DNA of 64,000 nucleotides from Corallococcus soli. GTDB lineage: Bacteria > Myxococcota > Myxococcia > Myxococcales > Myxococcaceae. Below are positions 1 to 64,000 of the stretch, in pieces. A program made the translations under genes and the position numbers. The stretch's first letter is position 1. Every line of letters starts with the position of its first letter. The notes under the pieces were generated by a model. It searched no databases. It saw nothing but the letters and a program-made list of their open reading frames with translations, and had not been told where the DNA came from. The DNA is taken from positions 124,001 to 188,000 of the forward strand of contig NZ_JAAIYO010000011.1 of the NCBI RefSeq assembly GCF_014930455.1. The letters are read 5' to 3'.

Positions 1-201
1 GATCCGTGGCGTCGAGCACATGCGCACGAGGTCCTGATTCAGCTGCCAGCACGTCCGCTTCGCGCTTTACCGCCAGGTCATCGCATCCAACGCGCGGCCC
101 GCGTTCTGTCCACCGCGGCCATGGGTGATGAGCGGGCACTGAACCCGCGTCGACGCTTGGGGTCCAGGCGGCCAGGAGAGCCCCCACTCCTGACGTATTC
201 G

Positions 202-217
202 TGTTCCACGTGGAACA
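202..217. promoter_or_regulatory. parS: parS site 1 (ParB-binding palindrome)
   Basis: Exact 16-bp palindrome TGTTCCACGTGGAACA. It matches the parS sequence known from Myxococcus and is the nucleation site for ParB loading in chromosome segregation. Confidence 0.93.
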
Positions 218-354
218 CGCGCCGCGTCCCCGCGACTTGCTGGCGGGTGGATCCATCCCGCTCCCTGACCAGACCACCCCTGAACGGGCAGGGGCCCGGG
301 ACCAGAAGCACGGTGCGCCGCATGGCGTCCTCATCCACGGCAAGCCCACCACCG

Positions 355-370
355 TGTTCCACGTGGAACA
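355..370. promoter_or_regulatory. parS: parS site 2
   Basis: Identical 16-bp palindrome, 153 bp after site 1. Confidence 0.93.
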
Positions 371-503
371 TCGAACCGCCTTCCGCATGCCTTGTCTGAA
401 GGAAGAGAGCGTGAGCCATCCCCTTCCTCCGGCTTGCACGTCGGCCTCTGCGTGAGGTCCGCCACGCGGATTCAGCGGCCATCCCATCCTTCATGGGACG
501 GCG

Positions 504-519
504 TGTTCCACGTGGAACA
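504..519. promoter_or_regulatory. parS: parS site 3
   Basis: Identical 16-bp palindrome, 149 bp after site 2. Confidence 0.93.
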
Positions 520-932
520 ACGCGCTTCGCCTGCGTGGCTTCAAGGCACTCGTGTGGATCCTCCGCCAAGAGGTGTTGGGCGGGTGAGGAGCGCCGCCCC
601 GACAGCCGGTCCCGCTACCGGATGTCAGCGGCCCTTCTTTCCATGCGCTCAGCGTTGCGCCGGCCCCGCCTGGAAGAGGCGACCCGGCGGATGGCACATG
701 GTTCAAACCTGTCGGACAGTCGGACATGTTTTTGGCGGGTGGCCACCGGCGGGGCGTCCCCATGCCATCCGGTTCTGGCTTGCCCACCTTGAGCCCAGCT
801 CCACACGCCCCTTGTCTCCCATGTCCGGTCATCGCGCCGTGATGTCGGAGCGATGACCCGGGACGAAGGAGCAGTGCACCACGCGGTTCCCGCTCCTCCT
901 CAAAGGTCCTTCACCTTGAACTCCGTGGGCCA

Positions 933-948
933 TGTTCCACGTGGAACA
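933..948. promoter_or_regulatory. parS: parS site 4
   Basis: Identical 16-bp palindrome, 429 bp after site 3. Confidence 0.93.
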
Positions 949-1131
949 CCGCCTCCGCGGAGGGCACCCGGCTCAACGTGGGCCACGCGGCCACGCGATG
1001 TGGATGAAGCCGGATGACGGGTGCCTCGTTTGCCGGCGCCGAAAGTCCGCGCATCGTCGAGGCTGGGAACGCGACGGGCGCGGCGTCACGAATTCAGACG
1101 CGGCCCCAGACCCGCCAACCCACCGTCACCG

Positions 1132-1147
1132 TGTTCCACGTGGAACA
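1132..1147. promoter_or_regulatory. parS: parS site 5
   Basis: Identical 16-bp palindrome, 199 bp after site 4. It is the last copy seen in the window, so the cluster ends here on its dnaA-proximal side. Confidence 0.93.
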
Positions 1148-1334
1148 GCCCTCGTCGCGGTCCCCCTTCGTGTGGCTCACCACGCGATGGAAACCCCGGA
1201 CCGGTCCCGTGCTTCACGGTCAGCCAGTGCCTGGGCCTTCGCGCGACGGCTTCACGCGGTTCGGTCGGAGGCACCAGTCCGCCCCCGGCCGTTCACGACC
1301 CTCGAAAAAACCAACCACCCTCCCCTGCCCCCCA

Positions 1335-1727
1335 TCAGCGGGTCCAGGCCGCGCCTTGGAGCACGACGCGGTAGCCGTCCGGGTCCTCGAAGGTCCTGCC
1401 GTGCGCATCCCAGTACGGATTGCGCGAAGGCACCGCCACGAAGCTCGCGGCCTCCATGCGCCGCACCTGCTCCGCCCACGCTTCGGTGTCCGGCACGTAG
1501 AACACCAGGAGGTGCTCTTCCGTGGGAGCGCGTGGCGCTTCGTGTCCGCGCTCCACCGTGAACTCCAGGTGGTAGGGCGCACCCGGGTGCCCGAGCATCA
1601 CGCCGTCGAACCCTGCGTGGTCCTCGAACCGACCCAGCACCTCGAAGCCCAACCCGTCCCGGTAGAAGTGCACCACCGCATCCAGGTCCCTCGTCGGCCT
1701 CGCCACCCGCAGCTTCACCGTGTCCAT
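1335..1727 (-). CDS. VOC-superfamily (glyoxalase/dioxygenase-like) protein
   Basis: A 130-residue protein with the two beta-alpha-beta-beta-beta halves expected of one VOC metalloenzyme domain. It opens with LRVARPTRDLDAVVHFYRDG and GLGFEVLG, has the central strand YHLEFTV, and ends with the typical FEDPDGYRVVL strand. VOC members include glyoxalase I, extradiol dioxygenases and antibiotic-binding proteins. The sequence alone does not give the substrate, and metal ligands (candidate His/Glu in YHLEFTV and the final strand) are only suggestive. It stands alone on the minus strand beside the parS cluster, with no partner gene in the same orientation, and is predicted to be cytoplasmic. Confidence 0.8.
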   Translation of the reverse strand: MDTVKLRVARPTRDLDAVVHFYRDGLGFEVLGRFEDHAGFDGVMLGHPGAPYHLEFTVERGHEAPRAPTEEHLLVFYVPDTEAWAEQVRRMEAASFVAVPSRNPYWDAHGRTFEDPDGYRVVLQGAAWTR

Positions 1728-1879
1728 CGAGTGCTCCTCGCGCCATCAACCCGACCGCGCGCGCATCATCATGGAGGTCACGACCGGGAACATGGCCCCC
1801 TGCCCCGCTCCGGCACCCGAGCTCCCGGCCTGACGAAACGCTGCGCGGAACGCGGAAGCGCATTACCGGACTCGCAGCC

Positions 1880-2848
1880 ATGCACCTCCGCTCCCCAGGG
1901 TTCCCGCTGCTCTCGCTCCTCATCCTGTTCGGTGGAGGTCCCGCTTGGGGTGAGGACACGCAGGCCGGGGTGCCTGCCTTCAAGTTCGCCTGGCCCGTGC
2001 CTTCGCGCGTGGGCATCACGGAGCGGGTCGTCAGCGAACGCGAACACGCAACGCTGAAGTACGACGGCGTGCTCACGGCACGAAAGCCCGGCCCCGGCGC
2101 CACGCTCCACTTCGAGAACCTTCAACAGGTCGAACCCGCTGCCCGGAAAAACCCACCAGGGACCGCCGGCACGGAGGACCTGAAGGCGCTGCTCATCACC
2201 TTCACCAAGCCCGACCTCAACCTTTCGGAGACCAGCGCCCTCACCCGCATCGAAGGACTGGAGACCGCGCTCGGGAGCGCCGTCACCGTGCTCGAACCGG
2301 ATCCCCAGGAACGTGAAAACCACCGGGCCCGCTGGGACACGCCCCTCTTCCAGAATCAGGTGCGGGACCGGGCGGAGCTGACGTGGGCCGCATGGGTGGG
2401 AACGTGGAGCGGCGTGCGGCTCGCGTCCGGCGAGGAGCGGACGAAGACGGTCCGCTTGCGTCACCCCAACGGTCCGCTGGAGCAGCGCTCCACGCTTCGG
2501 CACCGGGGCGCGGTCGCGGGAACACCTGGCGCGGTGCGGTTGGAATGGGAGACGTCGCTGGACGGAGCGCCCTACCGACAGGTCGTCGCGCGGACCCGGG
2601 AGCTGCGGTGCAGCGCGGCGCTGGCCCGCAACCCGTCCGACCCGTGCGCCGCGGAGGTGCTGGAGTCCGCGAGCAGCGTGACCGCCGTGGAGCTGGTCAC
2701 CGAACCCGGCACCCTGCGCCCGTTCTCCGCGCGCACCGTGCACACCGAGGCCTTCACCCTGAAGGGAAAGCCGCCCGTCATCCAACGGGAAGAGCGGTCC
2801 TATGCCTTCGACTGGGCCTGGAAGGCGAAGCGGCCGGGGACCCGCTGA
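1880..2848 (+). CDS. Predicted exported protein of unknown function
   Basis: A 322-residue protein beginning with a clear Sec signal peptide: a short charged N-terminus, the hydrophobic core LLSLLILFGGG and a probable cut after AWG. The mature part is rich in beta-strand-like segments and charged residues and has two cysteines close together (CSAALARNPSDPC, about residues 248-260) that could form a disulfide in the periplasm. I do not recognise a family. It is followed by an SDR gene on the same strand after about 90 bp, but nothing shows that they form an operon. Location in the periplasm or at the outer membrane is inferred from the signal peptide only. Confidence 0.65.
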   Translation: MHLRSPGFPLLSLLILFGGGPAWGEDTQAGVPAFKFAWPVPSRVGITERVVSEREHATLKYDGVLTARKPGPGATLHFENLQQVEPAARKNPPGTAGTEDLKALLITFTKPDLNLSETSALTRIEGLETALGSAVTVLEPDPQERENHRARWDTPLFQNQVRDRAELTWAAWVGTWSGVRLASGEERTKTVRLRHPNGPLEQRSTLRHRGAVAGTPGAVRLEWETSLDGAPYRQVVARTRELRCSAALARNPSDPCAAEVLESASSVTAVELVTEPGTLRPFSARTVHTEAFTLKGKPPVIQREERSYAFDWAWKAKRPGTR

Positions 2849-2940
2849 CCTGAGAGGCGGACGCGCGGATCCTGGTGGTTCGGGTCATGGGATGAGTTCA
2901 CGCTCTTTTCCCGGCAGCCACCAGCCATCAGGTTGTGCCC

Positions 2941-3894
2941 ATGACCACGAGACAGCAGCCCCTGAAGTCTGGATACGGCGCGCGGACGACGGCGCGGGAG
3001 GTGATGGGCGACCGCCGGCTTGATGGCGTCATCGCCGTGGTGACCGGCGGATACGCGGGCATCGGACGGGAGACCACGCGCGTGCTCTCCGCCGCCGGTG
3101 CGACGGTCATCGTCCCCGCGCGCACGCCCGACAAGGCGCGCTCCGCGCTCGCGGGCATGGAGCGCGTGGAGCTGGAGCAGCTCGACCTGGCGGATCCGGC
3201 CACGATTGATGCCTTCGCCGAGCGCTTCCTCGCGTCCGGGCGTCCCCTCCACCTGCTCGTGAACAACGCCGGCATCATGGCGACGCCGCTGGCGCGGGAT
3301 GCTCGCGGGTTCGAGTCCCAGTTCGCGACCAACCACCTGGGCCACTTCCAGCTCACGGCGCGCCTGTGGCCCGCGCTGCGAAGGGCGAACGGTGCGCGCG
3401 TGGTGGCCCTGTCGTCGCGGGGCCATCGCCGCGCCGGAGTGGACTTCGAGGATCCGCACTTCGAACGGCGCGCCTACGACAAGTGGGCCGCGTACGGTCA
3501 GTCGAAGACGGCGAACATCCTCTTCGCGCTCGCGCTCGACGCACGCGGTGAGGCCCACCGCATCCGCGCGTTCTCCGTCCACCCCGGCGGCATCCTCACC
3601 GACCTGATGCGGTCCATGTCGGAGGAGGAGAAGCGCGGCGCCATCGAGAACTCGAACAAGATCGCGCCCCTCAAGACCGTGGAACAAGGAGCGGCGACGA
3701 GCATCTGGTGCGCGACGAGCCCCCAGCTCGACGGCCTGGGCGGCGTCTACTGCGATGACGTCGACATCGCGGAGGTCGTGGGCGCGGAGTCCCCCGTCCC
3801 CCGAGGCGTGATGCCGTGGGCCGTGGATCCGGCGCTGGCCGAACGGCTGTGGACCGCGAGCGAGGCGTGGACCGGCGCGAGGCTCAGCGGGTAG
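2941..3894 (+). CDS. Short-chain dehydrogenase/reductase
   Basis: A 317-residue classical-type SDR. From the chosen ATG, the NAD(P)-binding TGGYAGIG motif lies at residues 35-42, the NNAG motif at 108-111, the catalytic serine near 158 and the YGQSK (YxxxK) pair at about 185/189. A GTG six bases upstream is an alternative start. It is longer than a typical 250-residue SDR and resembles the retinol-dehydrogenase/WW-oxidoreductase-like SDRs (SSRGHRR, then SVHPGGILTDL). The substrate is unknown. The basic residue pattern after the first strand (ARTPDKAR) suggests NADPH, but this is an inference. It converges with rsmG, and a palindromic hairpin lies between the two stop codons. Confidence 0.88.
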   Translation: MTTRQQPLKSGYGARTTAREVMGDRRLDGVIAVVTGGYAGIGRETTRVLSAAGATVIVPARTPDKARSALAGMERVELEQLDLADPATIDAFAERFLASGRPLHLLVNNAGIMATPLARDARGFESQFATNHLGHFQLTARLWPALRRANGARVVALSSRGHRRAGVDFEDPHFERRAYDKWAAYGQSKTANILFALALDARGEAHRIRAFSVHPGGILTDLMRSMSEEEKRGAIENSNKIAPLKTVEQGAATSIWCATSPQLDGLGGVYCDDVDIAEVVGAESPVPRGVMPWAVDPALAERLWTASEAWTGARLSG

Positions 3895-4000
3895 CGCGCG
3901 GGAACAGCGTTCGCGCGCGACTCATCCGCGCCACCCCACGAGCACACCAGAAAAGAAGACGGCCCCGGAGCAAACGCCCCGAGGCCGCTGAGAACCCAGC

Positions 4001-4025
4001 GGATCCGCGCAGCGTGCGCGGATCC
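4001..4025. terminator. GGATCC-type palindromic hairpin between convergent genes
   Basis: Perfect 10-bp inverted repeat GGATCCGCGC / GCGCGGATCC with a 5-base loop, placed between the stop codons of the SDR gene and rsmG. There is no T-run, so a terminator role is inferred from position. The same core recurs at 16.8-17.0 kb and upstream of dnaA, which makes it look like a dispersed repeat. Confidence 0.55.
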
Positions 4026-4036
4026 GTTCCCCTCCC

Positions 4037-4690
4037 CTACCCCTTCGCGAACACCGCGACCTGGCGTTCGGCCCCGGAGAACGGCAGCCGGTAGGAACGC
4101 GCGGACACCACCCGCAGGCTGCGCTCCCCCGCCCGGGCCGCGAGCTCCGCGTCCGTCTGCGGCTTGCCGAGCATCGCCACCACGCGCCCACCCTCCTCCA
4201 CGTACGCGGGCGCCAGCGCGAGCCAGTCCGGCAGGTCCATGAACGCCCGCGCGATGAGCACCTGCGCTTTCGGAATCCCTTCCGTCTCCGGCTTGCCCTC
4301 CGCCCGCGCATGCAGCCCGCGCACGCCGGTGAGGCCCAGGCTGGCCGCCGCGGCCTTGATGAACGCGACCTTCTTGCCCACCGCGTCCACCAGCGTCACG
4401 CCCAGCGTCGGCAGCACCAGCTTCAACGGCAGGCCCGGGAAGCCCGCGCCCGCGCCCAGGTCGAGCAGCGTCGTCGCGCCCGTCACCTCCGGCAGCACCG
4501 CCAGCGAGTCCAGGAAGTGCTTCTCCAGCACCTCCTCCGGCGCGGTGATGGCCGTGAGGTTCACCTTCGCGTTCCACTTCAGCAGCTCCGCCATCAGCCG
4601 CTGCAGCCGGGGCCCCACGTCCTCCCCCACCGTCACGCCCAGCGCACTGCATCCCGCCGCCAACTGATCCGCGAACCGCGCGTTATCCAC
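4037..4690 (-). CDS. rsmG: 16S rRNA (guanine-527-N7)-methyltransferase RsmG (GidB)
   Basis: A 217-residue protein. RsmG methylates N7 of G527 in 16S rRNA from S-adenosylmethionine, and its loss gives low-level streptomycin resistance in other bacteria. Family landmarks are present: the N-terminal helix with NLTAITAPEEVLEKHFLDSL, the SAM-binding loop LLDLGAGAGFPGLPLK (about residues 74-89), LVDAVGKKVAFI and the RAF motif. The start is GTG-GAT-AAC. This start codon lies inside a perfect DnaA box, which is unusual. It follows mnmG on the same strand after about 75 bp, the common gidA-gidB order, and the pair is probably co-transcribed. In many genomes parA-parB come next; here other genes intervene. 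Confidence 0.95.
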   Translation of the reverse strand: MDNARFADQLAAGCSALGVTVGEDVGPRLQRLMAELLKWNAKVNLTAITAPEEVLEKHFLDSLAVLPEVTGATTLLDLGAGAGFPGLPLKLVLPTLGVTLVDAVGKKVAFIKAAAASLGLTGVRGLHARAEGKPETEGIPKAQVLIARAFMDLPDWLALAPAYVEEGGRVVAMLGKPQTDAELAARAGERSLRVVSARSYRLPFSGAERQVAVFAKG

Positions 4691-4691
4691 A
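4683..4691 (+). promoter_or_regulatory. Perfect DnaA box overlapping the rsmG start
   Basis: Exact consensus TTATCCACA. On the minus strand it reads TGTGGATAA and contains the GTG start and the GAT codon of rsmG. It lies 84 bp from the next perfect box. Confidence 0.75.
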
Positions 4692-4735
4692 ACGCCTCCA
4701 CCCCGAAGGGGCCTTCAAGTCCCTGGAATTGCTCA

Positions 4736-4751
4736 GGGGATGGTCATCCCC
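4736..4751. promoter_or_regulatory. Palindrome between the two DnaA boxes
   Basis: GGGGATG-GT-CATCCCC, a perfect 7-bp inverted repeat, flanked on both sides by the direct repeat GAATTGC. It is centred between the two perfect DnaA boxes in the mnmG-rsmG gap. A protein-binding site is inferred. Confidence 0.4.
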
Positions 4752-4766
4752 AGAATTGCCCACACC

Positions 4767-4775
4767 TTATCCACA
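4767..4775 (+). promoter_or_regulatory. Perfect DnaA box overlapping the mnmG stop codon
   Basis: Exact TTATCCACA. On the minus strand TGT-GGA-TAA encodes the last two residues and the stop of MnmG. Same orientation as the box at the rsmG start. Confidence 0.75.
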
Positions 4776-6614
4776 GCCCTGTTCCTGATCACCCCGCGCC
4801 CCGCTGCCCCGCTTGAGCGCAACCAGCAGCAGGGACACCGCGGCCGGCGTCAGGCCCGGAATCCGGCGCGCCTGCCCCACCGTCCCGGGCCGGTGCGCGG
4901 ACAGCTTCTCCACCGCCTCCGAGCCCAACCCCCGCACGTCCGCGAAGCGGAACGTCTCCGGGATCCGCCACCGGTCGGAGGCCTCCGCCTCGCGCGCCGC
5001 CGCCCGCTCGGCCTGGGCGATGTAGCCCTCGTACTTCACCTCCACCTCCACCTCGCCGGTGACGTCGGGGCCCAGCGCGGGAAAGTCCTCGCGGCCCTGC
5101 GCCAACTGCGCGTACGTCACCTCCGGGCGCTTGAGCATGAGGGCCAGCCCCGTGCGCTTGATGCGCGCCACCTCGCCCGTCACCGCGTGGGCCCGCGCCT
5201 CGGCCCGCTCCAGGGCCTCCTTCGGCAGCAGCCCCACCCGGTGCCCGTGCCGCGCGAGCCGCAGGTCCGCGTTGCCCTCGCGCAGCTTGAGCCGGTGCTC
5301 GGAGCGGCTGGTGAACATGCGGAACGGTTCGTCCACGCCCTTCGTCACCAGGTCGTCCACGAGCACCGCGCCGTGCGCCTCCTCCCGCCCGATGACGAGC
5401 GCCGGCTCGCCCTTCACCTGGAGCGCCGCCTGGATCCCCGCCCACAGGCCCTGGAACGCGGCCTCCTCGTAGCCGGAGGTGCCGTTGAGCTGGCCGGCGA
5501 AGTACAGGCCCGCCACGGCCTTCGTCTCCAGCGTGGGGTGGAGCTGCGTGGGGGGCGCGAAGTCGTACTCCACCGCGTAGCCGTAGCGGATCACCTCCAC
5601 GCGGGACAGGCCCGGGATGGTGCGCAGGAAGTCCAGCTGCACGTCCGCGGGCATGCTCGTGGACAGGCCCGCCGGGTACACCAGCGGCGACGTAGGCCCC
5701 TCCGGCTCCAGGAACACCTGGTGTCGTTCGCGCGCGGCGAAGCGCACCACCTTGTCCTCCAGCGACGGGCAGTAGCGCGGCCCCCGCCCCACGATGTCCC
5801 CCTGGAACAAGGGCGAGCGGTGCAGGTTGTCGCGCAGCAGCTGGTGCGTCGCCTGCGTCGTCGCGGTGAGGCCGCACATCACGACGGGCTGGCGAGGGAA
5901 CGGCTCACCCCGGGTGAGCTCCACCTGCGTGCGCCAGGAGAACGGCCGCACGTCGGTGTCCCCGGGCTGCGGCGTGACAGCGTCCCAGTCAATGCTGTCG
6001 CGGGACAGGCGCGCGGGCGTGCCCGTCTTGAAGCGGCCCAGGGTGAAGCCCAGCGCGTGCAGGGATTCGGAGAGGCCGCGCGCGGCGTCATCCCCCAGCC
6101 GGCCGCCGACCTCCTTATGCTCGCCCACGTGCATCAGGGCGCGCAGGAAGGTGCCGGTGGTGAGCAGCACCGCGCGGGCGAGCACCTGGGTGCCATCCCC
6201 CAGCACGACGCCCCGCACCCGCCCGCCTTCCGCGACGACGGAGGCCACTTCGCCTTCGCGCACGGTGAGGTTCGGCTGGGAGAAGAGCACCGCCTGCATG
6301 CCGGCGGCGTAGGCGTCGCGGTCGCAGAGGATGCGGGTGGCCTGCACGGCCGGGCCCTTGGAGGGATTGAGCGTCTTGAGGTGCGTGCCGGCGAGGTCCG
6401 CCACGCGGCCCATCTGTCCGCCGAGCGCATCCATCTCCCGCACCAGGTGGCCCTTGGCGGTGCCGCCCACGGCGGGGTTGCAGCTCATCACCGCGGCGCG
6501 GTCGCGCTTGAGCGTCACGCCCAGGGTGGACAGGCCCAGCCGGGCGCACGCGAGCGCCGCCTCGCAGCCGGCGTGGCCCAGGCCCACCACCACGATGTCG
6601 TATCGGAGTTCCAT
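4767..6614 (-). CDS. mnmG: tRNA uridine-5-carboxymethylaminomethyl modification enzyme MnmG (GidA)
   Basis: A 615-residue FAD-dependent protein that works with MnmE to install cmnm5 at U34 of tRNAs reading split codon boxes. Its FAD-binding GLGHAGCEAALA lies just after the start, followed by the MSCNPAVGG and GRFKTGTPAR family signatures, the central catalytic cysteine region around RGPRYCPSLEDK, and the FxGQLNGTSGYEEA block. The start is set at the ATG before ELRYDIVVVG. A longer upstream frame exists but its extra residues look random. The stop codon is embedded in a perfect DnaA box. Its partner mnmE is about 11 kb away on the same strand. Confidence 0.96.
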   Translation of the reverse strand: MELRYDIVVVGLGHAGCEAALACARLGLSTLGVTLKRDRAAVMSCNPAVGGTAKGHLVREMDALGGQMGRVADLAGTHLKTLNPSKGPAVQATRILCDRDAYAAGMQAVLFSQPNLTVREGEVASVVAEGGRVRGVVLGDGTQVLARAVLLTTGTFLRALMHVGEHKEVGGRLGDDAARGLSESLHALGFTLGRFKTGTPARLSRDSIDWDAVTPQPGDTDVRPFSWRTQVELTRGEPFPRQPVVMCGLTATTQATHQLLRDNLHRSPLFQGDIVGRGPRYCPSLEDKVVRFAARERHQVFLEPEGPTSPLVYPAGLSTSMPADVQLDFLRTIPGLSRVEVIRYGYAVEYDFAPPTQLHPTLETKAVAGLYFAGQLNGTSGYEEAAFQGLWAGIQAALQVKGEPALVIGREEAHGAVLVDDLVTKGVDEPFRMFTSRSEHRLKLREGNADLRLARHGHRVGLLPKEALERAEARAHAVTGEVARIKRTGLALMLKRPEVTYAQLAQGREDFPALGPDVTGEVEVEVKYEGYIAQAERAAAREAEASDRWRIPETFRFADVRGLGSEAVEKLSAHRPGTVGQARRIPGLTPAAVSLLLVALKRGSGARGDQEQGCG

Positions 6615-7114
6615 CGCGTCACGGGGCCGCAGGGCACCAGCAACCAGCGGCCCGCCGTGGGTATCACGCCCGAGCGCGTCCGTGGCAAGCCGGGGTGCGC
6701 GACAGGCCTTCCCCGCGCGAGCCCCCTCCCCTGCCCGGTGGCTCGCCCGGAGTTCGGGAGCACGCGAGGCGGACGGTGGGAGGGGTAACAACGCCGCCCG
6801 CCTCGCGCGCACCAGCCATCAGGTCCATCCATGGGCGCGCCCGGCACACCGGTGGCGTCTGGCCCGTGGACAGCCAATGGCATCCATGAAGTTTGCCCGC
6901 ACGAGTCCCCCGGTCTCGTGCCTTCTCATGGCGTCGCACACACGGGAGACGGGCCTGCCCGTGCGGTGAGGGCGCATGGGGTGTCGGACTCGAACCTGCG
7001 AGGCCGGCCTTCTTCCCGTGTGCGCGACGGGGAAGGGTATAGCGAAGGGGTCTGACATCCGGGTTCCGGGCCCCTGCTTCCAGAGGCTCCCGGCCCTGAA
7101 GACGGGCTCCCGCG
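6615..7114. other. 500-bp gap upstream of mnmG, no gene recognised
   Basis: It should hold the mnmG promoter, but no clear sigma-70 boxes stand out. On the minus strand near 6986-7005 there is a GGTTCGAGTCC T-loop-like sequence, but it cannot be folded into a complete tRNA. Otherwise I see nothing in it. Confidence 0.5.
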
Positions 7115-7681
7115 TCAGCGCGTGGGCAGGGGCTTCGCGGAGGGGCAGTGCACGTTGTCCGGGCAGCGGCCCTCCGTCTTCGGGATGCACGCGCCGCAGC
7201 ACTCCATCTCGTCCGGCTTGCACTCCGGCATGCACGCACCGCACTGCACCACGCCGCCGCAGCCGTCCTCGGCCGACCCGCAGCGCAGGCCCAGCGAGGA
7301 GCACGTCGCGCGCTGGCACACACAGCGGTCGTCCACGCAGGACTCGTTGGGTTTGCAGCCCGGCGTGCACGCGCTGGTGGGGGCGCCGGAGCCCTTCTTG
7401 GGCCCTGACGGCACCGGCGGGGCCACGCAGCGGCCGTCGGAGCAGGTGCCGGCCTCGCAGTCACCACAGTCGATGAAGCCGCCACACCCGTCCGGCGTCC
7501 GGCCACAGGCCACCATGGCCACGGAGCAGGTCGCCGGGGCGCAGCCATCCACCGCCACGTTGTCGCGCGACACGCCCGAGGAGGCCCGCACCGCCTCACC
7601 CCGGCCCGACGTGCACGCTCCGAACAGCCCCACCGCCACGAACAGCCCCGCCCACCGGCCCAGGCTCCGCACCACTTCCAT
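7115..7681 (-). CDS. Cysteine-rich lipoprotein
   Basis: A 188-residue protein with a lipoprotein signal (hydrophobic LFVAVGLF, then a GAC lipobox near residue 23). The mature part carries many regularly spaced cysteines in repeats such as CGRTPDGCGGFIDCG and CGSAEDGCGGVVQCG, plus CKPNESC and CKPDEMECC. Such modules are frequent in myxobacterial surface proteins and are expected to be disulfide-bonded outside the cytoplasm. The ATG was chosen because GGGAG lies 8 bases upstream; a GTG three codons earlier is too close to it. No enzymatic motif is seen and the function is unknown. Confidence 0.75.
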   Translation of the reverse strand: MEVVRSLGRWAGLFVAVGLFGACTSGRGEAVRASSGVSRDNVAVDGCAPATCSVAMVACGRTPDGCGGFIDCGDCEAGTCSDGRCVAPPVPSGPKKGSGAPTSACTPGCKPNESCVDDRCVCQRATCSSLGLRCGSAEDGCGGVVQCGACMPECKPDEMECCGACIPKTEGRCPDNVHCPSAKPLPTR

Positions 7682-7861
7682 GTCGTCCACTCCCTCGCTC
7701 CCGACGCATCGCGCGTCCGGGAGGCTTCAACGGGCGAGCCGCCAAGGAGGTCTTGCGCGGGCCCGGGCCGCATCATGCGCACACCGGGGCCACTTGTCCG
7801 GGCCCCCGAAGCGCGGGGGCGCCAGGGCGTCAGGCTCGGCGACGGTGGGGCAGGGGAGGGC

Positions 7862-8536
7862 TCAGCGCTGGAGCAGCGAGCGGGCCCACGCGACGGCCTG
7901 CGCCTCCGTGGGCGCGTCCTCCGGCTTGCGCGCGGGCACCTCCAGCCCCCGCTTCGCGGCGGGACGCGCCTCGATGGCGGCCAGCCACCGCTGCACGCCC
8001 GGCAGGCCCTCCACGGACACGCCGGCCCAGTCGTGGATGCGCACCCAGGCCCAGTTCGCGATGTCCGCGATGCTGTAGTCGCCGGCCAGGTACTCGTGGT
8101 CCTTCAACTGGCGCTCCAGCACCGTGTACAGCCGGCGCGTCTCGTTCTGGTACCGGTCGATGGCCGGCTGGAGCTTCTCCGGGAAGTAGCGGAAGAAGAC
8201 GTTGGCCTGCCCCTGCATGGGGCCCACGCCGCCCATCTGGAACATCAGCCACTGCATCACGCGCGAGCGGCCCTTCACGTCCGAGGGCATCAGCCGGCCC
8301 GTCTTCTCCGCCAGGTACACCAGGATGGCGCCGGACTCGAAGACGGCGAAGTCACCCTCCGCGCGGTCCACGATGGCGGGGATGCGGCCGTTGGGGTTGA
8401 TGGCCAGGAAGGCGGGCTCCTTCTGCACGCCCGTGGAGATGTCCACCGCCCGCACCGTGTACGGCAGCCCCAGCTCCTCCAGCGCCACCGACACCTTGTG
8501 TCCGTTCGGCGTGTTCCATGTGTACAGGTCGATCAT
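7862..8536 (-). CDS. Glutathione S-transferase, YfcG/YghU-like
   Basis: A 224-residue cytoplasmic protein with an N-terminal thioredoxin-like domain and a C-terminal all-helical domain. The WNTPNGHKV start region matches the TPNG motif of the bacterial Nu-class (YfcG/YghU), whose members have disulfide-bond reductase activity with glutathione. [11 protein letters not shown] is the conserved glutathione-binding segment and [13 protein letters not shown] is the helical N-capping motif. The ATG before IDLYTW was preferred, and a GTG three codons upstream is possible. The glutathione synthetase gene gshB at 55 kb is consistent with a glutathione-using organism. The physiological substrate is not determinable. 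Confidence 0.9.
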
Positions 8537-8610
8537 CCGCGTCACCCCAGGCCGTGCGTGAGAAAGGGGCCACCTCTAACGGGGGCAGGGGAGGGGCGCC
8601 CGACAGAAGC

Positions 8611-9084
8611 TCACGTCCGCTTCGGGGGGCGGAAGCGGACGATGCGCACGTCGAACGCGGGCGCGTCACCCAAGGCCTCACGCATCAGCTCCAACGCCCG
8701 GGCCTCGTCGAAGCTCCCGGAGCCCGCACCGATGATGGGAAACGCCAGGGATTGGAACCCGTGCTCCCCGGCCCGCGTCAGCGCGTTGTGCACCGAGTCC
8801 TGGATGGACCGGGCGGAGGCGCGCCACAGCAGGTTGATGCCCGCGACGTGGATGATGCCCTTGAAAGGCAGACGTCCGGGCCCCGTCACCACCGCGGAGC
8901 CCAGCGGCATGGGCCCTACGCGCGCCAGCTCGCGGAACGGCGCCGTGCCACCCCGGCGCTTGATGGCCCCGGACACCCCCTGGGGCAACAACAGCCACCA
9001 GGGGATGATGTTGCGATTCCAGGCATTGACGATGGCGTCCACCGGCTGGTCCAGCAGGTCGCCTTCCACGAGCGTCACGGGCAT
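8611..9084 (-). CDS. Macrodomain (ADP-ribose-binding) protein
   Basis: A 157-residue single-domain macrodomain. LVEGDLLDQPVDAIVNAWN matches the first strand-helix unit (normally GDIT..DAIVNAAN), LGSAVVTGPGRLPFKGIIHVAG is the central strand region and FPIIGAGSGSFD is the ADP-ribose-binding loop (normally PxIGTGxxGF). Members bind or hydrolyse ADP-ribose, O-acetyl-ADP-ribose or ADP-ribosylated targets. The start was set at MPVTL; upstream in-frame sequence is Arg/Pro-rich and not family-like. It lies in a run of minus-strand genes but is separated enough that an operon is not evident. Confidence 0.85.
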   Translation of the reverse strand: MPVTLVEGDLLDQPVDAIVNAWNRNIIPWWLLLPQGVSGAIKRRGGTAPFRELARVGPMPLGSAVVTGPGRLPFKGIIHVAGINLLWRASARSIQDSVHNALTRAGEHGFQSLAFPIIGAGSGSFDEARALELMREALGDAPAFDVRIVRFRPPKRT

Positions 9085-9112
9085 GGTGGGCAGCCTCGCA
9101 CGGACCCGGTGC

Positions 9113-11926
9113 TCAGGGTGACGCCGGAACGTTGACCGGCGTCGCGGCCTGCTTCGCCGCGGTGGCGAAGTCCCCCGCGCGCACCAGGGTGGCCTTGCTC
9201 CAGTCCACATGGTTGGCCAATGCCTTGCGCACGTCCTCCGGCGTCAGCTTCAGAAGCTTCGCCTCCAGCGCCGCGTCGAACGCGAGCGTGCGTCCGAAAT
9301 ACAGATAGCTGGCCAGCTGGTTCGCCAGGTTGCCGTTCTGCGCGCGGGACGTCTGGCGATACTCCAGCAACCCGGAGCGGGCCTTGTCCAGCTCCTCCTG
9401 GGTGAGTCCCTTCTGGACCGCGCGGGTGACCTCCTCGCGCATGGCGGCCTCCAGCTTCTGGGCATTCTGCGGCGCGTAGATGGCATACGTGACGAACGAC
9501 CCCACCGCGTCCAGGTCCCCGGAGTCCACGCTGCTGCCCACGCCATAGGACAGGCCGTCCTTCTGGCGCACGCGCGTGGCCAGCCGCGAATTGAGGAAGC
9601 CGCCGCCCAGCACGAAGTTGCCCATCATCACGCCCGGCCAGTCCGCGTCATCCGCACGCAGCTTCAACGCCTGCCCCGCCAGGAAGTACGCATTGGCCTT
9701 GTCCGGCGTCTCCAGCGCGAGCACCTGGGGTGCCACGGGCTGATATGTCTTTGGCACCCGCGCGTACGGGCCCGGGCTCTTCCACCCGTTGAACAGCGTC
9801 CCCGCGAGCGCGAGGAGGTCCTTCGCGTCGAAGTCACCCACCACCGCGAGCTCCCCGTTCGAGGCGCCGTAGAACTGGCGATGGAAGTCGCGCGCCTGCT
9901 CCAGCGTGACGTCCTTCACGTCGGACAGGCGCTCCTCCAACGTGGGCACGTAGTAGGGGTGGCCCTTGGGGTAGTGCGCGGACAGCGCGCGCCAGAACGC
10001 GATGCCGCCCTGCATCTGCGGCTCGCTGCGCTGCGACTCCAGCGCGGCCAGCCGCTCCTGCTTGAGGACCGCGAACTCCCGGGCGTCGAAGGAGGGCTCG
10101 CGCAGCACCTCCGCCACCAGCTTGAGGACCTCCGGGAGGCTCGCGCGGGGGCACTCGATGGAGACGCTCGCGCCCAGCGCGCCGCCCTCCACGCCCACGC
10201 GGGCCTTGAGGGTGTCCAGCGCGTCCGCCAGCTGCTGACGGGTGCGCTTCGTCGTGCCGCGCATCAGCATGCGGCCGGTGTACGCGGCGGCGGGCAGCTT
10301 GCCGTGCACGGACTCCCCGGTGCCCCAGCGCAGGGTGAGCGCCAGGTTGACCATCTCCCCGCGCGTCTTCTTGGGGAGCACCGCGTACTTGATGCCGCCG
10401 GGCAGCTCACCGCGCTGCACGCGCGCTTCGATGTTGGCGGGGGAGGGGTCGAAGGCCTCACCCTGCGCGACGAGCGCGCGGCCCTGGTAGCCGTCCACCG
10501 CCTTCGCCACGTCCACCGCGGGCGGCAGCTCCGCGCGGTCCGGCTTCGGGGTGGGGAGGAAGGTGCCCAGCGTGCGGTTGGAGCCCTTGAGGTACGCGGC
10601 GGCCACGCGGGTGACGTCCGCGGGCGTGACGGCTTCGATGCGGTCGCGGTGCAGGAAGAGCAGGCGCCAGTCGCCCACGGCGGCCCACTCCGACAGGAGG
10701 ATGGCGGCGCGCTCGGAGTTGTTGAGCAGCAGCTCCGTCTGCTTCGCCAGGCTCGTCTTCGCGCGGTGGACCTCCTCGGCGGTGAAGGGCTTCTTCGCGG
10801 CCTCCTCCACGGTCTGGAGCAGCGCTTCGCGCGCGGGGGCCAGGGGCTGGTCCTGGCGGGCCTCGGTGCTGAAGCCGACCACGCCCGGGTCGCGCAGCTG
10901 GAAGTTGAAGGCGCTCACGCGCGCGGCCTTCTTCGTCTCCACGAGCGCCTTGTAGAGGCGGCCGGAGGGAGCATCGCCCATCACCTCGGTGAGCACGTCG
11001 ATGGCGGCGAAGTCGGGGTGGGCGCCCTCGGGCACGTGGTAGACGCTGGTGAGCAGTTGATTGTCACCCACGCGGCGCAGCGTCACCTCACGCTCCCCGT
11101 CCTGGGTGGGCTCCTGGGTGTACGTGAGCGGCACCGGCGTGGCGGGGCGCTTGAGCTTGCCGAAGGTGGACTGCACCAGGGCCAGGGCCTTCGCGGGCTG
11201 GAAGCTGCCGGCGACGACGAGCACCGCGTTGTCCGGGCGGTAGTAGCGCCGGTAGAAGGACTGGAGCCGGTCGATGGGGACGTGCTCCAGGTCCGCCTTG
11301 GCGCCGATGGTGGCCTTGCCGTAGTTGTGCCAGAGGTAGGCGGCGCTCATCGTGCGCTTGAAGAGGATGCCGCGCGGGTCGTTCTCGCCGGACTCGAACT
11401 CGTTGCGCACGACGGTCATCTCGCTGTCGAGGTCCTTCTGCGCGATGAAGCTGTGGACCATGCGGTCCGCCTCGAAGGAGAGCGCCCACTTCAGGTTGTC
11501 GTCCGACGCGGGCAGGGTCTCGTAGTAGTTGGTGCGGTCCAGCCAGGTGGTGCCGTTGGGACGCGCGCCGCGTTCGGTGAGGGCCTGGGGCACGTTGGGG
11601 GTGGTGGGCGTGCCCTTGAACATCAGGTGTTCGAGCAGGTGGGCCATGCCCGTCTCGCCGTAGCCTTCGTGCTTGCTGCCCACCAGGTAGGTGACGTTGA
11701 CCGTCACGGTGGGCTTCGTCGGATCCGGAAAGAGCAGCACGCGCAGGCCATTGGGCAGGCGGTATTCGGTGATGCCCTCCACGCTCGCCACGGGGGTGGT
11801 GGCGGACGGCTTCGCCTGGGCGCGAGCGGTGACGGCGGGCTTCGCGGCGGGGGAGGGGGCGGCCCACGCGGGAGGGCCGGCCACGAGCAGGACGGCCAGC
11901 AGGGCGAGCGGGGTACGACGTGGCAT
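9113..11926 (-). CDS. Exported M16-family zinc metallopeptidase, two-domain
   Basis: A 937-residue protein with a Sec signal (LLAVLLVAGPPAWA). The N-terminal M16 half has the inverted zinc motif HLLEH at residues 96-100, followed by the distal glutamate region MTVVRNEFE. The second half (from about residue 500, after VALVAQGEAF) repeats the fold without HxxEH and is probably the non-catalytic domain that closes the peptide chamber, as in pitrilysin-type proteases. A GAGGA ribosome site precedes the chosen ATG; longer frames start in unconserved Pro-rich sequence. Periplasmic peptide degradation is the likely role. Two further M16 genes lie at 29.3-32.2 kb. Confidence 0.9.
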   Translation of the reverse strand: MPRRTPLALLAVLLVAGPPAWAAPSPAAKPAVTARAQAKPSATTPVASVEGITEYRLPNGLRVLLFPDPTKPTVTVNVTYLVGSKHEGYGETGMAHLLEHLMFKGTPTTPNVPQALTERGARPNGTTWLDRTNYYETLPASDDNLKWALSFEADRMVHSFIAQKDLDSEMTVVRNEFESGENDPRGILFKRTMSAAYLWHNYGKATIGAKADLEHVPIDRLQSFYRRYYRPDNAVLVVAGSFQPAKALALVQSTFGKLKRPATPVPLTYTQEPTQDGEREVTLRRVGDNQLLTSVYHVPEGAHPDFAAIDVLTEVMGDAPSGRLYKALVETKKAARVSAFNFQLRDPGVVGFSTEARQDQPLAPAREALLQTVEEAAKKPFTAEEVHRAKTSLAKQTELLLNNSERAAILLSEWAAVGDWRLLFLHRDRIEAVTPADVTRVAAAYLKGSNRTLGTFLPTPKPDRAELPPAVDVAKAVDGYQGRALVAQGEAFDPSPANIEARVQRGELPGGIKYAVLPKKTRGEMVNLALTLRWGTGESVHGKLPAAAYTGRMLMRGTTKRTRQQLADALDTLKARVGVEGGALGASVSIECPRASLPEVLKLVAEVLREPSFDAREFAVLKQERLAALESQRSEPQMQGGIAFWRALSAHYPKGHPYYVPTLEERLSDVKDVTLEQARDFHRQFYGASNGELAVVGDFDAKDLLALAGTLFNGWKSPGPYARVPKTYQPVAPQVLALETPDKANAYFLAGQALKLRADDADWPGVMMGNFVLGGGFLNSRLATRVRQKDGLSYGVGSSVDSGDLDAVGSFVTYAIYAPQNAQKLEAAMREEVTRAVQKGLTQEELDKARSGLLEYRQTSRAQNGNLANQLASYLYFGRTLAFDAALEAKLLKLTPEDVRKALANHVDWSKATLVRAGDFATAAKQAATPVNVPASP

Positions 11927-12177
11927 GCGGTCCTCGGGGGACGGGGGAGGGGGCACGGCCCTTCTAACCGCCCCAGGAGGTCCTGCCATCCCGAGCATCG
12001 TCACGCCCGGCGGCCGGGCGGCCACGGGAGGACACGAGCAGGGCGCCGCAGGTCATGTCCCGCGCTTCCAACCCAGCAGGTTGTACGGTATCCTGGAGCG
12101 GATCCGCGTCCAGGGGCGGAGGCTCCCTCATGTCAGGAGGGGTTGATAGGAGACCCGCTCTCCACGGGAGGAACGGC

Positions 12178-12693
12178 ATGGCGACGGCGATGGGCGGGGA
12201 CGTGATGATGAAGCTGCTTCAGGAGTTCCGCGAGCTGCAGGAGGAGGCGCGGATCCAGTCCGCGCGGACGGACGCGGTGGCCGACGCGGTCATCCAGCAG
12301 ACCGTGATGCTCCTGGAACATTCGCGGCTGCACTTCGAGCGCACGCGGGTGCTCTTCGCGAAGACGCGGGAGCTCTCCGCGGAAATGAAGGTGCTCTTCG
12401 AACAGACGCGAGTGCTCTTCGAACAGACGCGGGTGCTCTTCGAGCGCACCGATGACCTCTCCGGGCATGTCGGAGTCCTTTCCGAAAGCACGGACACATT
12501 TCGAGAGGGTCTGGAGAAACTCGCTGACCAGATGCTGGTGCTGGCGCAAGAGTTGAAGGGCGTCAAGAGCATGCACGGCAGGATGATTGAGCAGGCGGGT
12601 CGCGCCATCCACCGGCTCGTGGAGGCACAGGACTCCGACCGCCAGCGCATCAACGTGCTGGAGCTGCACCTGGACGGCACCGGGAAGGCCTGA
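12178..12693 (+). CDS. Heptad-repeat coiled-coil protein
   Basis: A 171-residue, cytoplasmic, almost entirely helical protein without recognisable family. Residues about 55-105 repeat a seven-residue unit (TRVLFEQ, TRELSAE, TRVLFER, GVLSEST), matching a coiled-coil heptad. At DNA level two of the units are a near-perfect 21-bp tandem duplication, suggesting recent slippage. The ATG was chosen because a GGGAGGA ribosome site lies just upstream. A structural or scaffold role is an inference. It is transcribed away from the M16 gene, and a stretch of about 415 bp without any gene follows. Confidence 0.65.
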   Translation: MATAMGGDVMMKLLQEFRELQEEARIQSARTDAVADAVIQQTVMLLEHSRLHFERTRVLFAKTRELSAEMKVLFEQTRVLFEQTRVLFERTDDLSGHVGVLSESTDTFREGLEKLADQMLVLAQELKGVKSMHGRMIEQAGRAIHRLVEAQDSDRQRINVLELHLDGTGKA

Positions 12694-13109
12694 GCCTCCC
12701 AGACACGGGGTGGCCTGAAGCACCGTCCGCCCCATGTCCGCAATGACAGCTCAGACGCGGGCCTCGTGCCGAACCCCAACGCGGTGAGGTCCATGTCGGA
12801 ATGGCCCAGCCGTCGCGTCCGCCTCCGTGCCTCCGGGGAGCGGGAGAAGAAGGCGCGGGCCCCCGCCTGCCCGGGCGGCCTCCGCGCGGTGGGACCGCGC
12901 TCCACGAAAGAGGGGTGCACCCTGGACGCGGGGCGCGGGAGCCGGGTCGCCGGTCCGCCCCCTGTCCGCCGGGAGGGGCGAGCGCCGCCTCCCGTCAGCC
13001 GTCTGTCACACGTCGCAAGGCAAGCATCGTCCAACCCGTGCGTTGGTGGTAGGCCGCCCGGAGTCGGGGGGCCGTCCCTCGGGCACGTGGACACCAGGAG
13101 TCCTTCCGG
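12694..13109. other. Gap before sppA, no gene recognised
   Basis: About 415 bp without a supportable coding region; the open frames in it are Arg/Pro/Gly-rich and unlike proteins. It should contain the sppA promoter. I saw no terminator hairpin or repeat worth naming. Confidence 0.5.
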
Positions 13110-14906
13110 ATGAAACGCTTCTTCATCGGCGCGCTGGCCTTCATTGGAGCGCTGTCCGTCCTCTTCGTGGTGGGTGTGGTGGGGTTGTTGATGCTCGCGT
13201 CGTCGAGCAAGCCGGGCGTGCCCTCCAACATGGTGTTGGAGCTGGACCTGCAGCAGCCGCTGCCGGAGCACACGCTGGACACGTCGTTCGCGGGGGCCTT
13301 CGGGGACACGCCCACGTCCCTGCGCGACGTGGTGGAGGCGCTGGAGAAGGCCGGGACGGACTCCCGGGTGAAGGCGCTGGTGGTGCGGGTGGGGCAGCCG
13401 GGCAGCGCCTCGCAGGTGCAGGAGCTGCGCGACGCGGTGAAGGCCTTCCGCGCGACGGGCAAGCGGGCGGTGGCGTACGCGGACGGCTTCGGGGAGGCGG
13501 GCAACGGCACGGGGGCGTACTACCTGGCGAGCGCCTTCGACACCGTCTACATCCAGCCCTCCGGGGACGTGGGGCTCACGGGCCTCACGGTGGAGACGCC
13601 CTTCGCGCGGGACGCCTTCGCGAAGTTCGGCGTGAAGGCGGAGTACGGCAAGCGCGCCGAGTACAAGAACGCGGTCAACTCCTTCACCGACGAGGCCTAC
13701 GGCCCCGCGCAGCGCGAGGCCACCATGGCCTACGGCACCAGCCTCTTCAACCAGGTGGTGAAGGGCGTGGCCGAGGGCCGCAAGCTGTCCGAGGACCAGG
13801 TGCGCGCCCTCATCGACCAGGGGCCCTTCATGGGCCAGAAGGCCCTGGACGCGAAGCTGGTGGACGGGCTGCGCTACCGCGATGAGATCCACGACGAGCT
13901 GAAGAAGCTGGCCGGCGACGGCGCCCGGTTCCTCTACGTGGACAAGTACCTGGAGCGCGCGGGCCGGCCGCACCAGACGGGGAGCACCATCGCGCTCATC
14001 TACGGCGTGGGGGAGGTGCTGCGCGGCAAGAGCCAGTCCAACCCGCTCTCCGGCGGGCAGGTGATGGGCGCCGACACGGTGGCGGCGGCCTTCCGCAAGG
14101 CGACGGAGGACCCGAACGTGAAGGCCATCCTCTTCCGCGTGGACAGCCCGGGCGGCAGCTACTCCGCGAGCGACACCGTGCGCCGCGAGCTGCAGCGGGC
14201 GCGCGAGGCGGGCAAGCCGGTCATCGTCACCATGGGCACGTACGCGGCCAGCGGCGGCTACTTCGTGGCCATGGGCGCGGACAAGATCGTCGCGCAGCCG
14301 GGCACGCTGACGGGGAGCATTGGCGTGTACAACGGCAAGTTCGTCACCGCGGAGCTCTGGGCGAAGCTGGGCGTGAACTTCGACACGCTCGACTTCGGCA
14401 AGAACGCCTCCTACGGCAGCACGGACCTGGAGTTCACGCCCGAGCAGCGCGCGCGGTTCGAGTCGGAGCTGGACGCCATCTACCTGGACTTCACCACCCG
14501 CGCCGCCCAGGCGCGCAACATGCCGCTGGAGCAGCTGCAGGCGGTGGCGAAGGGCCGCGTGTGGACGGGCGAGGACGCGAAGGAGCGCGGGCTGGTGGAC
14601 GCGCTCGGCGGCTACGCGACGGCGCTGGCGCTGGCGAAGGAGGCCGCGAAGCTGGAGAAGGACGCACCGGTGCGCCTCCAGGTGTTCCCCCGGCCCAAGG
14701 ACACGGGCGAGGTGCTGTCGGAGCTGCTGGGCAAGAGCGACGCGGACAACAGCGACGACGAAGCGGCCGGGGCGCGGGCAGGGGTGTCACCCCAGTTGCT
14801 GGAGCAGGTGCGAGCCGTGTACCGGGTGGGCGCGAAGCTGGGCCTGACGTCGCAGGGGCGCGAGGGCCGCATGCTGTACGCCCCCACGCCAGAGGTGCGC
14901 TGGTAG
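13110..14906 (+). CDS. sppA: Signal peptide peptidase SppA, long (67K) form
   Basis: A 598-residue membrane-anchored serine protease that degrades cleaved signal peptides. A single N-terminal membrane helix (residues 4-31) is followed by two ClpP-like repeats. Candidate catalytic residues of the Ser/Lys dyad are Lys186 in EYKNAV (N-terminal repeat) and Ser381 in AASGGYF (C-terminal repeat), the arrangement known for the E. coli enzyme. TLTGSIGVY is also conserved. An acidic tail segment (SDADNSDDE) near residue 550 is not typical. An AGGAG sequence precedes the ATG. It is convergent with the cysteine dioxygenase gene, with only 12 bp between stop codons. Confidence 0.93.
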   Translation: MKRFFIGALAFIGALSVLFVVGVVGLLMLASSSKPGVPSNMVLELDLQQPLPEHTLDTSFAGAFGDTPTSLRDVVEALEKAGTDSRVKALVVRVGQPGSASQVQELRDAVKAFRATGKRAVAYADGFGEAGNGTGAYYLASAFDTVYIQPSGDVGLTGLTVETPFARDAFAKFGVKAEYGKRAEYKNAVNSFTDEAYGPAQREATMAYGTSLFNQVVKGVAEGRKLSEDQVRALIDQGPFMGQKALDAKLVDGLRYRDEIHDELKKLAGDGARFLYVDKYLERAGRPHQTGSTIALIYGVGEVLRGKSQSNPLSGGQVMGADTVAAAFRKATEDPNVKAILFRVDSPGGSYSASDTVRRELQRAREAGKPVIVTMGTYAASGGYFVAMGADKIVAQPGTLTGSIGVYNGKFVTAELWAKLGVNFDTLDFGKNASYGSTDLEFTPEQRARFESELDAIYLDFTTRAAQARNMPLEQLQAVAKGRVWTGEDAKERGLVDALGGYATALALAKEAAKLEKDAPVRLQVFPRPKDTGEVLSELLGKSDADNSDDEAAGARAGVSPQLLEQVRAVYRVGAKLGLTSQGREGRMLYAPTPEVRW

Positions 14907-14918
14907 CGCGGCCGGCCG

Positions 14919-15512
14919 TCAGACGTACACGGCCGGGGCCGGGCGGCCTTCGTCGGGCCGCACCGGGCGCCCGAAGATGCTGTGGTAGCGCAGGGCGTGC
15001 GCCGCGCAGCGGCTGCGGCGCGGGTCGAAGACGAGGCAGTTCGCCACCGGGCCGGCGTACACGTGCAGCGTCACGCCCGGGGCGCCGGTGGAGCACACGC
15101 GGTGGATGGGCGCGTTGGCGTCCCGGAAGTCCACGTGGCCCACGCCCACCGGTCCCACCCGCTCCGGCGCACCCAGCCGGGCCAGCCCAGGCCCGGTCCC
15201 GCCCTCCAGCAGCGGGTAGTTCTCCAGCAGGAACTGGCCGCGCTGGACGCTGAACCAGCACTCCTGCCCGTCGTGGTCGTGGATGGGCGAGGACACGCCG
15301 GGGGACCAGCAGTTGAGGATGATCTCCAGGCCCTCGTCCCGGTGGACCAGGTTGCGCGTGTAACGGCCCGGAAGGAAATGAAGGTAGGGCTTGAGGCTGG
15401 ACGGCTCCAGTTGGAGCCCGGCAAGGGAGGTGTCCACGCCCGCCAGGCCGCCGGGGGACGAACGCCGTGCGCGGATCATCCGCACGAACTCTCTCAGGCA
15501 CGCATCAGCCAT
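14919..15512 (-). CDS. Cysteine dioxygenase type I
   Basis: A 197-residue cupin-fold protein expected to oxidise L-cysteine to cysteine sulfinate with O2 at a non-haem Fe(II). The three-histidine metal site is visible as H78 and H80 in PIHDHDG and H137 in APIHRV. GRYTRNLVHRDEGLEIILNCW matches the substrate-binding region. The position corresponding to the Cys of the mammalian Cys-Tyr crosslink is Gly (VQRGQ), as in most bacterial forms. A related thiol dioxygenase specificity, such as for 3-mercaptopropionate, cannot be excluded. Confidence 0.9.
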   Translation of the reverse strand: MADACLREFVRMIRARRSSPGGLAGVDTSLAGLQLEPSSLKPYLHFLPGRYTRNLVHRDEGLEIILNCWSPGVSSPIHDHDGQECWFSVQRGQFLLENYPLLEGGTGPGLARLGAPERVGPVGVGHVDFRDANAPIHRVCSTGAPGVTLHVYAGPVANCLVFDPRRSRCAAHALRYHSIFGRPVRPDEGRPAPAVYV

Positions 15513-15717
15513 GCTTACAGGCTAGGAACGTCTCCGACATCCGGCCACCCTCGGGTTGACCGGTGAACGTCCGCTTCGTCGTCCCCCCCTCAAGGATTGA
15601 GCCTTCGTTCGTTCAACGACGGCGGGAGGCGGGAATCACGGCGGTGGATGTGGCCGCGTTCCCGCCAAGGGGTCCGGCCCAGGCAGCGTCTGGCGGCCCG
15701 TCACTCTCCGGTTTCGC

Positions 15718-15729
15718 TGTAATTTTACA
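15718..15729. promoter_or_regulatory. AT-rich inverted repeat upstream of the MshEN gene
   Basis: TGTAA-TT-TTACA lies about 80 bp before the next start codon. AT-rich palindromes are rare in this GC-rich DNA. An operator or promoter element is inferred from position only. Confidence 0.3.
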
Positions 15730-15809
15730 CGCTCCTAGGGTAAGGGGGCATGTAAGTGGTGGCAGGTCGACCCGGCCGCGGTACCGAGGGGGGCCGAGGG
15801 GAGCGAGCA

Positions 15810-16799
15810 ATGAAGAAGCGTTTGGGGGACATCCTGCTCGCGCGGGGTGTGGTGGATGCGATGCAGTTGCAGTCGGCGCTGGCGTACCAGCGCAAGTGGG
15901 GCGTGGCGCTCGGACAGGTGGTGGTGGACCAGCGCTTCTGCACGGCGGAGGCGGTGTTGTCCGCGCTGGCGGCGCAGTCCGGTGTCACGTCGGTGGACCT
16001 GGACGCGCAGCCGCTGGACGCGGCGCTCGCCAGGTTGATCCCCCTGAAGGTGGCGGAGGCGCACCGGGTGGTGCCGTTGCGGCTGGAGGGCCACGGCCCC
16101 CGCGACACGGCGCTGGTGGTGGCCATCGCCGCGCCGGCGAGCCTGGCGGCCCTGGACGTGGTGAAGAGCGTGTCCGGCAAGGCGCGGGTGGTGCCGCTGC
16201 TGGCCACGGACGCGGCGCTGGGCCGGGCCATTGGCCGGATGTACCGGGGTGAGTCGGCGACGCCGCAGCGCCGCCCGGGGATGGAGGGCTTCTCGCTGCC
16301 GGAGTGGGACGAGTCGCTGCCCCTGGTGGTGGGCGCGTCCCTGGCGGAGCTGACGGAGCAGGAGGCCCCGGGGCAGGAAGCGCAGGGCCTGCCGATGCTC
16401 GCGCCCCTGGAGCCCGCGAGGGTGCCAGCGCCGGCGCCGCGCGTGACGGTGCTCGAGCAGGTGCTGGTGTACGGCTGGGGCGCGGAGGCGGCCGCGGGGC
16501 TGGTGCGGGTGCTGGGCGATGCGGGCTTCACGGTGAAGGTGGCCAGCACCGGGGACGTGTGCGTGGCGGGGGAGACCCAGGTCGTGGTGGCGCCGCTGCC
16601 CGCGATGGAGGTGCTGGCGCAGCGGCTGCGCGCGCAGGTGCTGGTGGCCGGCAAGAACCCGGAGCGGGACCTGGCCCGAGCGCAGGCGGTGCATGCCCGG
16701 GGGTTCGTGGCGGCGCCGGTGGATCCGGAGCTGCTCCTGCGGGCGGTGCGGCGCCTGTCGCGCATCTCCGACGAGGCGCGCCTCAAGCACGCGAGCTGA
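15810..16799 (+). CDS. MshEN (GspE N-terminal) domain protein with degenerate receiver domain
   Basis: A 329-residue protein. Residues 1-150 match the MshEN/GspE-N domain (KKRLGDILLARGVVDAMQL, then the AxxxxIPLKVAEAHRVVPL core), which in other proteins binds cyclic-di-GMP or docks a secretion ATPase. The C-terminal 110 residues look like a CheY-type receiver (VLVYGWGAEAAAGLVRVLGD, then AAPVDPELLLRAVRRL) but lack the phospho-acceptor Asp and the conserved Lys, so it is probably a pseudo-receiver. A Pro-rich linker joins them. The ATG before KKRLG was chosen over an upstream GTG. A role in c-di-GMP-dependent control is inferred; no pilus or secretion genes lie nearby. Confidence 0.75.
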   Translation: MKKRLGDILLARGVVDAMQLQSALAYQRKWGVALGQVVVDQRFCTAEAVLSALAAQSGVTSVDLDAQPLDAALARLIPLKVAEAHRVVPLRLEGHGPRDTALVVAIAAPASLAALDVVKSVSGKARVVPLLATDAALGRAIGRMYRGESATPQRRPGMEGFSLPEWDESLPLVVGASLAELTEQEAPGQEAQGLPMLAPLEPARVPAPAPRVTVLEQVLVYGWGAEAAAGLVRVLGDAGFTVKVASTGDVCVAGETQVVVAPLPAMEVLAQRLRAQVLVAGKNPERDLARAQAVHARGFVAAPVDPELLLRAVRRLSRISDEARLKHAS

Positions 16800-16818
16800 G
16801 GGGCCCAGGCATCCTGGA

Positions 16819-16967
16819 GGATCCGCCCGGCTTCGCGGATCCGAGGCATCCCGGAGGCTCAGCCCGAATTCGCGGATCCGAGACACCCGGGGGCTCCAAT
16901 CCGTTCGCGGATCCGGGGCACCCCGGGGGCATGGCACCCGGGAGGATCCGTGCGCTGCGCGGATCCG
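16819..16967. repeat. Iterated GGATCC-containing repeats
   Basis: Between the convergent MshEN and Uma2 genes, the core TTCGCGGATCCG followed by GGCA-C-CCGG-GGC is repeated with starts at 16832, 16869 and 16904, and a diverged TGCGCGGATCCG at 16956. Adjacent copies also form inverted repeats, for example GGATCCGC with GCGGATCC across 16819-16843. A partial copy (GTGCGCGGATCAGGGCACC) is found near 17052. Confidence 0.7.
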
Positions 16968-17060
16968 GGGTGCGAGGCGGAGCAGGAATCCCGCCTGACC
17001 GGGACCGCCCCACCTCGCGGTGACGCCTGCGCGCGGGGCGGCTCCAGGGCCGTGCGCGGA

Positions 17061-17669
17061 TCAGGGCACCGCGACGAGCCGGGGCAGCTCCTCCGCCACG
17101 TCGGGGAGCCACAGCGAGCCCAGCTCCAGGGACACGGAGGGGAACGGTTCGGCGCGCACCACGGCGTCGTCCTCGTGGCTCGCGGTGAGGAGCCAGCCGC
17201 GCTTGAGCCGCTGGTAGACCTCCAGCGTGCGCGCCACCGGATCCACGAGCCACACGTGGGAGACACCGGCACGAGCATACAGGGGCAGCTTGCGCGCACG
17301 GTCCAGCCCGGTGGTGGCCGGGGTGAGCACCTCGCAGACCCAGTCCGGCACGAGGGTGAAGAAGGCAGCGCCGGGCTCCGGCGGCGCGGCCACGCGTTCG
17401 CGGCGCCACGCGGCCAGGTCGGGCACCAGCAGGTCTTCGCCCAGGTGCAGCTCCGGGGCGCGCAGGAAGCACCAACGGCCGTTGCCACCGCGACGCTGGT
17501 CCAGCCGCTCTCCCAGCTCCACCCCCATCATGAAGGCCGCGCGCGCAGGTGCCACGGAGGGGCGAGGCGAGGCCACCAGCTCGCCATCGAGGATTTCACC
17601 CACCCAGCCCGACGGCAGCGCCGAGAGCAGGGAGTGGGAGGTGGGCTGAAGGTGCTGGAGTGCCGTCAT
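17061..17669 (-). CDS. Uma2-family (DUF820) putative endonuclease
   Basis: A 202-residue protein of the Uma2 family, a PD-(D/E)XK nuclease-like fold common in cyanobacteria and myxobacteria. Landmarks are GEILDGELVASPRP near the N-terminus, LVPDLAAWRRERV (the PDxxx motif), PDWVCEVLTPAT (the E-x-L-S/T-P motif) and LYARAGVSHVWLVDP (the Y..GV..YW.VDP motif). Biological function is not established for the family. The start at MTALQ is preferred; the frame remains open for 18 more codons upstream. It is the last gene in the minus-strand series behind mnmE. Confidence 0.85.
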   Translation of the reverse strand: MTALQHLQPTSHSLLSALPSGWVGEILDGELVASPRPSVAPARAAFMMGVELGERLDQRRGGNGRWCFLRAPELHLGEDLLVPDLAAWRRERVAAPPEPGAAFFTLVPDWVCEVLTPATTGLDRARKLPLYARAGVSHVWLVDPVARTLEVYQRLKRGWLLTASHEDDAVVRAEPFPSVSLELGSLWLPDVAEELPRLVAVP

Positions 17670-17746
17670 GAATCCTCGGGGAGCGCCGGGTAACGCGAGG
17701 CATTCTAGGGAGGGGTCTGACATGCCGGCCGGCGCCCGGCGGGGGG

Positions 17747-19189
17747 CTATTTCCCGATGCAGAAGCGCTGGAAGAGGGTGTCCAGAAGGGCCTCGGAAAC
17801 GCTCGTTCCGGACACTTCGCCCAGGGCCTCCAGCGCGAGCCCGACCTCACCGGAGAGGACCTCCAGGGTGGACACGCGCGAGGCCTCCTCGGCGCGGCCC
17901 AGCGCCTCGGCGGTGCGACGCAGGGCATCCGCATGGCGCTCGGAGACCAGGGCCACCGCGGAGGGCGTGCCACCTCCCCACAACCGCGTGAGCACGGAGG
18001 TCCGGAGCGCGTCCACGCCTTCGCCCGTGAGGCCGCTGACGCGCGGCCGGGGAGGGGGGAGCGGCGCTCCGGGCCCAGCGGGTCCTCCGGTCGCCGGAAC
18101 CGTCCCGAACACGGGCGAAGCGGAGGCTGTCGCTGCTGCCCGCCCCGTGCCCCCTCCACCCGCGCCGGCCAGGGTCGCGGGCACCGCGTCGCACTTGCCG
18201 GTGACGACGAGCACGGGCGTGGCGCCGACCTCGCGCATCCACGACGCGGCCTCTTCCACGGAGGCCTCCGGCGGCAGCACGAGCACCGCCAGGTCCACGG
18301 CCGCGAGCAGGTCCCGCGTGCGCGCGATGCCCAGGGCCTCCACGCGTCCGGGAGCCTCGCGCAGGCCGGCGGTGTCGTAGAGGGTCACGCCCAGCCCGTC
18401 CCATTCGACGCGCGCCTCCAGGGCATCGCGGGTGGTGCCGGGCTCCGCGTCCACGAGCGCGCGCTCCTCGCCCACCAGCCGGTTGAACAGCGTGGACTTG
18501 CCCGCGTTCACCGGCCCGTACAGGGCCACGCGCGCGCCCTGGCGCACCAGCCGGCCGCGACCCACCTCGGCACGCAGGGCGTCGGCTTCGGAGCGCAGCG
18601 CGGCGACGCGGGGCCCCGCGTCCTCGTCCGCGCCCTCTGCTTCGTCGGGAAAGTTGAGGACCCCTTCCAGGTCGGCGTGGAGCGCGCGCAGCGGCTCCTC
18701 CAGCGCGCGGATCCGCTCCGCCAGCGCCCCGGACAGCCCGGCCGCGGCGGCGCGCACGGCCGCCTCCGAGTCCGCCGCCACCAGGTCCGCGACCGCCTCC
18801 GCGCGGGTCAGGTCGATGCGCCCGTTCAGGAACGCGCGCCGGGTGAACTCACCCGGAAGGGCAGGGCGGACCCGCGCGTCCTCCAGCGTCCGCGCGAGCA
18901 GCAGCCGCAACAGGCGCGGGCTGCCATGCGCCTGGAGCTCCACCACGTCCTCGCCGGTGAAGGACTGGGGCGCTCGGAAGTAGAGGAACAGACCTTCGTC
19001 GAGCACCCCGCCCGCCGCGTCCACGAACGTGGCCAGGTACGCGTGGCGCGGCGTGGGCACCTGGGGGACACCGGGCGCGAGCGCACGGCCCACCTCCAGC
19101 GCGGCCGGCCCGGACAGCCGGAGGATGCCCACCGCGCCCGCCGCGGGCGCGGTGGCGAGGGCGACGATGGTGGCGGAAGGAGGCGTCAT
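17747..19189 (-). CDS. mnmE: tRNA modification GTPase MnmE (TrmE)
   Basis: A 480-residue GTPase partner of MnmG in tRNA U34 modification. It has an N-terminal tetrahydrofolate-binding domain (TIVALATAPAAGAVGILRLSG), a helical domain, the G1 motif GPVNAGKS (225-232), the G2/G3 region GTTRDA and DTAG (272-275), and the C-terminal CIGK motif with the catalytic cysteine. Oddities: the G4 motif normally NKxD reads TGKCD here, and a Gly/Pro/Ala-rich insertion of about 45 residues separates G4 from the G5-like SGLTGEG. It is the last gene of the rpmH-rnpA-yidD-yidC-jag series, separated from the preceding small gene by 177 bp. Confidence 0.95.
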   Translation of the reverse strand: MTPPSATIVALATAPAAGAVGILRLSGPAALEVGRALAPGVPQVPTPRHAYLATFVDAAGGVLDEGLFLYFRAPQSFTGEDVVELQAHGSPRLLRLLLARTLEDARVRPALPGEFTRRAFLNGRIDLTRAEAVADLVAADSEAAVRAAAAGLSGALAERIRALEEPLRALHADLEGVLNFPDEAEGADEDAGPRVAALRSEADALRAEVGRGRLVRQGARVALYGPVNAGKSTLFNRLVGEERALVDAEPGTTRDALEARVEWDGLGVTLYDTAGLREAPGRVEALGIARTRDLLAAVDLAVLVLPPEASVEEAASWMREVGATPVLVVTGKCDAVPATLAGAGGGGTGRAAATASASPVFGTVPATGGPAGPGAPLPPPRPRVSGLTGEGVDALRTSVLTRLWGGGTPSAVALVSERHADALRRTAEALGRAEEASRVSTLEVLSGEVGLALEALGEVSGTSVSEALLDTLFQRFCIGK

Positions 19190-19366
19190 GGCGGGGCAGG
19201 GGAGGGGGGCCCGGACACAGGCGGCCCCCGAGTATCAGGGACCGTCCGCATCCAGCACGGGGGACACGACACCTTTCGCCATGGACTCGCGCGGGAGTCC
19301 AGGAGCGGGCGTCCACCTGCCCGTCCATCACCCGACCGTCAGCACCTCGACGCTCGCGAGACGGGA

Positions 19367-19594
19367 CTAACGGGGCCCCTGCGGCGGGGTGGAGCCCCGG
19401 GCCGCGCGCTCCACGTCGTCGCGGTGGGTTTCGATGTACTTCTCCACTTCCGCGTCGTCGACCTGCAGGTCGCGCAGCACGCCCGGGTACACGAAGCGGA
19501 AGGCAGGGGACTCCTCGTCCCCGCGCAGGCGGAAGCTCATCTTCAGCACCGCCGCGCCGTACAGCTTGTCTTTCAAACCCTTCGACTTACCCAT
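19367..19594 (-). CDS. Small conserved hypothetical protein
   Basis: A 75-residue charged protein starting MGKSKGLKDKLYG. It has no signal peptide or membrane segment and no domain that I recognise. It is sandwiched between jag and mnmE on the same strand, 60 bp after jag, so it probably belongs to the same transcript. The segment FRFVYPGVLRDLQVDD followed by an acidic helix gives no functional clue. Confidence 0.55.
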   Translation of the reverse strand: MGKSKGLKDKLYGAAVLKMSFRLRGDEESPAFRFVYPGVLRDLQVDDAEVEKYIETHRDDVERAARGSTPPQGPR

Positions 19595-19654
19595 TCGCTC
19601 CTCTGGCTCCCAGACGCCCGCCGGCGGCATGGACGGGCCCTCCCGGGCGCCCGC

Positions 19655-20446
19655 TCAGGCGTCGACGTCGTCCTCGTCGTCGTCCGGCAGCATGCTCCGC
19701 TTGGGCATCGGGGCGGGCTTCGCCGGAGTGAACACCACGCGTCGGTTGCGGCCCTCGCCTTCAGCCGCCACCTTCACGCCTCCTACTCCTTCTACTGCCC
19801 TGAGGACGCGCGCGCGGTCCTCTGTCTTCATCGCGGCGAACGCATAGAAGCGCCCCAGGCTGGCGGACTTCTCAGCGAGCTTGCGGACGGCCTCCCGCAG
19901 CACCGCGTCCTCCTCGCACTGCACCGAGCGCTCGTCCGCCTCCGCCCCCTTCGCCTGCTGCGGCGTGGAGGCCTTGGGGGCCTGGGCCGCGGGCTGCGCG
20001 CCCCGGGCAGGGCGGGCGGGCTGCGCGGCCTTCTCCTGCGCCGCGCGGGCAGGCTGCGCCGGAGCGGGGCTGGCCGCCACCTGGGCCACGGTCGCCGCCG
20101 GAGCGGGGGCCGGGGCCTGCTGCGCCGCCTCGCGACGCGGCCGGGGTTCCGGGTGGCCGCCCGCGCCGAGCATCACCCAGCGACGCTCCACGCCGGGGCG
20201 GTGGAGCATCTTGTTGAGCAGGAACTGGAGCGAATCCAGCACCTGGCTGCGCTTGCCTGGCTCCACGCCCGGAGGCGGGCCGGACTCGAAGTGGAGCGCC
20301 ACGGACAGGCTGCCGTCGGCGGCGTCCTGCAGGTCCAGCCGGGCCGGGAAGCCCATCAGCCCGAGGATGTCGGTGAGCAGCCGCTCCACCCGGGGGCGGA
20401 AGTCCGCCCCGCCCGCCCCAGCCTGCGTTCCCTGCGGGCCGCTCAC
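19655..20446 (-). CDS. jag: Jag/KhpB-like RNA-binding protein (KH and R3H domains)
   Basis: A 263-residue protein. Residues about 17-95 resemble the KH domain of Jag (PGKRSQVLDSLQFLLNKML), and the C-terminal part (DAVLREAVRKLAEKSA to EGEGRNRRVVFTP) is an R3H domain. These proteins bind RNA and are encoded next to yidC. In between lies an Ala/Pro/Gln-rich low-complexity linker of roughly 75 residues that is absent from the short standard forms. The acidic tail DDDEDDVDA is also notable. The GTG start overlaps the yidC stop (GTGA), which sets the start and indicates translational coupling. Confidence 0.85.
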   Translation of the reverse strand: MSGPQGTQAGAGGADFRPRVERLLTDILGLMGFPARLDLQDAADGSLSVALHFESGPPPGVEPGKRSQVLDSLQFLLNKMLHRPGVERRWVMLGAGGHPEPRPRREAAQQAPAPAPAATVAQVAASPAPAQPARAAQEKAAQPARPARGAQPAAQAPKASTPQQAKGAEADERSVQCEEDAVLREAVRKLAEKSASLGRFYAFAAMKTEDRARVLRAVEGVGGVKVAAEGEGRNRRVVFTPAKPAPMPKRSMLPDDDEDDVDA

Positions 20447-22260
20447 TTGCGCTTGCCTCCCCCGGCGGTGACCACCGCCGGTGTCCCGCCGCCGGACTGA
20501 TCCTTCTTGCGGTCCAGCCACTTGCGCAGGCCGTACTGCTGCCCGATGGAGAGCACGTTGTTCGTGAAGATGTAGAGCGACAGGCCGGCCGGGTACTGGA
20601 GCAGCGTGAAGGTGAAGATGATGGGCATCACCCAGGTCATCATCTTCGCCTGCGCGGCATCCATCATCTGCGGCTGCATCTTCTGCGTGATGATCATCGA
20701 CACGCCCAGCGCCAGCGGCAGCAGGTACGTAGGGTCCTTGTACGTGAGGTCCCGCCAGATGGGCCCGATGAACGGCTCACCGTAGATTTCGAAGCTGTTG
20801 CGCAGCGCCGTGAAGAGCGCGATCCACACCGGCATCTGGATGAGCAGCGGCAGACAGCCGCCCAGGGGGTTCACCTTCGCCTCCTGGTACAGCTTCATGA
20901 TCTCCAGGTTCTGGCGCTCCTTGTCCTCCGCGAACTTCTTGCGGATCTCCTCCATCTTGGGCTGGAGCACCTTCACCGCCTCCATGCTGACCATGGAGCG
21001 GTAGGTGAGCGGCAGGAGCGCCATCTTCACCACCACGGTGAGCAGGATGATGGCGAAGCCCCAGTTGCCCACGAGGCCGTAGAAGAACCGCATGATGGCG
21101 AGCAGCAGCTTGCAGACCACCGCCCAGATGCCGAAGTCGACCGTGTCCTCCAGCCGCGGGTGGTACGTCGTGGCGGACAGGCCGGCCACGGTGCGCAGCG
21201 CCTGACCGGGCGCCGGGAGCAGGAGGTCCGGGTCCTTGGGGCCCAGGTAGCCGCCGAAGCGGAACGTGGCCGTCTGGCCGGAGGCGACGTTGAGCGGGAA
21301 GGCCGCGGACACCTCGCGCGCGGTGGGCGACGCGACCAGCGTGCAGTTACCGGCCAGGGGCCCGTCCAGCGGGTAGAGCGCGGACAGGAAGTACTGCTGG
21401 TCGATGCCGAAGTAGGAGATCTGCCCGCGCGTCTCATCCGGGGGGCTGTCGCCCGGGGACAGCTTGTGCAGCTCATCCCCCACCCAGCACGCGGAGCGGC
21501 TCAGGTTGCCCACGCCGCCGAAGAAGGACGGCGCGTGTTCGAACTCCGGGTCGATGGCGCGGCTGTAGTGCAGCTTCAGCTCGCCCGACTGCGCCTGCGC
21601 GGAGGTGTTGCGCACCTGGAGCGTGTAGGCGAACTCGAAGCCCTCGCGCGGCCACAGCACCGTCTTGGTGATCTCCCACGGGCCCTGGCGGCCGGTGAAG
21701 ACGAGGGAACCACCGTTGTCGGTGGGGTTCTCCTGCACCGCGTAGCGGGTGTTCGCCGCGAGCGGGGCGCCGCCTTCAATGCTCACCGCGAGCGGCAGGG
21801 GCTGACCGGCCACCGGGTTCGCCACGTTCATCTGCGGCGGCGGGGGGATCTCCTTGCCGAAGAGCTGCGCGAAGCCCTCCTTCACGGAGAGCGACTGCTG
21901 CTCGCGCATCTTCACGCCCTGGAGCACGGCGGAGGTGAGGCCGGCGCCCTCGGAGGAGAAGGCGTACTTGACCTCCGGACGGGCGACGTCGACGGTGCGC
22001 GCCGGGGGCGGGGGCTCTCCGGGGGCGCCCGCGGCGTCGCCGGTCGGCGTCCCCGGGGGCGGCACGGCGGCGACCGCGGGGGTGCCAGCGTCCTGGGTGG
22101 CGGCCAGCTCCACACCGGCATCCGCGCCCGCCACGTCCGTCGACGGCGTGGGGGCGAAGAAGAAGGTGTAGGCGGCCGTGGCCGCGAAGGAGAGGGCGAG
22201 CGCCAGGAGCAGTCGCTTCTGCGAATCGTTGGACTGGGGCGACAGCGGGTCGTTCGTCAT
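20443..22260 (-). CDS. yidC: Membrane protein insertase YidC
   Basis: A 605-residue Gram-negative type YidC: an N-terminal membrane anchor (LLLALALSFAATAAYTFFFAP), a Pro/Ala-rich stretch, a large periplasmic beta-domain (residues about 90-370), then the five-helix insertase core. The conserved core is recognisable in FYGLVGNWGFAIILLTVVVK, the cytoplasmic hairpin (LQPKMEEIRKKFAEDKER), NPLGGCLPLLIQMPVWIALF and the C-terminal PAGLSLYIFTNNVLSI. It inserts Sec-dependent and Sec-independent inner-membrane proteins. It sits between yidD and jag, overlapping jag by four bases. Confidence 0.97.
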   Translation of the reverse strand: MTNDPLSPQSNDSQKRLLLALALSFAATAAYTFFFAPTPSTDVAGADAGVELAATQDAGTPAVAAVPPPGTPTGDAAGAPGEPPPPARTVDVARPEVKYAFSSEGAGLTSAVLQGVKMREQQSLSVKEGFAQLFGKEIPPPPQMNVANPVAGQPLPLAVSIEGGAPLAANTRYAVQENPTDNGGSLVFTGRQGPWEITKTVLWPREGFEFAYTLQVRNTSAQAQSGELKLHYSRAIDPEFEHAPSFFGGVGNLSRSACWVGDELHKLSPGDSPPDETRGQISYFGIDQQYFLSALYPLDGPLAGNCTLVASPTAREVSAAFPLNVASGQTATFRFGGYLGPKDPDLLLPAPGQALRTVAGLSATTYHPRLEDTVDFGIWAVVCKLLLAIMRFFYGLVGNWGFAIILLTVVVKMALLPLTYRSMVSMEAVKVLQPKMEEIRKKFAEDKERQNLEIMKLYQEAKVNPLGGCLPLLIQMPVWIALFTALRNSFEIYGEPFIGPIWRDLTYKDPTYLLPLALGVSMIITQKMQPQMMDAAQAKMMTWVMPIIFTFTLLQYPAGLSLYIFTNNVLSIGQQYGLRKWLDRKKDQSGGGTPAVVTAGGGKRK

Positions 22261-22312
22261 GGATTTCCCTCTGCCGGCGGCAGAGGGCCGGGGGGCAGGC
22301 GGAAAGAAACCG

Positions 22313-22531
22313 TCAGGGGACGGGATCGAATCCGCCGGGGTGGAAGGGCTGGCAGCGCAGCAGGCGCCAGACGGTGAAGGCGCTGCCCTTGAGGCCGCCG
22401 TGCTTCTCCAGCGCCTGCATGGCGTAGGTGGAGCACGAGGGATGGAACCGACACGCCTTCGGCAGCAGCGGCCCCAGGAACCGCCGGTAGAAGCGGATGG
22501 GCAGTGCGATGACGAAGGCGAGTGGACTCAT
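22313..22531 (-). CDS. yidD: YidD membrane protein insertion efficiency factor
   Basis: A 72-residue member of the YidD family (DUF37). The diagnostic block [17 protein letters not shown], preceded by [12 protein letters not shown], and the [14 protein letters not shown] tail are present, with the three conserved cysteines. It is thought to assist YidC-dependent insertion at the inner face of the membrane through an N-terminal amphipathic helix. Its ATG overlaps the rnpA stop codon (ATGA), so it is translationally coupled to rnpA. Confidence 0.93.
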
Positions 22532-22947
22532 GGGGCTGGCTCTTTAGGGGGCACGGGCGGTGCCGGAAAGAGCCGTTGCAGCTTACGGGTGACGCCGTCG
22601 AACGCACGGGAAACTTGAGCGAAGGAAGCCTCCTTCGCCGAGGAGCGGACGACCAGGACTACGTCGATACCGGGCGGCCATTGCGCGCGGCGCTTGCGGA
22701 ACAGCTCGCGCAGCACCCTGCGAAGACGCGCGCGCACCACCGCGTTGCCCACCTTACTGGAAACGGTGAGCCCCACGCGGGAGTGCGCCCGGTTGTTGCG
22801 TTGGACGAGCGCCAGGAGGCAGTCGGACGGTAGCTTCTGACCGCCCTCCTGGACCTCCAGGAACTCACGTCGCTGAAGCAGGCGAAAGGCCTTGGGGAAG
22901 CGCTCGCCGGTTGCCTGAGGCACCCGCGGCGCCGCTCCCTCGGCCAT
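22528..22947 (-). CDS. rnpA: Ribonuclease P protein component
   Basis: A 139-residue basic protein, the protein subunit of RNase P that helps the catalytic RNA mature tRNA 5' ends. Conserved segments are [37 protein letters not shown] (the RNR-type central helix, here RAR) and [10 protein letters not shown]. The C-terminus has an added Pro-rich tail ([12 protein letters not shown]). Start choice: GTG-ATG occur in tandem, and the ATG is given. It follows rpmH by 15 bp. Confidence 0.93.
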
Positions 22948-22962
22948 CACACGTGCGTCCAG

Positions 22963-23115
22963 TTACTTCTTGAACGACGAAACCACCAGACGCTTACGGC
23001 CCTTCGCGCGGCGGCGCTTGAGGACATCCCGGCCGGACTTGGTGCCGTTCCGCTTCCGGAACCCGTGGGCGCGATTGCGCCGGATCTTCGACGGCTGGTA
23101 CGTGCGCTTGGACAC
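22963..23115 (-). CDS. rpmH: 50S ribosomal protein L34
   Basis: A 50-residue, very basic protein read from a GTG start: [19 protein letters not shown], then [20 protein letters not shown], ending LVVSSFKK. This is the full-length L34 pattern (KRTYQPSK at the N-terminus and the central GFR..T..GR..L..RR.KGR block). A GGGAG ribosome site lies 6 bases upstream of the GTG. It heads the rpmH-rnpA-yidD-yidC-jag series, transcribed away from dnaA, the arrangement that flanks the origin in many bacteria. Confidence 0.97.
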
Positions 23116-23480
23116 GACTACTCCCTGAGAGCTGAAGGCGGCGCCCGAGACTCCCGGCGCGACCCGTACATTGGAAAGGGGGCGTCCGTAACCCTATTTC
23201 CTGGACAAGTCAATCACAGGATCACCCTGCCCCATCCCTGTTGCACGGGGACGGGTGGACCCGACCGATCATGTGGGAAAAGGGGGGTGGGGGCAAGGAA
23301 CGTGCCTGCACGGGCTGCGTCCACCCACCGATGCGCCCGGAAGACCCTGAATCTTTGACGTTCGCCAAATCCAGACCCGACAATCTTTTCCGGGTTCACC
23401 GTCGACGTCCGGGACGGGCGGCCTGCTTCCGGACAGCTCCGGGGGCCTCCATCCATGGCGGCAATGAAGGGGAGTCTTTC
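23116..23480. other. Intergenic region between rpmH and a divergent lipoprotein gene
   Basis: 365 bp that must hold the rpmH promoter and the promoter of the divergent lipoprotein gene. On the minus strand TTGACT (23213-23208), then 17 bases and TACGGA (23190-23185), is a weak sigma-70-like candidate for rpmH. No canonical DnaA box was found here. Confidence 0.4.
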
Positions 23481-23864
23481 ATGAAGAGGATGACGGGAGT
23501 TCTCGTGGTGGCGGTGATGATGCTGACCGCCTGCGGCACCCTGCCTGGCGAACAGCAGGCCCAGGAGTCTCAAGCCGAGGCGTCCACCCCCAGCCTCCAG
23601 ACGCAGGAGGCCGCGCTCGCCCGGGACTGCACGGTCACCATCGAATGCTCCAATGGGACGACGCGCAGTTGCAGCGGCACTGCGGGGGCGTGCGCGGCCA
23701 GCGGGACCGGCAGTGGCAGCGTGACGTGCAACGGGGTCACGACGAGCTGTGCCCCCATCCTCGAAGAGCCCGTCTGTTCGTGCCGGAGTGACCGCTGCTG
23801 CAACCAGCTGTGCGCCAGTGATCCGGACTGCCGGCTCGTGCCCCAGGACCCGACGTTCCCCTGA
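23481..23864 (+). CDS. Small Cys-rich lipoprotein
   Basis: A 127-residue protein with a lipoprotein signal: basic MKRM, the hydrophobic VLVVAVMML, then the lipobox TACG at residue 18. The mature part is Ser/Thr/Gln-rich and then carries about ten cysteines in the second half (CTVTIECSNGTTRSCSG, CSCRSDRCCNQLCASDPDC), suggesting a small disulfide-stabilised extracytoplasmic domain. GGGGAG precedes the ATG. The family is not recognised. Its stop codon lies only a few bases from the left inverted repeat of the downstream IS element, so its native terminator has probably been displaced. Confidence 0.75.
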   Translation: MKRMTGVLVVAVMMLTACGTLPGEQQAQESQAEASTPSLQTQEAALARDCTVTIECSNGTTRSCSGTAGACAASGTGSGSVTCNGVTTSCAPILEEPVCSCRSDRCCNQLCASDPDCRLVPQDPTFP

Positions 23865-23867
23865 TGC

Positions 23868-25409
23868 GCTGACAGGGTCGATCAAAATGAGCGTTTGACG
23901 CCTGCACACCGGATGAACGAGGAGTGCGGGCGTGTTCGAGCTGACGCTAGGCCCTGAAGAGAAGCGAGTGCGTCGAACTCGGCGCCGCGACCCTGTCGCG
24001 CGGTTCAAGCCAGACAAGGCAGCGCAACTGGACGCGGTGGCCGGCTGTCCCGAGTTGCAGGTGCCTGCGGGGCACCTGTGTCGTGACGTCGGGCGGTGGG
24101 TGGAGCGGCTCGACACCTCGCGGGTGGAGGCGGGCTACTCGTCGCTGGGCCGCCACGGCTACCACCCCAAGCGGGTGCTGGCGGTGTGGGTGTACGCCAG
24201 CCTCATCGGCTTGCATTACGCCACCGAGGTCGCGCGAGCGATGCGCACGGATGCCGCCTTCAGGCTTCTGTCCGGTGGCCATGCCTACTCCGAGGGCGTC
24301 CTCAAGCGTTTCCGGCAGCAGCAGGAGGCGCTCTTCCAGGACGCCTTGGAGCAGACGGTGCGGCTTGCGGGCCATGCGGGGCTGCTCGACGCGCAGGACC
24401 TGGCCGTCGACTCGGTGCGCCTGCGGGCGCACGGCTCCACCAAGCAGGTGCGCACCCTGCATCGCAGCAAGGAGCGTCTGGAGGAGTTGGCCCGCCAGGA
24501 CGTGGACGCCCTTGAGCCCCAGGCCCGGCAGGTGCACGCAGCCAAGGTGCACAAGCACACCGAGGCGGTGCGTCTGTGCCAACAGCGGGGGGCCAGCAGC
24601 GTCGTGCTGACGAGCCCCGCGGCGGCCCTCATGAAGTTTCCTTCCGGCGCGGGACTGCCTGGCCATCGCGCCACCGTGGCCGCTTGCGGCCAGCAGGCGC
24701 GTTTGGTGGTCGGGGTGCTGCTGGACGCGGCGGCCGTCGATTACGGGCACCTGGAAGACGCCGTGCGGGAGGCCCGGCGGGTGCTGCTCAAGGCGGGCAT
24801 GCCCCAGCAAGCCTGCCTCCAAGTGGCAGCCGATGCCGGTTACGGCTCGAAGGCGGACCTGGTCTTCGCCCAAAGCGAGGCGAGCTGGGTGGACGTGCTG
24901 GTGGCTGAGCCCCAAGCAGCCGGTGAGCCGACGGGGGCCGGAGGACTCTTTGGCCGCAATGACTTCCGGCTCGACGCGGCTGAGCGCAGCGTCCTCTGCC
25001 CCGCGGGCCGCAAGATGCGTGGCCCCTTGTATGACAAGGCCCACGGCTATGACCGCTTCGTCGGCGTCGGCTGCGACGTCTGCCCTCTGAAGCCTCAGTG
25101 CACGCGGGGCCGGGAACGCAACGTCACCGTCGACTGGGACTTCGAGAGGGCTCGGGCTTCCATGCGCCAGCGCATGGCCCAGCCGGGCGCCAGGCAGCGC
25201 TACAACCGACGCATCGCCACTGTCGAGCCCGTCTTCTCCTCCCTGGAAGACGCCATGGGCTACCGTCGCGTCTCCAGTCGCCTGCCTCAGACGGTGAAGG
25301 CCGAAGTCCTCCTGAAGCTGCTGGCTCACAATCTCAGCCGCCTCATCACCCGGCAGCGGCTTGTCCTCGTCCTCTTCCGGCTTTCCTGATTCTGGTCGCC
25401 CCTGTGAGG
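23868..25409 (+). mobile_element. IS1182-family-like insertion sequence between rpmH and dnaA
   Basis: About 1.54 kb containing one transposase gene and bounded by imperfect terminal inverted repeats. Positions 23868-23891 match the reverse complement of 25386-25409 at 18 of 24 bases, including an uninterrupted ACAGGG core. The exact outer ends are probably at the ACAGGG (23872) and its mate near 25405. No convincing target duplication could be read from the flanks. The element lies between the rpmH block and dnaA. Confidence 0.8.
23932..25389 (+). CDS. IS1182-family DDE transposase
   Basis: A 485-residue, apparently intact transposase. The N-terminal DUF772-type DNA-binding region contains HPKRVLAVWVYASLIG and the 'RLLSGGHAYSEGVLKRFRQQ' block. 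The DDE catalytic core shows DLAVDSVRLRAHGS (first Asp), VAADAGYGSKADL (second Asp) and the C-terminal RRIATVEPVFSSLEDAMGYRR with the final Glu. A Cys cluster (CDVCPLKPQC) precedes the last domain, as in this family. The GTG start has AGGAG seven bases upstream. The stop codon falls inside the right inverted repeat. No frameshift or internal stop is seen, so it may still be active. Confidence 0.93.
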   Translation: MFELTLGPEEKRVRRTRRRDPVARFKPDKAAQLDAVAGCPELQVPAGHLCRDVGRWVERLDTSRVEAGYSSLGRHGYHPKRVLAVWVYASLIGLHYATEVARAMRTDAAFRLLSGGHAYSEGVLKRFRQQQEALFQDALEQTVRLAGHAGLLDAQDLAVDSVRLRAHGSTKQVRTLHRSKERLEELARQDVDALEPQARQVHAAKVHKHTEAVRLCQQRGASSVVLTSPAAALMKFPSGAGLPGHRATVAACGQQARLVVGVLLDAAAVDYGHLEDAVREARRVLLKAGMPQQACLQVAADAGYGSKADLVFAQSEASWVDVLVAEPQAAGEPTGAGGLFGRNDFRLDAAERSVLCPAGRKMRGPLYDKAHGYDRFVGVGCDVCPLKPQCTRGRERNVTVDWDFERARASMRQRMAQPGARQRYNRRIATVEPVFSSLEDAMGYRRVSSRLPQTVKAEVLLKLLAHNLSRLITRQRLVLVLFRLS

Positions 25410-25848
25410 ACGTCAGTGCCAATGCTCCCGGCGGGACTCCTGCCGGGGGCGTTGAACCGTGGCGGGCCCGACGTCCACGGCTTGAGGTGAGCGTTCAGCA
25501 CAGGACCGCCGGCATCGTCACGCTTGGTCCTGGTCGGATCCGACCTTCCGACGGCGGATCCGTTCAGGTGGAGGCTCCGCCCACCTCCACGCCATCCGTG
25601 CAGGGTCGCTTCGCAACCCGCCGGAACGCTTTGGAAGATCCGTTGCGGAAGGGATCCACGAGGGCGGGACGGATCCAAAAGCGCCCCGACACCCATGCCG
25701 TGGGTGGATCCACCACAGATCACTCCAGGTGGGTGAACCCCTGGGAACTGTTGGGCTTCTGGCCGGTTCCTTGATCGCCCAGAAACCCTCTGTTAGCACC
25801 GCCGACGCCCGCTGGTTCTCCCATCCGCACCGTCCTTCGAGCCTCCGT
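25410..25848. promoter_or_regulatory. dnaA leader region with clustered GATC/GGATCC palindromes
   Basis: About 440 bp between the IS element and dnaA without a gene. Eight GATC tetranucleotides occur between 25537 and 25776, several inside perfect palindromes (GGTCGGATCCGACC and GGTGGATCCACC), about ten times more than expected at this GC content. No TTATCCACA-type box was seen. It must include the dnaA promoter and may be part of an origin or a regulatory array; which of these is not decided by the sequence. Confidence 0.55.
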
Positions 25849-27204
25849 GTGAACGCCCTGGCCACTCAAGCCCCGCCGTCGCTGCCCAGTGCCGGAGTCA
25901 TCTGGACCCGCACGCTGGAAGCCATCCGTCAGGAGGGCCTCCACTACGCGTTGACGTGGCTGGAGCGGATGCCCCCCCTGGAGGTGCGCGAGAACGCCCT
26001 CGTCCTGGGCGTGCCCGACCGCTTCTTCCGCGACTGGGTGGATGACCACTACCGCGCCATGCTGGAGACACACCTGTCCCGGCTGGAGCCCTCGCTGGGC
26101 CGCGTCGCCTATGAAGTCGTCGCCGGTCCTCCGCCGTCCGCGAACCTGCCGCCTGCCCCCACCGTGAAGGTGAACTCCGCGCGGCCGTCCCGCCTCAACG
26201 CGCGCTTCACCTTCGACACCTACGTGGTGGCGGACAGCAACCAGCTCCCCGCCGCGGCCGCGCAGGCCGTGGCCCACCGGCCCGGCCACAACTACAACCC
26301 GCTCTACATCTACGGCGGCACGGGCCTGGGCAAGACGCACCTGCTCCAGGCCGTGGGCAACCACATCTGGGAGAAGGACCCCACCCAGCGCGTCGTCTAC
26401 CTGTCCAGCGAGCAGTTCACCAACGAGTACGTGGAGAGCGTGCGCGAGCACCGCATGACGGACTTCCGCAGGAAGTTCCGTGAAGAGTGCGACGTGCTGC
26501 TCATCGACGACATCCAGTTCCTGGGCAAGCGCGAGGAGACGCAGAAGGAGTTCTTCTACACCTTCGAGACGCTCTTCAGCCTCAACAAGGCCATCGTGCT
26601 CACCAGCGACATGGTGCCCGCGGAGGTGCCCGGCATGGAGGACCGCCTGCGCAGCCGCTTCGCCATGGGCTTGATGGCGGACATCCGCGAGCCCTCCTAC
26701 GAGACGCGCGTCGCCATCCTCCAGAAGAAGGCGGAGCAGGAGGGCCTGAACCTGCCCGACCCCGTGGCGCACTTCATCGCCCGGCACGTGCAGAAGAACG
26801 TGCGTGAACTGGAGGGCGCGCTCGTGAAGCTGTCCGCGATGCACAGCCTGACACGCCAGCCGGTGACGGAGGAGTTCGCGGCCCAGGTGCTGCGGGACAT
26901 CCTGCCCGCGCAGCGCGCCGTGGACGTGGAGGCCATCCAGCGCGAGGTGGCCCGCTTCTACAAGCTGACCGTGGAGGCGCTGAAGGAGGACCGGCGCCAC
27001 AAGGCCCTGGCCCACGCGCGCCAGGTGGCCATGTACCTGAGCCGCAAGCTGACAAAGAGCTCGTTCCCGGAGATCGCGTCCCGCTTCAACAAGGACCACT
27101 CCACCGTCATCTCCGCCGTGCGCAAGATGGAGGGCCTGCGGGAGACGGACCCCAGCGTGCACCGCGACTTGTCGGAGCTGGAGACGAAGCTCGGCGGAAT
27201 GTGA
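25849..27204 (+). CDS. dnaA: Chromosomal replication initiator protein DnaA
   Basis: A 451-residue AAA+ initiator that binds DnaA boxes and opens the origin. Domain I ([25 protein letters not shown]) is followed by a short linker. Domain III starts at [13 protein letters not shown] with the Walker A GGTGLGKT near residue 157 and Walker [10 protein letters not shown] near 216. Domain IV ends with the helix-turn-helix signature [14 protein letters not shown]. The GTG before NALATQ was chosen because conserved sequence begins there; the frame stays open 40 codons upstream but is not family-like. No strong ribosome site is visible, as is common for weakly translated dnaA. An IS element lies about 440 bp upstream. 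Confidence 0.97.
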
Positions 27205-27324
27205 CGGGGAGGGCGTGCGCGGCGTCCCCGGCTTCGGGCATGCTGCGCCCTCACGGGCCCTTCAGGGGGTCCGCCGCACGGAACGCTCGGCCGGAGGCGT
27301 TTCCCTTCACGCCGGACCTCCGAC

Positions 27325-28131
27325 ATGCCCCACCTCCCGTGGCTGCGCGCTTGTTCCCTTCCCTTCGTCCTGCTGGGCCTGACCTCCTGCGGTGACCCGG
27401 ACGCGTTCACCCTGCGCTTCGGGGTCGACACGGCGACGCTGTTCGGCACCGCCCCAGCGGGCGCGGGCGTCCGGGCCCTGGAGTCACTCCCGGCTCCGCC
27501 GGCGCCGCCCACCTTCAAGTCGAGCGACGGGCTGGAATTCCAGTTGGAGTCCGCCACCTCCACGTTCTTCGACGTGCGCCTGGATCTGCCCCGGGCCCGG
27601 ACCTGCGCCGACGTCCAGTCCCTGCTGTCCCCGCTGATGACGTGCGAGGACCCGGTGGAGGGACGGCCGGGAACCCTGGCCATCCCGGGCCCGCTCGACG
27701 TGGACTGGCGTCGGGGGACGACTCGCCCGGCTGGGACGCTGCGCATCCCAGCCGGCATCTATCGACAGCTCGATGCCCGGCTGGAACCGGGAGCGCCCGG
27801 GGGTGTGAGCTTCAGCGTCCGCGCGAACTTCGTCCACCTGGGCCAGCCCTGTGAGCTTGAGCTGGAGTTCCACACCCCCGAGCCCATTCGCTTCAACACG
27901 CCAGGCCCCCTCACCGCCGAGCTGCCCGACGGCACCTTCGAGGTGGCCATGCTGGAGCTGGGCACCTGGCTCCAGGACGTCCCCGTGAGGGCGTGTCTCG
28001 ACAAGGGGGACCTGACCCTCACGGGCAACACGCTGCGCCTGGAGGACGCGCGCGGAGAATGCGCGGGGGCCGCGGAGCGCATGAAACACAACATCCTGTC
28101 CAGCGGCAGGTTGCTTGTCTTCATGCCCTGA
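27325..28131 (+). CDS. Predicted lipoprotein of unknown function
   Basis: A 268-residue protein with a lipoprotein signal (LPFVLLG followed by the lipobox LTSC near residue 22). The mature part is acidic and Pro-rich with three further pairs of cysteines ([25 protein letters not shown]). It has an extended beta-like composition and no catalytic motif that I recognise. It lies 120 bp after dnaA on the same strand and converges with the zinc-finger membrane protein gene, with a clear hairpin between them. Envelope location follows from the signal; the function is unknown. Confidence 0.7.
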
Positions 28132-28194
28132 AGCGTGTCGTTTCGTCCCGTCCGGAACCTGAACTCTTGCACCGGGCCGACGGGGCCCTTTCCA

Positions 28195-28220
28195 GGGGAA
28201 CGCTGACCGGAGCGTTCCCC
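28195..28220. terminator. Hairpin terminator between convergent genes
   Basis: Perfect 10-bp stem GGGGAACGCT / AGCGTTCCCC with a 6-base loop, between the ends of the lipoprotein gene and the convergent membrane protein gene. No long T-run follows; bidirectional terminator use is inferred. Confidence 0.6.
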
Positions 28221-28306
28221 TCCCTATCGCCAGCTCCCGTCACGGCCATTCCTGATCGCATCCGCTGTGTCTGCCTTTGCCGCCCCTGGCGGAGCGACAA
28301 ATCCTC

Positions 28307-29134
28307 TCAGTCCTTCCACACCAACCCGAAGCGCTGGTCGAGGTAGTTCAGGACGAACAGCCACAGCGGCGGGCTCACCACGCCCAGGACGATGCCGGCG
28401 ATGGCCTGCCCCCGCCGCCCGATGGGCGGATGCGCCTGGAGGTTCACCCGCATCAGCCCCACCACGCCGCACACCACCGCGAGCGGCGAGAGCAGCGGCA
28501 TGAACAGGCTGCTGAAGCCGAAGTGGAAGGCCTGACGCGCGATGGGATTGTTGCGCAGCCGGTTCCACAGCGCCGCCAGCGCGCCGGGCGTCACGTCCCG
28601 CCGGAAGAAGAGCCGGCTGCGCACGTCGCGGTGGATGTGGACCGCGACGAACGTGAAGGGGAGGGCGGCCAGCAGGTGCTGGAAGCGGAGCGCCGGCTCC
28701 AGGACGCCCGCGCCCAGCGCCACCACCAGGGGGGTCGCCACCAGCGCGTGCCGCGCCCACGGCTTGCCCAGGAAGAAGGCCCCGCCCATGGGCACGGTCG
28801 CGAGGAACAGCGCCGAGAACAACCACTCCTTGCGCGAAGGCGGACCCTTGGACGCGGCGGAGTAGAGCACCCCCAGGACGAGGCTCAGCGTGAGCATCCC
28901 CACCGTCCAGGCCCAGGAGTCGCGCCGTCCCCAGTACTCCTGGCGGAAGGCCTCCAGGTAGTCCACCCCCGGGCGCTTCGCGCAGGCGACGCAGTAGATG
29001 CGCCCATCCCCCAGCAGGGACGTGGCGCAGTCTGCGCAGATGAAGCCGCCACAGCGGGAACAGGTGCCGCCCGCGAGCACGTCGGGGTGGACGGCGCAGT
29101 GCGGCCGCGCGGAAGGAGGGACCTCCAGGCTCAT
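28307..29134 (-). CDS. Membrane protein with N-terminal B-box-like zinc finger
   Basis: A 275-residue protein. Residues 10-52 contain a zinc-binding pattern (C-x-H, then CSRCGGFICADC and YCVACAKRPG), typical of the B-box-type finger found in front of membrane domains in myxobacteria. At least five hydrophobic helices follow (from WTVGMLTLSLVLGVLY to IAGIVLGVVSPPLWLFVLNYL); the last resembles a DUF4190 helix pair (RRGQAIAGIVLG). An inner-membrane location with the finger in the cytoplasm is inferred. No partner gene is adjacent; it is divergent from the M16 pair. Confidence 0.75.
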   Translation of the reverse strand: MSLEVPPSARPHCAVHPDVLAGGTCSRCGGFICADCATSLLGDGRIYCVACAKRPGVDYLEAFRQEYWGRRDSWAWTVGMLTLSLVLGVLYSAASKGPPSRKEWLFSALFLATVPMGGAFFLGKPWARHALVATPLVVALGAGVLEPALRFQHLLAALPFTFVAVHIHRDVRSRLFFRRDVTPGALAALWNRLRNNPIARQAFHFGFSSLFMPLLSPLAVVCGVVGLMRVNLQAHPPIGRRGQAIAGIVLGVVSPPLWLFVLNYLDQRFGLVWKD

Positions 29135-29257
29135 GGCCGCAGTGTCGCACGGCGAGCAACATCCGGCACCCCGGAGCCCACCTGCTCGCCTTCGGGCTTA
29201 CAGGCCCCTGGGCGCGTGTTAAGCGCGCGAGGCACTGTCCTGAACCGTGGAGGAACC

Positions 29258-30673
29258 TTGTCCCGATTGAAGGCCCTCGCCGCCGCAGCCCTGTTCCTGG
29301 GGTCTGCCGCGCTCGCCCAGCAGCCCGAGGCGAAGCCGTTGGAGCCCGGCCGCGAAAACCTGGCCATCCCGTATGAGAAGTACACGCTGCCCAACGGCCT
29401 GGAGGTCATCCTCTCCGTGGACCGCAAGCTGCCCGTGGTGGCCGTCAACGTCTGGTACCACGTGGGCGCCTACGACGAGCAGCCGGGCCGCACCGGGTTC
29501 GCGCACCTCTTCGAGCACATGATGTTCCAGGGCTCCAAGCACGTCCCGGACGACGTGCACATCGCCCTGATGGAGCAGTCCGGCGCGACCGACCTCAACG
29601 GCACCACCAGCTTCGACCGCACCAACTACTACGAGACCGTGCCCAGCAACCTGCTGGAGACCGCGCTGTGGTTGGAGAGCGACCGCATGGGCTTCCTGCT
29701 GGACGCCCTCACGGAGAAGAAGCTGGAGACGCAGCGCGAGGTGGTGAAGAACGAGCGCCGCCAGGGCGTGGAGACCGCCCCCTACGGCGAGGCGCAGGAG
29801 AAGGCGTGGCAGGCGTTGTTCCCGGCCCCGCACCCGTATTCGGGCAACGTCATCGGGTCCATGAAGGACCTGGACGCGGCCAACGCGGACGACGTGAAGG
29901 CTTTCTTCCGCACCTGGTACGCGCCCGCCAACGCGACGCTCGCCATCGTGGGCGACTTCGACGTCGCGAAGACCAAGGCGCTGGTGGAGAAGTACTTCGC
30001 CACGCTGCCCTCCGGCCCCAAGCCCAAGCGCCCCGACGTGAAGCCCGTGAAGGTCACGCGCGAGACGGTCATCCGTCACGACGAGAAGGTGGCCACGCTG
30101 CCGCTGCTCTCCATGTCCTGGCTCACCGCCCCGTACCTCAAGCCCGGGGACGCGACGGCGGACGTGCTCGCCACCGCGCTGAGCACTGGCCGCGCGAGCC
30201 GGCTGTACCGCCGGCTGGTGCTGGACAAGCAGCTGGCGCAGAGCGTGGACGCCACGCAGCAGAGCCACGGCGCGCAGTCCGTCTTCACCATTGATGCGGT
30301 GGCCCGGCCCGGCGTCACCACGGACGCGCTGAAGAAGGAGATCGACGCGGTGCTGGACGAGGTCCGCAAGGACGGCGTCACGCAGGAGGAGATCGTCCGC
30401 GCGCGCACCCGCTATGACACGCGTCAGCTGGCGGGCCTGCAGGCCGTGGGCGGCTCCGGCAGCAAGTCCGACACGCTCCAGACCTACAACCAGTTCGTGG
30501 GCGAGCCCAGCTACGTCGCGCAGGACCTGGCGCGCTACCAGGAAGTGACGCCCGCGCTGGTGAAGCAGTTCGCCACCGACGTGCTGCGCCCCGACGCGCG
30601 CGTCGTCCTCCACGCGGTGCCGCCCAGCCAGGGCACGCCGCCGTCTTCCGGTTCGGGCAAGGAGGCCCGTTGA
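29258..30673 (+). CDS. Exported M16-family peptidase (catalytic partner)
   Basis: A 471-residue protein with a signal peptide (LAAAALFLGSAALAQ). The zinc motif is HLFEH at residues 83-87 within GRTGFAHLFEHMMFQGS, and the downstream glutamate region is REVVKNERRQG. The start is read as TTG after a GGAGGA sequence, although the spacing is only three bases; a second TTG three codons later is possible. Its stop overlaps the frame of the next M16 gene, so the two are co-transcribed. The catalytic/non-catalytic pairing resembles the heterodimeric M16B peptidases. The likely role is periplasmic peptide turnover. Confidence 0.9.
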   Translation: MSRLKALAAAALFLGSAALAQQPEAKPLEPGRENLAIPYEKYTLPNGLEVILSVDRKLPVVAVNVWYHVGAYDEQPGRTGFAHLFEHMMFQGSKHVPDDVHIALMEQSGATDLNGTTSFDRTNYYETVPSNLLETALWLESDRMGFLLDALTEKKLETQREVVKNERRQGVETAPYGEAQEKAWQALFPAPHPYSGNVIGSMKDLDAANADDVKAFFRTWYAPANATLAIVGDFDVAKTKALVEKYFATLPSGPKPKRPDVKPVKVTRETVIRHDEKVATLPLLSMSWLTAPYLKPGDATADVLATALSTGRASRLYRRLVLDKQLAQSVDATQQSHGAQSVFTIDAVARPGVTTDALKKEIDAVLDEVRKDGVTQEEIVRARTRYDTRQLAGLQAVGGSGSKSDTLQTYNQFVGEPSYVAQDLARYQEVTPALVKQFATDVLRPDARVVLHAVPPSQGTPPSSGSGKEAR

Positions 30674-30675
30674 CC

Positions 30676-32187
30676 ATGCACCGCCGAATCCTCACTGCCC
30701 TCCTCACGCTGACCGTCTCCGCCTGCGCCACCACGAAGCCCGCGGAGGCCCCTCCCGCTGAACCCTCCGGCGCCCAGCAACCCCAGACGCCCGCGCCGGA
30801 TGCGGAGGCCTTCCGTCAGACGCCGCCCAAGCCGGGCACGCCGCCGGAGCTGGTGCTGCCCACCTTCGAGAAGGCCCAGCTGGACAACGGGCTCACCGTC
30901 ATCGTCAGCACGCGCAAGGAGCTGCCGCTGGTGTTCGCCGGCATCGCCTTCGCCGCCGGTGTGTCGCAGGAGCCCGCCTCCAAGCTGGGCGTGGCGGACC
31001 TGTCCTACCGCATGCTGCTGGAGGGCGCGGGCAAGCGCGACACGGTGGCGCTGGACAACGCGTTCGCGGACCTGGGCGTGTCCCCCGTGATGTCGGTGGA
31101 GCCCGACGGCGCCTTCGTGGGCGCGCGCGTGCTCACGCGCAACGTGGACGCGGTGATGGCGCTGCTGTCGGACGTGGTGCTGCGGCCCACGTTCGACGCC
31201 AAGGCCTTCGACCGGCGCAAGAAGCAGCAGCTGGGCGAGCTGGTGCGCCGCATGGGCGACCCGAACTTCCTCGCGCAGCAGGCCTACTACGCCGCCGTCT
31301 TCGGCGCGGACCACCCGTACGGCCACCCGTCCGGGGGCACCCCCAAGACGGTGCAGGCGCTGACGCTGGCGGACGCGAAGAACTTCTACGTGAAGAACAC
31401 CGGGCCCCGCGCCGCCGCGCTCATCATGACCGGCGACGTGACGCTGCCGCAGGCGGTGGAGTGGGCGAAGAAGTACTTCGGCGGGTGGAAGGGCGGGGCC
31501 GTGGCGCCCAAGCCGCCGCCCGCGCCGCCCGCGCCGCCGCGTGAGCAGGTGCGCATCGTGCCCAAGCCGGGCCTGGAGCAGACGGTGGTGCTGGTGGGCC
31601 GTCCCGGCCTCGCCACCGGCCATGCGGACGAGTACCCGCTGGAGCTGGCCACCACGGTGTTCGGCGGCTTCTTCGGCAGCCGGCTCAACATGAACATCCG
31701 CGAGGACAAGGGTTACAGCTACGGCGCCAACGCCTCGCTGGGCACGCGGCTGGGCGTGGGTCCGCTCACCGCGTATGCGGCCGTGCGGCAGAACGTGACG
31801 GGCCCCGCGCTCAACGAGTTCATCCAGGAGCTGGCGGGCCTCAAGACGAAGCCCATCACGGAGCAGGAGCTGGCCGCCGCGCGCGAGGGCCTCATCCGCG
31901 CCTTCCCGGGCGCCTTCGAGACGGTGGAGGGCCTGGGTGGCAGCGCATCACGGCTCTTCTTCCAGCGCCGTCCGATGGACGAGTTCAAGAAGAGCGTGGA
32001 GGGCCTGCGCGACGCCACCGCCGCCGAGGTGCAGCGCGTGGCCGAGGCCTACCTGGACCCGGCCTCCATGCAGGTGGTGCTCGTGGGTGACCCGCTGGTC
32101 ATCCAGGAGCAGGTGACGCCGCTCAACCTGGGCAAGCTGACCCTGGTGGAGACGCCCGCCTCGGACGCGGCGCCCGCGTCCAAGTAG
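30676..32187 (+). CDS. M16-family protein lacking the zinc motif (lipoprotein partner)
   Basis: A 503-residue lipoprotein (signal ILTALLTLTVSACA, lipobox SAC). The fold is M16 (FEKAQLDNGLTVIVSTRKELP, then VADLSYRMLLEGAGKRD), but the HxxEH motif is replaced by SYRML, so it should not bind zinc. It probably forms a heterodimer with the upstream protease, the substrate-binding half as in M16B pairs. A Pro/Ala linker (PKPPPAPPAPPREQ) joins the two halves. The ATG has GGAGG ten bases upstream; a TTG two codons earlier overlaps the preceding stop. A strong hairpin follows the stop codon. Confidence 0.88.
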   Translation: MHRRILTALLTLTVSACATTKPAEAPPAEPSGAQQPQTPAPDAEAFRQTPPKPGTPPELVLPTFEKAQLDNGLTVIVSTRKELPLVFAGIAFAAGVSQEPASKLGVADLSYRMLLEGAGKRDTVALDNAFADLGVSPVMSVEPDGAFVGARVLTRNVDAVMALLSDVVLRPTFDAKAFDRRKKQQLGELVRRMGDPNFLAQQAYYAAVFGADHPYGHPSGGTPKTVQALTLADAKNFYVKNTGPRAAALIMTGDVTLPQAVEWAKKYFGGWKGGAVAPKPPPAPPAPPREQVRIVPKPGLEQTVVLVGRPGLATGHADEYPLELATTVFGGFFGSRLNMNIREDKGYSYGANASLGTRLGVGPLTAYAAVRQNVTGPALNEFIQELAGLKTKPITEQELAAAREGLIRAFPGAFETVEGLGGSASRLFFQRRPMDEFKKSVEGLRDATAAEVQRVAEAYLDPASMQVVLVGDPLVIQEQVTPLNLGKLTLVETPASDAAPASK

Positions 32188-32212
32188 GCGGGGCGTCACG
32201 GGGAGTGCTACC

Positions 32213-32246
32213 GGCCGGGGTCCCGACATGCGTCGGGGCTCCGGCC
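32213..32246. terminator. Strong bidirectional hairpin terminator
   Basis: A 15-bp stem with two G-T wobbles: GGCCGGGGTCCCGAC pairs with GTCGGGGCTCCGGCC across a 4-base loop, followed by TTCTTC. It lies between the convergent M16 gene and the small minus-strand gene. Confidence 0.75.
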
Positions 32247-32250
32247 TTCT

Positions 32251-32538
32251 TCATTCCCGGGTGGGCTCGTTGTCCTCGCGGGCCTCGGCCTTGAGGCGGC
32301 CGCGCACCTCGCGCTCCTCGGCGTCCACGTCGTCCAGGACGCTCTGCGGGTTGTTCACGTCGCCGCCCACCGGGCCGTCGCTGTCGAAGGCGAACTTCTG
32401 CTCCTCCGTCGAGTGCTTGGTGTCGTCCGCGTACAGGGGCTTGGTGTCGTCCGCTTCCAGTCCCCGCTCCACGCGGTCCTTGGCGAAGCCGGGCTTGTGG
32501 GCGCCAGCGTCCTTGTCGCTCTTCTTGCGGGTGGCCAT
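32251..32538 (-). CDS. Small charged, probably disordered protein
   Basis: A 95-residue, strongly charged protein (MATRKKSDKDAGAHKPG, then DDTKPLYADDTKH and a Glu/Arg-rich end). It has no hydrophobic core, signal or known domain and is probably intrinsically disordered. The repeated DDTK element is the only internal pattern. It is transcribed divergently from the thrA leader, so their promoters share the 32539-32690 interval. Confidence 0.55.
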   Translation of the reverse strand: MATRKKSDKDAGAHKPGFAKDRVERGLEADDTKPLYADDTKHSTEEQKFAFDSDGPVGGDVNNPQSVLDDVDAEEREVRGRLKAEAREDNEPTRE

Positions 32539-32647
32539 GGGGTGCTCCCAGTCAGGTGGGTCAACAGGGTGACATTGAGAATGTCGGCAGCCTCAAGGCA
32601 GTGCACCACGGTGGACTCCGGGAGGCGGGGGCCCGGTTGCCCGCCCC

Positions 32648-32677
32648 CTGACCGGGTGTCGTTGAAACGGCTAGGAT
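32648..32677 (+). promoter_or_regulatory. Candidate thrA leader promoter
   Basis: CTGACC (32648-32653), 18 bases, then TAGGAT (32672-32677): four of six matches to each sigma-70 box. If used, transcription would start close to the ATG of the leader ORF at 32687, giving a nearly leaderless peptide. Confidence 0.35.
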
Positions 32678-32686
32678 GGTGACTCC

Positions 32687-32857
32687 ATGGACGGACAGCG
32701 CGGGCATGGCATGCGGCACGAGGGGACGACGTCCTGCGTGGGCACGCGTTCCCAGACCGCCCTGACGCGCACTTGCGCCGGCCTGGCTCGCGGACCGCCT
32801 GACTTCGGACGGACCTCCCCGGTCCCCCTCCCGAACCCGGCCCCGCGCTCCTCCTGA
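32687..32857 (+). CDS. Putative threonine-rich leader peptide of thrA
   Basis: A 56-codon open frame in the thrA leader. Residues 14-29 (TTSCVGTRSQTALTRT) contain six threonines in sixteen positions, and its stop codon overlaps the terminator hairpin that precedes thrA. E. coli thrL, a Thr/Ile-rich peptide, regulates the equivalent gene by attenuation. No clear ribosome site is seen upstream. The coding call is tentative: at this GC content open frames arise by chance, and the stop is placed further into the terminator than in the classical case. Confidence 0.4.
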   Translation: MDGQRGHGMRHEGTTSCVGTRSQTALTRTCAGLARGPPDFGRTSPVPLPNPAPRSS

Positions 32858-32871
32858 GCGCGGGGCTTTTT
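32841..32871 (+). terminator. Intrinsic terminator in the thrA leader (candidate attenuator)
   Basis: Perfect 9-bp stem CCCCGCGCT / AGCGCGGGG, 7-base loop, followed by CTTTTT. It reads on the plus strand, yet no plus-strand gene ends between it and the divergent minus-strand gene upstream, so it can only act on transcripts starting in the thrA leader. AGCGCGGG at 32697-32704 repeats the 3' arm and could pair with the 5' arm as an anti-terminator. Confidence 0.8.
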
Positions 32872-32977
32872 CGTCGCCCCAACCCCCAGAGAACCTCCCC
32901 GGAACCGCCATGACGACCCTGATGCCCCCGCTGGACTCCCACCGCCATCCCTCCTCCCGCCGCGAGGAGGCCGTGTC

Positions 32978-35434
32978 ATGCGCGTGATGAAATTCGGTGG
33001 CACCAGTGTCGGGGATGCGGAGCGGATGCGGGGCGTGGTGGCGCTGGTCGAGGAGGCGCGCAGGACGGAGCGGGTGACGGTGGTGGCCTCGGCGGTGTCG
33101 GGCATCACCAACCTGCTGGTGGGGGCGGCGCGGGCGGCCCAGGAGGGCGAGCCGGTGCAGGACGTCTGCGCCCGCTTCGAGGACGTGCACTCCGCCATCG
33201 CGAAGGCGCTGGGCGCGGAGCTGAAGCCCGCGCAGACGCGGCCCCTGGCCGAGGGGCTGGTGGCGCTGGGCGCGGAGCTGCGCGGGCTGTTGCAGGGCGT
33301 GGGGCTGCTGCGCGAGTGCTCGCCGTCGGTGCTCGCGCACCTGTCGGGCCTGGGCGAGCGGGCGTCGTGCCTGCTGCTGGCGGCGCTGCTGGAGGCGCGG
33401 GGGCTCCAGCCCACGAGCCTGGATCCGCGACAGGTGTTGCTGTGTTCGGGAGACCCGCTCCAGGCGACGCCGCGCGTGGAGGCGATCCGCGAGCGGTTCG
33501 CGCCGTTCCGGGACGGCGGGCCGGGGCTGCTGCTCATGCCGGGCTTCTTCGGGGGGGATGCGCGCGGCAAGACGATGTCGCTGGGGCGGGGTGGGTCGGA
33601 CTACTCGGCGGCGCTGGCGGCGGCGGCGCTGGATGCGCGGCTGCTGGAGATCTGGACCGACGTGGACGGCATCTTCAGCGCGGATCCGCGCCTGGTGCCG
33701 GAGGCGTTCGCGCTGGAGGAGGTGAGCTTCGAGGAGGCGATGGAGCTGGCCTACTTCGGGGCGAAGGTGCTGCACCCGAAGACGATTGCCCCGGCGCGGG
33801 AGCGGGGCATCCCGGTGCGCGTGTGCAACAGCTTCCGGCCGGAGCACCCGGGCACGCGGGTGACGGCCACGGCGAAGGCGACGCGGCATCCGGTGCGGGG
33901 GCTGTCGTTCCTGCAGGACATCGCGCTCATCAACATCGCGGGCGCGGGGTTGAAGGGCGTACCGGGCACGGCCGCGCGCGTGTTCGAGGCGATGGCGCGC
34001 GCGTCCATCTCCGTGGTGCTCATCACCCAGGGCTCCAGCGAGTCCTCCATCAGCTTCTGCGTGGGCCAGGAGGAGGGCGACCGGGCGGTGCAGGCGCTGG
34101 AGGAGGCCTTCGAGGCGGAGCGCGAGGGGGGGAAGGTGGACCCCATCGAGCAGCAGCCGGGGCTGGCGGTGCTGAGCATCGTGGGCGACGGGATGCGGCA
34201 CCGGGTGGGCGTGGCGGGCACGTTCTTCAGCGCGCTGGCGGACGTGGATTGCAGCATCGCGGCCATCGCGCAGGGCTCCAGCGAGCGGAGCATCTCCGCG
34301 GTGATCGCGCAGGTGGACGGGCCCCGGGCCATGGCGCACGTGCACCGCAAGTGCTTTGGCACCACGGAGATTGTGGAGCTGTTGGTGGCGGGCGTGGGCA
34401 CGGTGGGGGGAGAGCTGCTGCGGCAGATCCACCAGCAGGCGCCGAAGCTGCGGGCGCATGGTCTGGACTTGCGCGTGTGCGCCATCGCGAACAGCCGGCG
34501 CAGCCTGGTGGCGCCGGAGGGCGTGGCGCTGGACGGCTGGAAGGCGCTGCTGGAGGCGAGCGCGGCGGGCTTCACGCTGGACACGTTCCGGGAGTGGGCG
34601 AAGGCGCGGCGTCCGGGCCGGCCCATCTTCGTGGACTGCACGAGCAGCGAGGACGTGGCGCTGGGGTATCCGGCGCTGATGGCGTCCGGGCTGCATGTGG
34701 TGACGGCGAACAAGAAGGCGAATTCGGGACGGCAGGACCACTGGCGCGCCCTGCGGGACACGGCGTCGCGGCACCAGCGGAAGTTCCTCTACGAGACGAA
34801 CGTGGGGGCGGGGCTGCCGGTCATCGACACGCTGAAGAACATGCTGCGCACGGGCGACACGGTGCACCGGGTGGAGGGCATCCTGTCCGGTTCGCTGTCC
34901 TTCATCCTGGGATTGACGGAGCAGGGGGTGCCGCTGTCGAAGGCGGTGGGCACGGCGATGGAGAAGGGCTTCACGGAGCCGGACCCGCGGGACGACCTGG
35001 AGGGCACGGACGTGGCGCGCAAGGTGCTCATCCTGGCGCGGGAGCTGGGGCGCACGCTGGAGTTGGAGGAGGTGGCGCTGGCGTCGCTGCTCCCGGAGGA
35101 GTTCGACGCGACGGGGCCGCTGCAGGACTTCCTGGCGCGGCTGCCACAGGCGGACGACATCTTCCAGCAGCGGGTGGAGGCGTACAGGAAGGAGGGCAAG
35201 GTGCTGCGCTACGTGGGCAGCGTGGGGCCGGAGGGCGTGCGCGTGGGATTGGTGCCGGTGCCGCTGGAGCATCCGCTGGCGGCGGTGAAGGGCGGAGAGA
35301 ACGCGCTCAGCTTCCTGTCGGAGCGCTACAGCCCCACGCCGCTGGTGATTCGCGGATACGGCGCGGGCGCGGCGGTGACGGCGGCCGGCGTGCTGGCGGA
35401 TGTGCTGCGATTGGTGGAGGGGCCGCTGCCCTGA
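32978..35434 (+). CDS. thrA: Bifunctional aspartokinase / homoserine dehydrogenase
   Basis: An 818-residue fusion catalysing the first and third steps from aspartate to threonine, methionine and isoleucine. The aspartokinase domain starts MKFGGTSVGD and includes LGRGGSDYSAALAAAAL and EIWTDVDGIFSADPR. Two ACT domains follow (about 310-465, LINIAGAGLKGVPGTAARVF and LSIVGDGMRHRVGVAG), the likely site of feedback by amino acids. The homoserine dehydrogenase part has the NAD-binding VAGVGTVGGELL, TANKKAN and the NVGAGLPVIDTLKNML / GILSGSLSFILG signature. It closely resembles the gammaproteobacterial ThrA type. GAGGAGG lies seven bases before the ATG, fixing the start. An attenuator-like leader precedes it. 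Confidence 0.95.
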   Translation: MRVMKFGGTSVGDAERMRGVVALVEEARRTERVTVVASAVSGITNLLVGAARAAQEGEPVQDVCARFEDVHSAIAKALGAELKPAQTRPLAEGLVALGAELRGLLQGVGLLRECSPSVLAHLSGLGERASCLLLAALLEARGLQPTSLDPRQVLLCSGDPLQATPRVEAIRERFAPFRDGGPGLLLMPGFFGGDARGKTMSLGRGGSDYSAALAAAALDARLLEIWTDVDGIFSADPRLVPEAFALEEVSFEEAMELAYFGAKVLHPKTIAPARERGIPVRVCNSFRPEHPGTRVTATAKATRHPVRGLSFLQDIALINIAGAGLKGVPGTAARVFEAMARASISVVLITQGSSESSISFCVGQEEGDRAVQALEEAFEAEREGGKVDPIEQQPGLAVLSIVGDGMRHRVGVAGTFFSALADVDCSIAAIAQGSSERSISAVIAQVDGPRAMAHVHRKCFGTTEIVELLVAGVGTVGGELLRQIHQQAPKLRAHGLDLRVCAIANSRRSLVAPEGVALDGWKALLEASAAGFTLDTFREWAKARRPGRPIFVDCTSSEDVALGYPALMASGLHVVTANKKANSGRQDHWRALRDTASRHQRKFLYETNVGAGLPVIDTLKNMLRTGDTVHRVEGILSGSLSFILGLTEQGVPLSKAVGTAMEKGFTEPDPRDDLEGTDVARKVLILARELGRTLELEEVALASLLPEEFDATGPLQDFLARLPQADDIFQQRVEAYRKEGKVLRYVGSVGPEGVRVGLVPVPLEHPLAAVKGGENALSFLSERYSPTPLVIRGYGAGAAVTAAGVLADVLRLVEGPLP

Positions 35435-35476
35435 CGGTGTAGGGGTGGGGCGGAAGTGGAGCCTGGGAGGGTCGAG

Positions 35477-35570
35477 ATGGCGGAGATGGGCGAGGAGGAG
35501 TTCGTTCAGAAGGTCGAGCTACGTCGTCATCACGGCGCTCGAATCCGGCATCGAGACACGGCCGCTGTGA
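35477..35570 (+). pseudogene. Remnant of a small gene upstream of sitA copy 1
   Basis: The first 13-14 codons (MAEMGEEEFVQKV) match the 125-residue gene in front of sitA copy 2, and the last roughly 50 bases match that gene's 3' end, but about 284 bp in between are missing. The frame now runs in phase into the toxin gene, so an artificial longer open frame is created. The original overlapping GTGA stop/start is still present at 35567-35570. Confidence 0.75.
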
Positions 35571-36235
35571 GTTTGCGGGTGCTGGGGAAGTGGCTGGCGT
35601 GCGGCGTGCTGGGGTTGTTGTTGGCGGCGTGCGCTTCCAGCACGCCGCTCCAGCAGCGGTGGGATGAGGCGGAAGCGGAGTGCGGCGAGGCGAGTGAAGA
35701 CGCCTGTGTGACCCTGCTGTGTGAGGGCACGGAGTGTGGCTTTTATCGCTGTGAGGACGTGCCCGGGGAGGTGGTGCTGGCGCGCGGCCTTCCACCCCGT
35801 CCGCCTCCCGTGGCGGTGGCTCCCGCCCCGGGCAGCGGGCCCCGGCGCAACTGGGGCGGGAGCATGAACCTGCCGGGTGGCAAGAAGCCCGTCGTGGTGT
35901 TCCCCAAGGCCGAAGACATTCGGTCCGTGGTAGTTCCGCAGCGACGGTTGTCCGCGGGGAAGATGGAGAAGCATCACATCTTCCCGCAGGCGCCGGATCT
36001 CGCTCGGTGGTTCAAGCGACAGGGCGTCGACATCCACCTCTACACGCTGCCCCTTCCCGTTCACGTTCACCGACGCATCCATAGCGGAGGGGACAGGGGC
36101 GGCGATTGGAATCAGGCTTGGCGCGAGTTTCGCGATGCAAACGAGCATGCCCTACCTGCGGAGATCTACAAACACGCCGGAAGCCTCATCTATCGCTTTC
36201 AACTCACGGGTGATTCCATCCAGCAGTATTACTGA
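35567..36235 (+). CDS. SitA-like polymorphic toxin lipoprotein, copy 1
   Basis: A 222-residue lipoprotein: signal LACGVLGLLLAACASS with the lipobox AAC, a Cys-containing N-terminal module (CGEASEDACVTLLCEGTECGFYRC), a Pro-rich linker and a C-terminal domain with KHHIFPQ, HVHRRIH and WNQAWREF, an HNH-nuclease-like pattern of the TIGR02269 lipoprotein family. In Myxococcus, SitA lipoprotein toxins are passed between cells by TraA/TraB outer-membrane exchange, and the paired SitI protects kin. The GTG start was chosen by comparison with copy 2, which has identical length. An upstream in-frame extension is a deletion artefact. The immunity gene follows after 27 bp. Confidence 0.82.
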   Translation: MSLRVLGKWLACGVLGLLLAACASSTPLQQRWDEAEAECGEASEDACVTLLCEGTECGFYRCEDVPGEVVLARGLPPRPPPVAVAPAPGSGPRRNWGGSMNLPGGKKPVVVFPKAEDIRSVVVPQRRLSAGKMEKHHIFPQAPDLARWFKRQGVDIHLYTLPLPVHVHRRIHSGGDRGGDWNQAWREFRDANEHALPAEIYKHAGSLIYRFQLTGDSIQQYY

Positions 36236-36262
36236 TCTTCCGCAGCCAAGGCACTCAAAGCC

Positions 36263-36988
36263 ATGAGCCGTTATTTCTATCTTCGTCCCGACAAAGCAAC
36301 CTGGGCCACCTACAAGGGTGAGTTCAATGCCGTCCCAAAATGGGGGTTGCCCGGCCTGAAGGATTGTCCGGGCTGTGGTGCCTCCTGGTCATCCTGGGGC
36401 ACTCACTATCCCGCCGTGGATCTGTCGGAGCTTCCAGAACGACACGAGTTCGAAGAAGCTCGACAAGAACCCTTTCACGAATTCGTGCGTCTCCGGGAGT
36501 TGGTGCGTCCCCTGGCGCCTCCCAATTCCAAGCTTCCACCCGGCACCGACTTCGGTCCGTTGGTCGGTCCTGCTTCCGGTCGGCTCGCTCCCTTCTCGGG
36601 ACTTGAAAGCTGTTGGATTGTCGTTCGCCGGGACACCTTCGACAGCCTCCAGGCAGCGGGCGTGCGTGGATTGCTCGGCTGCAAGACGGAGCTGAAGTTC
36701 CGTCAGAAGACGCCGCCGGAGCTCATCGAACTCCAGATCGAACCACGCGGTCTGTTGCACCGTGACTGCCTGCCGCCGGATCTGGCCCCTCCCTGCACCA
36801 CTTGCGGACGACAAGGTTTCACCCTGCCGGACGACCCCATCCTCGATGAAGCCTCGCTGCCCACGGACACGGACCTGTTCCGCGTGGGCAACTTCGCCAC
36901 CGTCATCATCGGCACCGACCGCTTCAAGGACGCCGTGGAGCAGGGTGGATGGGAGGGCATCAAGTTCCGTGAACTTCCCGTGCGCTGA
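36263..36988 (+). CDS. SitI-like double-CXXCG immunity protein, copy 1
   Basis: A 241-residue cytoplasmic protein of the myxobacterial double-CXXCG paralogous family. The two zinc-ribbon-like motifs are CPGCG near residue 37 and CTTCG near residue 176. The region between (PPNSKLPPGTDFGPLVGPASG, QAAGVRGLLG) is family-specific. Members are encoded directly behind SitA-type toxins and are taken to neutralise them. Compared with copy 2, the last roughly 65 residues are nearly identical, while the first 120 diverge, as expected if the N-terminal part determines toxin specificity. Confidence 0.82.
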   Translation: MSRYFYLRPDKATWATYKGEFNAVPKWGLPGLKDCPGCGASWSSWGTHYPAVDLSELPERHEFEEARQEPFHEFVRLRELVRPLAPPNSKLPPGTDFGPLVGPASGRLAPFSGLESCWIVVRRDTFDSLQAAGVRGLLGCKTELKFRQKTPPELIELQIEPRGLLHRDCLPPDLAPPCTTCGRQGFTLPDDPILDEASLPTDTDLFRVGNFATVIIGTDRFKDAVEQGGWEGIKFRELPVR

Positions 36989-36989
36989 C

Positions 36990-37004
36990 GCTCCAGTCTG
37001 GAGC
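36990..37004. terminator. Short hairpin after sitI copy 1
   Basis: GCTCCAG-T-CTGGAGC, a perfect 7-bp inverted repeat immediately after the stop codon. There is no T-run; terminator function is inferred from position. Confidence 0.4.
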
Positions 37005-37028
37005 GGGAAGGGCAGCAGCCCCACCACA

Positions 37029-37112
37029 AGTCCCACGCCGGTGGCGATTCTCGGGTACGACGCGGCCGTGACAGCGGATGTATTGCGATGGGTGGAAGGG
37101 CTACGGCCCTGC
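37029..37112 (+). pseudogene. Decayed copy of the thrA 3' end
   Basis: The segment aligns with the last roughly 105 bp of thrA (from AGCCCCACGCCG at 35330 to its stop), with about 80% identical bases and one gap of some 20 bp. Matching blocks include CCCACGCCG, GCGGATGT and GATGTAGG-like spacer sequence just after the stop. It marks the upstream end of the second unit of a tandem duplication that included the thrA tail. Confidence 0.8.
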
Positions 37113-37155
37113 CGATGTAGGAATGGGGATGGAAGTGGAATCCGAGAGGATCAAG

Positions 37156-37533
37156 ATGGCGGAGATGGGCGAGGACGAGTTCGTTCAGAAGGTCGCTGAA
37201 CGGCTGGCGCGGATGCCGAAGGACACCGCGCCGACGGGGGAGCCGTACCATCTCCTGGAAGCCGCGACGGCCGACGGTGAGCTGCTGGGCCAGTATTGGA
37301 TGGAGGGGCCCGAAGGGGGCCTCCCCGTGTTCCAGAGCCGGAAGGATGCGCTCACGGCGGTCCGGTGCATGCCGCTGCCCTCGGAGCTTGGAGGATATTC
37401 GGAGGCCGCCGAGCGCTGGCACATCCGGGCGCTCTCCGGTGATGAGTTCCGCTATTTCTTCCTCAATCCATACGTCACGCTCTACGTCGTCATCACGGTG
37501 CTTGAATCCGGCATCGAGACGCGACCTCTGTGA
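37156..37533 (+). CDS. Small protein preceding sitA copy 2
   Basis: A 125-residue soluble protein without a signal peptide, opening MAEMGEDEFVQKVAERLARM and ending VVITVLESGIETRPL. No known family is recognised. GAGAGGA lies five bases before the ATG. The stop overlaps the GTG of sitA copy 2 (GTGA), so it is translationally coupled to the toxin. An internally deleted copy of the same gene precedes sitA copy 1. It could be an accessory or regulatory component of the cassette or an additional immunity factor; nothing in the sequence decides between these. Confidence 0.75.
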   Translation: MAEMGEDEFVQKVAERLARMPKDTAPTGEPYHLLEAATADGELLGQYWMEGPEGGLPVFQSRKDALTAVRCMPLPSELGGYSEAAERWHIRALSGDEFRYFFLNPYVTLYVVITVLESGIETRPL

Positions 37534-38198
37534 CAGTGCGAGTCCTGGGGAAGTGGCTGGCGTGCGGTGTGCTGGGGTTGTTGCTGGCGGCCTGCGCTTC
37601 CAGCACGCCGCTCCAGCAACGGTGGGATGAGGCGGAAGCGGAGTGCGGCGAGGCGAGTGAAGATGCCTGCGTGACCCTGCTGTGCGAGGGCACGGAGTGC
37701 GGCTTCTATCGCTGTGAGGACGTACCCGGGGAGGTGGTGCTGGCGCGCGGCCTTCCGCCACGTCCGCCTCCCGTGGCGGTGGCCCCCGCTCCGGGCAGTG
37801 GGCCCCGGCGCAACTGGGGCGGGAGCAATAGCCTGCCGGGCGGCAAGAAGCCCGTCGTGGTCTTCCCCCGGCCTGACAACGTCAGGCCTGTGGAGCTTCC
37901 GCAACGCCGGTTGTCCGCAGGGAAGATGGAGAAGCACCACATCTTCCCTCAGGCACAGGAACTGGCTCGGTGGTTCAAGCAACAGGGCGTCGACATCCAC
38001 CTCTATACCCTACCCCTTCCAGTTCACGTTCACCGCCGCATTCACAGCGGAAAGTCCATGGGCGGCGAGTGGAATCAGGCATGGCGCGAGTTCATCAGTG
38101 CAAAACCAAATGCCACTCCACAAGAAATCCATCAGCACGCGGGCGTGCTCATCTACCGCTTTCAGCTCACTGGCGGTCCCATCCAGCAGTACAACTGA
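37530..38198 (+). CDS. SitA-like polymorphic toxin lipoprotein, copy 2
   Basis: A 222-residue lipoprotein, equal in length to copy 1 and almost identical over the signal, Cys-rich module and linker (residues 1-160). The C-terminal toxin region keeps KHHIFPQ and HVHRRIH, but the last 45 residues differ (KSMGGEWNQAWREFISAKPN here, versus a DRGGDWNQAWREF version). The GTG start overlaps the preceding stop. As for copy 1, delivery by outer-membrane exchange is known for the SitA families and inferred here. Its own immunity gene follows after 28 bp. Confidence 0.82.
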   Translation: MTVRVLGKWLACGVLGLLLAACASSTPLQQRWDEAEAECGEASEDACVTLLCEGTECGFYRCEDVPGEVVLARGLPPRPPPVAVAPAPGSGPRRNWGGSNSLPGGKKPVVVFPRPDNVRPVELPQRRLSAGKMEKHHIFPQAQELARWFKQQGVDIHLYTLPLPVHVHRRIHSGKSMGGEWNQAWREFISAKPNATPQEIHQHAGVLIYRFQLTGGPIQQYN

Positions 38199-38226
38199 CC
38201 TTCTTCTGAATAGGGATTGAAAGCCC

Positions 38227-38952
38227 ATGCCCCGCTACTTCTGGCTGCGCGACGACACGGTCGCCACGGCGCGTTACAGCGGCGATTTTGATGCCGCGCA
38301 CAAATGGGGTCTCCCAGGCCTCAAGAATTGTCCAGGCTGCGGTGCCACCTGGGGAGGCGCGGGACACAATTACCCGGCCGTGGACCTTTCGCTCATTCCC
38401 GAGCATGGAGAATTCGAAGAGCCCCGACCCGAACCGTTCCATGAGTTCGTCCGCCTCCAGGCGTTGGTGCGTCCCATTGCCCCACCGAATTCAAAACTTC
38501 CTCCTGGGACCACCTTCGGTCCTCTCGTAGGAGCTGCTTCGGGGCAGTTCGGCCCGTTCATGTGGCTTGGGATCTCGATGATGATCATCCGCCGCGACAC
38601 GCTCAACAACCTCCAGGCCGCTGGCGTTCGGGGACTCCTCGGAGCCCGCACGGAGCTGCGGTTCCGCCAGAAGACGCCGCCGGACATCCTCGAACTGCAA
38701 ATCGAGCCACGCGGGCTGCTCCACCGGGACTGCCTTCCCCCTGACGTGGTGCCCCCTTGCACCACTTGCGGACGACAAGGTTTCACCCGGCCGGACGACC
38801 CCATCCTCGACGAAGCCTCACTGCCCACGGACACGGACCTGTTCCGCGTGGGCAACTTCGCCACCGTCATCATCGGCACCGACCGCTTCAAGGACGCCGT
38901 GGAGCAGGGTGGATGGGAGGGCATCCAATTCCGTGAACTGCCCGTGCGTTGA
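38227..38952 (+). CDS. SitI-like double-CXXCG immunity protein, copy 2
   Basis: A 241-residue homologue of copy 1 with the same two motifs (CPGCG and CTTCG). The N-terminal 120 residues differ from copy 1 at many positions (RYFWLRDDTVATARYSG versus RYFYLRPDKATWATYKG), while the C-terminal 65 are nearly the same. Encoded 28 bp behind sitA copy 2, it is expected to be the specific antidote for that toxin. Cross-protection with copy 1 cannot be judged from sequence. Confidence 0.82.
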   Translation: MPRYFWLRDDTVATARYSGDFDAAHKWGLPGLKNCPGCGATWGGAGHNYPAVDLSLIPEHGEFEEPRPEPFHEFVRLQALVRPIAPPNSKLPPGTTFGPLVGAASGQFGPFMWLGISMMIIRRDTLNNLQAAGVRGLLGARTELRFRQKTPPDILELQIEPRGLLHRDCLPPDVVPPCTTCGRQGFTRPDDPILDEASLPTDTDLFRVGNFATVIIGTDRFKDAVEQGGWEGIQFRELPVR

Positions 38953-38961
38953 CAATCACAA

Positions 38962-39077
38962 TCACAGCACCAGCTCCATGTACGTGGTGCCAGGCACGGG
39001 GCTCGGGTAGTAGGGCGGAATGCCCACAAAGCCCATCGACCGGTAGAGCATCACCGGGCTGCCATGAAGGTCTCCGC
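38962..39077 (-). pseudogene. C-terminal fragment of a GNAT acetyltransferase
   Basis: The minus strand encodes about 37 residues ending GSPVMLYRSMGFVGIPPYY, then PSPVPGTTYMELVL and a stop. This is the typical end of a GNAT N-acetyltransferase (LYRxxGF then PPYxxxP and YMEL). Everything upstream in the frame lies antisense to the phosphatase gene and is not protein-like, so only the 3' end of the gene survives, squeezed between sitI copy 2 and the phosphatase. Confidence 0.75.
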
Positions 39078-40904
39078 TCATCCCCGGACAGGGAAGGGCG
39101 GCGGCTCCACCACCACTTCCATCGGCAGGTGCTGCTTCTCCGCGATCCACCGCACCCAGAGCTTCGGCCGGGCCGTCAGGCCATCCCGGTGCTTGGGGCG
39201 CTCCAACCGGATGGACAGCCAGTTGCGGTCCCTCAAATACAGTTCCTTGCCCACCGGCAGCAGCTCCGTCTGGAGAAACCCCGGCAGGTCCTCGCGGGAG
39301 TCCTTCGACATCGCGAGCATCCCCTTGAAGGCCAACCAGCACGGCGGCGGGTGGACGATGGGCGAGGACGTCACCTGTTCAATGAACACCTCCCCCACCG
39401 TGCCCAACGCGGGCACCAGGTGGTCCGGGTTACGGGAGCGCACCCGGGCCCTGGCCCCGACGTGCACGTCTCCGGACAACACCGTCACCGCGCAGTAGGA
39501 CCGCTTCGACAGGGAGAACAGGTTCATCAACAGCCGCGTGCGCTCGCCGCGGTGCACCGCGGACTCCCACTGGTCCAGCAGGTCGTCGCGCAGGTGGATG
39601 CCCCCGGTCATGTCCTCCATCGCCGGCCCGAAGCGCAGGTGCACGAGCGGCACCGAGGACACCACCAGCACGTGCCGCGCCTTCTTCCCGTTCTCCGGCC
39701 GCTGGCGGTGTTCCTCGCGCCAGGCGTCGAACGCGTCCCACTGCGCGCGGCTCATCACCGTGAATTCGGACTGCGGATGGGCGTCGTCCGTGTCCAGCAC
39801 CCGGCTGGTCCGCCCGCTGCGCAGGTCCAGCAGCACCACGTCCAGGTCGCAGTCCTCCGTGGAGAAGCAGAACGTCCGGAAGTAGTGCCGGGTCTCGCGC
39901 GGGTCCTCGTCCCGGACCTCCCGCCGCACGGGCTGGATCAATCCCTGGTCATCCGGTTCACGCGCCGTCTCCGGCCGCTCCAGCATGCCGTGCTGGAAGG
40001 CCTCGAAGGCCCGCGCCGCCGCGCTGTAGATGGCCCGGTACCAGGGGGACCGCTGGAGCTCCTCGTGCGAACCCCAGCCGTCGAAGATGTCGTGGTCGTC
40101 CCACGTGAAGAGGCCGGGCACCCGCTGGAGCAGCGCCGCGATGCCCTCCGGCCCACCCCAGCGCTCCCGGTACAGCCAGACGTATTCAGCGAGCAGGGCC
40201 TCCCGCAGCCCGTCCGGCACGGCCCGCGTCAGCCGCTTGGACCGGGGCAGCTTCATGTGCCCGTTGAGCACCTCCATCGTGTTGTGGAGCGAGTCCGCGT
40301 AGAGCTGGTCTCCGCCGCCAATGAGCAGTTGGAAGCCCGGCGTCTTCGCGGGGTCCGTCGGCTCCTTCTGATGGTGTTGCAGCATCCGCTCCCAGAGCGC
40401 GTACGGCTCCGCGAGGTCGCTCCAATCACTCGCGCGGCTGGCGCCGTTGCAGGAGAAGAACGCGATGTTGGGCGACACGCCCCGCTGGGGAACGACGACG
40501 TCGGACACGACGAGCGGCGTGGGAGGAGCGCCCGGGGGCGCGGCGCGGCCGCTTCGCGGCGGAGGAGGCTCGAACGTCACCGGCACGCCGGGCAGGCCCA
40601 GCGCTTCGAAGTGGTAGGACAGCCGCTGGGCCACGTCCTTGCGCGGCAGGACGACCTCCCAGCGCCACACCACGCCCGCGGTGTCCTTCGGCAGGCGGGT
40701 GAAGTCCGCCGCGGGCTTCACGTCTTCAAACGTCGCGACCGTCACGCCCCGCGCGTCCGTGAAACACAGCCTTGGGGCCGGGCACGCATCCACCGACGGA
40801 CTGTCCAGGAACACGTTGACGTAGAAGCTCCACACGTCGTGGGACTTCGGGTCGGGTGTGGACTGGGCCTTCGCGTACAGGATGGGTCCGAGCAGCAGCT
40901 TCAT
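39078..40904 (-). CDS. PhoD-like alkaline phosphatase / metallophosphoesterase
   Basis: A 608-residue protein. The PhoD-type metal-binding motifs are visible in order: FFSCNGA, GGGDQLYADS, TWDDHDIFDGWGS and LSGDVHVGAR. No signal peptide is present, unlike secreted PhoD enzymes, so it may act in the cytoplasm or be exported in another way. An N-terminal strand-rich domain (about 1-130) precedes the catalytic domain. The start at MKLLLG was selected; longer in-frame sequence is Arg-rich and not conserved. Substrates could be phosphodiesters or phosphomonoesters. Its stop abuts a GNAT gene fragment. Confidence 0.85.
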   Translation of the reverse strand: MKLLLGPILYAKAQSTPDPKSHDVWSFYVNVFLDSPSVDACPAPRLCFTDARGVTVATFEDVKPAADFTRLPKDTAGVVWRWEVVLPRKDVAQRLSYHFEALGLPGVPVTFEPPPPRSGRAAPPGAPPTPLVVSDVVVPQRGVSPNIAFFSCNGASRASDWSDLAEPYALWERMLQHHQKEPTDPAKTPGFQLLIGGGDQLYADSLHNTMEVLNGHMKLPRSKRLTRAVPDGLREALLAEYVWLYRERWGGPEGIAALLQRVPGLFTWDDHDIFDGWGSHEELQRSPWYRAIYSAAARAFEAFQHGMLERPETAREPDDQGLIQPVRREVRDEDPRETRHYFRTFCFSTEDCDLDVVLLDLRSGRTSRVLDTDDAHPQSEFTVMSRAQWDAFDAWREEHRQRPENGKKARHVLVVSSVPLVHLRFGPAMEDMTGGIHLRDDLLDQWESAVHRGERTRLLMNLFSLSKRSYCAVTVLSGDVHVGARARVRSRNPDHLVPALGTVGEVFIEQVTSSPIVHPPPCWLAFKGMLAMSKDSREDLPGFLQTELLPVGKELYLRDRNWLSIRLERPKHRDGLTARPKLWVRWIAEKQHLPMEVVVEPPPFPVRG

Positions 40905-41022
40905 CACGTCACCCTGGGTTTCCACGGCCGGAGCCGGCCAGCCCGGGAAGCGTTGCACGGACGTCCTCCTCCGTCGATGCGGGGATGGGGCCTGCTCGCC
41001 TCCCGGTGCGACCGTCGGCCTC

Positions 41023-41448
41023 TCAGCCCTTCGGCGGCGGCGCGGCGAGCGGCTGGTAGGTACCGAAGCTCCAGATGTTCCCCTCGGGGTCGAGCGCGCT
41101 GAAGTCCCGCGAGCCGTACTCGGTGTCGTGGAGGTCCATGAGGATGCTGGCGCCCGCGGCCTTCGCTCGCGCGCAGAGCGCATCCGGGTCGGTGACGACG
41201 ACGTAGATGCCCTGGTTCTTCGCGGGCACCTGCTTCGACGTCGCCATCTTCATCCGGTTCGCGGTGTCCGCGCCGCCGAACATGACGAGCCCGTGGCCCA
41301 GCGTCAGCTCGACGTGGGCCAGGGCGCCGGCGGGGGAGCGGTAGACCGCGCGCTCCTCGAAGCCGAACGCCTGCTTCAGGAAGCGCAGGGCGGCCTCCGG
41401 GTCTTCGTAGCGGAGGAAGGGGTACAGGCTGGGCAGGGGTGTGGACAT
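41023..41448 (-). CDS. VOC-family glyoxalase/bleomycin-resistance-like protein
   Basis: A 141-residue protein starting YPFLRYEDPEAALRFLKQAFG, the PhnB/glyoxalase type, with VELTLGHGLVMFGG and the closing segment DPEGNIWSFGTYQP. In this subgroup, metal ligands are often lost and the function is unknown. AAAGGA precedes the ATG. It lies 13 bp behind an AraC-type regulator gene, and the two are clearly one transcript. The regulator therefore probably controls it, or both respond to the same small molecule. Confidence 0.85.
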   Translation of the reverse strand: MSTPLPSLYPFLRYEDPEAALRFLKQAFGFEERAVYRSPAGALAHVELTLGHGLVMFGGADTANRMKMATSKQVPAKNQGIYVVVTDPDALCARAKAAGASILMDLHDTEYGSRDFSALDPEGNIWSFGTYQPLAAPPPKG

Positions 41449-41461
41449 GGTGGGCTTCCTT

Positions 41462-42370
41462 TCACCGTGCATCCTGCCCATCCGCCCAGGCCGGTTCTTG
41501 TACGGATTTCACCTGCGCCCCCGCTTCGAAGCCGCCCGCGTCGGGCAGCGAACGGCGCAGCAGCGCGGAGGGGGGCCCGCCGGTGAACTGGCGGAAGTCC
41601 CGGCTCAGGTGGGCCTGGTCGAAGTAGCCCAGCTCCACCGCCAGCTCCGCCCAACGCACCGGCCCGCCAGCCTTCAGCCGCTCCACCGCGCGGTCGAAGC
41701 GCAGCAGGCGCGCCAGCCGGCGGGGTGGCAGGCCGACCTGCTCATGGAACTGGTGGATGAGGTGCTTGTGGCTGCGGCCCAGCCCTTGCGCCAGCGTGGC
41801 GATGTCCAGGTTGCCGCCCGCGTGGAGGATGCGCTCCACGGCCCAGCGCACGCCGGCCTCCACCTCCGGGCCCCGCTCCACCCGCCGCGTCAGGAACGCG
41901 TCCACGAGCGCGAAGCGAGCCGCCCAGCCGGGCGCTTCCGCGAGCTGCTCCACCAGGCGCCGCGCGTCCAGGCCCCACAGGTCCTCCAGGCCCACCACGC
42001 GGTGCGACAGCTCATGCATGGGCAGGCCGAAGACGCGCCGGGCCCCCAGGGGCGTCAGGTTCACCTGGACCCCGTGGGACACGCCGCCGTGTTCGGTGGT
42101 GCTCCAGCGCTCGTCCAGGCCAGCGGTGAAGCCGGAGCGGTGCCGCGTCACCCGTCCCGCGTCGTCCAGGTGCTTCAGGAGCGGGCCGAACTCCAGGATG
42201 AGCACCACCTGGACGCCGGGCAGCTCCTGCCGGCGCATGGGCGCGGCCGTGGCCTCGCGGAAGCCGCAGTAGTCCCGGACGAGGGTGGCCAGGTGCGCGG
42301 GCGGCGTGGCGAGGGCCATCTCCCAGCCACCCCGCTCCGACGCGTGGCGCACCACGCGGATGGAGTGCAT
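41462..42370 (-). CDS. AraC-family transcriptional regulator
   Basis: A 302-residue regulator. The N-terminal 180 residues are a ligand-sensing domain without a recognised family. The C-terminal AraC DNA-binding domain has two helix-turn-helices: DIATLAQGLGRSHKHLIHQFHE, and WAELAVELGYFDQAHLSRDF with the conserved GYFDQAHLSRDFRQFTG-P signature. The N-terminal half looks like that of the AraC group that often sits next to VOC-type genes. It is first in a two-gene unit with the VOC gene downstream. The inducer is unknown. Confidence 0.9.
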   Translation of the reverse strand: MHSIRVVRHASERGGWEMALATPPAHLATLVRDYCGFREATAAPMRRQELPGVQVVLILEFGPLLKHLDDAGRVTRHRSGFTAGLDERWSTTEHGGVSHGVQVNLTPLGARRVFGLPMHELSHRVVGLEDLWGLDARRLVEQLAEAPGWAARFALVDAFLTRRVERGPEVEAGVRWAVERILHAGGNLDIATLAQGLGRSHKHLIHQFHEQVGLPPRRLARLLRFDRAVERLKAGGPVRWAELAVELGYFDQAHLSRDFRQFTGGPPSALLRRSLPDAGGFEAGAQVKSVQEPAWADGQDAR

Positions 42371-42399
42371 GCGCCTGGATCTCTACGCGGAAGGGGCGG

Positions 42400-43416
42400 C
42401 TACTTCGAGCCCTTGCGCAGGAAATCGAGCAGGGCCGCGTGCCATTTGTCGGGTGCCTCGAAGTGGGGGATGTGGCCCACGCCGGGCAGCTCCACCAGCG
42501 TGGCGCCGGGGATGGCGGCGGCGGTCTTCTTTCCCAGCGCGGGGTACTGACCCAGCTTGGGGAGGAGCGCGGGCGGCACGCTGCCCTTGCCCACGACGGT
42601 GCGGTCCTCCTGCCCGATGACGACCAGCGTGGGCGCGCGCACGAGGGGGAACTCGTGCACCACGGGCTGCTCGTAGATCATCGTCTGCGTGGCGGCGGAG
42701 ACCCAGGCCATGCGCGGGTACTCGCCGCTGAGCGTCTGGCGGTAGAGGACCTGGACGTACTCGTCGTACTCGGGCTTCCACTTCACGTAGTAGGTGCGCT
42801 GGTACTTGCGCAGGCCTTCTTCCGTGGCCTGGAGGTTCTCGCGGTAGAGGTCCTCGGTGGACTTCCAGGGGACGCTCTCCCGGTAGTCCTCCAGCCCGAT
42901 GGGGTTCTCCAGCACGAGCTGGGACGTGGTCTCCGGGTACATCAGCGCGAAGCGGGTGGCGAGCATGCCGCCCATGGAGTGGCCGACGATGACGGCCTGC
43001 TTCACGCCCGCGGTGTCGAGCACCTTCTTCGTCAGCGACGCGAGCGTGTGGAAGCTGTACGCGATGGCCGGCTTGGACGACTTGCCGAAGCCCACCTGAT
43101 CCGGCGCGATGACCCGGAAGCCCGCGCCGGTGAGAGCGCGAATGGTGCCCTTCCAGTACGCGCCGAAGAAGTTCTTGCCGTGCAGCAGGACGACGGTGCG
43201 CCCGTTGGCGTTGGCCGTGGGCTTCACGTCCATGTACGCCATGCGCAGCTCCTGGCCCTCCAGCGTGACGGGCAGGAACTGCACGGGGGCGGGGTAGGGG
43301 TAGCCCTCCATGCCCAGGCCCAGCGCTTCCGGCGCGCGGCGCGGCTCCTGCGCGTTGGCGGCCGGGGCGGAGAGCAGCAGGGCGGAGAGGAGCAGGGCGG
43401 GGACGCGGACGGACAT
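42400..43416 (-). CDS. Exported alpha/beta hydrolase
   Basis: A 338-residue protein with a Sec signal (VPALLLSALLLSAPAANA). The alpha/beta-hydrolase fold shows the oxyanion region VVLLHGKNFFGAYW, the nucleophile elbow GHSMGG (Ser in VIVGHSMGGM), the acid in VVIGQEDRTV and the catalytic His in GVGHIPHFEAP. It is an intact esterase/lipase/haloperoxidase-type enzyme; the substrate cannot be named. The start at MSVRVP is preferred over an upstream Arg/Pro-rich extension. It is transcribed alone between AraC and the SRPBCC gene. Confidence 0.88.
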   Translation of the reverse strand: MSVRVPALLLSALLLSAPAANAQEPRRAPEALGLGMEGYPYPAPVQFLPVTLEGQELRMAYMDVKPTANANGRTVVLLHGKNFFGAYWKGTIRALTGAGFRVIAPDQVGFGKSSKPAIAYSFHTLASLTKKVLDTAGVKQAVIVGHSMGGMLATRFALMYPETTSQLVLENPIGLEDYRESVPWKSTEDLYRENLQATEEGLRKYQRTYYVKWKPEYDEYVQVLYRQTLSGEYPRMAWVSAATQTMIYEQPVVHEFPLVRAPTLVVIGQEDRTVVGKGSVPPALLPKLGQYPALGKKTAAAIPGATLVELPGVGHIPHFEAPDKWHAALLDFLRKGSK

Positions 43417-43500
43417 GGGCCTCCTCGGGCACGGTGGGGACGCGGGGGAACGGGGGCGGGGAGGGCGCATTCCCGTCCGGTTCCGGCGCGGTCTGATTCC

Positions 43501-43938
43501 CTACAGCGCCCCGCCCGCCCGCAGGTGGATGCCGTACTCCAGCCAGGCCTTGAGGCAGCACAGCATGTGCATCCAGCCACCCACGTTGCCGTAGGCCGAC
43601 TTGAACCCCTGGGCGTCCTGCGTCCAGCCAGACTCGCTGATGCGCACCATCGTGTTCCCGGCGTCGAGCGGCTCGAAGAGCATCCGCACCTGGGTGAGGG
43701 AGCCGTCCTCCGTGGGCCACTCGAAGACGATGCGCTGGTCCAGGACGACCTCCCGGACGATGACGTCGTGCTCGCCTGGCACCTCCGCGAAGCGCCACTT
43801 CACCGTCGTGCCCTCCACGAGCGGCGCGCTGGCGTGCTGGACGAAGTAGGCGCTGAGCTGCTTCGGGTTGACCACCGCGTCGAACACCTGCGCGACCGGC
43901 TTCTGGATCTTCAGCTGCACCTGGAACTTCGTCTCCAT
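43501..43938 (-). CDS. SRPBCC (AHSA1/START-like) domain protein
   Basis: A 145-residue protein, one AHSA1/SRPBCC fold (FQVQLKIQKPVAQVFDAVVNPKQLSAYF, then FEWPTEDGSLTQVRMLFEPL and GWMHMLCCLKAWLEYG). Such proteins form a hydrophobic pocket, and many are encoded opposite an ArsR-type regulator that lacks metal-binding cysteines, exactly as here: the ArsR gene is divergent, 54 bp away, with an AT-rich palindrome between them. The ligand is unknown. Confidence 0.87.
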   Translation of the reverse strand: METKFQVQLKIQKPVAQVFDAVVNPKQLSAYFVQHASAPLVEGTTVKWRFAEVPGEHDVIVREVVLDQRIVFEWPTEDGSLTQVRMLFEPLDAGNTMVRISESGWTQDAQGFKSAYGNVGGWMHMLCCLKAWLEYGIHLRAGGAL

Positions 43939-43976
43939 GGGCGCTCCCTCCTGTTTCCTGGCGCGTTCAGAAATAG

Positions 43977-43992
43977 GTTATAGAATTATAAC
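43977..43992. promoter_or_regulatory. ArsR-type operator / promoter palindrome
   Basis: GTTATA-GAAT-TATAAC, perfect 6-bp arms, ends at the base before the ATG of the ArsR gene. It is strikingly AT-rich for this genome and contains a TAGAAT sequence that could serve as the -10 box. Autoregulation and a leaderless transcript are inferred. Confidence 0.6.
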
Positions 43993-44322
43993 ATGTCAAG
44001 CAGCACCCGGGACGACCTCCTCTTCAAGGCGCTGGCGGACTCACGGAGGCGGGCCATCCTGGACCTGCTGAAGGACGCGCCCCGGACGACGGGGGAGCTG
44101 TGCGAGCACTTCGAGGGCACCCTGGACCGCTGCACGGTGATGCAACACATCGGGGTGCTGGAGCGGGCGGAGCTGGTCCTCTCCCGTCGCGAGGGCCGCA
44201 CGCGGTGGAACTACCTCAACGCGGCGCCCTTCCTGGAGATCCAGGAGCGGTGGATCTCCTCCTACGCCACGCACGCGGTGGGGCTGCTGTCGAAGCTGAA
44301 GCGGGACCTGGAAGGGGAGTGA
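43993..44322 (+). CDS. ArsR-family winged-helix regulator
   Basis: A 109-residue DNA-binding protein: LFKALADSRRRAILDLLKDAPRTTGEL, recognition helix region CTVMQHIGVLERAELVLSRREGRTRWNYLN. It has two cysteines (CEHF, RCTV) but no ArsR-type metal motif (ELCVCDL). It is the type paired with SRPBCC genes, divergent with an intervening palindrome. No ribosome site precedes the ATG, which directly abuts the palindrome. Confidence 0.9.
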   Translation: MSSSTRDDLLFKALADSRRRAILDLLKDAPRTTGELCEHFEGTLDRCTVMQHIGVLERAELVLSRREGRTRWNYLNAAPFLEIQERWISSYATHAVGLLSKLKRDLEGE

Positions 44323-44363
44323 GGAGGGGACTTTGGGACTACATGCCCCAGGCCGCCTCCCCA

Positions 44364-44945
44364 TCAGACTTCGACGAACCGTGCGCCCAGGGCGCCGGTG
44401 CGTTCGAGCGCGTCCTTGATGTCGCCCGCGACGATGATGGGCGGGTGGTAGCCCCACAGCCGGAAGACGCGTGCACCGCCCACCTTCGAGCGGTCGATGC
44501 GCAGGCCGGACACGACGTGGTACTCGCCCAGCCGGTCTGGCCGGTTGTCTTCCGGCACCCAGCGCCGGGCTTCTCTACAGGCCGCGTCGTCGATGCAGTC
44601 GATTTCCTTCGCCACGTTCAGCAGGAAGTAAGGGGCCGACTGCCCTTCCACTTCGACGGGGAAGAGCTGGATGTCTTGGGGGGCCAACTCGCGGAACACG
44701 GCGGCGACCCGGGCGTTCACGATGGGCGCACCTCCGACCGGGGTCTTGTCGAAGTCCAGGGCCCTGCCGTCCTGGGAGAGTGGAATCCGGAGCCGCTCAG
44801 GGAGTTCCACGGGCTTGCCCTGAATGAATTGCCAGATGTCCTCAATCTCCGGCCCGGCAAGGTGGTGCGGCTCGCCCAGGTACCAACGCCCTGGAACATA
44901 GACATCGAAATCAAGGTCGAAGAAGCGTGCTGACATGGACCTCAT
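44364..44945 (-). CDS. Imm11-like (DUF1629) immunity protein
   Basis: A 193-residue cytoplasmic protein (FFDLDFDVYVPGRWYLGEP, then FPVEVEGQSAPYFLLNVAKEIDCID and GARVFRLWGYHPPIIVAGDIKDALE). The pattern fits the Imm11/DUF1629 immunity superfamily, frequently encoded behind polymorphic toxins in myxobacteria. The ATG overlaps the toxin stop codon (ATGA), so toxin and immunity are translationally coupled; an in-frame ATG three codons later is an alternative. Specific neutralisation of the upstream AHH-type toxin is inferred from this arrangement. Confidence 0.8.
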   Translation of the reverse strand: MRSMSARFFDLDFDVYVPGRWYLGEPHHLAGPEIEDIWQFIQGKPVELPERLRIPLSQDGRALDFDKTPVGGAPIVNARVAAVFRELAPQDIQLFPVEVEGQSAPYFLLNVAKEIDCIDDAACREARRWVPEDNRPDRLGEYHVVSGLRIDRSKVGGARVFRLWGYHPPIIVAGDIKDALERTGALGARFVEV

Positions 44946-46216
44946 CCTTCCGGGTTCCGGGTGACGAGCTTTCGCAGAAGGGTCCCGTCCGTTGTGAGAT
45001 CAGTCGCGATCCGCATCAACTCATCGGTCAGGGCACGCCGACATGACTCCACGCCCCGGCATCCTTGCGTCGCCAACTGGAGCCTTCGATAGACCTCTTG
45101 ATGGTACTCGCGTGGGTGCGGCCCCTTGTGTCCCCGGATGCGGACTTGATTCACGGTATCACTCAGCTTCAGCCCCGCTCGGCGGAAGAAATCCTCGAAG
45201 ATCCGCGTCCAGGGCCCACCCGAGCTCGCGGAGACCTCGTTCTTGTCCGTGCAGATGTGGTGCACCTCTCCATCCGGGTCCCCCTGAATGCCGCCACCCG
45301 GGCCCATCGCCACGGCGGCCACCGCCGTGGGTGCCAGCGCGATGTCGAGCACTCCCGCCGCGGAGAGTGAAATCGAATGCACCTCACCGGCCAGGGCACC
45401 CGATAGCTGAAATCCACCCTCCACCTGTGCCTTCAACGCCGCCTGCGTGAAACCAGGCATCCGTGGTCCCTGCACCGCCATGCCGGACCTGCCACCCAGC
45501 GCGGCCATGGCGACGAGGATCAGCACCCGGGCCCCGTTGTCTCCCAGCACCTTGCCGAAGCGATGCCCCACGTCCTTCAACTGCTCGGTGCTCGTCGCCT
45601 CCGCCGTCTCCTCCATGAGGAGGAGGAACGCCTGCCCCAGGTGCCAGACCGGCCCCGTTCCCAGGTAGGCGATGAGGCACGCCGTCAACGCGAGGGCCAC
45701 GAACTTCGTCACCGGCTCGGGAGCCACCAGCATCACCAGCGAGGTCCCGATGAGGGAGACGACCATCGCCCGCAGGGCATCCGGGTCGGTGACGTCCTGG
45801 AGCGCGACCTCGACACCTTCCCAGACGGTGTCGAGCGCGAAGGAGAGCGCCATCCCGCGACGCTCCATCAGTCCCAGCGTGAACCCATCCGGCATGAGGC
45901 GCTTCGGTTCGCCCGTGCGACCCCGAGCCCCGTCCACCACACCGCGCGAGGAGGCCAGGAGGGAGCGCCGCTCCGTCGCTTCGGCTTCGCGGAGGGCCAC
46001 GTCCAACCTCATGCCGAGCACGAGGCGCGTCACGCCCTCCTCGAACGCGGCCCGGGCGACCTCCACCGGGCGGGTCTGCGAGGGCCGGTAGACGATGGGG
46101 GGGTCTCCCCGGCCGGTATCGAGCGTCACCGTCCGCGTCGTCGCACAGCCCATGCACCCCAACAGCAGCAGCGCCACCACCGCGCGAAATCTCACCTGGC
46201 CGCTCCCGGTCCACAC
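44942..46216 (-). CDS. SitA-type polymorphic toxin lipoprotein with AHH nuclease-like domain
   Basis: A 424-residue lipoprotein: signal VVALLLLGCMGCATT with the lipobox MGC. The middle region contains hydrophobic helices (LIGTSLVMLVAPE, FVALALTACLIAYLG, VLILVAMAALGG), as in the long SitA families, possibly aiding membrane passage. The C-terminal roughly 110 residues carry VHHICTDKN, then FRRAGLKLSD and GHKGPHPREYHQEVYRRL, the AHH/HNH-type nuclease toxin pattern. Translation start is uncertain between the first GTG and a GTG seven codons later. The Imm11-like gene overlaps its stop by four bases. Delivery by outer-membrane exchange is inferred by family. Confidence 0.8.
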   Translation of the reverse strand: MWTGSGQVRFRAVVALLLLGCMGCATTRTVTLDTGRGDPPIVYRPSQTRPVEVARAAFEEGVTRLVLGMRLDVALREAEATERRSLLASSRGVVDGARGRTGEPKRLMPDGFTLGLMERRGMALSFALDTVWEGVEVALQDVTDPDALRAMVVSLIGTSLVMLVAPEPVTKFVALALTACLIAYLGTGPVWHLGQAFLLLMEETAEATSTEQLKDVGHRFGKVLGDNGARVLILVAMAALGGRSGMAVQGPRMPGFTQAALKAQVEGGFQLSGALAGEVHSISLSAAGVLDIALAPTAVAAVAMGPGGGIQGDPDGEVHHICTDKNEVSASSGGPWTRIFEDFFRRAGLKLSDTVNQVRIRGHKGPHPREYHQEVYRRLQLATQGCRGVESCRRALTDELMRIATDLTTDGTLLRKLVTRNPEG

Positions 46217-46283
46217 TTCGTCAGTTGCTGCATCCGGAGAGGCGCTGGAGCCGTGGCCCCAGCGCCCTTCCGGAACCCGCGTC

Positions 46284-47900
46284 CTATTGGAGGATGCGGC
46301 GCATCCTGGGCGGATGCAGTTGTCCCGCCTTGATGGCCGGTGTCACCCGCTTCGACTTGAGGGCCGCCTTGTTGGCGGCGGGCAGCCCCTGCGCCAGTCC
46401 GAAGATGAAGCTGAAGTCGGACGCAATGCCAGACGGACCCTGGATGGCGGCGCTCGCGTGGCAGACGATGCAGTTGCTCGCCCGGGGCCCCTGGCCGAAG
46501 TCCGCCGTCTGCTGGATGTAGGTCTCCATCGTCGTGTTCGCGATGGGGACGCTCCCAGACGGCGTCGGTGAGGCGAAGGGCAGGGGTGCCTTCACCGGCC
46601 GCGTGGGGCTGGCGCTGGCTCCGGTGGACCACAGCATGTTCACCAACAGGTAGTTCTCCCAGACGGAGCCGGGATAGGCCTGTCGCAGGTGCTGCTGGAC
46701 CGTCGCCGTCACCTGGGCGGCCGTCGCGTCAATGGGCGTCAGCCGCGTCACCTGCACCGCGGACGGCGCCGGACACCCGTTGCCAATGTAATACGGCGGC
46801 GGTGTGTTGGGCGTGCAGCCCACCGTCACCTGCGTGGCCCCGCCATCCGCCGAACAGTGCGCCGGCACCGACAGCGTGCGCGGCTGGCATTGCGCGTCGT
46901 AGAAGTTCCACGCCGTGGTGCCCGCATCCGCGCCGTGGTCGGGCGCGTTGTCCACGTGCTCGAAGGTGGACCACACCAGCGTGGGCTGGCTCTGCGTCGC
47001 GTGGATGATGTGCAACCCCACCAACGCCACCGTCGCCGCGCGGCACTTCTGCGTGGTGGGGTCCACCACCACCGCGGGCGCCAGCTTGTAGCGGTTCCAC
47101 CGGGAGTCCGTCGGCGAGGAGACCTCCATCCACGCCGACTTCGTCTCGATGGCGCCCACGCTGTTCGGCTGGAACGAACCCTGGGGCAGCACCAGCGCCA
47201 CCCCCGCGTCCGCCTGCGCCATCTGGTTGGACGCGTTGTAGAGCCCCGCGTCCACCACGTAGTCGAACTCCGGCTGGTTGATGCGCACGTCGTACCAGAC
47301 GTTCGTGCCGTTCCGCGCCCCCAGCCACGCGGGCCCGGTGAAGGGGAACGCCTGCGCGCTGCTGGTCGGGTCGAACTGCTCCGCGAACTTCGACGCCACC
47401 GTCAACGCCAGCAGCCCCTTCGCCTCCACCGCTGTCAGGCCCGCCTCCGCCAGACAGGCCGGGTCCACCTTCTGCGCCGAGCCCCACGCGGGCGGCGGGC
47501 CGCCGTCCGGCAGGAACACCTGCGCCACGTCCATCCACGTCTGCCATTGCACCGCGCCCAGGTCCCCGGGCGTGCCGAAGCCGGCGTCCGTCCCCCCATC
47601 CATGGAAGCGGAGGGCCAGTTCAGCGCGATGAACTGCTGCCAGGCGAAACAGTCCGCGTCCACCTGGCTGGCCACCTGGCTGAAGTCGGGCGGGATGTCC
47701 GGCCCGAACTGGAGGGTCTGCGTGTTGCCACACGGAAAACTCGAAGGCGTGGCGGCCTTCCGCGCTTCGGTGAGCACCGGAGGGGCCGTCTCCGCCCGCG
47801 GGGGATTGGATTCCGCGGAGGAGGCCCCCGTGAGGCAGCCCGCCGTCAACGACAGCAGCGCCACCAGCGACAGCGCCGGGAGGTGTCTGGGATGGGTCAT
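46284..47900 (-). CDS. Lipoprotein with C-terminal c-type haem motif
   Basis: A 538-residue lipoprotein (signal LSLVALLSLTAGC). The mature chain includes FAWQQFIALNWP near the N-terminus, several Cys pairs, and near residue 480 the covalent haem-binding motif CIVCH followed by a short helical tail with a Met (HPPRMRRIL) that could be the axial ligand. It is therefore a periplasm-facing cytochrome-like protein, but the large N-terminal 450 residues match no enzyme that I recognise. It lies 11 bp behind the 575-residue gene upstream and must be co-transcribed, so a two-component redox unit is likely. Confidence 0.7.
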   Translation of the reverse strand: MTHPRHLPALSLVALLSLTAGCLTGASSAESNPPRAETAPPVLTEARKAATPSSFPCGNTQTLQFGPDIPPDFSQVASQVDADCFAWQQFIALNWPSASMDGGTDAGFGTPGDLGAVQWQTWMDVAQVFLPDGGPPPAWGSAQKVDPACLAEAGLTAVEAKGLLALTVASKFAEQFDPTSSAQAFPFTGPAWLGARNGTNVWYDVRINQPEFDYVVDAGLYNASNQMAQADAGVALVLPQGSFQPNSVGAIETKSAWMEVSSPTDSRWNRYKLAPAVVVDPTTQKCRAATVALVGLHIIHATQSQPTLVWSTFEHVDNAPDHGADAGTTAWNFYDAQCQPRTLSVPAHCSADGGATQVTVGCTPNTPPPYYIGNGCPAPSAVQVTRLTPIDATAAQVTATVQQHLRQAYPGSVWENYLLVNMLWSTGASASPTRPVKAPLPFASPTPSGSVPIANTTMETYIQQTADFGQGPRASNCIVCHASAAIQGPSGIASDFSFIFGLAQGLPAANKAALKSKRVTPAIKAGQLHPPRMRRILQ

Positions 47901-47911
47901 GGAGGCGGAGC

Positions 47912-49639
47912 TCAGGCCGACACGACGTGGAGCGCGGCGGGGAAGCCCACGGACTGGGACTGACCGGGGTTCGTGACCCACAGGCTCCTGGGACCGGGGG
48001 CCGCGGTGGCGGACACGTTGATGCTCACCAGGAGCGCGGCGACCGGCGCGGGATAGGTATTGCCCGGCACCGCGTACGTCACGTCCGCCCGGCTCTGCAC
48101 CGTCGCGGTGATGCCGTCCCCGAAGGACACCGTGGGGAAGCCGCCGCTGGACGACAGCGTGTCGGCGGTGATGACCAGGGAGACGTGGGTCTGCCCCGGC
48201 TTCACCCTGGGCGCGATGAGCGTGCTGTTGCTGGCCAGGTTCATGGGGACGCCCATCACGTTGGGCACGTTCGTCTGCACCAGCGCCTGGAACACGGCGG
48301 CGTGGAAGATCTGCAGCGGCTGGGCGAACTGGGTCGGCGGCGTGGCCACGCAGGACTGCACCGGGGCCGTGTCCGTCTGCTTCAGGCCCGCGCCGGTGAT
48401 CTGCATGAGGAACGTCTGCGCCACCTGGGAGGCCCACTGGATCTTCTGGCCGTTGATGGTGAGGTCCGACACCGTGTACGGCTTGGACGCGGGCACCTGG
48501 AAGGTGGCGTGCAGGATGTAGTTGCCGGGCAGCTTGCGGCCCTGCTCGTCCTTCAGCTCCGGCGTGCCCCGCACGACGGTCCAGAACTCCGACACGGGGG
48601 TCTTGTCCGGCGACTGGTAGTTGAAGGACGCGAAGTCCGGCATCTGGATGTAGAGGCCCGGCGGGTTCGCCAGCGTGGCCTTCATCGACGCCTGCGCGGG
48701 GTTGGGCGGCGCGACCAGCTGGTTCACGCTCTGCCCGATGTGCGGGTCGCTGTTGCGCGCGGGCTGGCCGTACTGGGCGCAGCAGATGAGCGACTGCGCG
48801 TTGCCGTTGCCCCCGGGGCGCGGCACCGTCGCGGCGGAGGCCAGGCCAATCTCCGTCTGGAGCGTGTTGGGCGTGCTCGTCAGGTGCATCGCGCCGCCCT
48901 GCGTGGCGGTGGAGACCGGGCCGCTGTTCCACTTGTTCAGCGGGTTGTACGCGGGCCGCCCGGTGGAGGGATCCACGATGGGCGTCTTGCGCACCGGGTC
49001 GTTCAGGTACAGGTCCGCCAGTTGGATCTGCGGCTTGCCCAGCGTGCTCCGGTACAGCTCCAGGACCTTCTCCGGGCTCACCGCCCAGAGCGAGTTCCAG
49101 TACTCCGGGTTCTCGCAGGTGAAGTCGATGCGGACGATGTCGCCGTTCGCGTTGCGCTCCACGCTCCACTCGCAGTACTCGTCCTGCCAGCCGCGCGGCC
49201 CGAAGGGCCCGTAGTTCGACACGGCGCCCGAGCAGGGATTGGTGATCTGCGGCAGTTCGGAGAAGGGCTTGCCGCTGGCCGTCTTGCCCGTGTCCGCCAG
49301 CGCCTGCAGGTCGTTCAGGGGCAGCAGCAGGTTCTGGCTGTTCGTGCCCCCGCCACCGCCGTAGTAGTACTCCAGGCGCCCGGGGAACGCGTTCCACTGG
49401 ATGGGCTGGTACACCACGTTCGTGGGGTCCGTCGTCACCGGGTTGAAGTACCAGGTGTTGTTCGCCGCGTTCATGCTGTTCCACGGGTTGCCGGTGATGC
49501 CCTGCTGCGTGAAGCCCGTGAGGTTGAACGTCCAGGCCTCGTTCAATTGCTTCTGGAGCGTGGGGTCGTTCGGGAAGTCCACCTGGTTCGCGGGCGTGAG
49601 GAAACGCTGGACCAGGTCAGCGGTCTGGGACGACAGCAT
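47912..49639 (-). CDS. Large protein of unknown function paired with a haem lipoprotein
   Basis: A 575-residue protein with no obvious signal peptide, rich in aromatic and Asn/Gln residues (WNSMNAANNTWYFNP, RLEYYYGGGGG). Conserved-looking elements are GWQDEYCEWSVERN, FTCENPEYWNSLW and SLICCAQYGQPARNSDPHIGQ. The last 100 residues look like an Ig/IPT-type beta-sandwich (RVKPGQTHVSLVITAD to GPRSLWVTNPGQSQ). AAGGAG lies eight bases before the ATG. Placement 11 bp ahead of the c-type haem lipoprotein suggests that they function together. Family and activity are unknown. Confidence 0.7.
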   Translation of the reverse strand: MLSSQTADLVQRFLTPANQVDFPNDPTLQKQLNEAWTFNLTGFTQQGITGNPWNSMNAANNTWYFNPVTTDPTNVVYQPIQWNAFPGRLEYYYGGGGGTNSQNLLLPLNDLQALADTGKTASGKPFSELPQITNPCSGAVSNYGPFGPRGWQDEYCEWSVERNANGDIVRIDFTCENPEYWNSLWAVSPEKVLELYRSTLGKPQIQLADLYLNDPVRKTPIVDPSTGRPAYNPLNKWNSGPVSTATQGGAMHLTSTPNTLQTEIGLASAATVPRPGGNGNAQSLICCAQYGQPARNSDPHIGQSVNQLVAPPNPAQASMKATLANPPGLYIQMPDFASFNYQSPDKTPVSEFWTVVRGTPELKDEQGRKLPGNYILHATFQVPASKPYTVSDLTINGQKIQWASQVAQTFLMQITGAGLKQTDTAPVQSCVATPPTQFAQPLQIFHAAVFQALVQTNVPNVMGVPMNLASNSTLIAPRVKPGQTHVSLVITADTLSSSGGFPTVSFGDGITATVQSRADVTYAVPGNTYPAPVAALLVSINVSATAAPGPRSLWVTNPGQSQSVGFPAALHVVSA

Positions 49640-49839
49640 GGCGGTGCTCCTTGTGGGGAGGGACAGGCCTCTCGTGGGCGGGGGTGCCCGCCGAGAGTTC
49701 AATGCGGGCGCCATCCAGACAGATGCCGAGCCCCATGGGCAACGCCCCGCGGTGCGTAAGGGATTACCGAGCCCGGGTCGAAAGGGATTGCGGCCCGGGG
49801 ACGCCGCGCGTCCCACGGGAGAGGCGATGTCCTGTCGCG

Positions 49840-51117
49840 TCAGTGCGAGCTGTCTGGGAAAGGCTGCACTTCGGACGGGGCTTCAGCGACGTTCTCGAAG
49901 CGGGTCGGGCGCAGCATGCGCAGGGTCAGCACCAGGGCCAGGAAGATGGCGCTGGTGCTGAGCGCCACGAAGCGCAGGCCCACGCGGTCCGCCAGCGCTC
50001 CCTGAAACCAGACACCCAGCGAATAGCCCGCGCCCAACACCATGCTGTAGAGGCTGCCCATGCGCGCCTGCAACTGGCGCGGCACGCGGTTCTGGCAGGA
50101 CGCGCTCAGGCTGCTCATCAGCACCAGGTAGTTGGCGCCCAGGAAGAAGATGCACACCGCCGCCACCTGCAGCGTGGGCGCCAGCCAGTAGATGCCGGAC
50201 AGCGCCGCGATGGACGTGGCCGCGTAGCCGCGCAGCCTGCGCTGGCCGAACAGCTCCGCGAGCGTGCCCACGCCCAGCGCCGCCGTCACCGCGCCCGCGC
50301 CCTGGCAGGTCACCAGCAGCGACGTCGCCGCCGCGCCCTGGCCCAGCTCGCGGATGGCGAACACCGGCACCAGGCCGATGAAGGGCGCCACCAGCGCCGC
50401 CACGAAGAAGGTGGCCACCAGCACCAGCGAGATGTCCTCGTCGTCGCGCGCCACGGTGATGCCGCGCCGGATGCCCGCCCAGAGCGGTTCGCGCTTCGCC
50501 GTCGCGTCCCGGGGCTGGGGCACCACGCGTGAGAGCGCCACCAGCACCGCGAAGAACGACAGCGTGTTCGCGAGCAGGGCCCATGCGGGCCCGCCCGCCT
50601 GCAACACCAGCGCGGCCAGCGTGGGGCCCAGGATGCGGCCCAGGTTGAACTGCGCCGAGTTGAGGCTCGTCGACAGGTGCAGCTCTTCTGGCGGCACCAG
50701 CTCCGCCAGGAGCGCGCCGAAGGCCGGGTAGGTGAGCGTGCTCACGCACCCGTTGAGAAAAGAGATGACGCCAATGACAGGCACCGTCAGCTGCCCCCGG
50801 AACGCCAGCACCGTCAGCACGCCCGCCAGCGCCGCCTGCAGCACCGCGCCGAAGGCCGCGTAGGCGCGCCGGTCGAAGCGATCCGCCAGCGCTCCGCCCA
50901 CCGGCGACAGGATGACCGCGGGCAGGAACGACAGCGCGACGATGGCGCCCGTCGACTCGGCGCGGCCGGTCGTCTGCGTGACGTAGACGCCCATCGCCAC
51001 CGTCTCCATCCAGGTGCCGATGTTGGAGATGAGCGCGCCCATCCACACCGCGAAGTAACCAGGGTGTTCGAAGGGTCGCAGCGAGGCGAGTCTTGGCAGT
51101 CGATGGGAGGAGGGCAC
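49840..51117 (-). CDS. Major facilitator superfamily exporter
   Basis: About 425 residues with twelve hydrophobic helices, resembling the EntS/MFS_3 exporter group (FAVWMGALISNIGTWMETVAMGVYV, and the motif-A-like ADRFDRRAYAAFG). It probably pumps a small molecule, for example a siderophore or drug, out of the cytoplasm. The start is uncertain: the GTG before PSSHRLPRL is taken, and the frame remains open another 18 codons. It stands alone between genes of the same direction. Confidence 0.85.
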   Translation of the reverse strand: MPSSHRLPRLASLRPFEHPGYFAVWMGALISNIGTWMETVAMGVYVTQTTGRAESTGAIVALSFLPAVILSPVGGALADRFDRRAYAAFGAVLQAALAGVLTVLAFRGQLTVPVIGVISFLNGCVSTLTYPAFGALLAELVPPEELHLSTSLNSAQFNLGRILGPTLAALVLQAGGPAWALLANTLSFFAVLVALSRVVPQPRDATAKREPLWAGIRRGITVARDDEDISLVLVATFFVAALVAPFIGLVPVFAIRELGQGAAATSLLVTCQGAGAVTAALGVGTLAELFGQRRLRGYAATSIAALSGIYWLAPTLQVAAVCIFFLGANYLVLMSSLSASCQNRVPRQLQARMGSLYSMVLGAGYSLGVWFQGALADRVGLRFVALSTSAIFLALVLTLRMLRPTRFENVAEAPSEVQPFPDSSH

Positions 51118-51347
51118 GGCGTTGTTTCTCTTAGCGCACGACGTGACCGCGCGCCCGGCACGCCGCGGCACGCTTGGGGGCGCAATGAACCGGACGGCGG
51201 TCCAGGCAGCAGCCCGGCTTCAAACAGGCGCTCATCGCGTGACAGCGACGCACGCGATACGGCAATCCCGACACGGGCCCGGACGGTTGTGGAACCGGGG
51301 GCCCGTGGGTGGGGGTGCGGCGTTGTCGGGAAGGGGAGGGCGGTGCG

Positions 51348-53408
51348 CTACGGCGCGCTGCCGGCGGCCGTCACAGGGGGCTGGCGCGGGGTGAGGCGGC
51401 CGTCGTCGTCGATGCGGGCGCCCGTTTCGGGGAAGTCCTCCGCGGAGAGCTTGCGCACGAGCGAGACGACGTTGCCGGCGGGATCCGGCTGGGCGATGCC
51501 CTGGCCCACCTGCTTCGTGGGAAGGATGCGGCCGTTGGAGAAGCGGCCCAGGCCATCCAGCTCCACCTCCAGCACCATGCCCAGGCCCTGCGGACCCTTG
51601 AGGTTGAAGCGGCCGTAGGTGGCGAAGTTGCCCATGGAGTAGGCGATGAGGCGGCCCTGGTAGAACTCCATGGCGCGCGCGACGTGCGGTCCATGGCCGA
51701 GCACCAGGTGCGCGCCCGCGTCCACCACCGCGTGGGTGAAGACGCGCAGGTCGCCGCGATCCTCGCCGAAGAACATCTCCCGGCCCTCCGGCACGTGCAG
51801 GGCCTTGCCGCCCTCCGCGCCGCCGTGGAAGGAGACGACGACGATGTCGTGCGAGGCGGCCACCTGCTTCACCAGCGCCGTGGCGTTGGGCAGGTTGTTC
51901 AGGTGGTTGCATCCGGGCGACGTGTGGAAGGCCACGAGTCCAATCTTCAGGCCGTTGCGCTCCACCGTGGCCACGCTGCCCGGAGGCCCGCTCCAGGCGA
52001 TGCCCAGCGCGTCCAGGGTGGACTCGGTGGCGCGGCGGCACTCCTCGCCAAAGTCACCGGAGTGGTTGTTCGCGGTGGAGACGACGTCCACGCCCGCGTC
52101 CTTGATGTCCTGGCCGTAGGAGGTGGGGGAGCGGAAGGCGTAGCAGTTGGCGGGGGAGCGGCACTTGGTGGTGCGGCCGGTGTCGCACAGCGGGCCCTCC
52201 AGGTTGACGAAGGTGAGGTCCGCGTCCTCCAGCAGGGGGCGCACGCCGGCGATGACGCTGGCGCCGCCTTCGGGGGGCAGGTGGCCCTCCGGCACGGTGG
52301 TGCCGAGCATCAGGTCGCCGGTGGCGCGGATGCGCACCTTCGCGCCCGGGGGAGGCGGAGGCCGGGGCGTGCCGTCCACGGGCTGCGCCAGCCGGGCCTG
52401 GAGCGCGGCCTGGCTGCGGGCCTGGGTGAGCGCGCCCTCCAGGTCGGGCTGGTCCGGGTTGAGCGCGCGCACCTGCGTCCACTGCGTGAGCGTTTCGGAC
52501 CAGCGGCCATCGAGGGAGTAGGCCCAGCCCAGCTCCCAGCGGCAGTCGGCGCGGGACGGCGCACCCTGGACGCACGCGGACAGCTCCGCGATGGCGGTGC
52601 GGGAGTCCTTCGCCTTGAGGGCTTCCACGCCCCGCGCGTAGTGCTCGGCCGGGTCGCCCACGGCGATGAGGCCCGGCGCGGTGCCGGACCTGTCCTGCAT
52701 GGCGACGGCGGCGGCGCGCAGGGCCGCGACGCTGACGTCCACGGCGATGCGGCCTGCCTCCGAGAGGGTGATGGACGGCGTCGCGGGCTGCGCTGACGCG
52801 GTGGTCGGGGTCTCGGCGCCCGTCTCCGTCCCCGTCGCGGGCGACGTGTTCGACGGTGCCCCCGGGGTCGGGGCGGAGGCAGGGGCTGCCGCTGCCATGC
52901 CGGCGGGCATCCGCACCGCAACGGCGGTGGCCTGGGTGTCGGGGACCCTGGCGTTCGCGAAGGTCACACCCGAGGAGGCCGCGCGGGGCTCGAAGCCCCC
53001 GACCCGCACGGTGCTTCCGTTGCCATGCGGCGGCAGGCTCGCCGTGAGCGTCGGTGAGGGGTTCTGCGCGGCGGCCCTCACGGAGGCGAGGCCCGCGTTC
53101 GCGAGGGATGCCGAGCCCATCCCGGCACTGCCCTGGCCATTCGCCGCGGCCCTCACGGAGGCGAGGCCCGCCGCGCTGAGTTGAGCGGTTCCTGCCCCGG
53201 CCGTGCCCGGACTGGCGGACGCCCTCATCACCGCCATCACCCCGGCCGCGCCGAGGCGCTCGGCTCCGGCGTCCCGGATGACGGAGCGCACGGAGGCCGT
53301 GCCCGCGTCGAGGAGGAGCGCGGTGCTGGGGCGCTCGGCTGTGGAGAAGTTGGGGACGGACGCGGCGGGCGCGGCGAGCGCCAGCATCAACAGGACGGAC
53401 GGGGCCAT
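51348..53408 (-). CDS. CapA-like (PGA synthesis) metallophosphoesterase with repeat and TPR-like region
   Basis: A 686-residue protein with a signal peptide. Residues about 50-110 hold an Ala-rich repeat (GLASVRAAA twice, 25 residues apart). Residues 245-350 look like tetratricopeptide helices (AEHYARGVEALKAKDSRTAIAELSACV). The C-terminal half is a CapA/PGA_cap domain: RIRATGDLMLG, VNLEGPLCD, STANNHSGDFGEEC, VVVSFHGGAEGG and VLGHGPHV. CapA proteins act in poly-gamma-glutamate capsule formation, but no capBC genes are nearby, so the real role is open. It is probably periplasmic or surface-exposed. Confidence 0.83.
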   Translation of the reverse strand: MAPSVLLMLALAAPAASVPNFSTAERPSTALLLDAGTASVRSVIRDAGAERLGAAGVMAVMRASASPGTAGAGTAQLSAAGLASVRAAANGQGSAGMGSASLANAGLASVRAAAQNPSPTLTASLPPHGNGSTVRVGGFEPRAASSGVTFANARVPDTQATAVAVRMPAGMAAAAPASAPTPGAPSNTSPATGTETGAETPTTASAQPATPSITLSEAGRIAVDVSVAALRAAAVAMQDRSGTAPGLIAVGDPAEHYARGVEALKAKDSRTAIAELSACVQGAPSRADCRWELGWAYSLDGRWSETLTQWTQVRALNPDQPDLEGALTQARSQAALQARLAQPVDGTPRPPPPPGAKVRIRATGDLMLGTTVPEGHLPPEGGASVIAGVRPLLEDADLTFVNLEGPLCDTGRTTKCRSPANCYAFRSPTSYGQDIKDAGVDVVSTANNHSGDFGEECRRATESTLDALGIAWSGPPGSVATVERNGLKIGLVAFHTSPGCNHLNNLPNATALVKQVAASHDIVVVSFHGGAEGGKALHVPEGREMFFGEDRGDLRVFTHAVVDAGAHLVLGHGPHVARAMEFYQGRLIAYSMGNFATYGRFNLKGPQGLGMVLEVELDGLGRFSNGRILPTKQVGQGIAQPDPAGNVVSLVRKLSAEDFPETGARIDDDGRLTPRQPPVTAAGSAP

Positions 53409-53535
53409 GGCCCGCGCATCTTACGGGAAGGCGGAGGGACGAGGGCGACACCGCTCAAGCCGGCTCGATAGCAGCCGGGCAGGCGACACCCCCACATCCC
53501 TCCCGCTCCCGTCCGCGTGTCCCCCCGGACAGTGC

Positions 53536-54042
53536 CTACCCCAGCGCGTCGAGCAGCACCGAGCCCCGGCGCTGACGCGGCAACAGCCGGAAGTGCCTCA
53601 ACTCCCTGCGCTTCACCCGCTGCTCCAGCGCGCTGTGCAGCGACAGCCGCCCCGGCCCGCGCATCAACGTCCCCAGGGCGATGGCGATGAGCGCCACGTT
53701 GAACTCGTACCCGCCCTTGGTGATGTCGAAGCCGTTCTTCCCGTGCACCTTCGCGATGGCCACCGCCTGCGTCACGATGATGGAGAGCGCCGTGAACCGC
53801 GTCGCGATGCCCAGGATGGAGCTCACCCCCGCCACCAGCTCCGTGATGCCGGTGGCCAGCACCCACGGACGCCCCGGCTTGAACCCGAGCTGCTCGAACA
53901 TGCCCGCGTGCTGTTCGGTGCCTTCCTTCTTCAGCTTCGCGAGGCCGTGCTGGATCATCGTCGCACCCAATGACAGACGCGGCGGCAGCAACGCGGCCGA
54001 CTTCAGGAGCGACGGTTGTTCGTTCAGCATCGTCACGTTCAT
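53536..54042 (-). CDS. DoxX-family membrane protein
   Basis: A 168-residue inner-membrane protein with four predicted helices, DoxX/DUF-type signature LSLGATMIQHGLAKL near the start, ATGITELVAGVSSILGIATR in the middle, and FNVALIAIALGTLMRGPGRLSLHSAL at the end. The family is linked to respiratory-chain and oxidative-stress functions in different bacteria. GGAGAG precedes the ATG chosen (MNVTML). It stands alone. Confidence 0.87.
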   Translation of the reverse strand: MNVTMLNEQPSLLKSAALLPPRLSLGATMIQHGLAKLKKEGTEQHAGMFEQLGFKPGRPWVLATGITELVAGVSSILGIATRFTALSIIVTQAVAIAKVHGKNGFDITKGGYEFNVALIAIALGTLMRGPGRLSLHSALEQRVKRRELRHFRLLPRQRRGSVLLDALG

Positions 54043-54157
54043 GGGTGCTCTCCTCGTCCGGACGCGAACGCCCGTGGGTGAAGTGCCCCTTACGTTGTGA
54101 CCCGTCCCTCCCTCCGGCCCGGACGCCCGGTGGGCCGCTGGTCCCACGGGCGGGCGC

Positions 54158-54940
54158 TCAACCCCCGGCCCGCTCCGCCAGCGGCACGTCCATCAGCGCC
54201 GCCACCTCCGGGCCGTAGCCCCCCGGGCCCGCCCCATGGACGATCAACGGCGGCCGCACCGACAGCCCCCGGTCCTGATCGCGCAGCGCCTGCACCAGGA
54301 AGCGCGTCGCCGGGGCCTCCAGCCGCGCATGCACCGTGCGCAGCACCCGGGGGAACAGCTTCGCCCGCTCGAGCACCCCCAGCACCTCCGCCAGCCGCGC
54401 CGCCGGATACACCAGGCTCACCGCTCCCCCCGGACGCAGCGCGTGCCGGGCCGCGGCGACCACCGCGTCCGCGTCACACGCCACCTCCGACTTGGACACG
54501 GCCCGCTCCTCGTCCGGGCTCACCACGCCCGCCTGGGCCCGGCGGAACGGCGGGTTCGACACCACCTGCGCGTACGCCCCGGAGGCCAGCAGCGTCCGCG
54601 CCCGCCGCAGGTCCCCGAGCACCGGCCGCACCCGGCCCTCACACCCGTTGAGCGCCACCGAGCGCGTCAGCCGGGCGTGCACCCCAGGCTGCAGCTCCAG
54701 CGCGTCCACCGGGTCCGTGACGCCGAACTGCTTCACCAGCAGCAGCGACACCACGCCACTGCCCGCGCCCAGCTCCAGCACCGGCCCGGACAGCTCCCGC
54801 CCCTCCGTGGCCGCGAAGTGCGCCAGCAGCACCGCGTCCAACGTGAAGCGGTAGCCCGACCGACGTTGGAACACCCGCACGTCCGCGGTGCCAATGGCGT
54901 CCAGCGTCTCCTGGTCGTCCCGTGGGTCGGGCCCCGTCAC
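54158..54940 (-). CDS. TrmN6-type tRNA1(Val) adenine-N6 methyltransferase-like protein
   Basis: A 260-residue SAM-dependent methyltransferase. FRFTLDAVLLAHFA, the SAM-binding LELGAGSGVVSLLLVKQ and the target-base motif NPPFRR are typical of the YfiC/TrmN6 family, which methylates A37 of tRNA1(Val) in E. coli. A related N6-adenine or protein methyltransferase specificity is possible. The GTG start lies one base after the gshB stop, so the two are co-transcribed. The final segment has a PPLIVHGAGPGGYGPEV pattern characteristic of this group. Confidence 0.83.
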   Translation of the reverse strand: MTGPDPRDDQETLDAIGTADVRVFQRRSGYRFTLDAVLLAHFAATEGRELSGPVLELGAGSGVVSLLLVKQFGVTDPVDALELQPGVHARLTRSVALNGCEGRVRPVLGDLRRARTLLASGAYAQVVSNPPFRRAQAGVVSPDEERAVSKSEVACDADAVVAAARHALRPGGAVSLVYPAARLAEVLGVLERAKLFPRVLRTVHARLEAPATRFLVQALRDQDRGLSVRPPLIVHGAGPGGYGPEVAALMDVPLAERAGG

Positions 54941-54941
54941 G

Positions 54942-55895
54942 TCAGCGCGCGCCGTGCATCCGCTCGGCCACGTCCAGCACGCGCGCCTCGCAGGAGACCT
55001 GGTCCAGGTGGCTGGCCTCCACGAGCCCCGTGGGGCTGGTGACGTTCACCTCCGTGAGGTAGTCGCCCAGCACGTCGATGCCCACCAGGATGAGCCCCTT
55101 CTCCTGGAGCGCGGGCTTGAGGCGCTGGCAGATGTGCAGGTCGCGCGCGGTGATGTCCGCCTTCATCGCCTTGCCGCCCGCGGCCATGTTGCCCCGGTGG
55201 TCCGCGTCCGACGGCACGCGCAGCACCGCGCCCACCGGCTCACCGTCCACCAGGATGATGCGCTTGTCCCCCTGGCGGCTCTCCGGCACGTACGTCTGCG
55301 CGAGGATGGGCTCCTTCCCGCCCTGCGTCAGCAGCTCCACCATGGAGCGCGCGTTGCGGTCCCCCGGCGCCAGGAAGAGGATGCCCTTGCCCCCGAACCC
55401 GTCGATGGGCTTGAGGATGGTGCCCTTCTCGTTCTGGGCCGCGAACTCCATCACCACGGACAGCTCGCTGGTGACGCGCGTCTCCGGCATCAGGTCCGGG
55501 AAGTTGAGCGTGAAGAGCTTCTCGTTCGCGTCGCGGATGCCGGACGGGTTGTTGATGAACACCGGCATGCGGTCCGGACACAGCTCCACCAGCTGCGTGG
55601 CGTGCAGGTAGTTCGCGTCCACCGGCGGGTCCTTGCGCAGGAAGAGCACGTCCAGCTCCGACAGGGGCCGCACCTCCTCGCGCAGCACGTCGAAGTGCCG
55701 GCCGGGCTCGCGCCGCACCCGCACCTGGCGCATGCGCGCCTCCGCGCACCGGCCGTTGAAGCGCAGCCACCCCTGCTCGAAGTAGTAGACGTCGTGCCCG
55801 CGACGCTGGGCCTCCAGCATCAGCGAGAACGTCGTGTCGTGGTCCACCCGCACGCTCTCGAGCGGGTCCATCAGGAAGCCAAGGGAGAACGCCAT
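54942..55895 (-). CDS. gshB: Glutathione synthetase
   Basis: A 317-residue ATP-grasp enzyme joining gamma-glutamylcysteine and glycine. The E. coli-like start LGFLMDPLESVRVDHDTTFSLMLEAQ is followed by LFLRKDPPVDANYL, the nucleotide-binding LKPIDGFGGKGI, GDKRIILVDGEPVGA and DVLGDYLTEVNVTSPTG. The full length is normal for the family. It is located upstream of the TrmN6-like gene with effectively no gap. gshA is not in this window. It fits with the GST at 7.9 kb. Confidence 0.95.
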   Translation of the reverse strand: MAFSLGFLMDPLESVRVDHDTTFSLMLEAQRRGHDVYYFEQGWLRFNGRCAEARMRQVRVRREPGRHFDVLREEVRPLSELDVLFLRKDPPVDANYLHATQLVELCPDRMPVFINNPSGIRDANEKLFTLNFPDLMPETRVTSELSVVMEFAAQNEKGTILKPIDGFGGKGILFLAPGDRNARSMVELLTQGGKEPILAQTYVPESRQGDKRIILVDGEPVGAVLRVPSDADHRGNMAAGGKAMKADITARDLHICQRLKPALQEKGLILVGIDVLGDYLTEVNVTSPTGLVEASHLDQVSCEARVLDVAERMHGAR

Positions 55896-56028
55896 GAGGG
55901 TCGAGGCTCTTCTTCCAGAAGAAAGGTGGGGGCCGAAAGGATAGCGGACCCCCTCCGCCCGTGCCGCTCATTCCCACCCCCGCCCGTCCGCGCCACGACG
56001 CAAGCCGGCGGGGCAGGGGAGCGGCGCT

Positions 56029-57699
56029 TCAGCGTCCGGGCAGCTCCTGCAGCTTGAGGTTCAGGCGCACCGTCTTGCCCGCCTCCACCGGCACGGCGAG
56101 CACGCGGCGCTTGTTGTCCGTGCCCACGAGGATCAACTCGTTCGCCCCCGCGGGCAGCGCGCGCTTCAGCAGGGGCGTCTTCCCCAGGGACTTGTTGTTG
56201 AGGAACACCTCCGCGGGCTCGTCCAGGAAGAGCGTCACCTCGCCGCGGGCGCGCTTGCCCCGGCCACCGCGGGCATCGTCCCGGTCCCGGGTGACGACCT
56301 TGTCCCGGTCCTTGTCCCTGTCCCTGTCGTCCACGTCCGCCACCACGCCCGCGTCCGGCGGAGGGGGCCGGATGGGGATGGCCACCATGGGGCCCACGTC
56401 GACGGGCGGGGGAGGGCCACCCTCCTCCAGCAGCTTCGTGACGCGGAAGGCGCCGTAGGCCCCGCCCATGATCAACCCCAGCACCAGCACGGCCCACACG
56501 GCGCTCAGCTTCGAGCGCTTCACCGGGGGCGCGGTGTCGACGCTGGACGGCTCCTCCGCCCGCAGCCGCGCGACCTCCGCCTTCTTGCGCGCCTCCACGA
56601 TGCTCAGCGCGTCCGCCTTGCGCTCCGGCAGGTAGGGGCCGTCGTCCTTCTGGAGCGCCCGCTTCGCCGAAACAATCACCTGGCTGCTCGTCGTCACGTC
56701 CGCGCTCTCCAGCAGCGAGCGCGTGGCCGCCATGCGCTCCGCGAAGAGGCTCTTCATCAGGGCCGCGCGCTGCTCGGCGTCCATCAGCTTCGTGCCGGCG
56801 GCCTTCTCGATGGCGCGCGCCATGTCCCGGCCGGACGCGTAGCGGCGGTCCACGTTGCGCTCCAGGGCGCGCATCACCACGCGGGAGATGTCCTCGGAGA
56901 TGTGCGGCAGGAGCACGGAGGGCCACGGGATGGGGTCCTCGAGGATCTTCACCATCTCATCGCGTTCCGTCTTGCCGGCGAACAGCCGCTCGCCGGTGAC
57001 GAGCTCGTGCAGCACCACGCCCACGGAGAACAGGTCGCTCCTGCCATCCAGCGGATCGCCGCGCACCTGCTCCGGGGACATGTAGCCGGTGGTGCCCTTC
57101 ACCGTGCCCACGTGGGTGCGCTCCAGGCTGTTCTTCGCCTTGGCGATGCCGAAGTCGAGCAGCTTCACGGTGCCGTCGTACGTCACCATGATGTTCTTCT
57201 GCGCCACGTCGCGATGGATGACGGGGCTGGGCTGGCCGCCGGGCGACGTGAAGGTGTGCGCGTAGTGCAGCGCGAGGCAGACGTCGCGCGCCACCGACAG
57301 CGTGAAGCCCAGCGGCACCGGCTGGCGCTTCTTCAGGCACGCGCTCGTGACCTGGTTCAGGTTCTGCCCGCCGATGAACTCCATGGCCAGGTAGAGCCCG
57401 TCGTCCTCCTCCCCCAGGTCGAACACCTGCGCGATGTTCGGGTGGTTGAAGGCTGCGGTGATGCGCGCCTCGTCCAGGAACATGCGGACGAACTGCTCGT
57501 TCGAGCGCGCGTCCGGGAGGATGCGTTTGATGACCACGTACTTGCGGAAGCCGCCCGGGCCGGACGTGTAGCCCAGGAACAGCTCCGCCATGCCGCCCAC
57601 GGTCAGCTGCGTGAGCACCTCGTACTTCCCGATGCGCTCGCCCCGATGGAAGTCGATGAGGTCATCCTCCAGCGCCCCGGACCGGCGCGCCCACGTCAT
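56029..57699 (-). CDS. Membrane-anchored Ser/Thr protein kinase with PEGA domain
   Basis: A 556-residue protein. The kinase domain (24-300) has the Gly loop LTVGGMAELF, invariant Lys58 (VVIKR), Glu78, HRD at 162-164 (HRDVAQKN, the myxobacterial variant), DFG at 182-184 and the activation segment GTTGYMSPEQV. A cytoplasmic linker leads to one transmembrane helix (LSAVWAVLVLGLIMGGAYGAF), then a Pro/Asp-rich stretch and an extracytoplasmic PEGA domain (FLDEPAEVFLNNKSLGKTPL). It is a typical myxobacterial signalling kinase. The start at MTWARR was preferred; upstream in-frame sequence overlaps the DnaA-box-like array. Confidence 0.92.
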   Translation of the reverse strand: MTWARRSGALEDDLIDFHRGERIGKYEVLTQLTVGGMAELFLGYTSGPGGFRKYVVIKRILPDARSNEQFVRMFLDEARITAAFNHPNIAQVFDLGEEDDGLYLAMEFIGGQNLNQVTSACLKKRQPVPLGFTLSVARDVCLALHYAHTFTSPGGQPSPVIHRDVAQKNIMVTYDGTVKLLDFGIAKAKNSLERTHVGTVKGTTGYMSPEQVRGDPLDGRSDLFSVGVVLHELVTGERLFAGKTERDEMVKILEDPIPWPSVLLPHISEDISRVVMRALERNVDRRYASGRDMARAIEKAAGTKLMDAEQRAALMKSLFAERMAATRSLLESADVTTSSQVIVSAKRALQKDDGPYLPERKADALSIVEARKKAEVARLRAEEPSSVDTAPPVKRSKLSAVWAVLVLGLIMGGAYGAFRVTKLLEEGGPPPPVDVGPMVAIPIRPPPPDAGVVADVDDRDRDKDRDKVVTRDRDDARGGRGKRARGEVTLFLDEPAEVFLNNKSLGKTPLLKRALPAGANELILVGTDNKRRVLAVPVEAGKTVRLNLKLQELPGR

Positions 57700-57805
57700 G
57701 ATGAGAAGAAAACGGCCCGCGGACCATAACAGGGCTGTTGCGCCCGGGGACGTTCCGTCCAGGTGGAGACCCACTTGGGGTGGGCCCGCATGCCCCCCAG
57801 GTCCC

Positions 57806-57903
57806 TGTGGATGGCCTGTGGATGGCCGGGGGTGGGCTGTGGACAACCGGCCGGCGAATCCCCGGGCTGTGGATGACGGGGGGAAACCGGCAACTTGCCC
57901 ACA
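57806..57903. promoter_or_regulatory. Phased array of DnaA-box-like sites
   Basis: Five sites resembling the DnaA box: TGTGGATGG at 57806 and 57817, TGTGGACAA at 57838, TGTGGATGA at 57868 (same orientation), and TTGCCCACA at 57895 (opposite orientation). Spacings of 11, 21 and 30 bp keep the first four on one face of the helix. An AT-rich tract follows at 57981-58019. The gap of 380 bp contains no gene. Role as replication origin or DnaA-regulated promoter is inferred. Confidence 0.55.
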
Positions 57904-57980
57904 TGTAGCAGATCGCGGATTCCTTCATGAATCCATGGGGTTGCTGACTTGTCCCCAACTCCGCGCCGCCTACTGCTTCC

Positions 57981-58019
57981 ACCAGTTGATCAACACTACA
58001 AATAGACTGGTTAAAGAAG
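57981..58019. other. AT-rich tract beside the DnaA-box-like array
   Basis: About 60% A+T within a genome near 70% G+C, containing the palindrome GTTGATCAAC and TACAAATAGACTGGTTAAAG. It lies 80-120 bp from the DnaA-box-like array and could serve as a DNA-unwinding element. Confidence 0.45.
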
Positions 58020-58081
58020 AGGGCGCCTGTGCCTTCGCGTGGGGAACGGGCCACGACAGCAGCCGCTACAGGCCGCAGCCG

Positions 58082-58408
58082 CTACAGGATGGTGGCGCGC
58101 AGCCGGTCCAGCAGGCCGGGCAGGTCCTGGAGCAGCTGCCGGTCCAGGTCCTCCAGCGCGTCGCGGAACATGACCAGGTCCTCCGGCTCGCGTTCGGCGG
58201 ACACCATGCGCTGCAGGCCGCGCAGGCGCAGGTTGCGCTGGACCAGGCGGGCCAGGGTGTCCTCCAGCTCGTCGGCGAGCTCGGGGTCCAGGCGCAGCTC
58301 CTGCCCCACCAGCTCCCGTAGCTGCTCCACGCGGTAGGTGAACTCCCAGCTCTCCTCGTAGCCCGCACGCCGGGGCACCGGCTGTCCTTGGGTCCACCGC
58401 TCGTTCAC
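58082..58408 (-). CDS. Small helical protein of unknown function
   Basis: A 108-residue, Leu/Arg/Asp-rich protein predicted to be mostly helical (YRVEQLRELVGQELRLDPELADELEDTLARLVQRNLRLRGL, split by turns). It has no signal, membrane helix or known motif. It starts at a GTG seven bases behind the stop of the gene upstream, so the two are an operon. Between its end and the kinase gene lies the DnaA-box-like array. Confidence 0.55.
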   Translation of the reverse strand: MNERWTQGQPVPRRAGYEESWEFTYRVEQLRELVGQELRLDPELADELEDTLARLVQRNLRLRGLQRMVSAEREPEDLVMFRDALEDLDRQLLQDLPGLLDRLRATIL

Positions 58409-58415
58409 GGGGCCT

Positions 58416-58706
58416 CTAGTGCGGCCGGGGCCGGGTGAGGCCCGTCAGGGAGAGCCGGGTGCGCGTCGGGTCCAGCTCCACGAGCATCCGGCAGTCCGCC
58501 ACGTCCAGGCGCAGGGTGTAGGGAAGGCAGGGCACGTGGTCAGCATGCTCGCGGCAGGCGTCCGAGCCCATCCGAAACAGCTCCGCCAGCACCGCGCGCC
58601 GCACCTCCGGCGACAGCCCGTCCACGGTGGACTGCACGCCCCGGGCGATGAGCACCGTGAACGCCTGCATTCCGGGAGAAACACTGGAGGGGCTGGCCAG
58701 GGTCAT
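58416..58706 (-). CDS. Small protein of unknown function
   Basis: A 96-residue protein (SSVSPGMQAFTVLIARGVQSTV, then VRRAVLAELFRMGSDACREHADH and a strand-rich end, LRLDVADCRMLVELDPTR). No family is recognised; two pairs of residues (C..H..H..C in DACREHADHVPC) could bind metal. The ATG has AAAGG eight bases before it; a TTG eleven codons upstream is possible. It is the first gene of a two-gene unit and faces a large imperfect inverted repeat just upstream. Confidence 0.55.
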   Translation of the reverse strand: MTLASPSSVSPGMQAFTVLIARGVQSTVDGLSPEVRRAVLAELFRMGSDACREHADHVPCLPYTLRLDVADCRMLVELDPTRTRLSLTGLTRPRPH

Positions 58707-58739
58707 GCCGTGGACCTTTGCCAGAACCGTACCTTGCAA

Positions 58740-58805
58740 CAGGCCTGTGTTTTCAGCGGGTTGCGGTGATTCAAACCCCTTGGGGCTGAAAAAAACTCAG
58801 GCCTG
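58740..58805. repeat. 66-bp imperfect inverted repeat
   Basis: Left arm 58740-58757 begins with CAGGCCTG and ends TTTTCAGC; right arm 58785-58805 is GCTGAAAA, extra As, then CTCAGGCCTG. The arms match except for extra A/T bases and one mismatch. The inner loop can pair further (GGGTTG with CAAACCC). It lies between the divergent genes at 58706 and 58895. Confidence 0.65.
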
Positions 58806-58894
58806 GAAGGGGACGATCCTGAAGCCCCGGGGGGTGGGGTGCCGTCGGACATGGGGATGGAGAGGGGTGCTATAGCCCGGGGTCGGGAGGCACG

Positions 58895-61072
58895 ATGACG
58901 CGCACGCGGACGGTGGTGAGGTGGGCTCCAACAGGCCTCCTGGGGGCCCTGGCGGCCGTCCTGGCCCTTCTGGGGGCCTGCCGGGACGAACCCCCGCTCA
59001 CCGGCGCCCGGAGCCTCCTGCGGGTCTCCCAGGAGGTCGTGGCGTTCCAGGCCAGCTACCCCGGGGTGACGCGGGAGGTGGAGATCCGGGTGGTGAACGC
59101 GGGGCGGACGACGCTGGACGTGGAGTGGACGGCGCTGGCGCCCCCCTTCTTCGCGGACGGGCTGCCCACGCGGATGGTGCCGGGGGAGGTGCCGGTGCGG
59201 CTGCGCTACCGGCCGGAGGCGACGGGCGCGGCGGAGGCCACGCTGACGGGGCGGGCGCCCGGGGGCGGGGAGGTGCGCGTGGTGCTCCAGGGGCAGGCGA
59301 ACGCCATCCCCACCTGTCCCACGCCGGTGGCCTGCCACACGGCGACGTTCGACGTGGTGACGGGGGTGTGCGTGGAGGCCCTGCAGCCGGATGGCACGGC
59401 GTGCGACCCGGGCAACGCGTGCCTCCAGGACGCCACCTGCGCGGCGGGGCGGTGCCGGGGGACGGAGCGCGTCTGCGACGACGGCGATGCGTGCACCACG
59501 GACGTGTGCAACCCGCTGGACGGCTGCGCGTCCGTGCCGGCGCCGCCGTGTCCGGGGGACGGCAGGTGCCAGGTGGGCACGTGCGACCCGAAGGTCGGGT
59601 GCGGGCTGGCGAAGGCGCCGGACGGCACCTTCTGCGGCCCGGAGCGCGGCTGTGACGTGGCGGACGTGTGCCTGGACGGGGCGTGTCAGCGGCGCGATCC
59701 GCCGGACAACTTCACCTGCGCGCCGGCGAGCCCCTGCCAGGGACCGGGCAGGTGCAAGGGGTCCGTGTGCGAGCGCCCGGCCGCGACGGCGCTGTTCGCG
59801 GACTGGACGTACGACGCGGCCTCCAACGGCGAGGCGCTGCACGACCTGCTGGTGGGGCCCACGGGGGACGTGACGCTGGTGGGCTTCTTCATGCCGGCGC
59901 TGATGGACGCGGCGGGCCCGGTGCCGGTGCGGGCGAGCGTGGCGGGGCGGCGGTGCATGTTGTGGAACGACCGGCTGCTCTGCATGGACCTGCCGCTCTC
60001 CGGGCAGGTGTCGCTGTTGGACCGGGCCACGGGCGCGCCGCGGTGGACGTTTGACCTGGCGACGGCGCGGCCTGACTTCGCGAAGGGGCTGACGACGCTG
60101 TTCATGGCGCGGCTGGGGGTGATGCAGCCGGACCGGCTGGCGGCGCTCTTCGAGGCGTATCCGGAGGGCACCGGACGCGACACGTTGTGCCGGCGGTACT
60201 TCCTCGTGGTGTTGGATGCCTTTGGCGGGATGGTGTCCGCGCAGGAGGTGAAGGACCCCCTGCTCTCCGAGTGCAACCACCCGCATCCGTACGGCGTGGC
60301 GTCGGACGCGGCGGGGGACCTGTACCTGGCCTTCGGGCAGACGCAGAACGTGGGGGCGCCGCTGTATCCGGGGGCGCCCACGCTGCTGATGGCGTTCTCG
60401 CAGGACGGGGTGCCGCGCTGGCGCAAGACGGAGGCGTTCAGCGCGGGGGAGCTGGCCATCGTGAACGGGCTGCTGCTCAACGAACGCTCCACGCAGGCGC
60501 TGCGCACGCAGGACGGACAGGCGGTGGGCTCCCAGACCTTCCCCAACAAGCTGGGCCGCGTGGTGGCGACCTCCGAGCGCCTCATCCCGTCGCCGTCGCA
60601 GGACGACAGCAAGCAGTCCTGGCGGCTGGAGGGGTATGGGTTGCCGGGGCTGGAGCCGGCGTGGACGTACCCGTTCCAGGGCTGGCCGGGGCCGGTGGCA
60701 CCGGAGCTGAGGTTGGCCAGTTGGACGACGCGGCCGGGGCTGCCGCCGGAGACGGTGGTGCTGGGCACGGGGCTGAACGGGTTCGGGCTGCCCACGATGT
60801 TCGCGGTGAGCGCGAAGGACGGCGCGGAGGTGTTCCAGTGCCCGGTGGCCAACGCGACGACGCCCGCGCAGTTCCTGGAGCTGGGGCCGGACAGCGTGGT
60901 GATGATGGACGGGGCGCAGACGTGCGGTGACTGCGATCCCCCGTTCGCCAACAGCCAGGCGCGCTTCCGGCGCTTCCCCATCCCCGGCCTCAAGCCCGCG
61001 GAGGAGCCCTGGCCGGGGACCTTCGGGGGGCCGGGGCATGACCACCACGAGGATCCGGTGCGCGGACGCTGA
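58895..61072 (+). CDS. Large Cys-rich lipoprotein
   Basis: A 725-residue lipoprotein: signal TGLLGALAAVLALLGAC with the lipobox GAC. Residues about 40-135 resemble an Ig-like/ASPM-SPD-2 type domain (VSQEVVAFQASYPGVTREVEIRVVNAG). Residues 140-290 form a Cys-rich module with repeated CDDGDACTTDVCNPLDGC-type units, similar to Dickkopf/tenascin-like repeats common in myxobacterial exoproteins. The last 430 residues look like a beta-propeller or PQQ-type repeat region (LLDRATGAPRWTFDLAT). Surface location is inferred; there is no enzyme motif and the function is unknown. It converges with the DUF429 gene after 15 bp. Confidence 0.72.
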   Translation: MTRTRTVVRWAPTGLLGALAAVLALLGACRDEPPLTGARSLLRVSQEVVAFQASYPGVTREVEIRVVNAGRTTLDVEWTALAPPFFADGLPTRMVPGEVPVRLRYRPEATGAAEATLTGRAPGGGEVRVVLQGQANAIPTCPTPVACHTATFDVVTGVCVEALQPDGTACDPGNACLQDATCAAGRCRGTERVCDDGDACTTDVCNPLDGCASVPAPPCPGDGRCQVGTCDPKVGCGLAKAPDGTFCGPERGCDVADVCLDGACQRRDPPDNFTCAPASPCQGPGRCKGSVCERPAATALFADWTYDAASNGEALHDLLVGPTGDVTLVGFFMPALMDAAGPVPVRASVAGRRCMLWNDRLLCMDLPLSGQVSLLDRATGAPRWTFDLATARPDFAKGLTTLFMARLGVMQPDRLAALFEAYPEGTGRDTLCRRYFLVVLDAFGGMVSAQEVKDPLLSECNHPHPYGVASDAAGDLYLAFGQTQNVGAPLYPGAPTLLMAFSQDGVPRWRKTEAFSAGELAIVNGLLLNERSTQALRTQDGQAVGSQTFPNKLGRVVATSERLIPSPSQDDSKQSWRLEGYGLPGLEPAWTYPFQGWPGPVAPELRLASWTTRPGLPPETVVLGTGLNGFGLPTMFAVSAKDGAEVFQCPVANATTPAQFLELGPDSVVMMDGAQTCGDCDPPFANSQARFRRFPIPGLKPAEEPWPGTFGGPGHDHHEDPVRGR

Positions 61073-61087
61073 GGGAGGCAATCCCTC

Positions 61088-61801
61088 TCACCGCCTTGAG
61101 AGGGATTGGAGCCGGTCCAGGATGCGCCCTTCGCGCAGGGTGCCGTCCGGGTCCCGGGTGAGGGGCAGGCCCACCGCGGTGACGTCCCCGGGCCTCATGC
61201 GCGTGAGCCACCCCAGCCAGGCGCAGACCGTGGCATCCAATTGGTCGTGCGTGCACGGAGCCCCGTCCACGAAGCGCAGGCCTTCGGTTTCGAGCAGGGC
61301 CTGACGCCGGGCGCGTCCCTCCGGCGTGGCTTTTCCCCCCAACTTCTCCACAGCCAGCGTGCGCCACGTCGCGCCGGGGAAGGCCTCGAACAGGCGCGCC
61401 CGCGAAGGCTCCGGCACGTCCAGGTCCAGCAGGGGTGCCCGGCTCCGCAGCGCGGCGAACAGCAGCACGCTTCCGCGCACGAAGCCCGCGAAGGGCGATC
61501 CGGGCAGGGGCAGCACGTCCGGGGTCCGCCCGGGCGCTCGCAGCCGCCGCTCCGCGTCCCGCACCCGGGCGCCGGGGTTCGCCAGCGCCTGCGGCCCGTC
61601 CACCACCACCACGTCCCCTGGCCCCACGGGGAAGGCCTCCCACAGGGCGTTCCGGTCCAATCCGTGGCGCGCGTCCGCGCGGGGCCAGACGCGCTGGGAG
61701 AAGCGCACGTGGCCCTTCGCATCCAGCACGGCCTCGTCCACGGGGCGGGGCACCCGGGCGAACGGGTCGGTCAAATCCCAACCGACGAAGCGGGTCGTCA
61801 T
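61088..61801 (-). CDS. DUF429-family (RNase H-like) protein
   Basis: A 237-residue cytoplasmic protein. FVGWDLTDPFARVPRPVDEAVL at the start and VVVDGPQALANPG match the acidic-residue strands of the DUF429 family, predicted to have an RNase H-like fold, and CTHDQLDATVCAWLGWLTR matches its conserved C-terminal D.LDA segment. Biochemical activity is not established. It lies between convergent and divergent neighbours and is probably monocistronic. Confidence 0.75.
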   Translation of the reverse strand: MTTRFVGWDLTDPFARVPRPVDEAVLDAKGHVRFSQRVWPRADARHGLDRNALWEAFPVGPGDVVVVDGPQALANPGARVRDAERRLRAPGRTPDVLPLPGSPFAGFVRGSVLLFAALRSRAPLLDLDVPEPSRARLFEAFPGATWRTLAVEKLGGKATPEGRARRQALLETEGLRFVDGAPCTHDQLDATVCAWLGWLTRMRPGDVTAVGLPLTRDPDGTLREGRILDRLQSLSRR

Positions 61802-61879
61802 CCCGTGCCTTCCTGCGGCGAGGTCGCTCGCCCGGCGTTAAGAGGGGTCGCCTCCCATTCCACCGAAGGTGACTCGCAC

Positions 61880-62899
61880 ATGCACTACCGCCCCCTGGGC
61901 CGCACCGGCCTGTTCGTCTCTGAACTGTGTTTCGGCGCCATGACGTTCGGCGGCGAGGGCTTCTGGAAGGCCATCGGGCAGCAGGGACAGGCGGAGGCGG
62001 ACACGCTGGTGGGCAGGTGCCTGGATGCGGGCATCAACTTCTTCGACACCGCGAACGTGTACTCGAACGGCCTGTCGGAGGAGCTGCTGGGCAAGGCGCT
62101 CGCGCCGAAGCGCTCCCAGGTGGTGCTGGCCACCAAGGTGCGCGGCCGCATGGGCCCGGGCATGAACGAGGTGGGCCTGTCGCGCTACCACATCCTCGAC
62201 TCCGTGCACGCGAGCCTGAAGCGCCTGGGCACCGACCACATCGACCTGCTGCAGATCCACGGCTACGACGTGGCCACCCCGCTGGATGAGACGCTGCGCG
62301 CGCTGGACGACCTGGTGCGCGACGGCAAGGTGCGCTACCTGGGCGCGTCCAACCTGGCCGCGTGGCAGCTCATGAAGGCGCTGGGCCTGAGCGACAGCCG
62401 CAACCAGGCCCGCTTCGAATCGCTCCAGGCCTACTACTCCATCGCCGGCCGCGACCTGGAGCGGGAGGTGGTGCCGCTGCTCAAGGACCAGGGCGTGGGC
62501 CTGATGGTGTGGAGCCCGCTGGCCGGCGGCTTCCTGTCCGGCAAGTTCCGCCGCGACTCGCAGGGCCCCGAGGGCTCCCGCCGCGCCGCCTTCGACTTCC
62601 CGCCCGTGGACCGCGAGCGCGCGTACAACGCCATTGACGTGATGGACGTCATCGCGAAGGAGCAGGAGGCCTCCGTGGCCCGCGTGGCGCTCGCGTGGCT
62701 GTTGCACCAGCCGCACGTCACCACCGTCATCCTCGGGGCCAAGACGCAGGCCCAGTTGGAGGACAACCTGGCCGCGTCGGAGCTGCGCCTCACCCCCGCT
62801 CAGTTGGAGAAGCTGGACGCCGTCTCCAGGCTCCCCCCCGAGTACCCGGGCTGGATGGTGGAGCGTCAGAACGCGGACCGCTTCCCCCCGGCCCGCTGA
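61880..62899 (+). CDS. Aldo/keto reductase
   Basis: A 339-residue NADPH-dependent oxidoreductase of the AKR superfamily (TIM barrel). The catalytic tetrad is visible: Asp56 and Tyr61 (FFDTANVYSNG), Lys86 (LATKVRG) and His near 127 (LLQIHGYD). GASNLAAWQL and VILGAKTQAQLEDNLAA are the usual C-terminal cofactor-binding segments. It closely resembles the YajO/AKR11-AKR12 type. The ATG before HYRPLG is the clear start. The natural substrate cannot be named. Confidence 0.92.
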   Translation: MHYRPLGRTGLFVSELCFGAMTFGGEGFWKAIGQQGQAEADTLVGRCLDAGINFFDTANVYSNGLSEELLGKALAPKRSQVVLATKVRGRMGPGMNEVGLSRYHILDSVHASLKRLGTDHIDLLQIHGYDVATPLDETLRALDDLVRDGKVRYLGASNLAAWQLMKALGLSDSRNQARFESLQAYYSIAGRDLEREVVPLLKDQGVGLMVWSPLAGGFLSGKFRRDSQGPEGSRRAAFDFPPVDRERAYNAIDVMDVIAKEQEASVARVALAWLLHQPHVTTVILGAKTQAQLEDNLAASELRLTPAQLEKLDAVSRLPPEYPGWMVERQNADRFPPAR

Positions 62900-63351
62900 G
62901 CCCATTCCACTCGCAGTCCCATCCATGCGGACTTTTTCAAACGCGCTGGATGGACCCGACCTGCTGCATGCGTCCGGGAGGGGTGCCGCCGGGATGTCCG
63001 CGCCTCCACGGACAGTCCGGGATGGCGAGCATCCACGGAGTCAGGGCCCGGGGCTCCAGGTGCGGTGAAAGACACGGAGGGTGTTTGGGATTGGGACGGA
63101 CTCCCGATATCTTGGGGATTGTGAAGCGCTCGGTGAACCCGGGCGTGGTCCACGGTGCCCACGCGCCTGCCTGGCAACACCCCCGTGTGGTCGGGGTCGC
63201 GTGGAAGGAGTGCGGTCGCCCGGATGACCTTGGAGGTCCGGTGCGCGGCGGCTTCGTTGCTTCGTGGGGGGCCTGTCCGGGCCCCGGGGATTCCCCGGGG
63301 CCCGGGTAACCTTTCCTCCCTGGGAAGGGAGGGGCGCCTGCCTGGACTGCC
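62900..63351. other. Gap between convergent genes, possible small RNA
   Basis: About 450 bp without a supportable protein gene. Plus-strand TTGGGA (63085-63090), 17 bases and TATCTT (63108-63113) form a sigma-70-like pair, and a strong hairpin follows at 63277-63305. A transcript of about 180 nt is possible but unproven. Confidence 0.35.
63277..63305. terminator. Very GC-rich 13-bp hairpin
   Basis: CCGGGCCCCGGGG-ATT-CCCCGGGGCCCGG, a perfect 13-bp stem with a 3-base loop, between the convergent aldo/keto reductase and DUF2807 genes. There is no T-run. Confidence 0.6.
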
Positions 63352-64000
63352 TCAGCGCTTGGAGTCGATGCGGGAGCCGCCGCTGACTTCGAGCTTGGAG
63401 TTCTGGGGGCGCACGGACAGGCTGATGACGCTGCCGCCGGACGCCTCGCCGGAGACGCTGCTGGGGGCATCCGCCTCCACGATGGCGCCGCCGCTCGCGT
63501 CCACGTCCAGGCTCTTCACGCCCTGGAGCTCGCGGGCATGGAGCTGGGAGCCGCCGCTGACCTCGGCGTCCACATGCTCCGCGCGGCCGATGAGCGTCAC
63601 CTGGGCGCCGCCGCTGGCCTCCGCGTCCACCTTCTTCGCGTCCACGCCGCGCACGGTGATTTCGGCGCCGCCGCTGGCCTCGGCCTCGAACTCGTCCGCC
63701 GCGGTGGCTTCGGCCTCCATGTGGCTGCCGCCGCTGGCCTCCACCTGGTCGATGCGGGGCGAGGACACGATGAGGCGCACCCGGCCGTTCAGGCCACCCC
63801 AGAGCCCCTTGCGTTCGATCCGCGTGGTGAGGATGCCGTCCTCCACGACCAGCCGGATGCGGGACAGGGACTCGGCGGGGCCTTCCAGGCGGACGGACTT
63901 GGGGCCCACCTTCACCTGGGCGTGCATGCCGTGGCCCACGGAGACGCCGTGGAAGTCCTCCACCTGGCGCGTCTCACCGGTGCCTTGGCTGGGAGGGGTC
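63352..64000 (-). CDS. DUF2807 (head GIN-domain) protein, N-terminus beyond window
   Basis: At least 216 residues; the frame remains open to the right edge, so the N-terminus, probably with a signal peptide, is missing. The visible start GETRQVEDFHGVSVGHG is the typical entry of DUF2807/GIN proteins. The rest is a repetitive right-handed beta-helix-like structure with the recurring unit D/EAEASGGA/S spaced every 18-25 residues (EASGGSHMEAEATA, EASGGAEITVRG, EVSGGSQLHAREL, EVSGGSRID). Likely a surface or periplasmic, possibly adhesive, protein; function unproven. Confidence 0.83.
   Translation of the reverse strand, partial: TPPSQGTGETRQVEDFHGVSVGHGMHAQVKVGPKSVRLEGPAESLSRIRLVVEDGILTTRIERKGLWGGLNGRVRLIVSSPRIDQVEASGGSHMEAEATAADEFEAEASGGAEITVRGVDAKKVDAEASGGAQVTLIGRAEHVDAEVSGGSQLHARELQGVKSLDVDASGGAIVEADAPSSVSGEASGGSVISLSVRPQNSKLEVSGGSRIDSKR

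Follow-up and report, generated by a model that had tools for sequence, protein, structure and literature searches.

At the centre of the locus is thrA, which encodes a bifunctional aspartate kinase/homoserine dehydrogenase I on the plus strand of the 64,000-nucleotide stretch of Corallococcus soli DNA analysed here (the window). As listed in Table 1, the gene is preceded on the same strand by a predicted promoter, a Thr-rich leader ORF (ORF1), an intrinsic terminator and a second small ORF that overlaps its start. Upstream of this leader, the closest long plus-strand ORF ends at 32187 and has a terminator-like site of its own (32213–32246). Directly 3' of thrA, positions 35456–38952 hold two tandem cassettes, each for a SitA6-type polymorphic toxin lipoprotein and a SitI6-type immunity protein.

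Table 1. Features of the thrA leader and its surroundings (window positions)
Feature	Positions	Strand	Details
Predicted leader promoter	32648–32677	+	-35 CTGACC 32648–32653, 18-nt spacer, -10 TAGGAT 32672–32677
Leader ORF1	32687–32857	+	56 codons, 7 Thr; start 9 nt past the -10 box
Possible 5' (pause-type) hairpin	32722–32736	+	Around the first two Thr codons, ACG ACG; presumed role
Junction of net 10-nt deletion	32788–32789 (approx.)	+	Relative to 14/14 other Corallococcus leaders read
Remnant of antiterminator 5' strand, CGCGG	32789–32793	+	Complementary to 32843–32847
TGA matching the ORF1 stop of Corallococcus relatives	32800–32802	+	Out of frame in the window
Inner antiterminator stems	32804–32835	+	TTCGG/CCGAA, 32804–32808 x 32831–32835; GGACC/GGTCC, 32811–32815 x 32821–32825; predicted fold, kept in the window
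Intrinsic terminator	32839–32871	+	12-pair stem, 5-nt loop, T5; 5' arm doubles as predicted antiterminator 3' strand
Second small ORF	32910–32987	+	25 codons, MTTLMPPLDSHRHPSSRREEAVSCA; overlaps thrA start by 10 nt
thrA, bifunctional aspartate kinase/homoserine dehydrogenase I	32978–35434	+	NCBIfam NF006959, 999 bits (cut-off 726)
SitA6/SitI6-type cassettes	35456–36235 and 36263–36988; 37530–38198 and 38227–38952		NCBIfam TIGR02269, TIGR02264

The hairpin facing thrA reads GGCCCCGCGCTC-CTCCT-GAGCGCGGGGCT with T5 after it (arms 32839–32850 and 32856–32867; T-tract 32867–32871). The initial annotation had described a terminator here; its hairpin and T5 are real, but the stem comprises 12 pairs, one of them G-T, rather than the 9 first counted. 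A strict scan, with a threshold of at least 8 perfect pairs, returned this hairpin as the sole plus-strand site in the 64 kb and one further site on the minus strand. With lax settings, 4 terminator-like sites were found in 3 kb against 0.6 expected, and 9 in 20 kb against 8.3 expected. A lenient finder (at least 4 T in 8) placed a terminator between the leader ORF and thrA in the window; among the relatives scanned, the one exception was L044, an incomplete leader on a contig that starts 62 nt before thrA.

ORF1 opens with the ATG at 32687, ends with a TGA at 32855–32857 within the terminator, and reaches six Thr codons in sixteen, just as had been reported from the first reading of the sequence. 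From the window alone the evidence for a Thr-rich ORF is weak: 2 of the 166 ATG ORFs of 20–80 codons reach 6 Thr in 16. The other of the two, at 40465, was taken as a chance match. The leader feature stands out from chance only once its conservation in relatives is considered. A Thr-rich ORF1 precedes thrA in 14/14 other readable Corallococcus leaders (9–11 Thr; G009 lacks the gene start), in 26/26 readable leaders of the second genus group, Myxococcus/Pyxidicoccus (10–15 Thr, with longest uninterrupted Thr runs of 5–13; the 27th, L044, is cut by a contig end), in 5/5 leaders of the Holophagaceae-A group and, with a filter of at least 4 Thr, in 24/25 of Holophagaceae-B, where L178 fails. Holophagaceae belong to the Acidobacteriota. 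The initial annotation had staked its reading on conservation of the terminator and the Thr codons, and both recur before thrA in 69 relatives from two phyla.

In the 65 relatives measured, ORF1 mostly spans 38–48 codons and contains 4–15 Thr; across the relatives its stop lies 19–42 nt before the terminator and adjoins the predicted antiterminator strand. Its Thr codons mix ACC, ACG and ACT, so that the Thr runs are not one DNA repeat. The pN/pS of ORF1, calculated with automatically picked ORF starts of which several were truncated, was 1.16 in Corallococcus and 0.91 in Myxococcus, and the peptide as such is therefore not conserved. A peptide function, considered for ORF1 and for the second small ORF alike, is disfavoured by pN/pS values near 1. 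Two Holophagaceae leaders carry Ile or Met at related positions: L178, which keeps its terminator and has few Thr codons (2, by eye), and L201, which has 4 Thr. The regulatory amino acid has possibly been changed or lost in these two.

We fitted a -35/-10 pattern to the leaders, allowing 4–12 nt to the start codon; the pattern thus describes the same sequences to which it was fitted. It occupies the same place in 15/15 Corallococcus leaders, window included, and across matching leaders the -35/-10 spacing is 17–19 nt. The distance from the -10 box to the ORF1 start codon, which is ATG or GTG in the relatives, is 8–9 nt in Corallococcus (15/15), 7–8 nt in Myxococcus (26/26), 6 nt in 4/5 Holophagaceae-A leaders (the fifth is cut by a contig) and 6 nt in 21/24 Holophagaceae-B leaders (3 were unmatched). 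A transcription start site has a usual distance from its -10 box, and with that distance the constant spacing suggests that the RNA starts at, or 1–3 nt before, the start codon. The ORF1 mRNA is thus probably leaderless or has a 5' UTR of ∼2–3 nt. A general sigma-70 scan returned no site in the leader region, the proposed leader promoter included.

We then considered how the terminator might be prevented from forming. The last ORF1 codons (RGARxV, RGARTA) contain GGAGCGCGG, the Corallococcus form, or a variant of it, which can pair with the terminator 5' arm. An antiterminator built on such a pairing was predicted in 69/69 relatives modelled. The initial annotation had placed the antiterminator strand at 32697–32704, where AGCGCGGG repeats the terminator 3' arm. 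That copy proved unconserved, the conserved strand being the one where ORF1 ends. In the window, AGCGCGGG would be expected 11.75 times and is present 14 times; among 14 relatives only 1 has it near the ORF start (L061; L064, whose automatic ORF start is internal, was read by eye).

Complementarity between the ORF end and the 5' arm exceeded composition shuffles (p < 0.05) in 11/14 Corallococcus relatives, 5/5 Holophagaceae-A, 14/24 Holophagaceae-B and 3/26 Myxococcus leaders, and the window gave p 0.55. Because these results are uneven among clades, duplex complementarity by itself was rejected as proof of an antiterminator. When the terminator 3' arm was left out of the folded segment, consensus energies were -56.0 kcal/mol in Corallococcus (12 rows; shuffle mean -38.0), -39.5 in Myxococcus/Pyxidicoccus (20 distinct rows; shuffle mean -26.4), -37.5 in Holophagaceae-A (5 rows; shuffle mean -20.0) and -29.1 in Holophagaceae-B (23 rows; shuffle mean -13.4), each below the lowest of 50 column shuffles. 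The initial annotation had proposed a covariation check on myxobacterial thrA leaders; the consensus folds of the four clades contained no pair changed on both sides within any single clade. Pooling Myxococcus with both Holophagaceae sets gave 2 two-sided pairs and an energy of -22.4 against a lowest shuffle of -21.9.

In a 40-row alignment that included the window (A2), 86.5% of cells pair. Shuffles average 83.8%, and slid versions, over which the structure is favoured by being derived from the same sequences, give 35–49%. Changes on both sides affect 41 cells, which belong to 6 of the 21 pairs. Among 500 shuffles, none matched the real alignment in percentage, cells or score, 76 matched its 6 two-sided pairs, and all 500 matched its pair-type count. 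Full-length consensus folding (A3) returned the terminator alone, with a covariation term of -0.2, and the whole window leader (32660–32875) was no more stable than shuffles (z -0.83; 36/200 as stable). Taken together, the placement of the strand and the fold energies make the predicted antiterminator likely, with modest covariation that falls short of proof. The possible 5' hairpin emerged when the first 72 nt of the leaders (14 from Corallococcus, 26 from Myxococcus/Pyxidicoccus) were folded with RNAalifold, in a run that had no shuffle control.

We also modelled the leaders with a ribosome in place. With the ribosome at the ORF1 stop, the terminator had a probability of at least 0.94 in 69/69 relatives. 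With the ribosome stalled upstream, its equilibrium probability was below 0.3 in 20/26 Myxococcus and below 0.5 in 4/5 Holophagaceae-A leaders; it was at least 0.5 in 13/14 Corallococcus relatives and 16/24 Holophagaceae-B leaders (below 0.5 in 1/14 and 8/24, respectively). Because the terminator persists in the stalled equilibrium fold of these last two clades, antitermination in them would have to be co-transcriptional or kinetic.

The second small ORF (21–28 codons) overlaps the thrA start in 40/40 Corallococcus and Myxococcus/Pyxidicoccus relatives. The overlap is 10 nt in 31 of them (14/14 Corallococcus and 17/26 Myxococcus/Pyxidicoccus); the remaining 9 overlap by 4 nt. Many relatives, though not all, have a Shine-Dalgarno-like AGGA or GAGG ahead of this ORF; the window has none. 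Since its peptide is unconserved (pN/pS 0.79 and 1.00), the role that suggests itself is translational coupling to thrA, which is probable. Leader genes have been proposed, in general terms, as sites of reinitiation (PMC4833913). In many Holophagaceae-B loci the thrA reading frame seems to begin some codons upstream (e.g. MQPTP-IRVMKFGG), and the second small ORF may descend from an earlier thrA start of that kind.

The window copy of the leader departs from those of its relatives. Its net 10-nt deletion removes GGAG of GGAGCGCGG and shifts the frame of ORF1, which runs beyond the ancestral stop into the terminator loop; a stop inside the terminator, not before it, is unlike what an attenuator requires. 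The predicted antiterminator over the 5' arm is -11.6 kcal/mol in the window versus -14.3 to -19.5 in 14/14 Corallococcus relatives. Because the window value falls inside the Holophagaceae range (-7.8 to -17.4 kcal/mol), we regard this structure as weakened, not lost. In such a leader, a Thr-replete ribosome would enter the terminator and disturb it, and a stalled ribosome would leave a weak antiterminator, with the result that control would be lost or inverted. The window copy is therefore probably deregulated, with predicted read-through in the presence of Thr and only slight induction when Thr is scarce, provided that the deletion is not an assembly error.

We consider it quite possible, if on balance doubtful, that a sequencing or assembly error produced the net 10-nt deletion and that the true allele is intact like those of the 14 relatives. 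The deletion is seen in 0/14 other Corallococcus leaders read, the window assembly is a draft of 68 contigs, and the relatives have a CGCGGAG/CGCGGAC near-repeat at the deletion site. A real slip between these repeats would, however, be equally simple, and the loss of 10 nt is an atypical error for short reads.

As a whole, the thrA leader is best explained as a ribosome-mediated transcription attenuator that senses the supply of threonyl-tRNA, and we hold this reading with high confidence. Thr-dependent attenuation of thrA had been suggested at the outset, and the Thr-rich ORF1 and the terminator in the relatives support it. Beyond what the sequences give directly (the ORF, its Thr codons, the terminator, the start geometry and the gene tree) and the predicted alternative pairing, we infer where transcription starts, that the ribosome stalls and transcription terminates, and in which direction regulation runs, as follows. 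Transcription would begin at the start codon of ORF1 or 1–3 nt ahead of it. A ribosome would load onto the leaderless mRNA and translate the Thr-rich ORF1 peptide. When Thr-tRNA is low, the ribosome would stall on the Thr codons of ORF1, the strand at the ORF1 end (GGAGCGCGG in Corallococcus) would pair with the terminator 5' arm, CCGCGCTCC, and the inner stems would extend the duplex; with this antiterminator formed, RNA polymerase would continue into thrA. With ample Thr, the ribosome would reach the ORF1 stop and mask the antiterminator strand, the terminator would form, and transcription would end. The second small ORF would be translationally coupled to thrA.

An alternative is that the terminated leader is mainly a stand-alone sRNA or a small-protein mRNA acting in trans, with the thrA promoter downstream of the terminator. 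Trans-acting attenuator leaders exist, such as rnTrpL/peTrpL of Sinorhizobium meliloti (PMC7298713), and the sigma-70 scan was blind here even to the proposed leader promoter, so that a downstream thrA promoter is possible. The near-neutral pN/pS of ORF1 nevertheless speaks against a small protein, the Thr codons, the stop and the predicted alternative pairing sit where an attenuator would require them, and the leader precedes this thrA in Holophagaceae too; we regard a trans-acting leader as improbable. Less probable still, to the point of being highly unlikely, is a riboswitch for threonine or another ligand, which the initial annotation had offered as its alternative and which would fit a 5' leader with possible alternative structures. 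No Rfam family matched the window at gathering score, and a relaxed scan gave sub-threshold matches only, mostly to sRNA families over the terminator (the best being sX13, E 0.039). Similarity between clades is, moreover, mainly at the ORF1 end and the terminator, and the leaders differ in how many Thr codons they have and which synonyms they use. Chance in a GC-rich genome, to which the 2 in 166 window ORFs as rich in Thr, the expected frequency of AGCGCGGG and the unexceptional leader fold would lend themselves, is scarcely conceivable given a Thr-rich ORF and terminator before thrA in 69 relatives of two phyla.

To place the attenuator in its phylogenetic setting, we followed thrA outside the window. 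ThrA orthologues of 78–96% identity occur in the 15 other Corallococcus genomes searched, in several as pieces at contig ends, and in 27/27 Myxococcus/Pyxidicoccus genomes. A Myxococcus-type thrA (81% to the window) is also present in a record titled Comamonas sp. KCTC 72670, which is probably mislabelled. At E 1e-200 or better, this ThrA is present in 2 of 90 Myxococcota genera and 42 of 195 genomes, a count that misses one Corallococcus genome (G006) with the gene in pieces. Among 19 other ThrA-like loci of Myxococcaceae, 15 lack any Thr-rich ORF within 260 nt; in the other 4 the start could not be placed.

A scan of genome contigs with two peptide patterns, which covered the best 80 of 112 relatives, found the closest ThrAs outside Myxococcaceae, at 54–58% identity, in two metagenome records (L082 and L083) and four Holophagaceae (L084–L087). 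The Holophagaceae four have the Thr leader; before thrA of L082 and L083 it was looked for and none was found. These two records are labelled Proteobacteria and Planctomycetota, and their ThrAs are 55–58% identical to that of the window. Of 77 Holophagaceae genomes, 54 carry this ThrA, and 29 of 30 loci inspected in the family have a Thr-rich ORF followed by a terminator, L178 being the exception. Eleven further loci, one of them (L203) from a genome already sampled, were read by eye: in 10 an ORF of 3–10 Thr is followed by a terminator, and one could not be judged (L212). Among 396 sampled Acidobacteriota genomes 28 match at E 1e-190, all of them among the Holophagaceae-family matches. The sequence GGTCTAGC at the ORF1 stop is common to Holophagaceae-A (5/5) and Myxococcus/Pyxidicoccus (20/20 distinct rows) and is absent from the Corallococcus leader rows.

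A quick-method maximum-likelihood ThrA tree of 61 rows, drawn with a midpoint root, unites Corallococcus and Myxococcus with both Holophagaceae groups, L082 and L083 (support 97). This group adjoins gammaproteobacterial ThrA with support 99; its inner order is weakly supported, and L082 and L083 sit on long branches. The initial annotation had raised a joint acquisition of gene and regulation from the gammaproteobacterial look of this ThrA. We likewise infer joint acquisition, but gammaproteobacteria, rejected as the nearest source, stand one step further out than Holophagaceae. On the simplest reading of the sequences, leader and thrA were probably inherited together and crossed phyla together; an independent origin of some leaders is possible. 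A bolder version, which we regard as rather unlikely as a whole, is that a leaderless Thr attenuator crossed phyla with thrA and still works in at least two of them, and that the frameshift has turned the window copy into a constitutive or inverted switch, in which replete ribosomes would break the terminator and starved ones would let it form.

In the enterobacterial thrL-thrABC system, as here, a Thr-rich leader ORF and a terminator precede a bifunctional ThrA. The ThrA described here belongs to a neighbouring lineage of the same enzyme. The leaders differ in that ORF1 is longer here (38–48 codons) than thrL, its start is probably leaderless, and the predicted antiterminator strand is encoded by the last ORF codons (e.g. 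RGARAV, VRGT). The Rfam model of the enterobacterial leader (Thr_leader, RF00506) did not match the window, nor any of seven Myxococcaceae and Holophagaceae loci (L007, L036, L039, L049, L163, L165 and L179) at E up to 1; it detected 3/3 gammaproteobacterial loci (L089, E 4.1e-06; L097, 7.3e-05; L134, 0.021), all below the gathering score.

RNA that starts at a leader-ORF ATG is described for S. meliloti trpL (rnTrpL) in PMC7298713; the predicted leaderless start resembles it, whereas rnTrpL has Trp codons and precedes another gene. Leader peptides on leaderless transcripts are also described for Streptomyces lividans, including a thrL before the tRNA-ligase gene thrS that has two Thr in 18 codons and for which a U-rich terminator was not found, according to PMC8079986. 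The combination here of a Thr-rich ORF and a terminator before thrA is set apart from that thrL by description, not by sequence comparison. For Actinobacteria, PMC1262725 reports that no structure is conserved upstream of threonine operons, while citing thr attenuators elsewhere. In open-licence literature we found no paper that links Thr attenuation to Myxococcus, Deltaproteobacteria or Acidobacteria, and no title on a Myxococcus start-site map or on its aspartokinase. The system has possibly been predicted before in comparative-genomics work (Vitreschak 2004 and Lopatovskaya 2010).

Attenuation of this kind is known; what is new is the lineage, the probable leaderless start and the sharing across phyla. 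As read here, the findings widen the range of Thr attenuation to include Myxococcota and Acidobacteriota, whose leaders, in the loci tested, go unmatched by the current Rfam model. They suggest joint inheritance of a gene and its cis-regulatory RNA across phyla. In the window copy they point to a possible natural frameshift allele, whose predicted consequences are testable in tractable myxobacteria.
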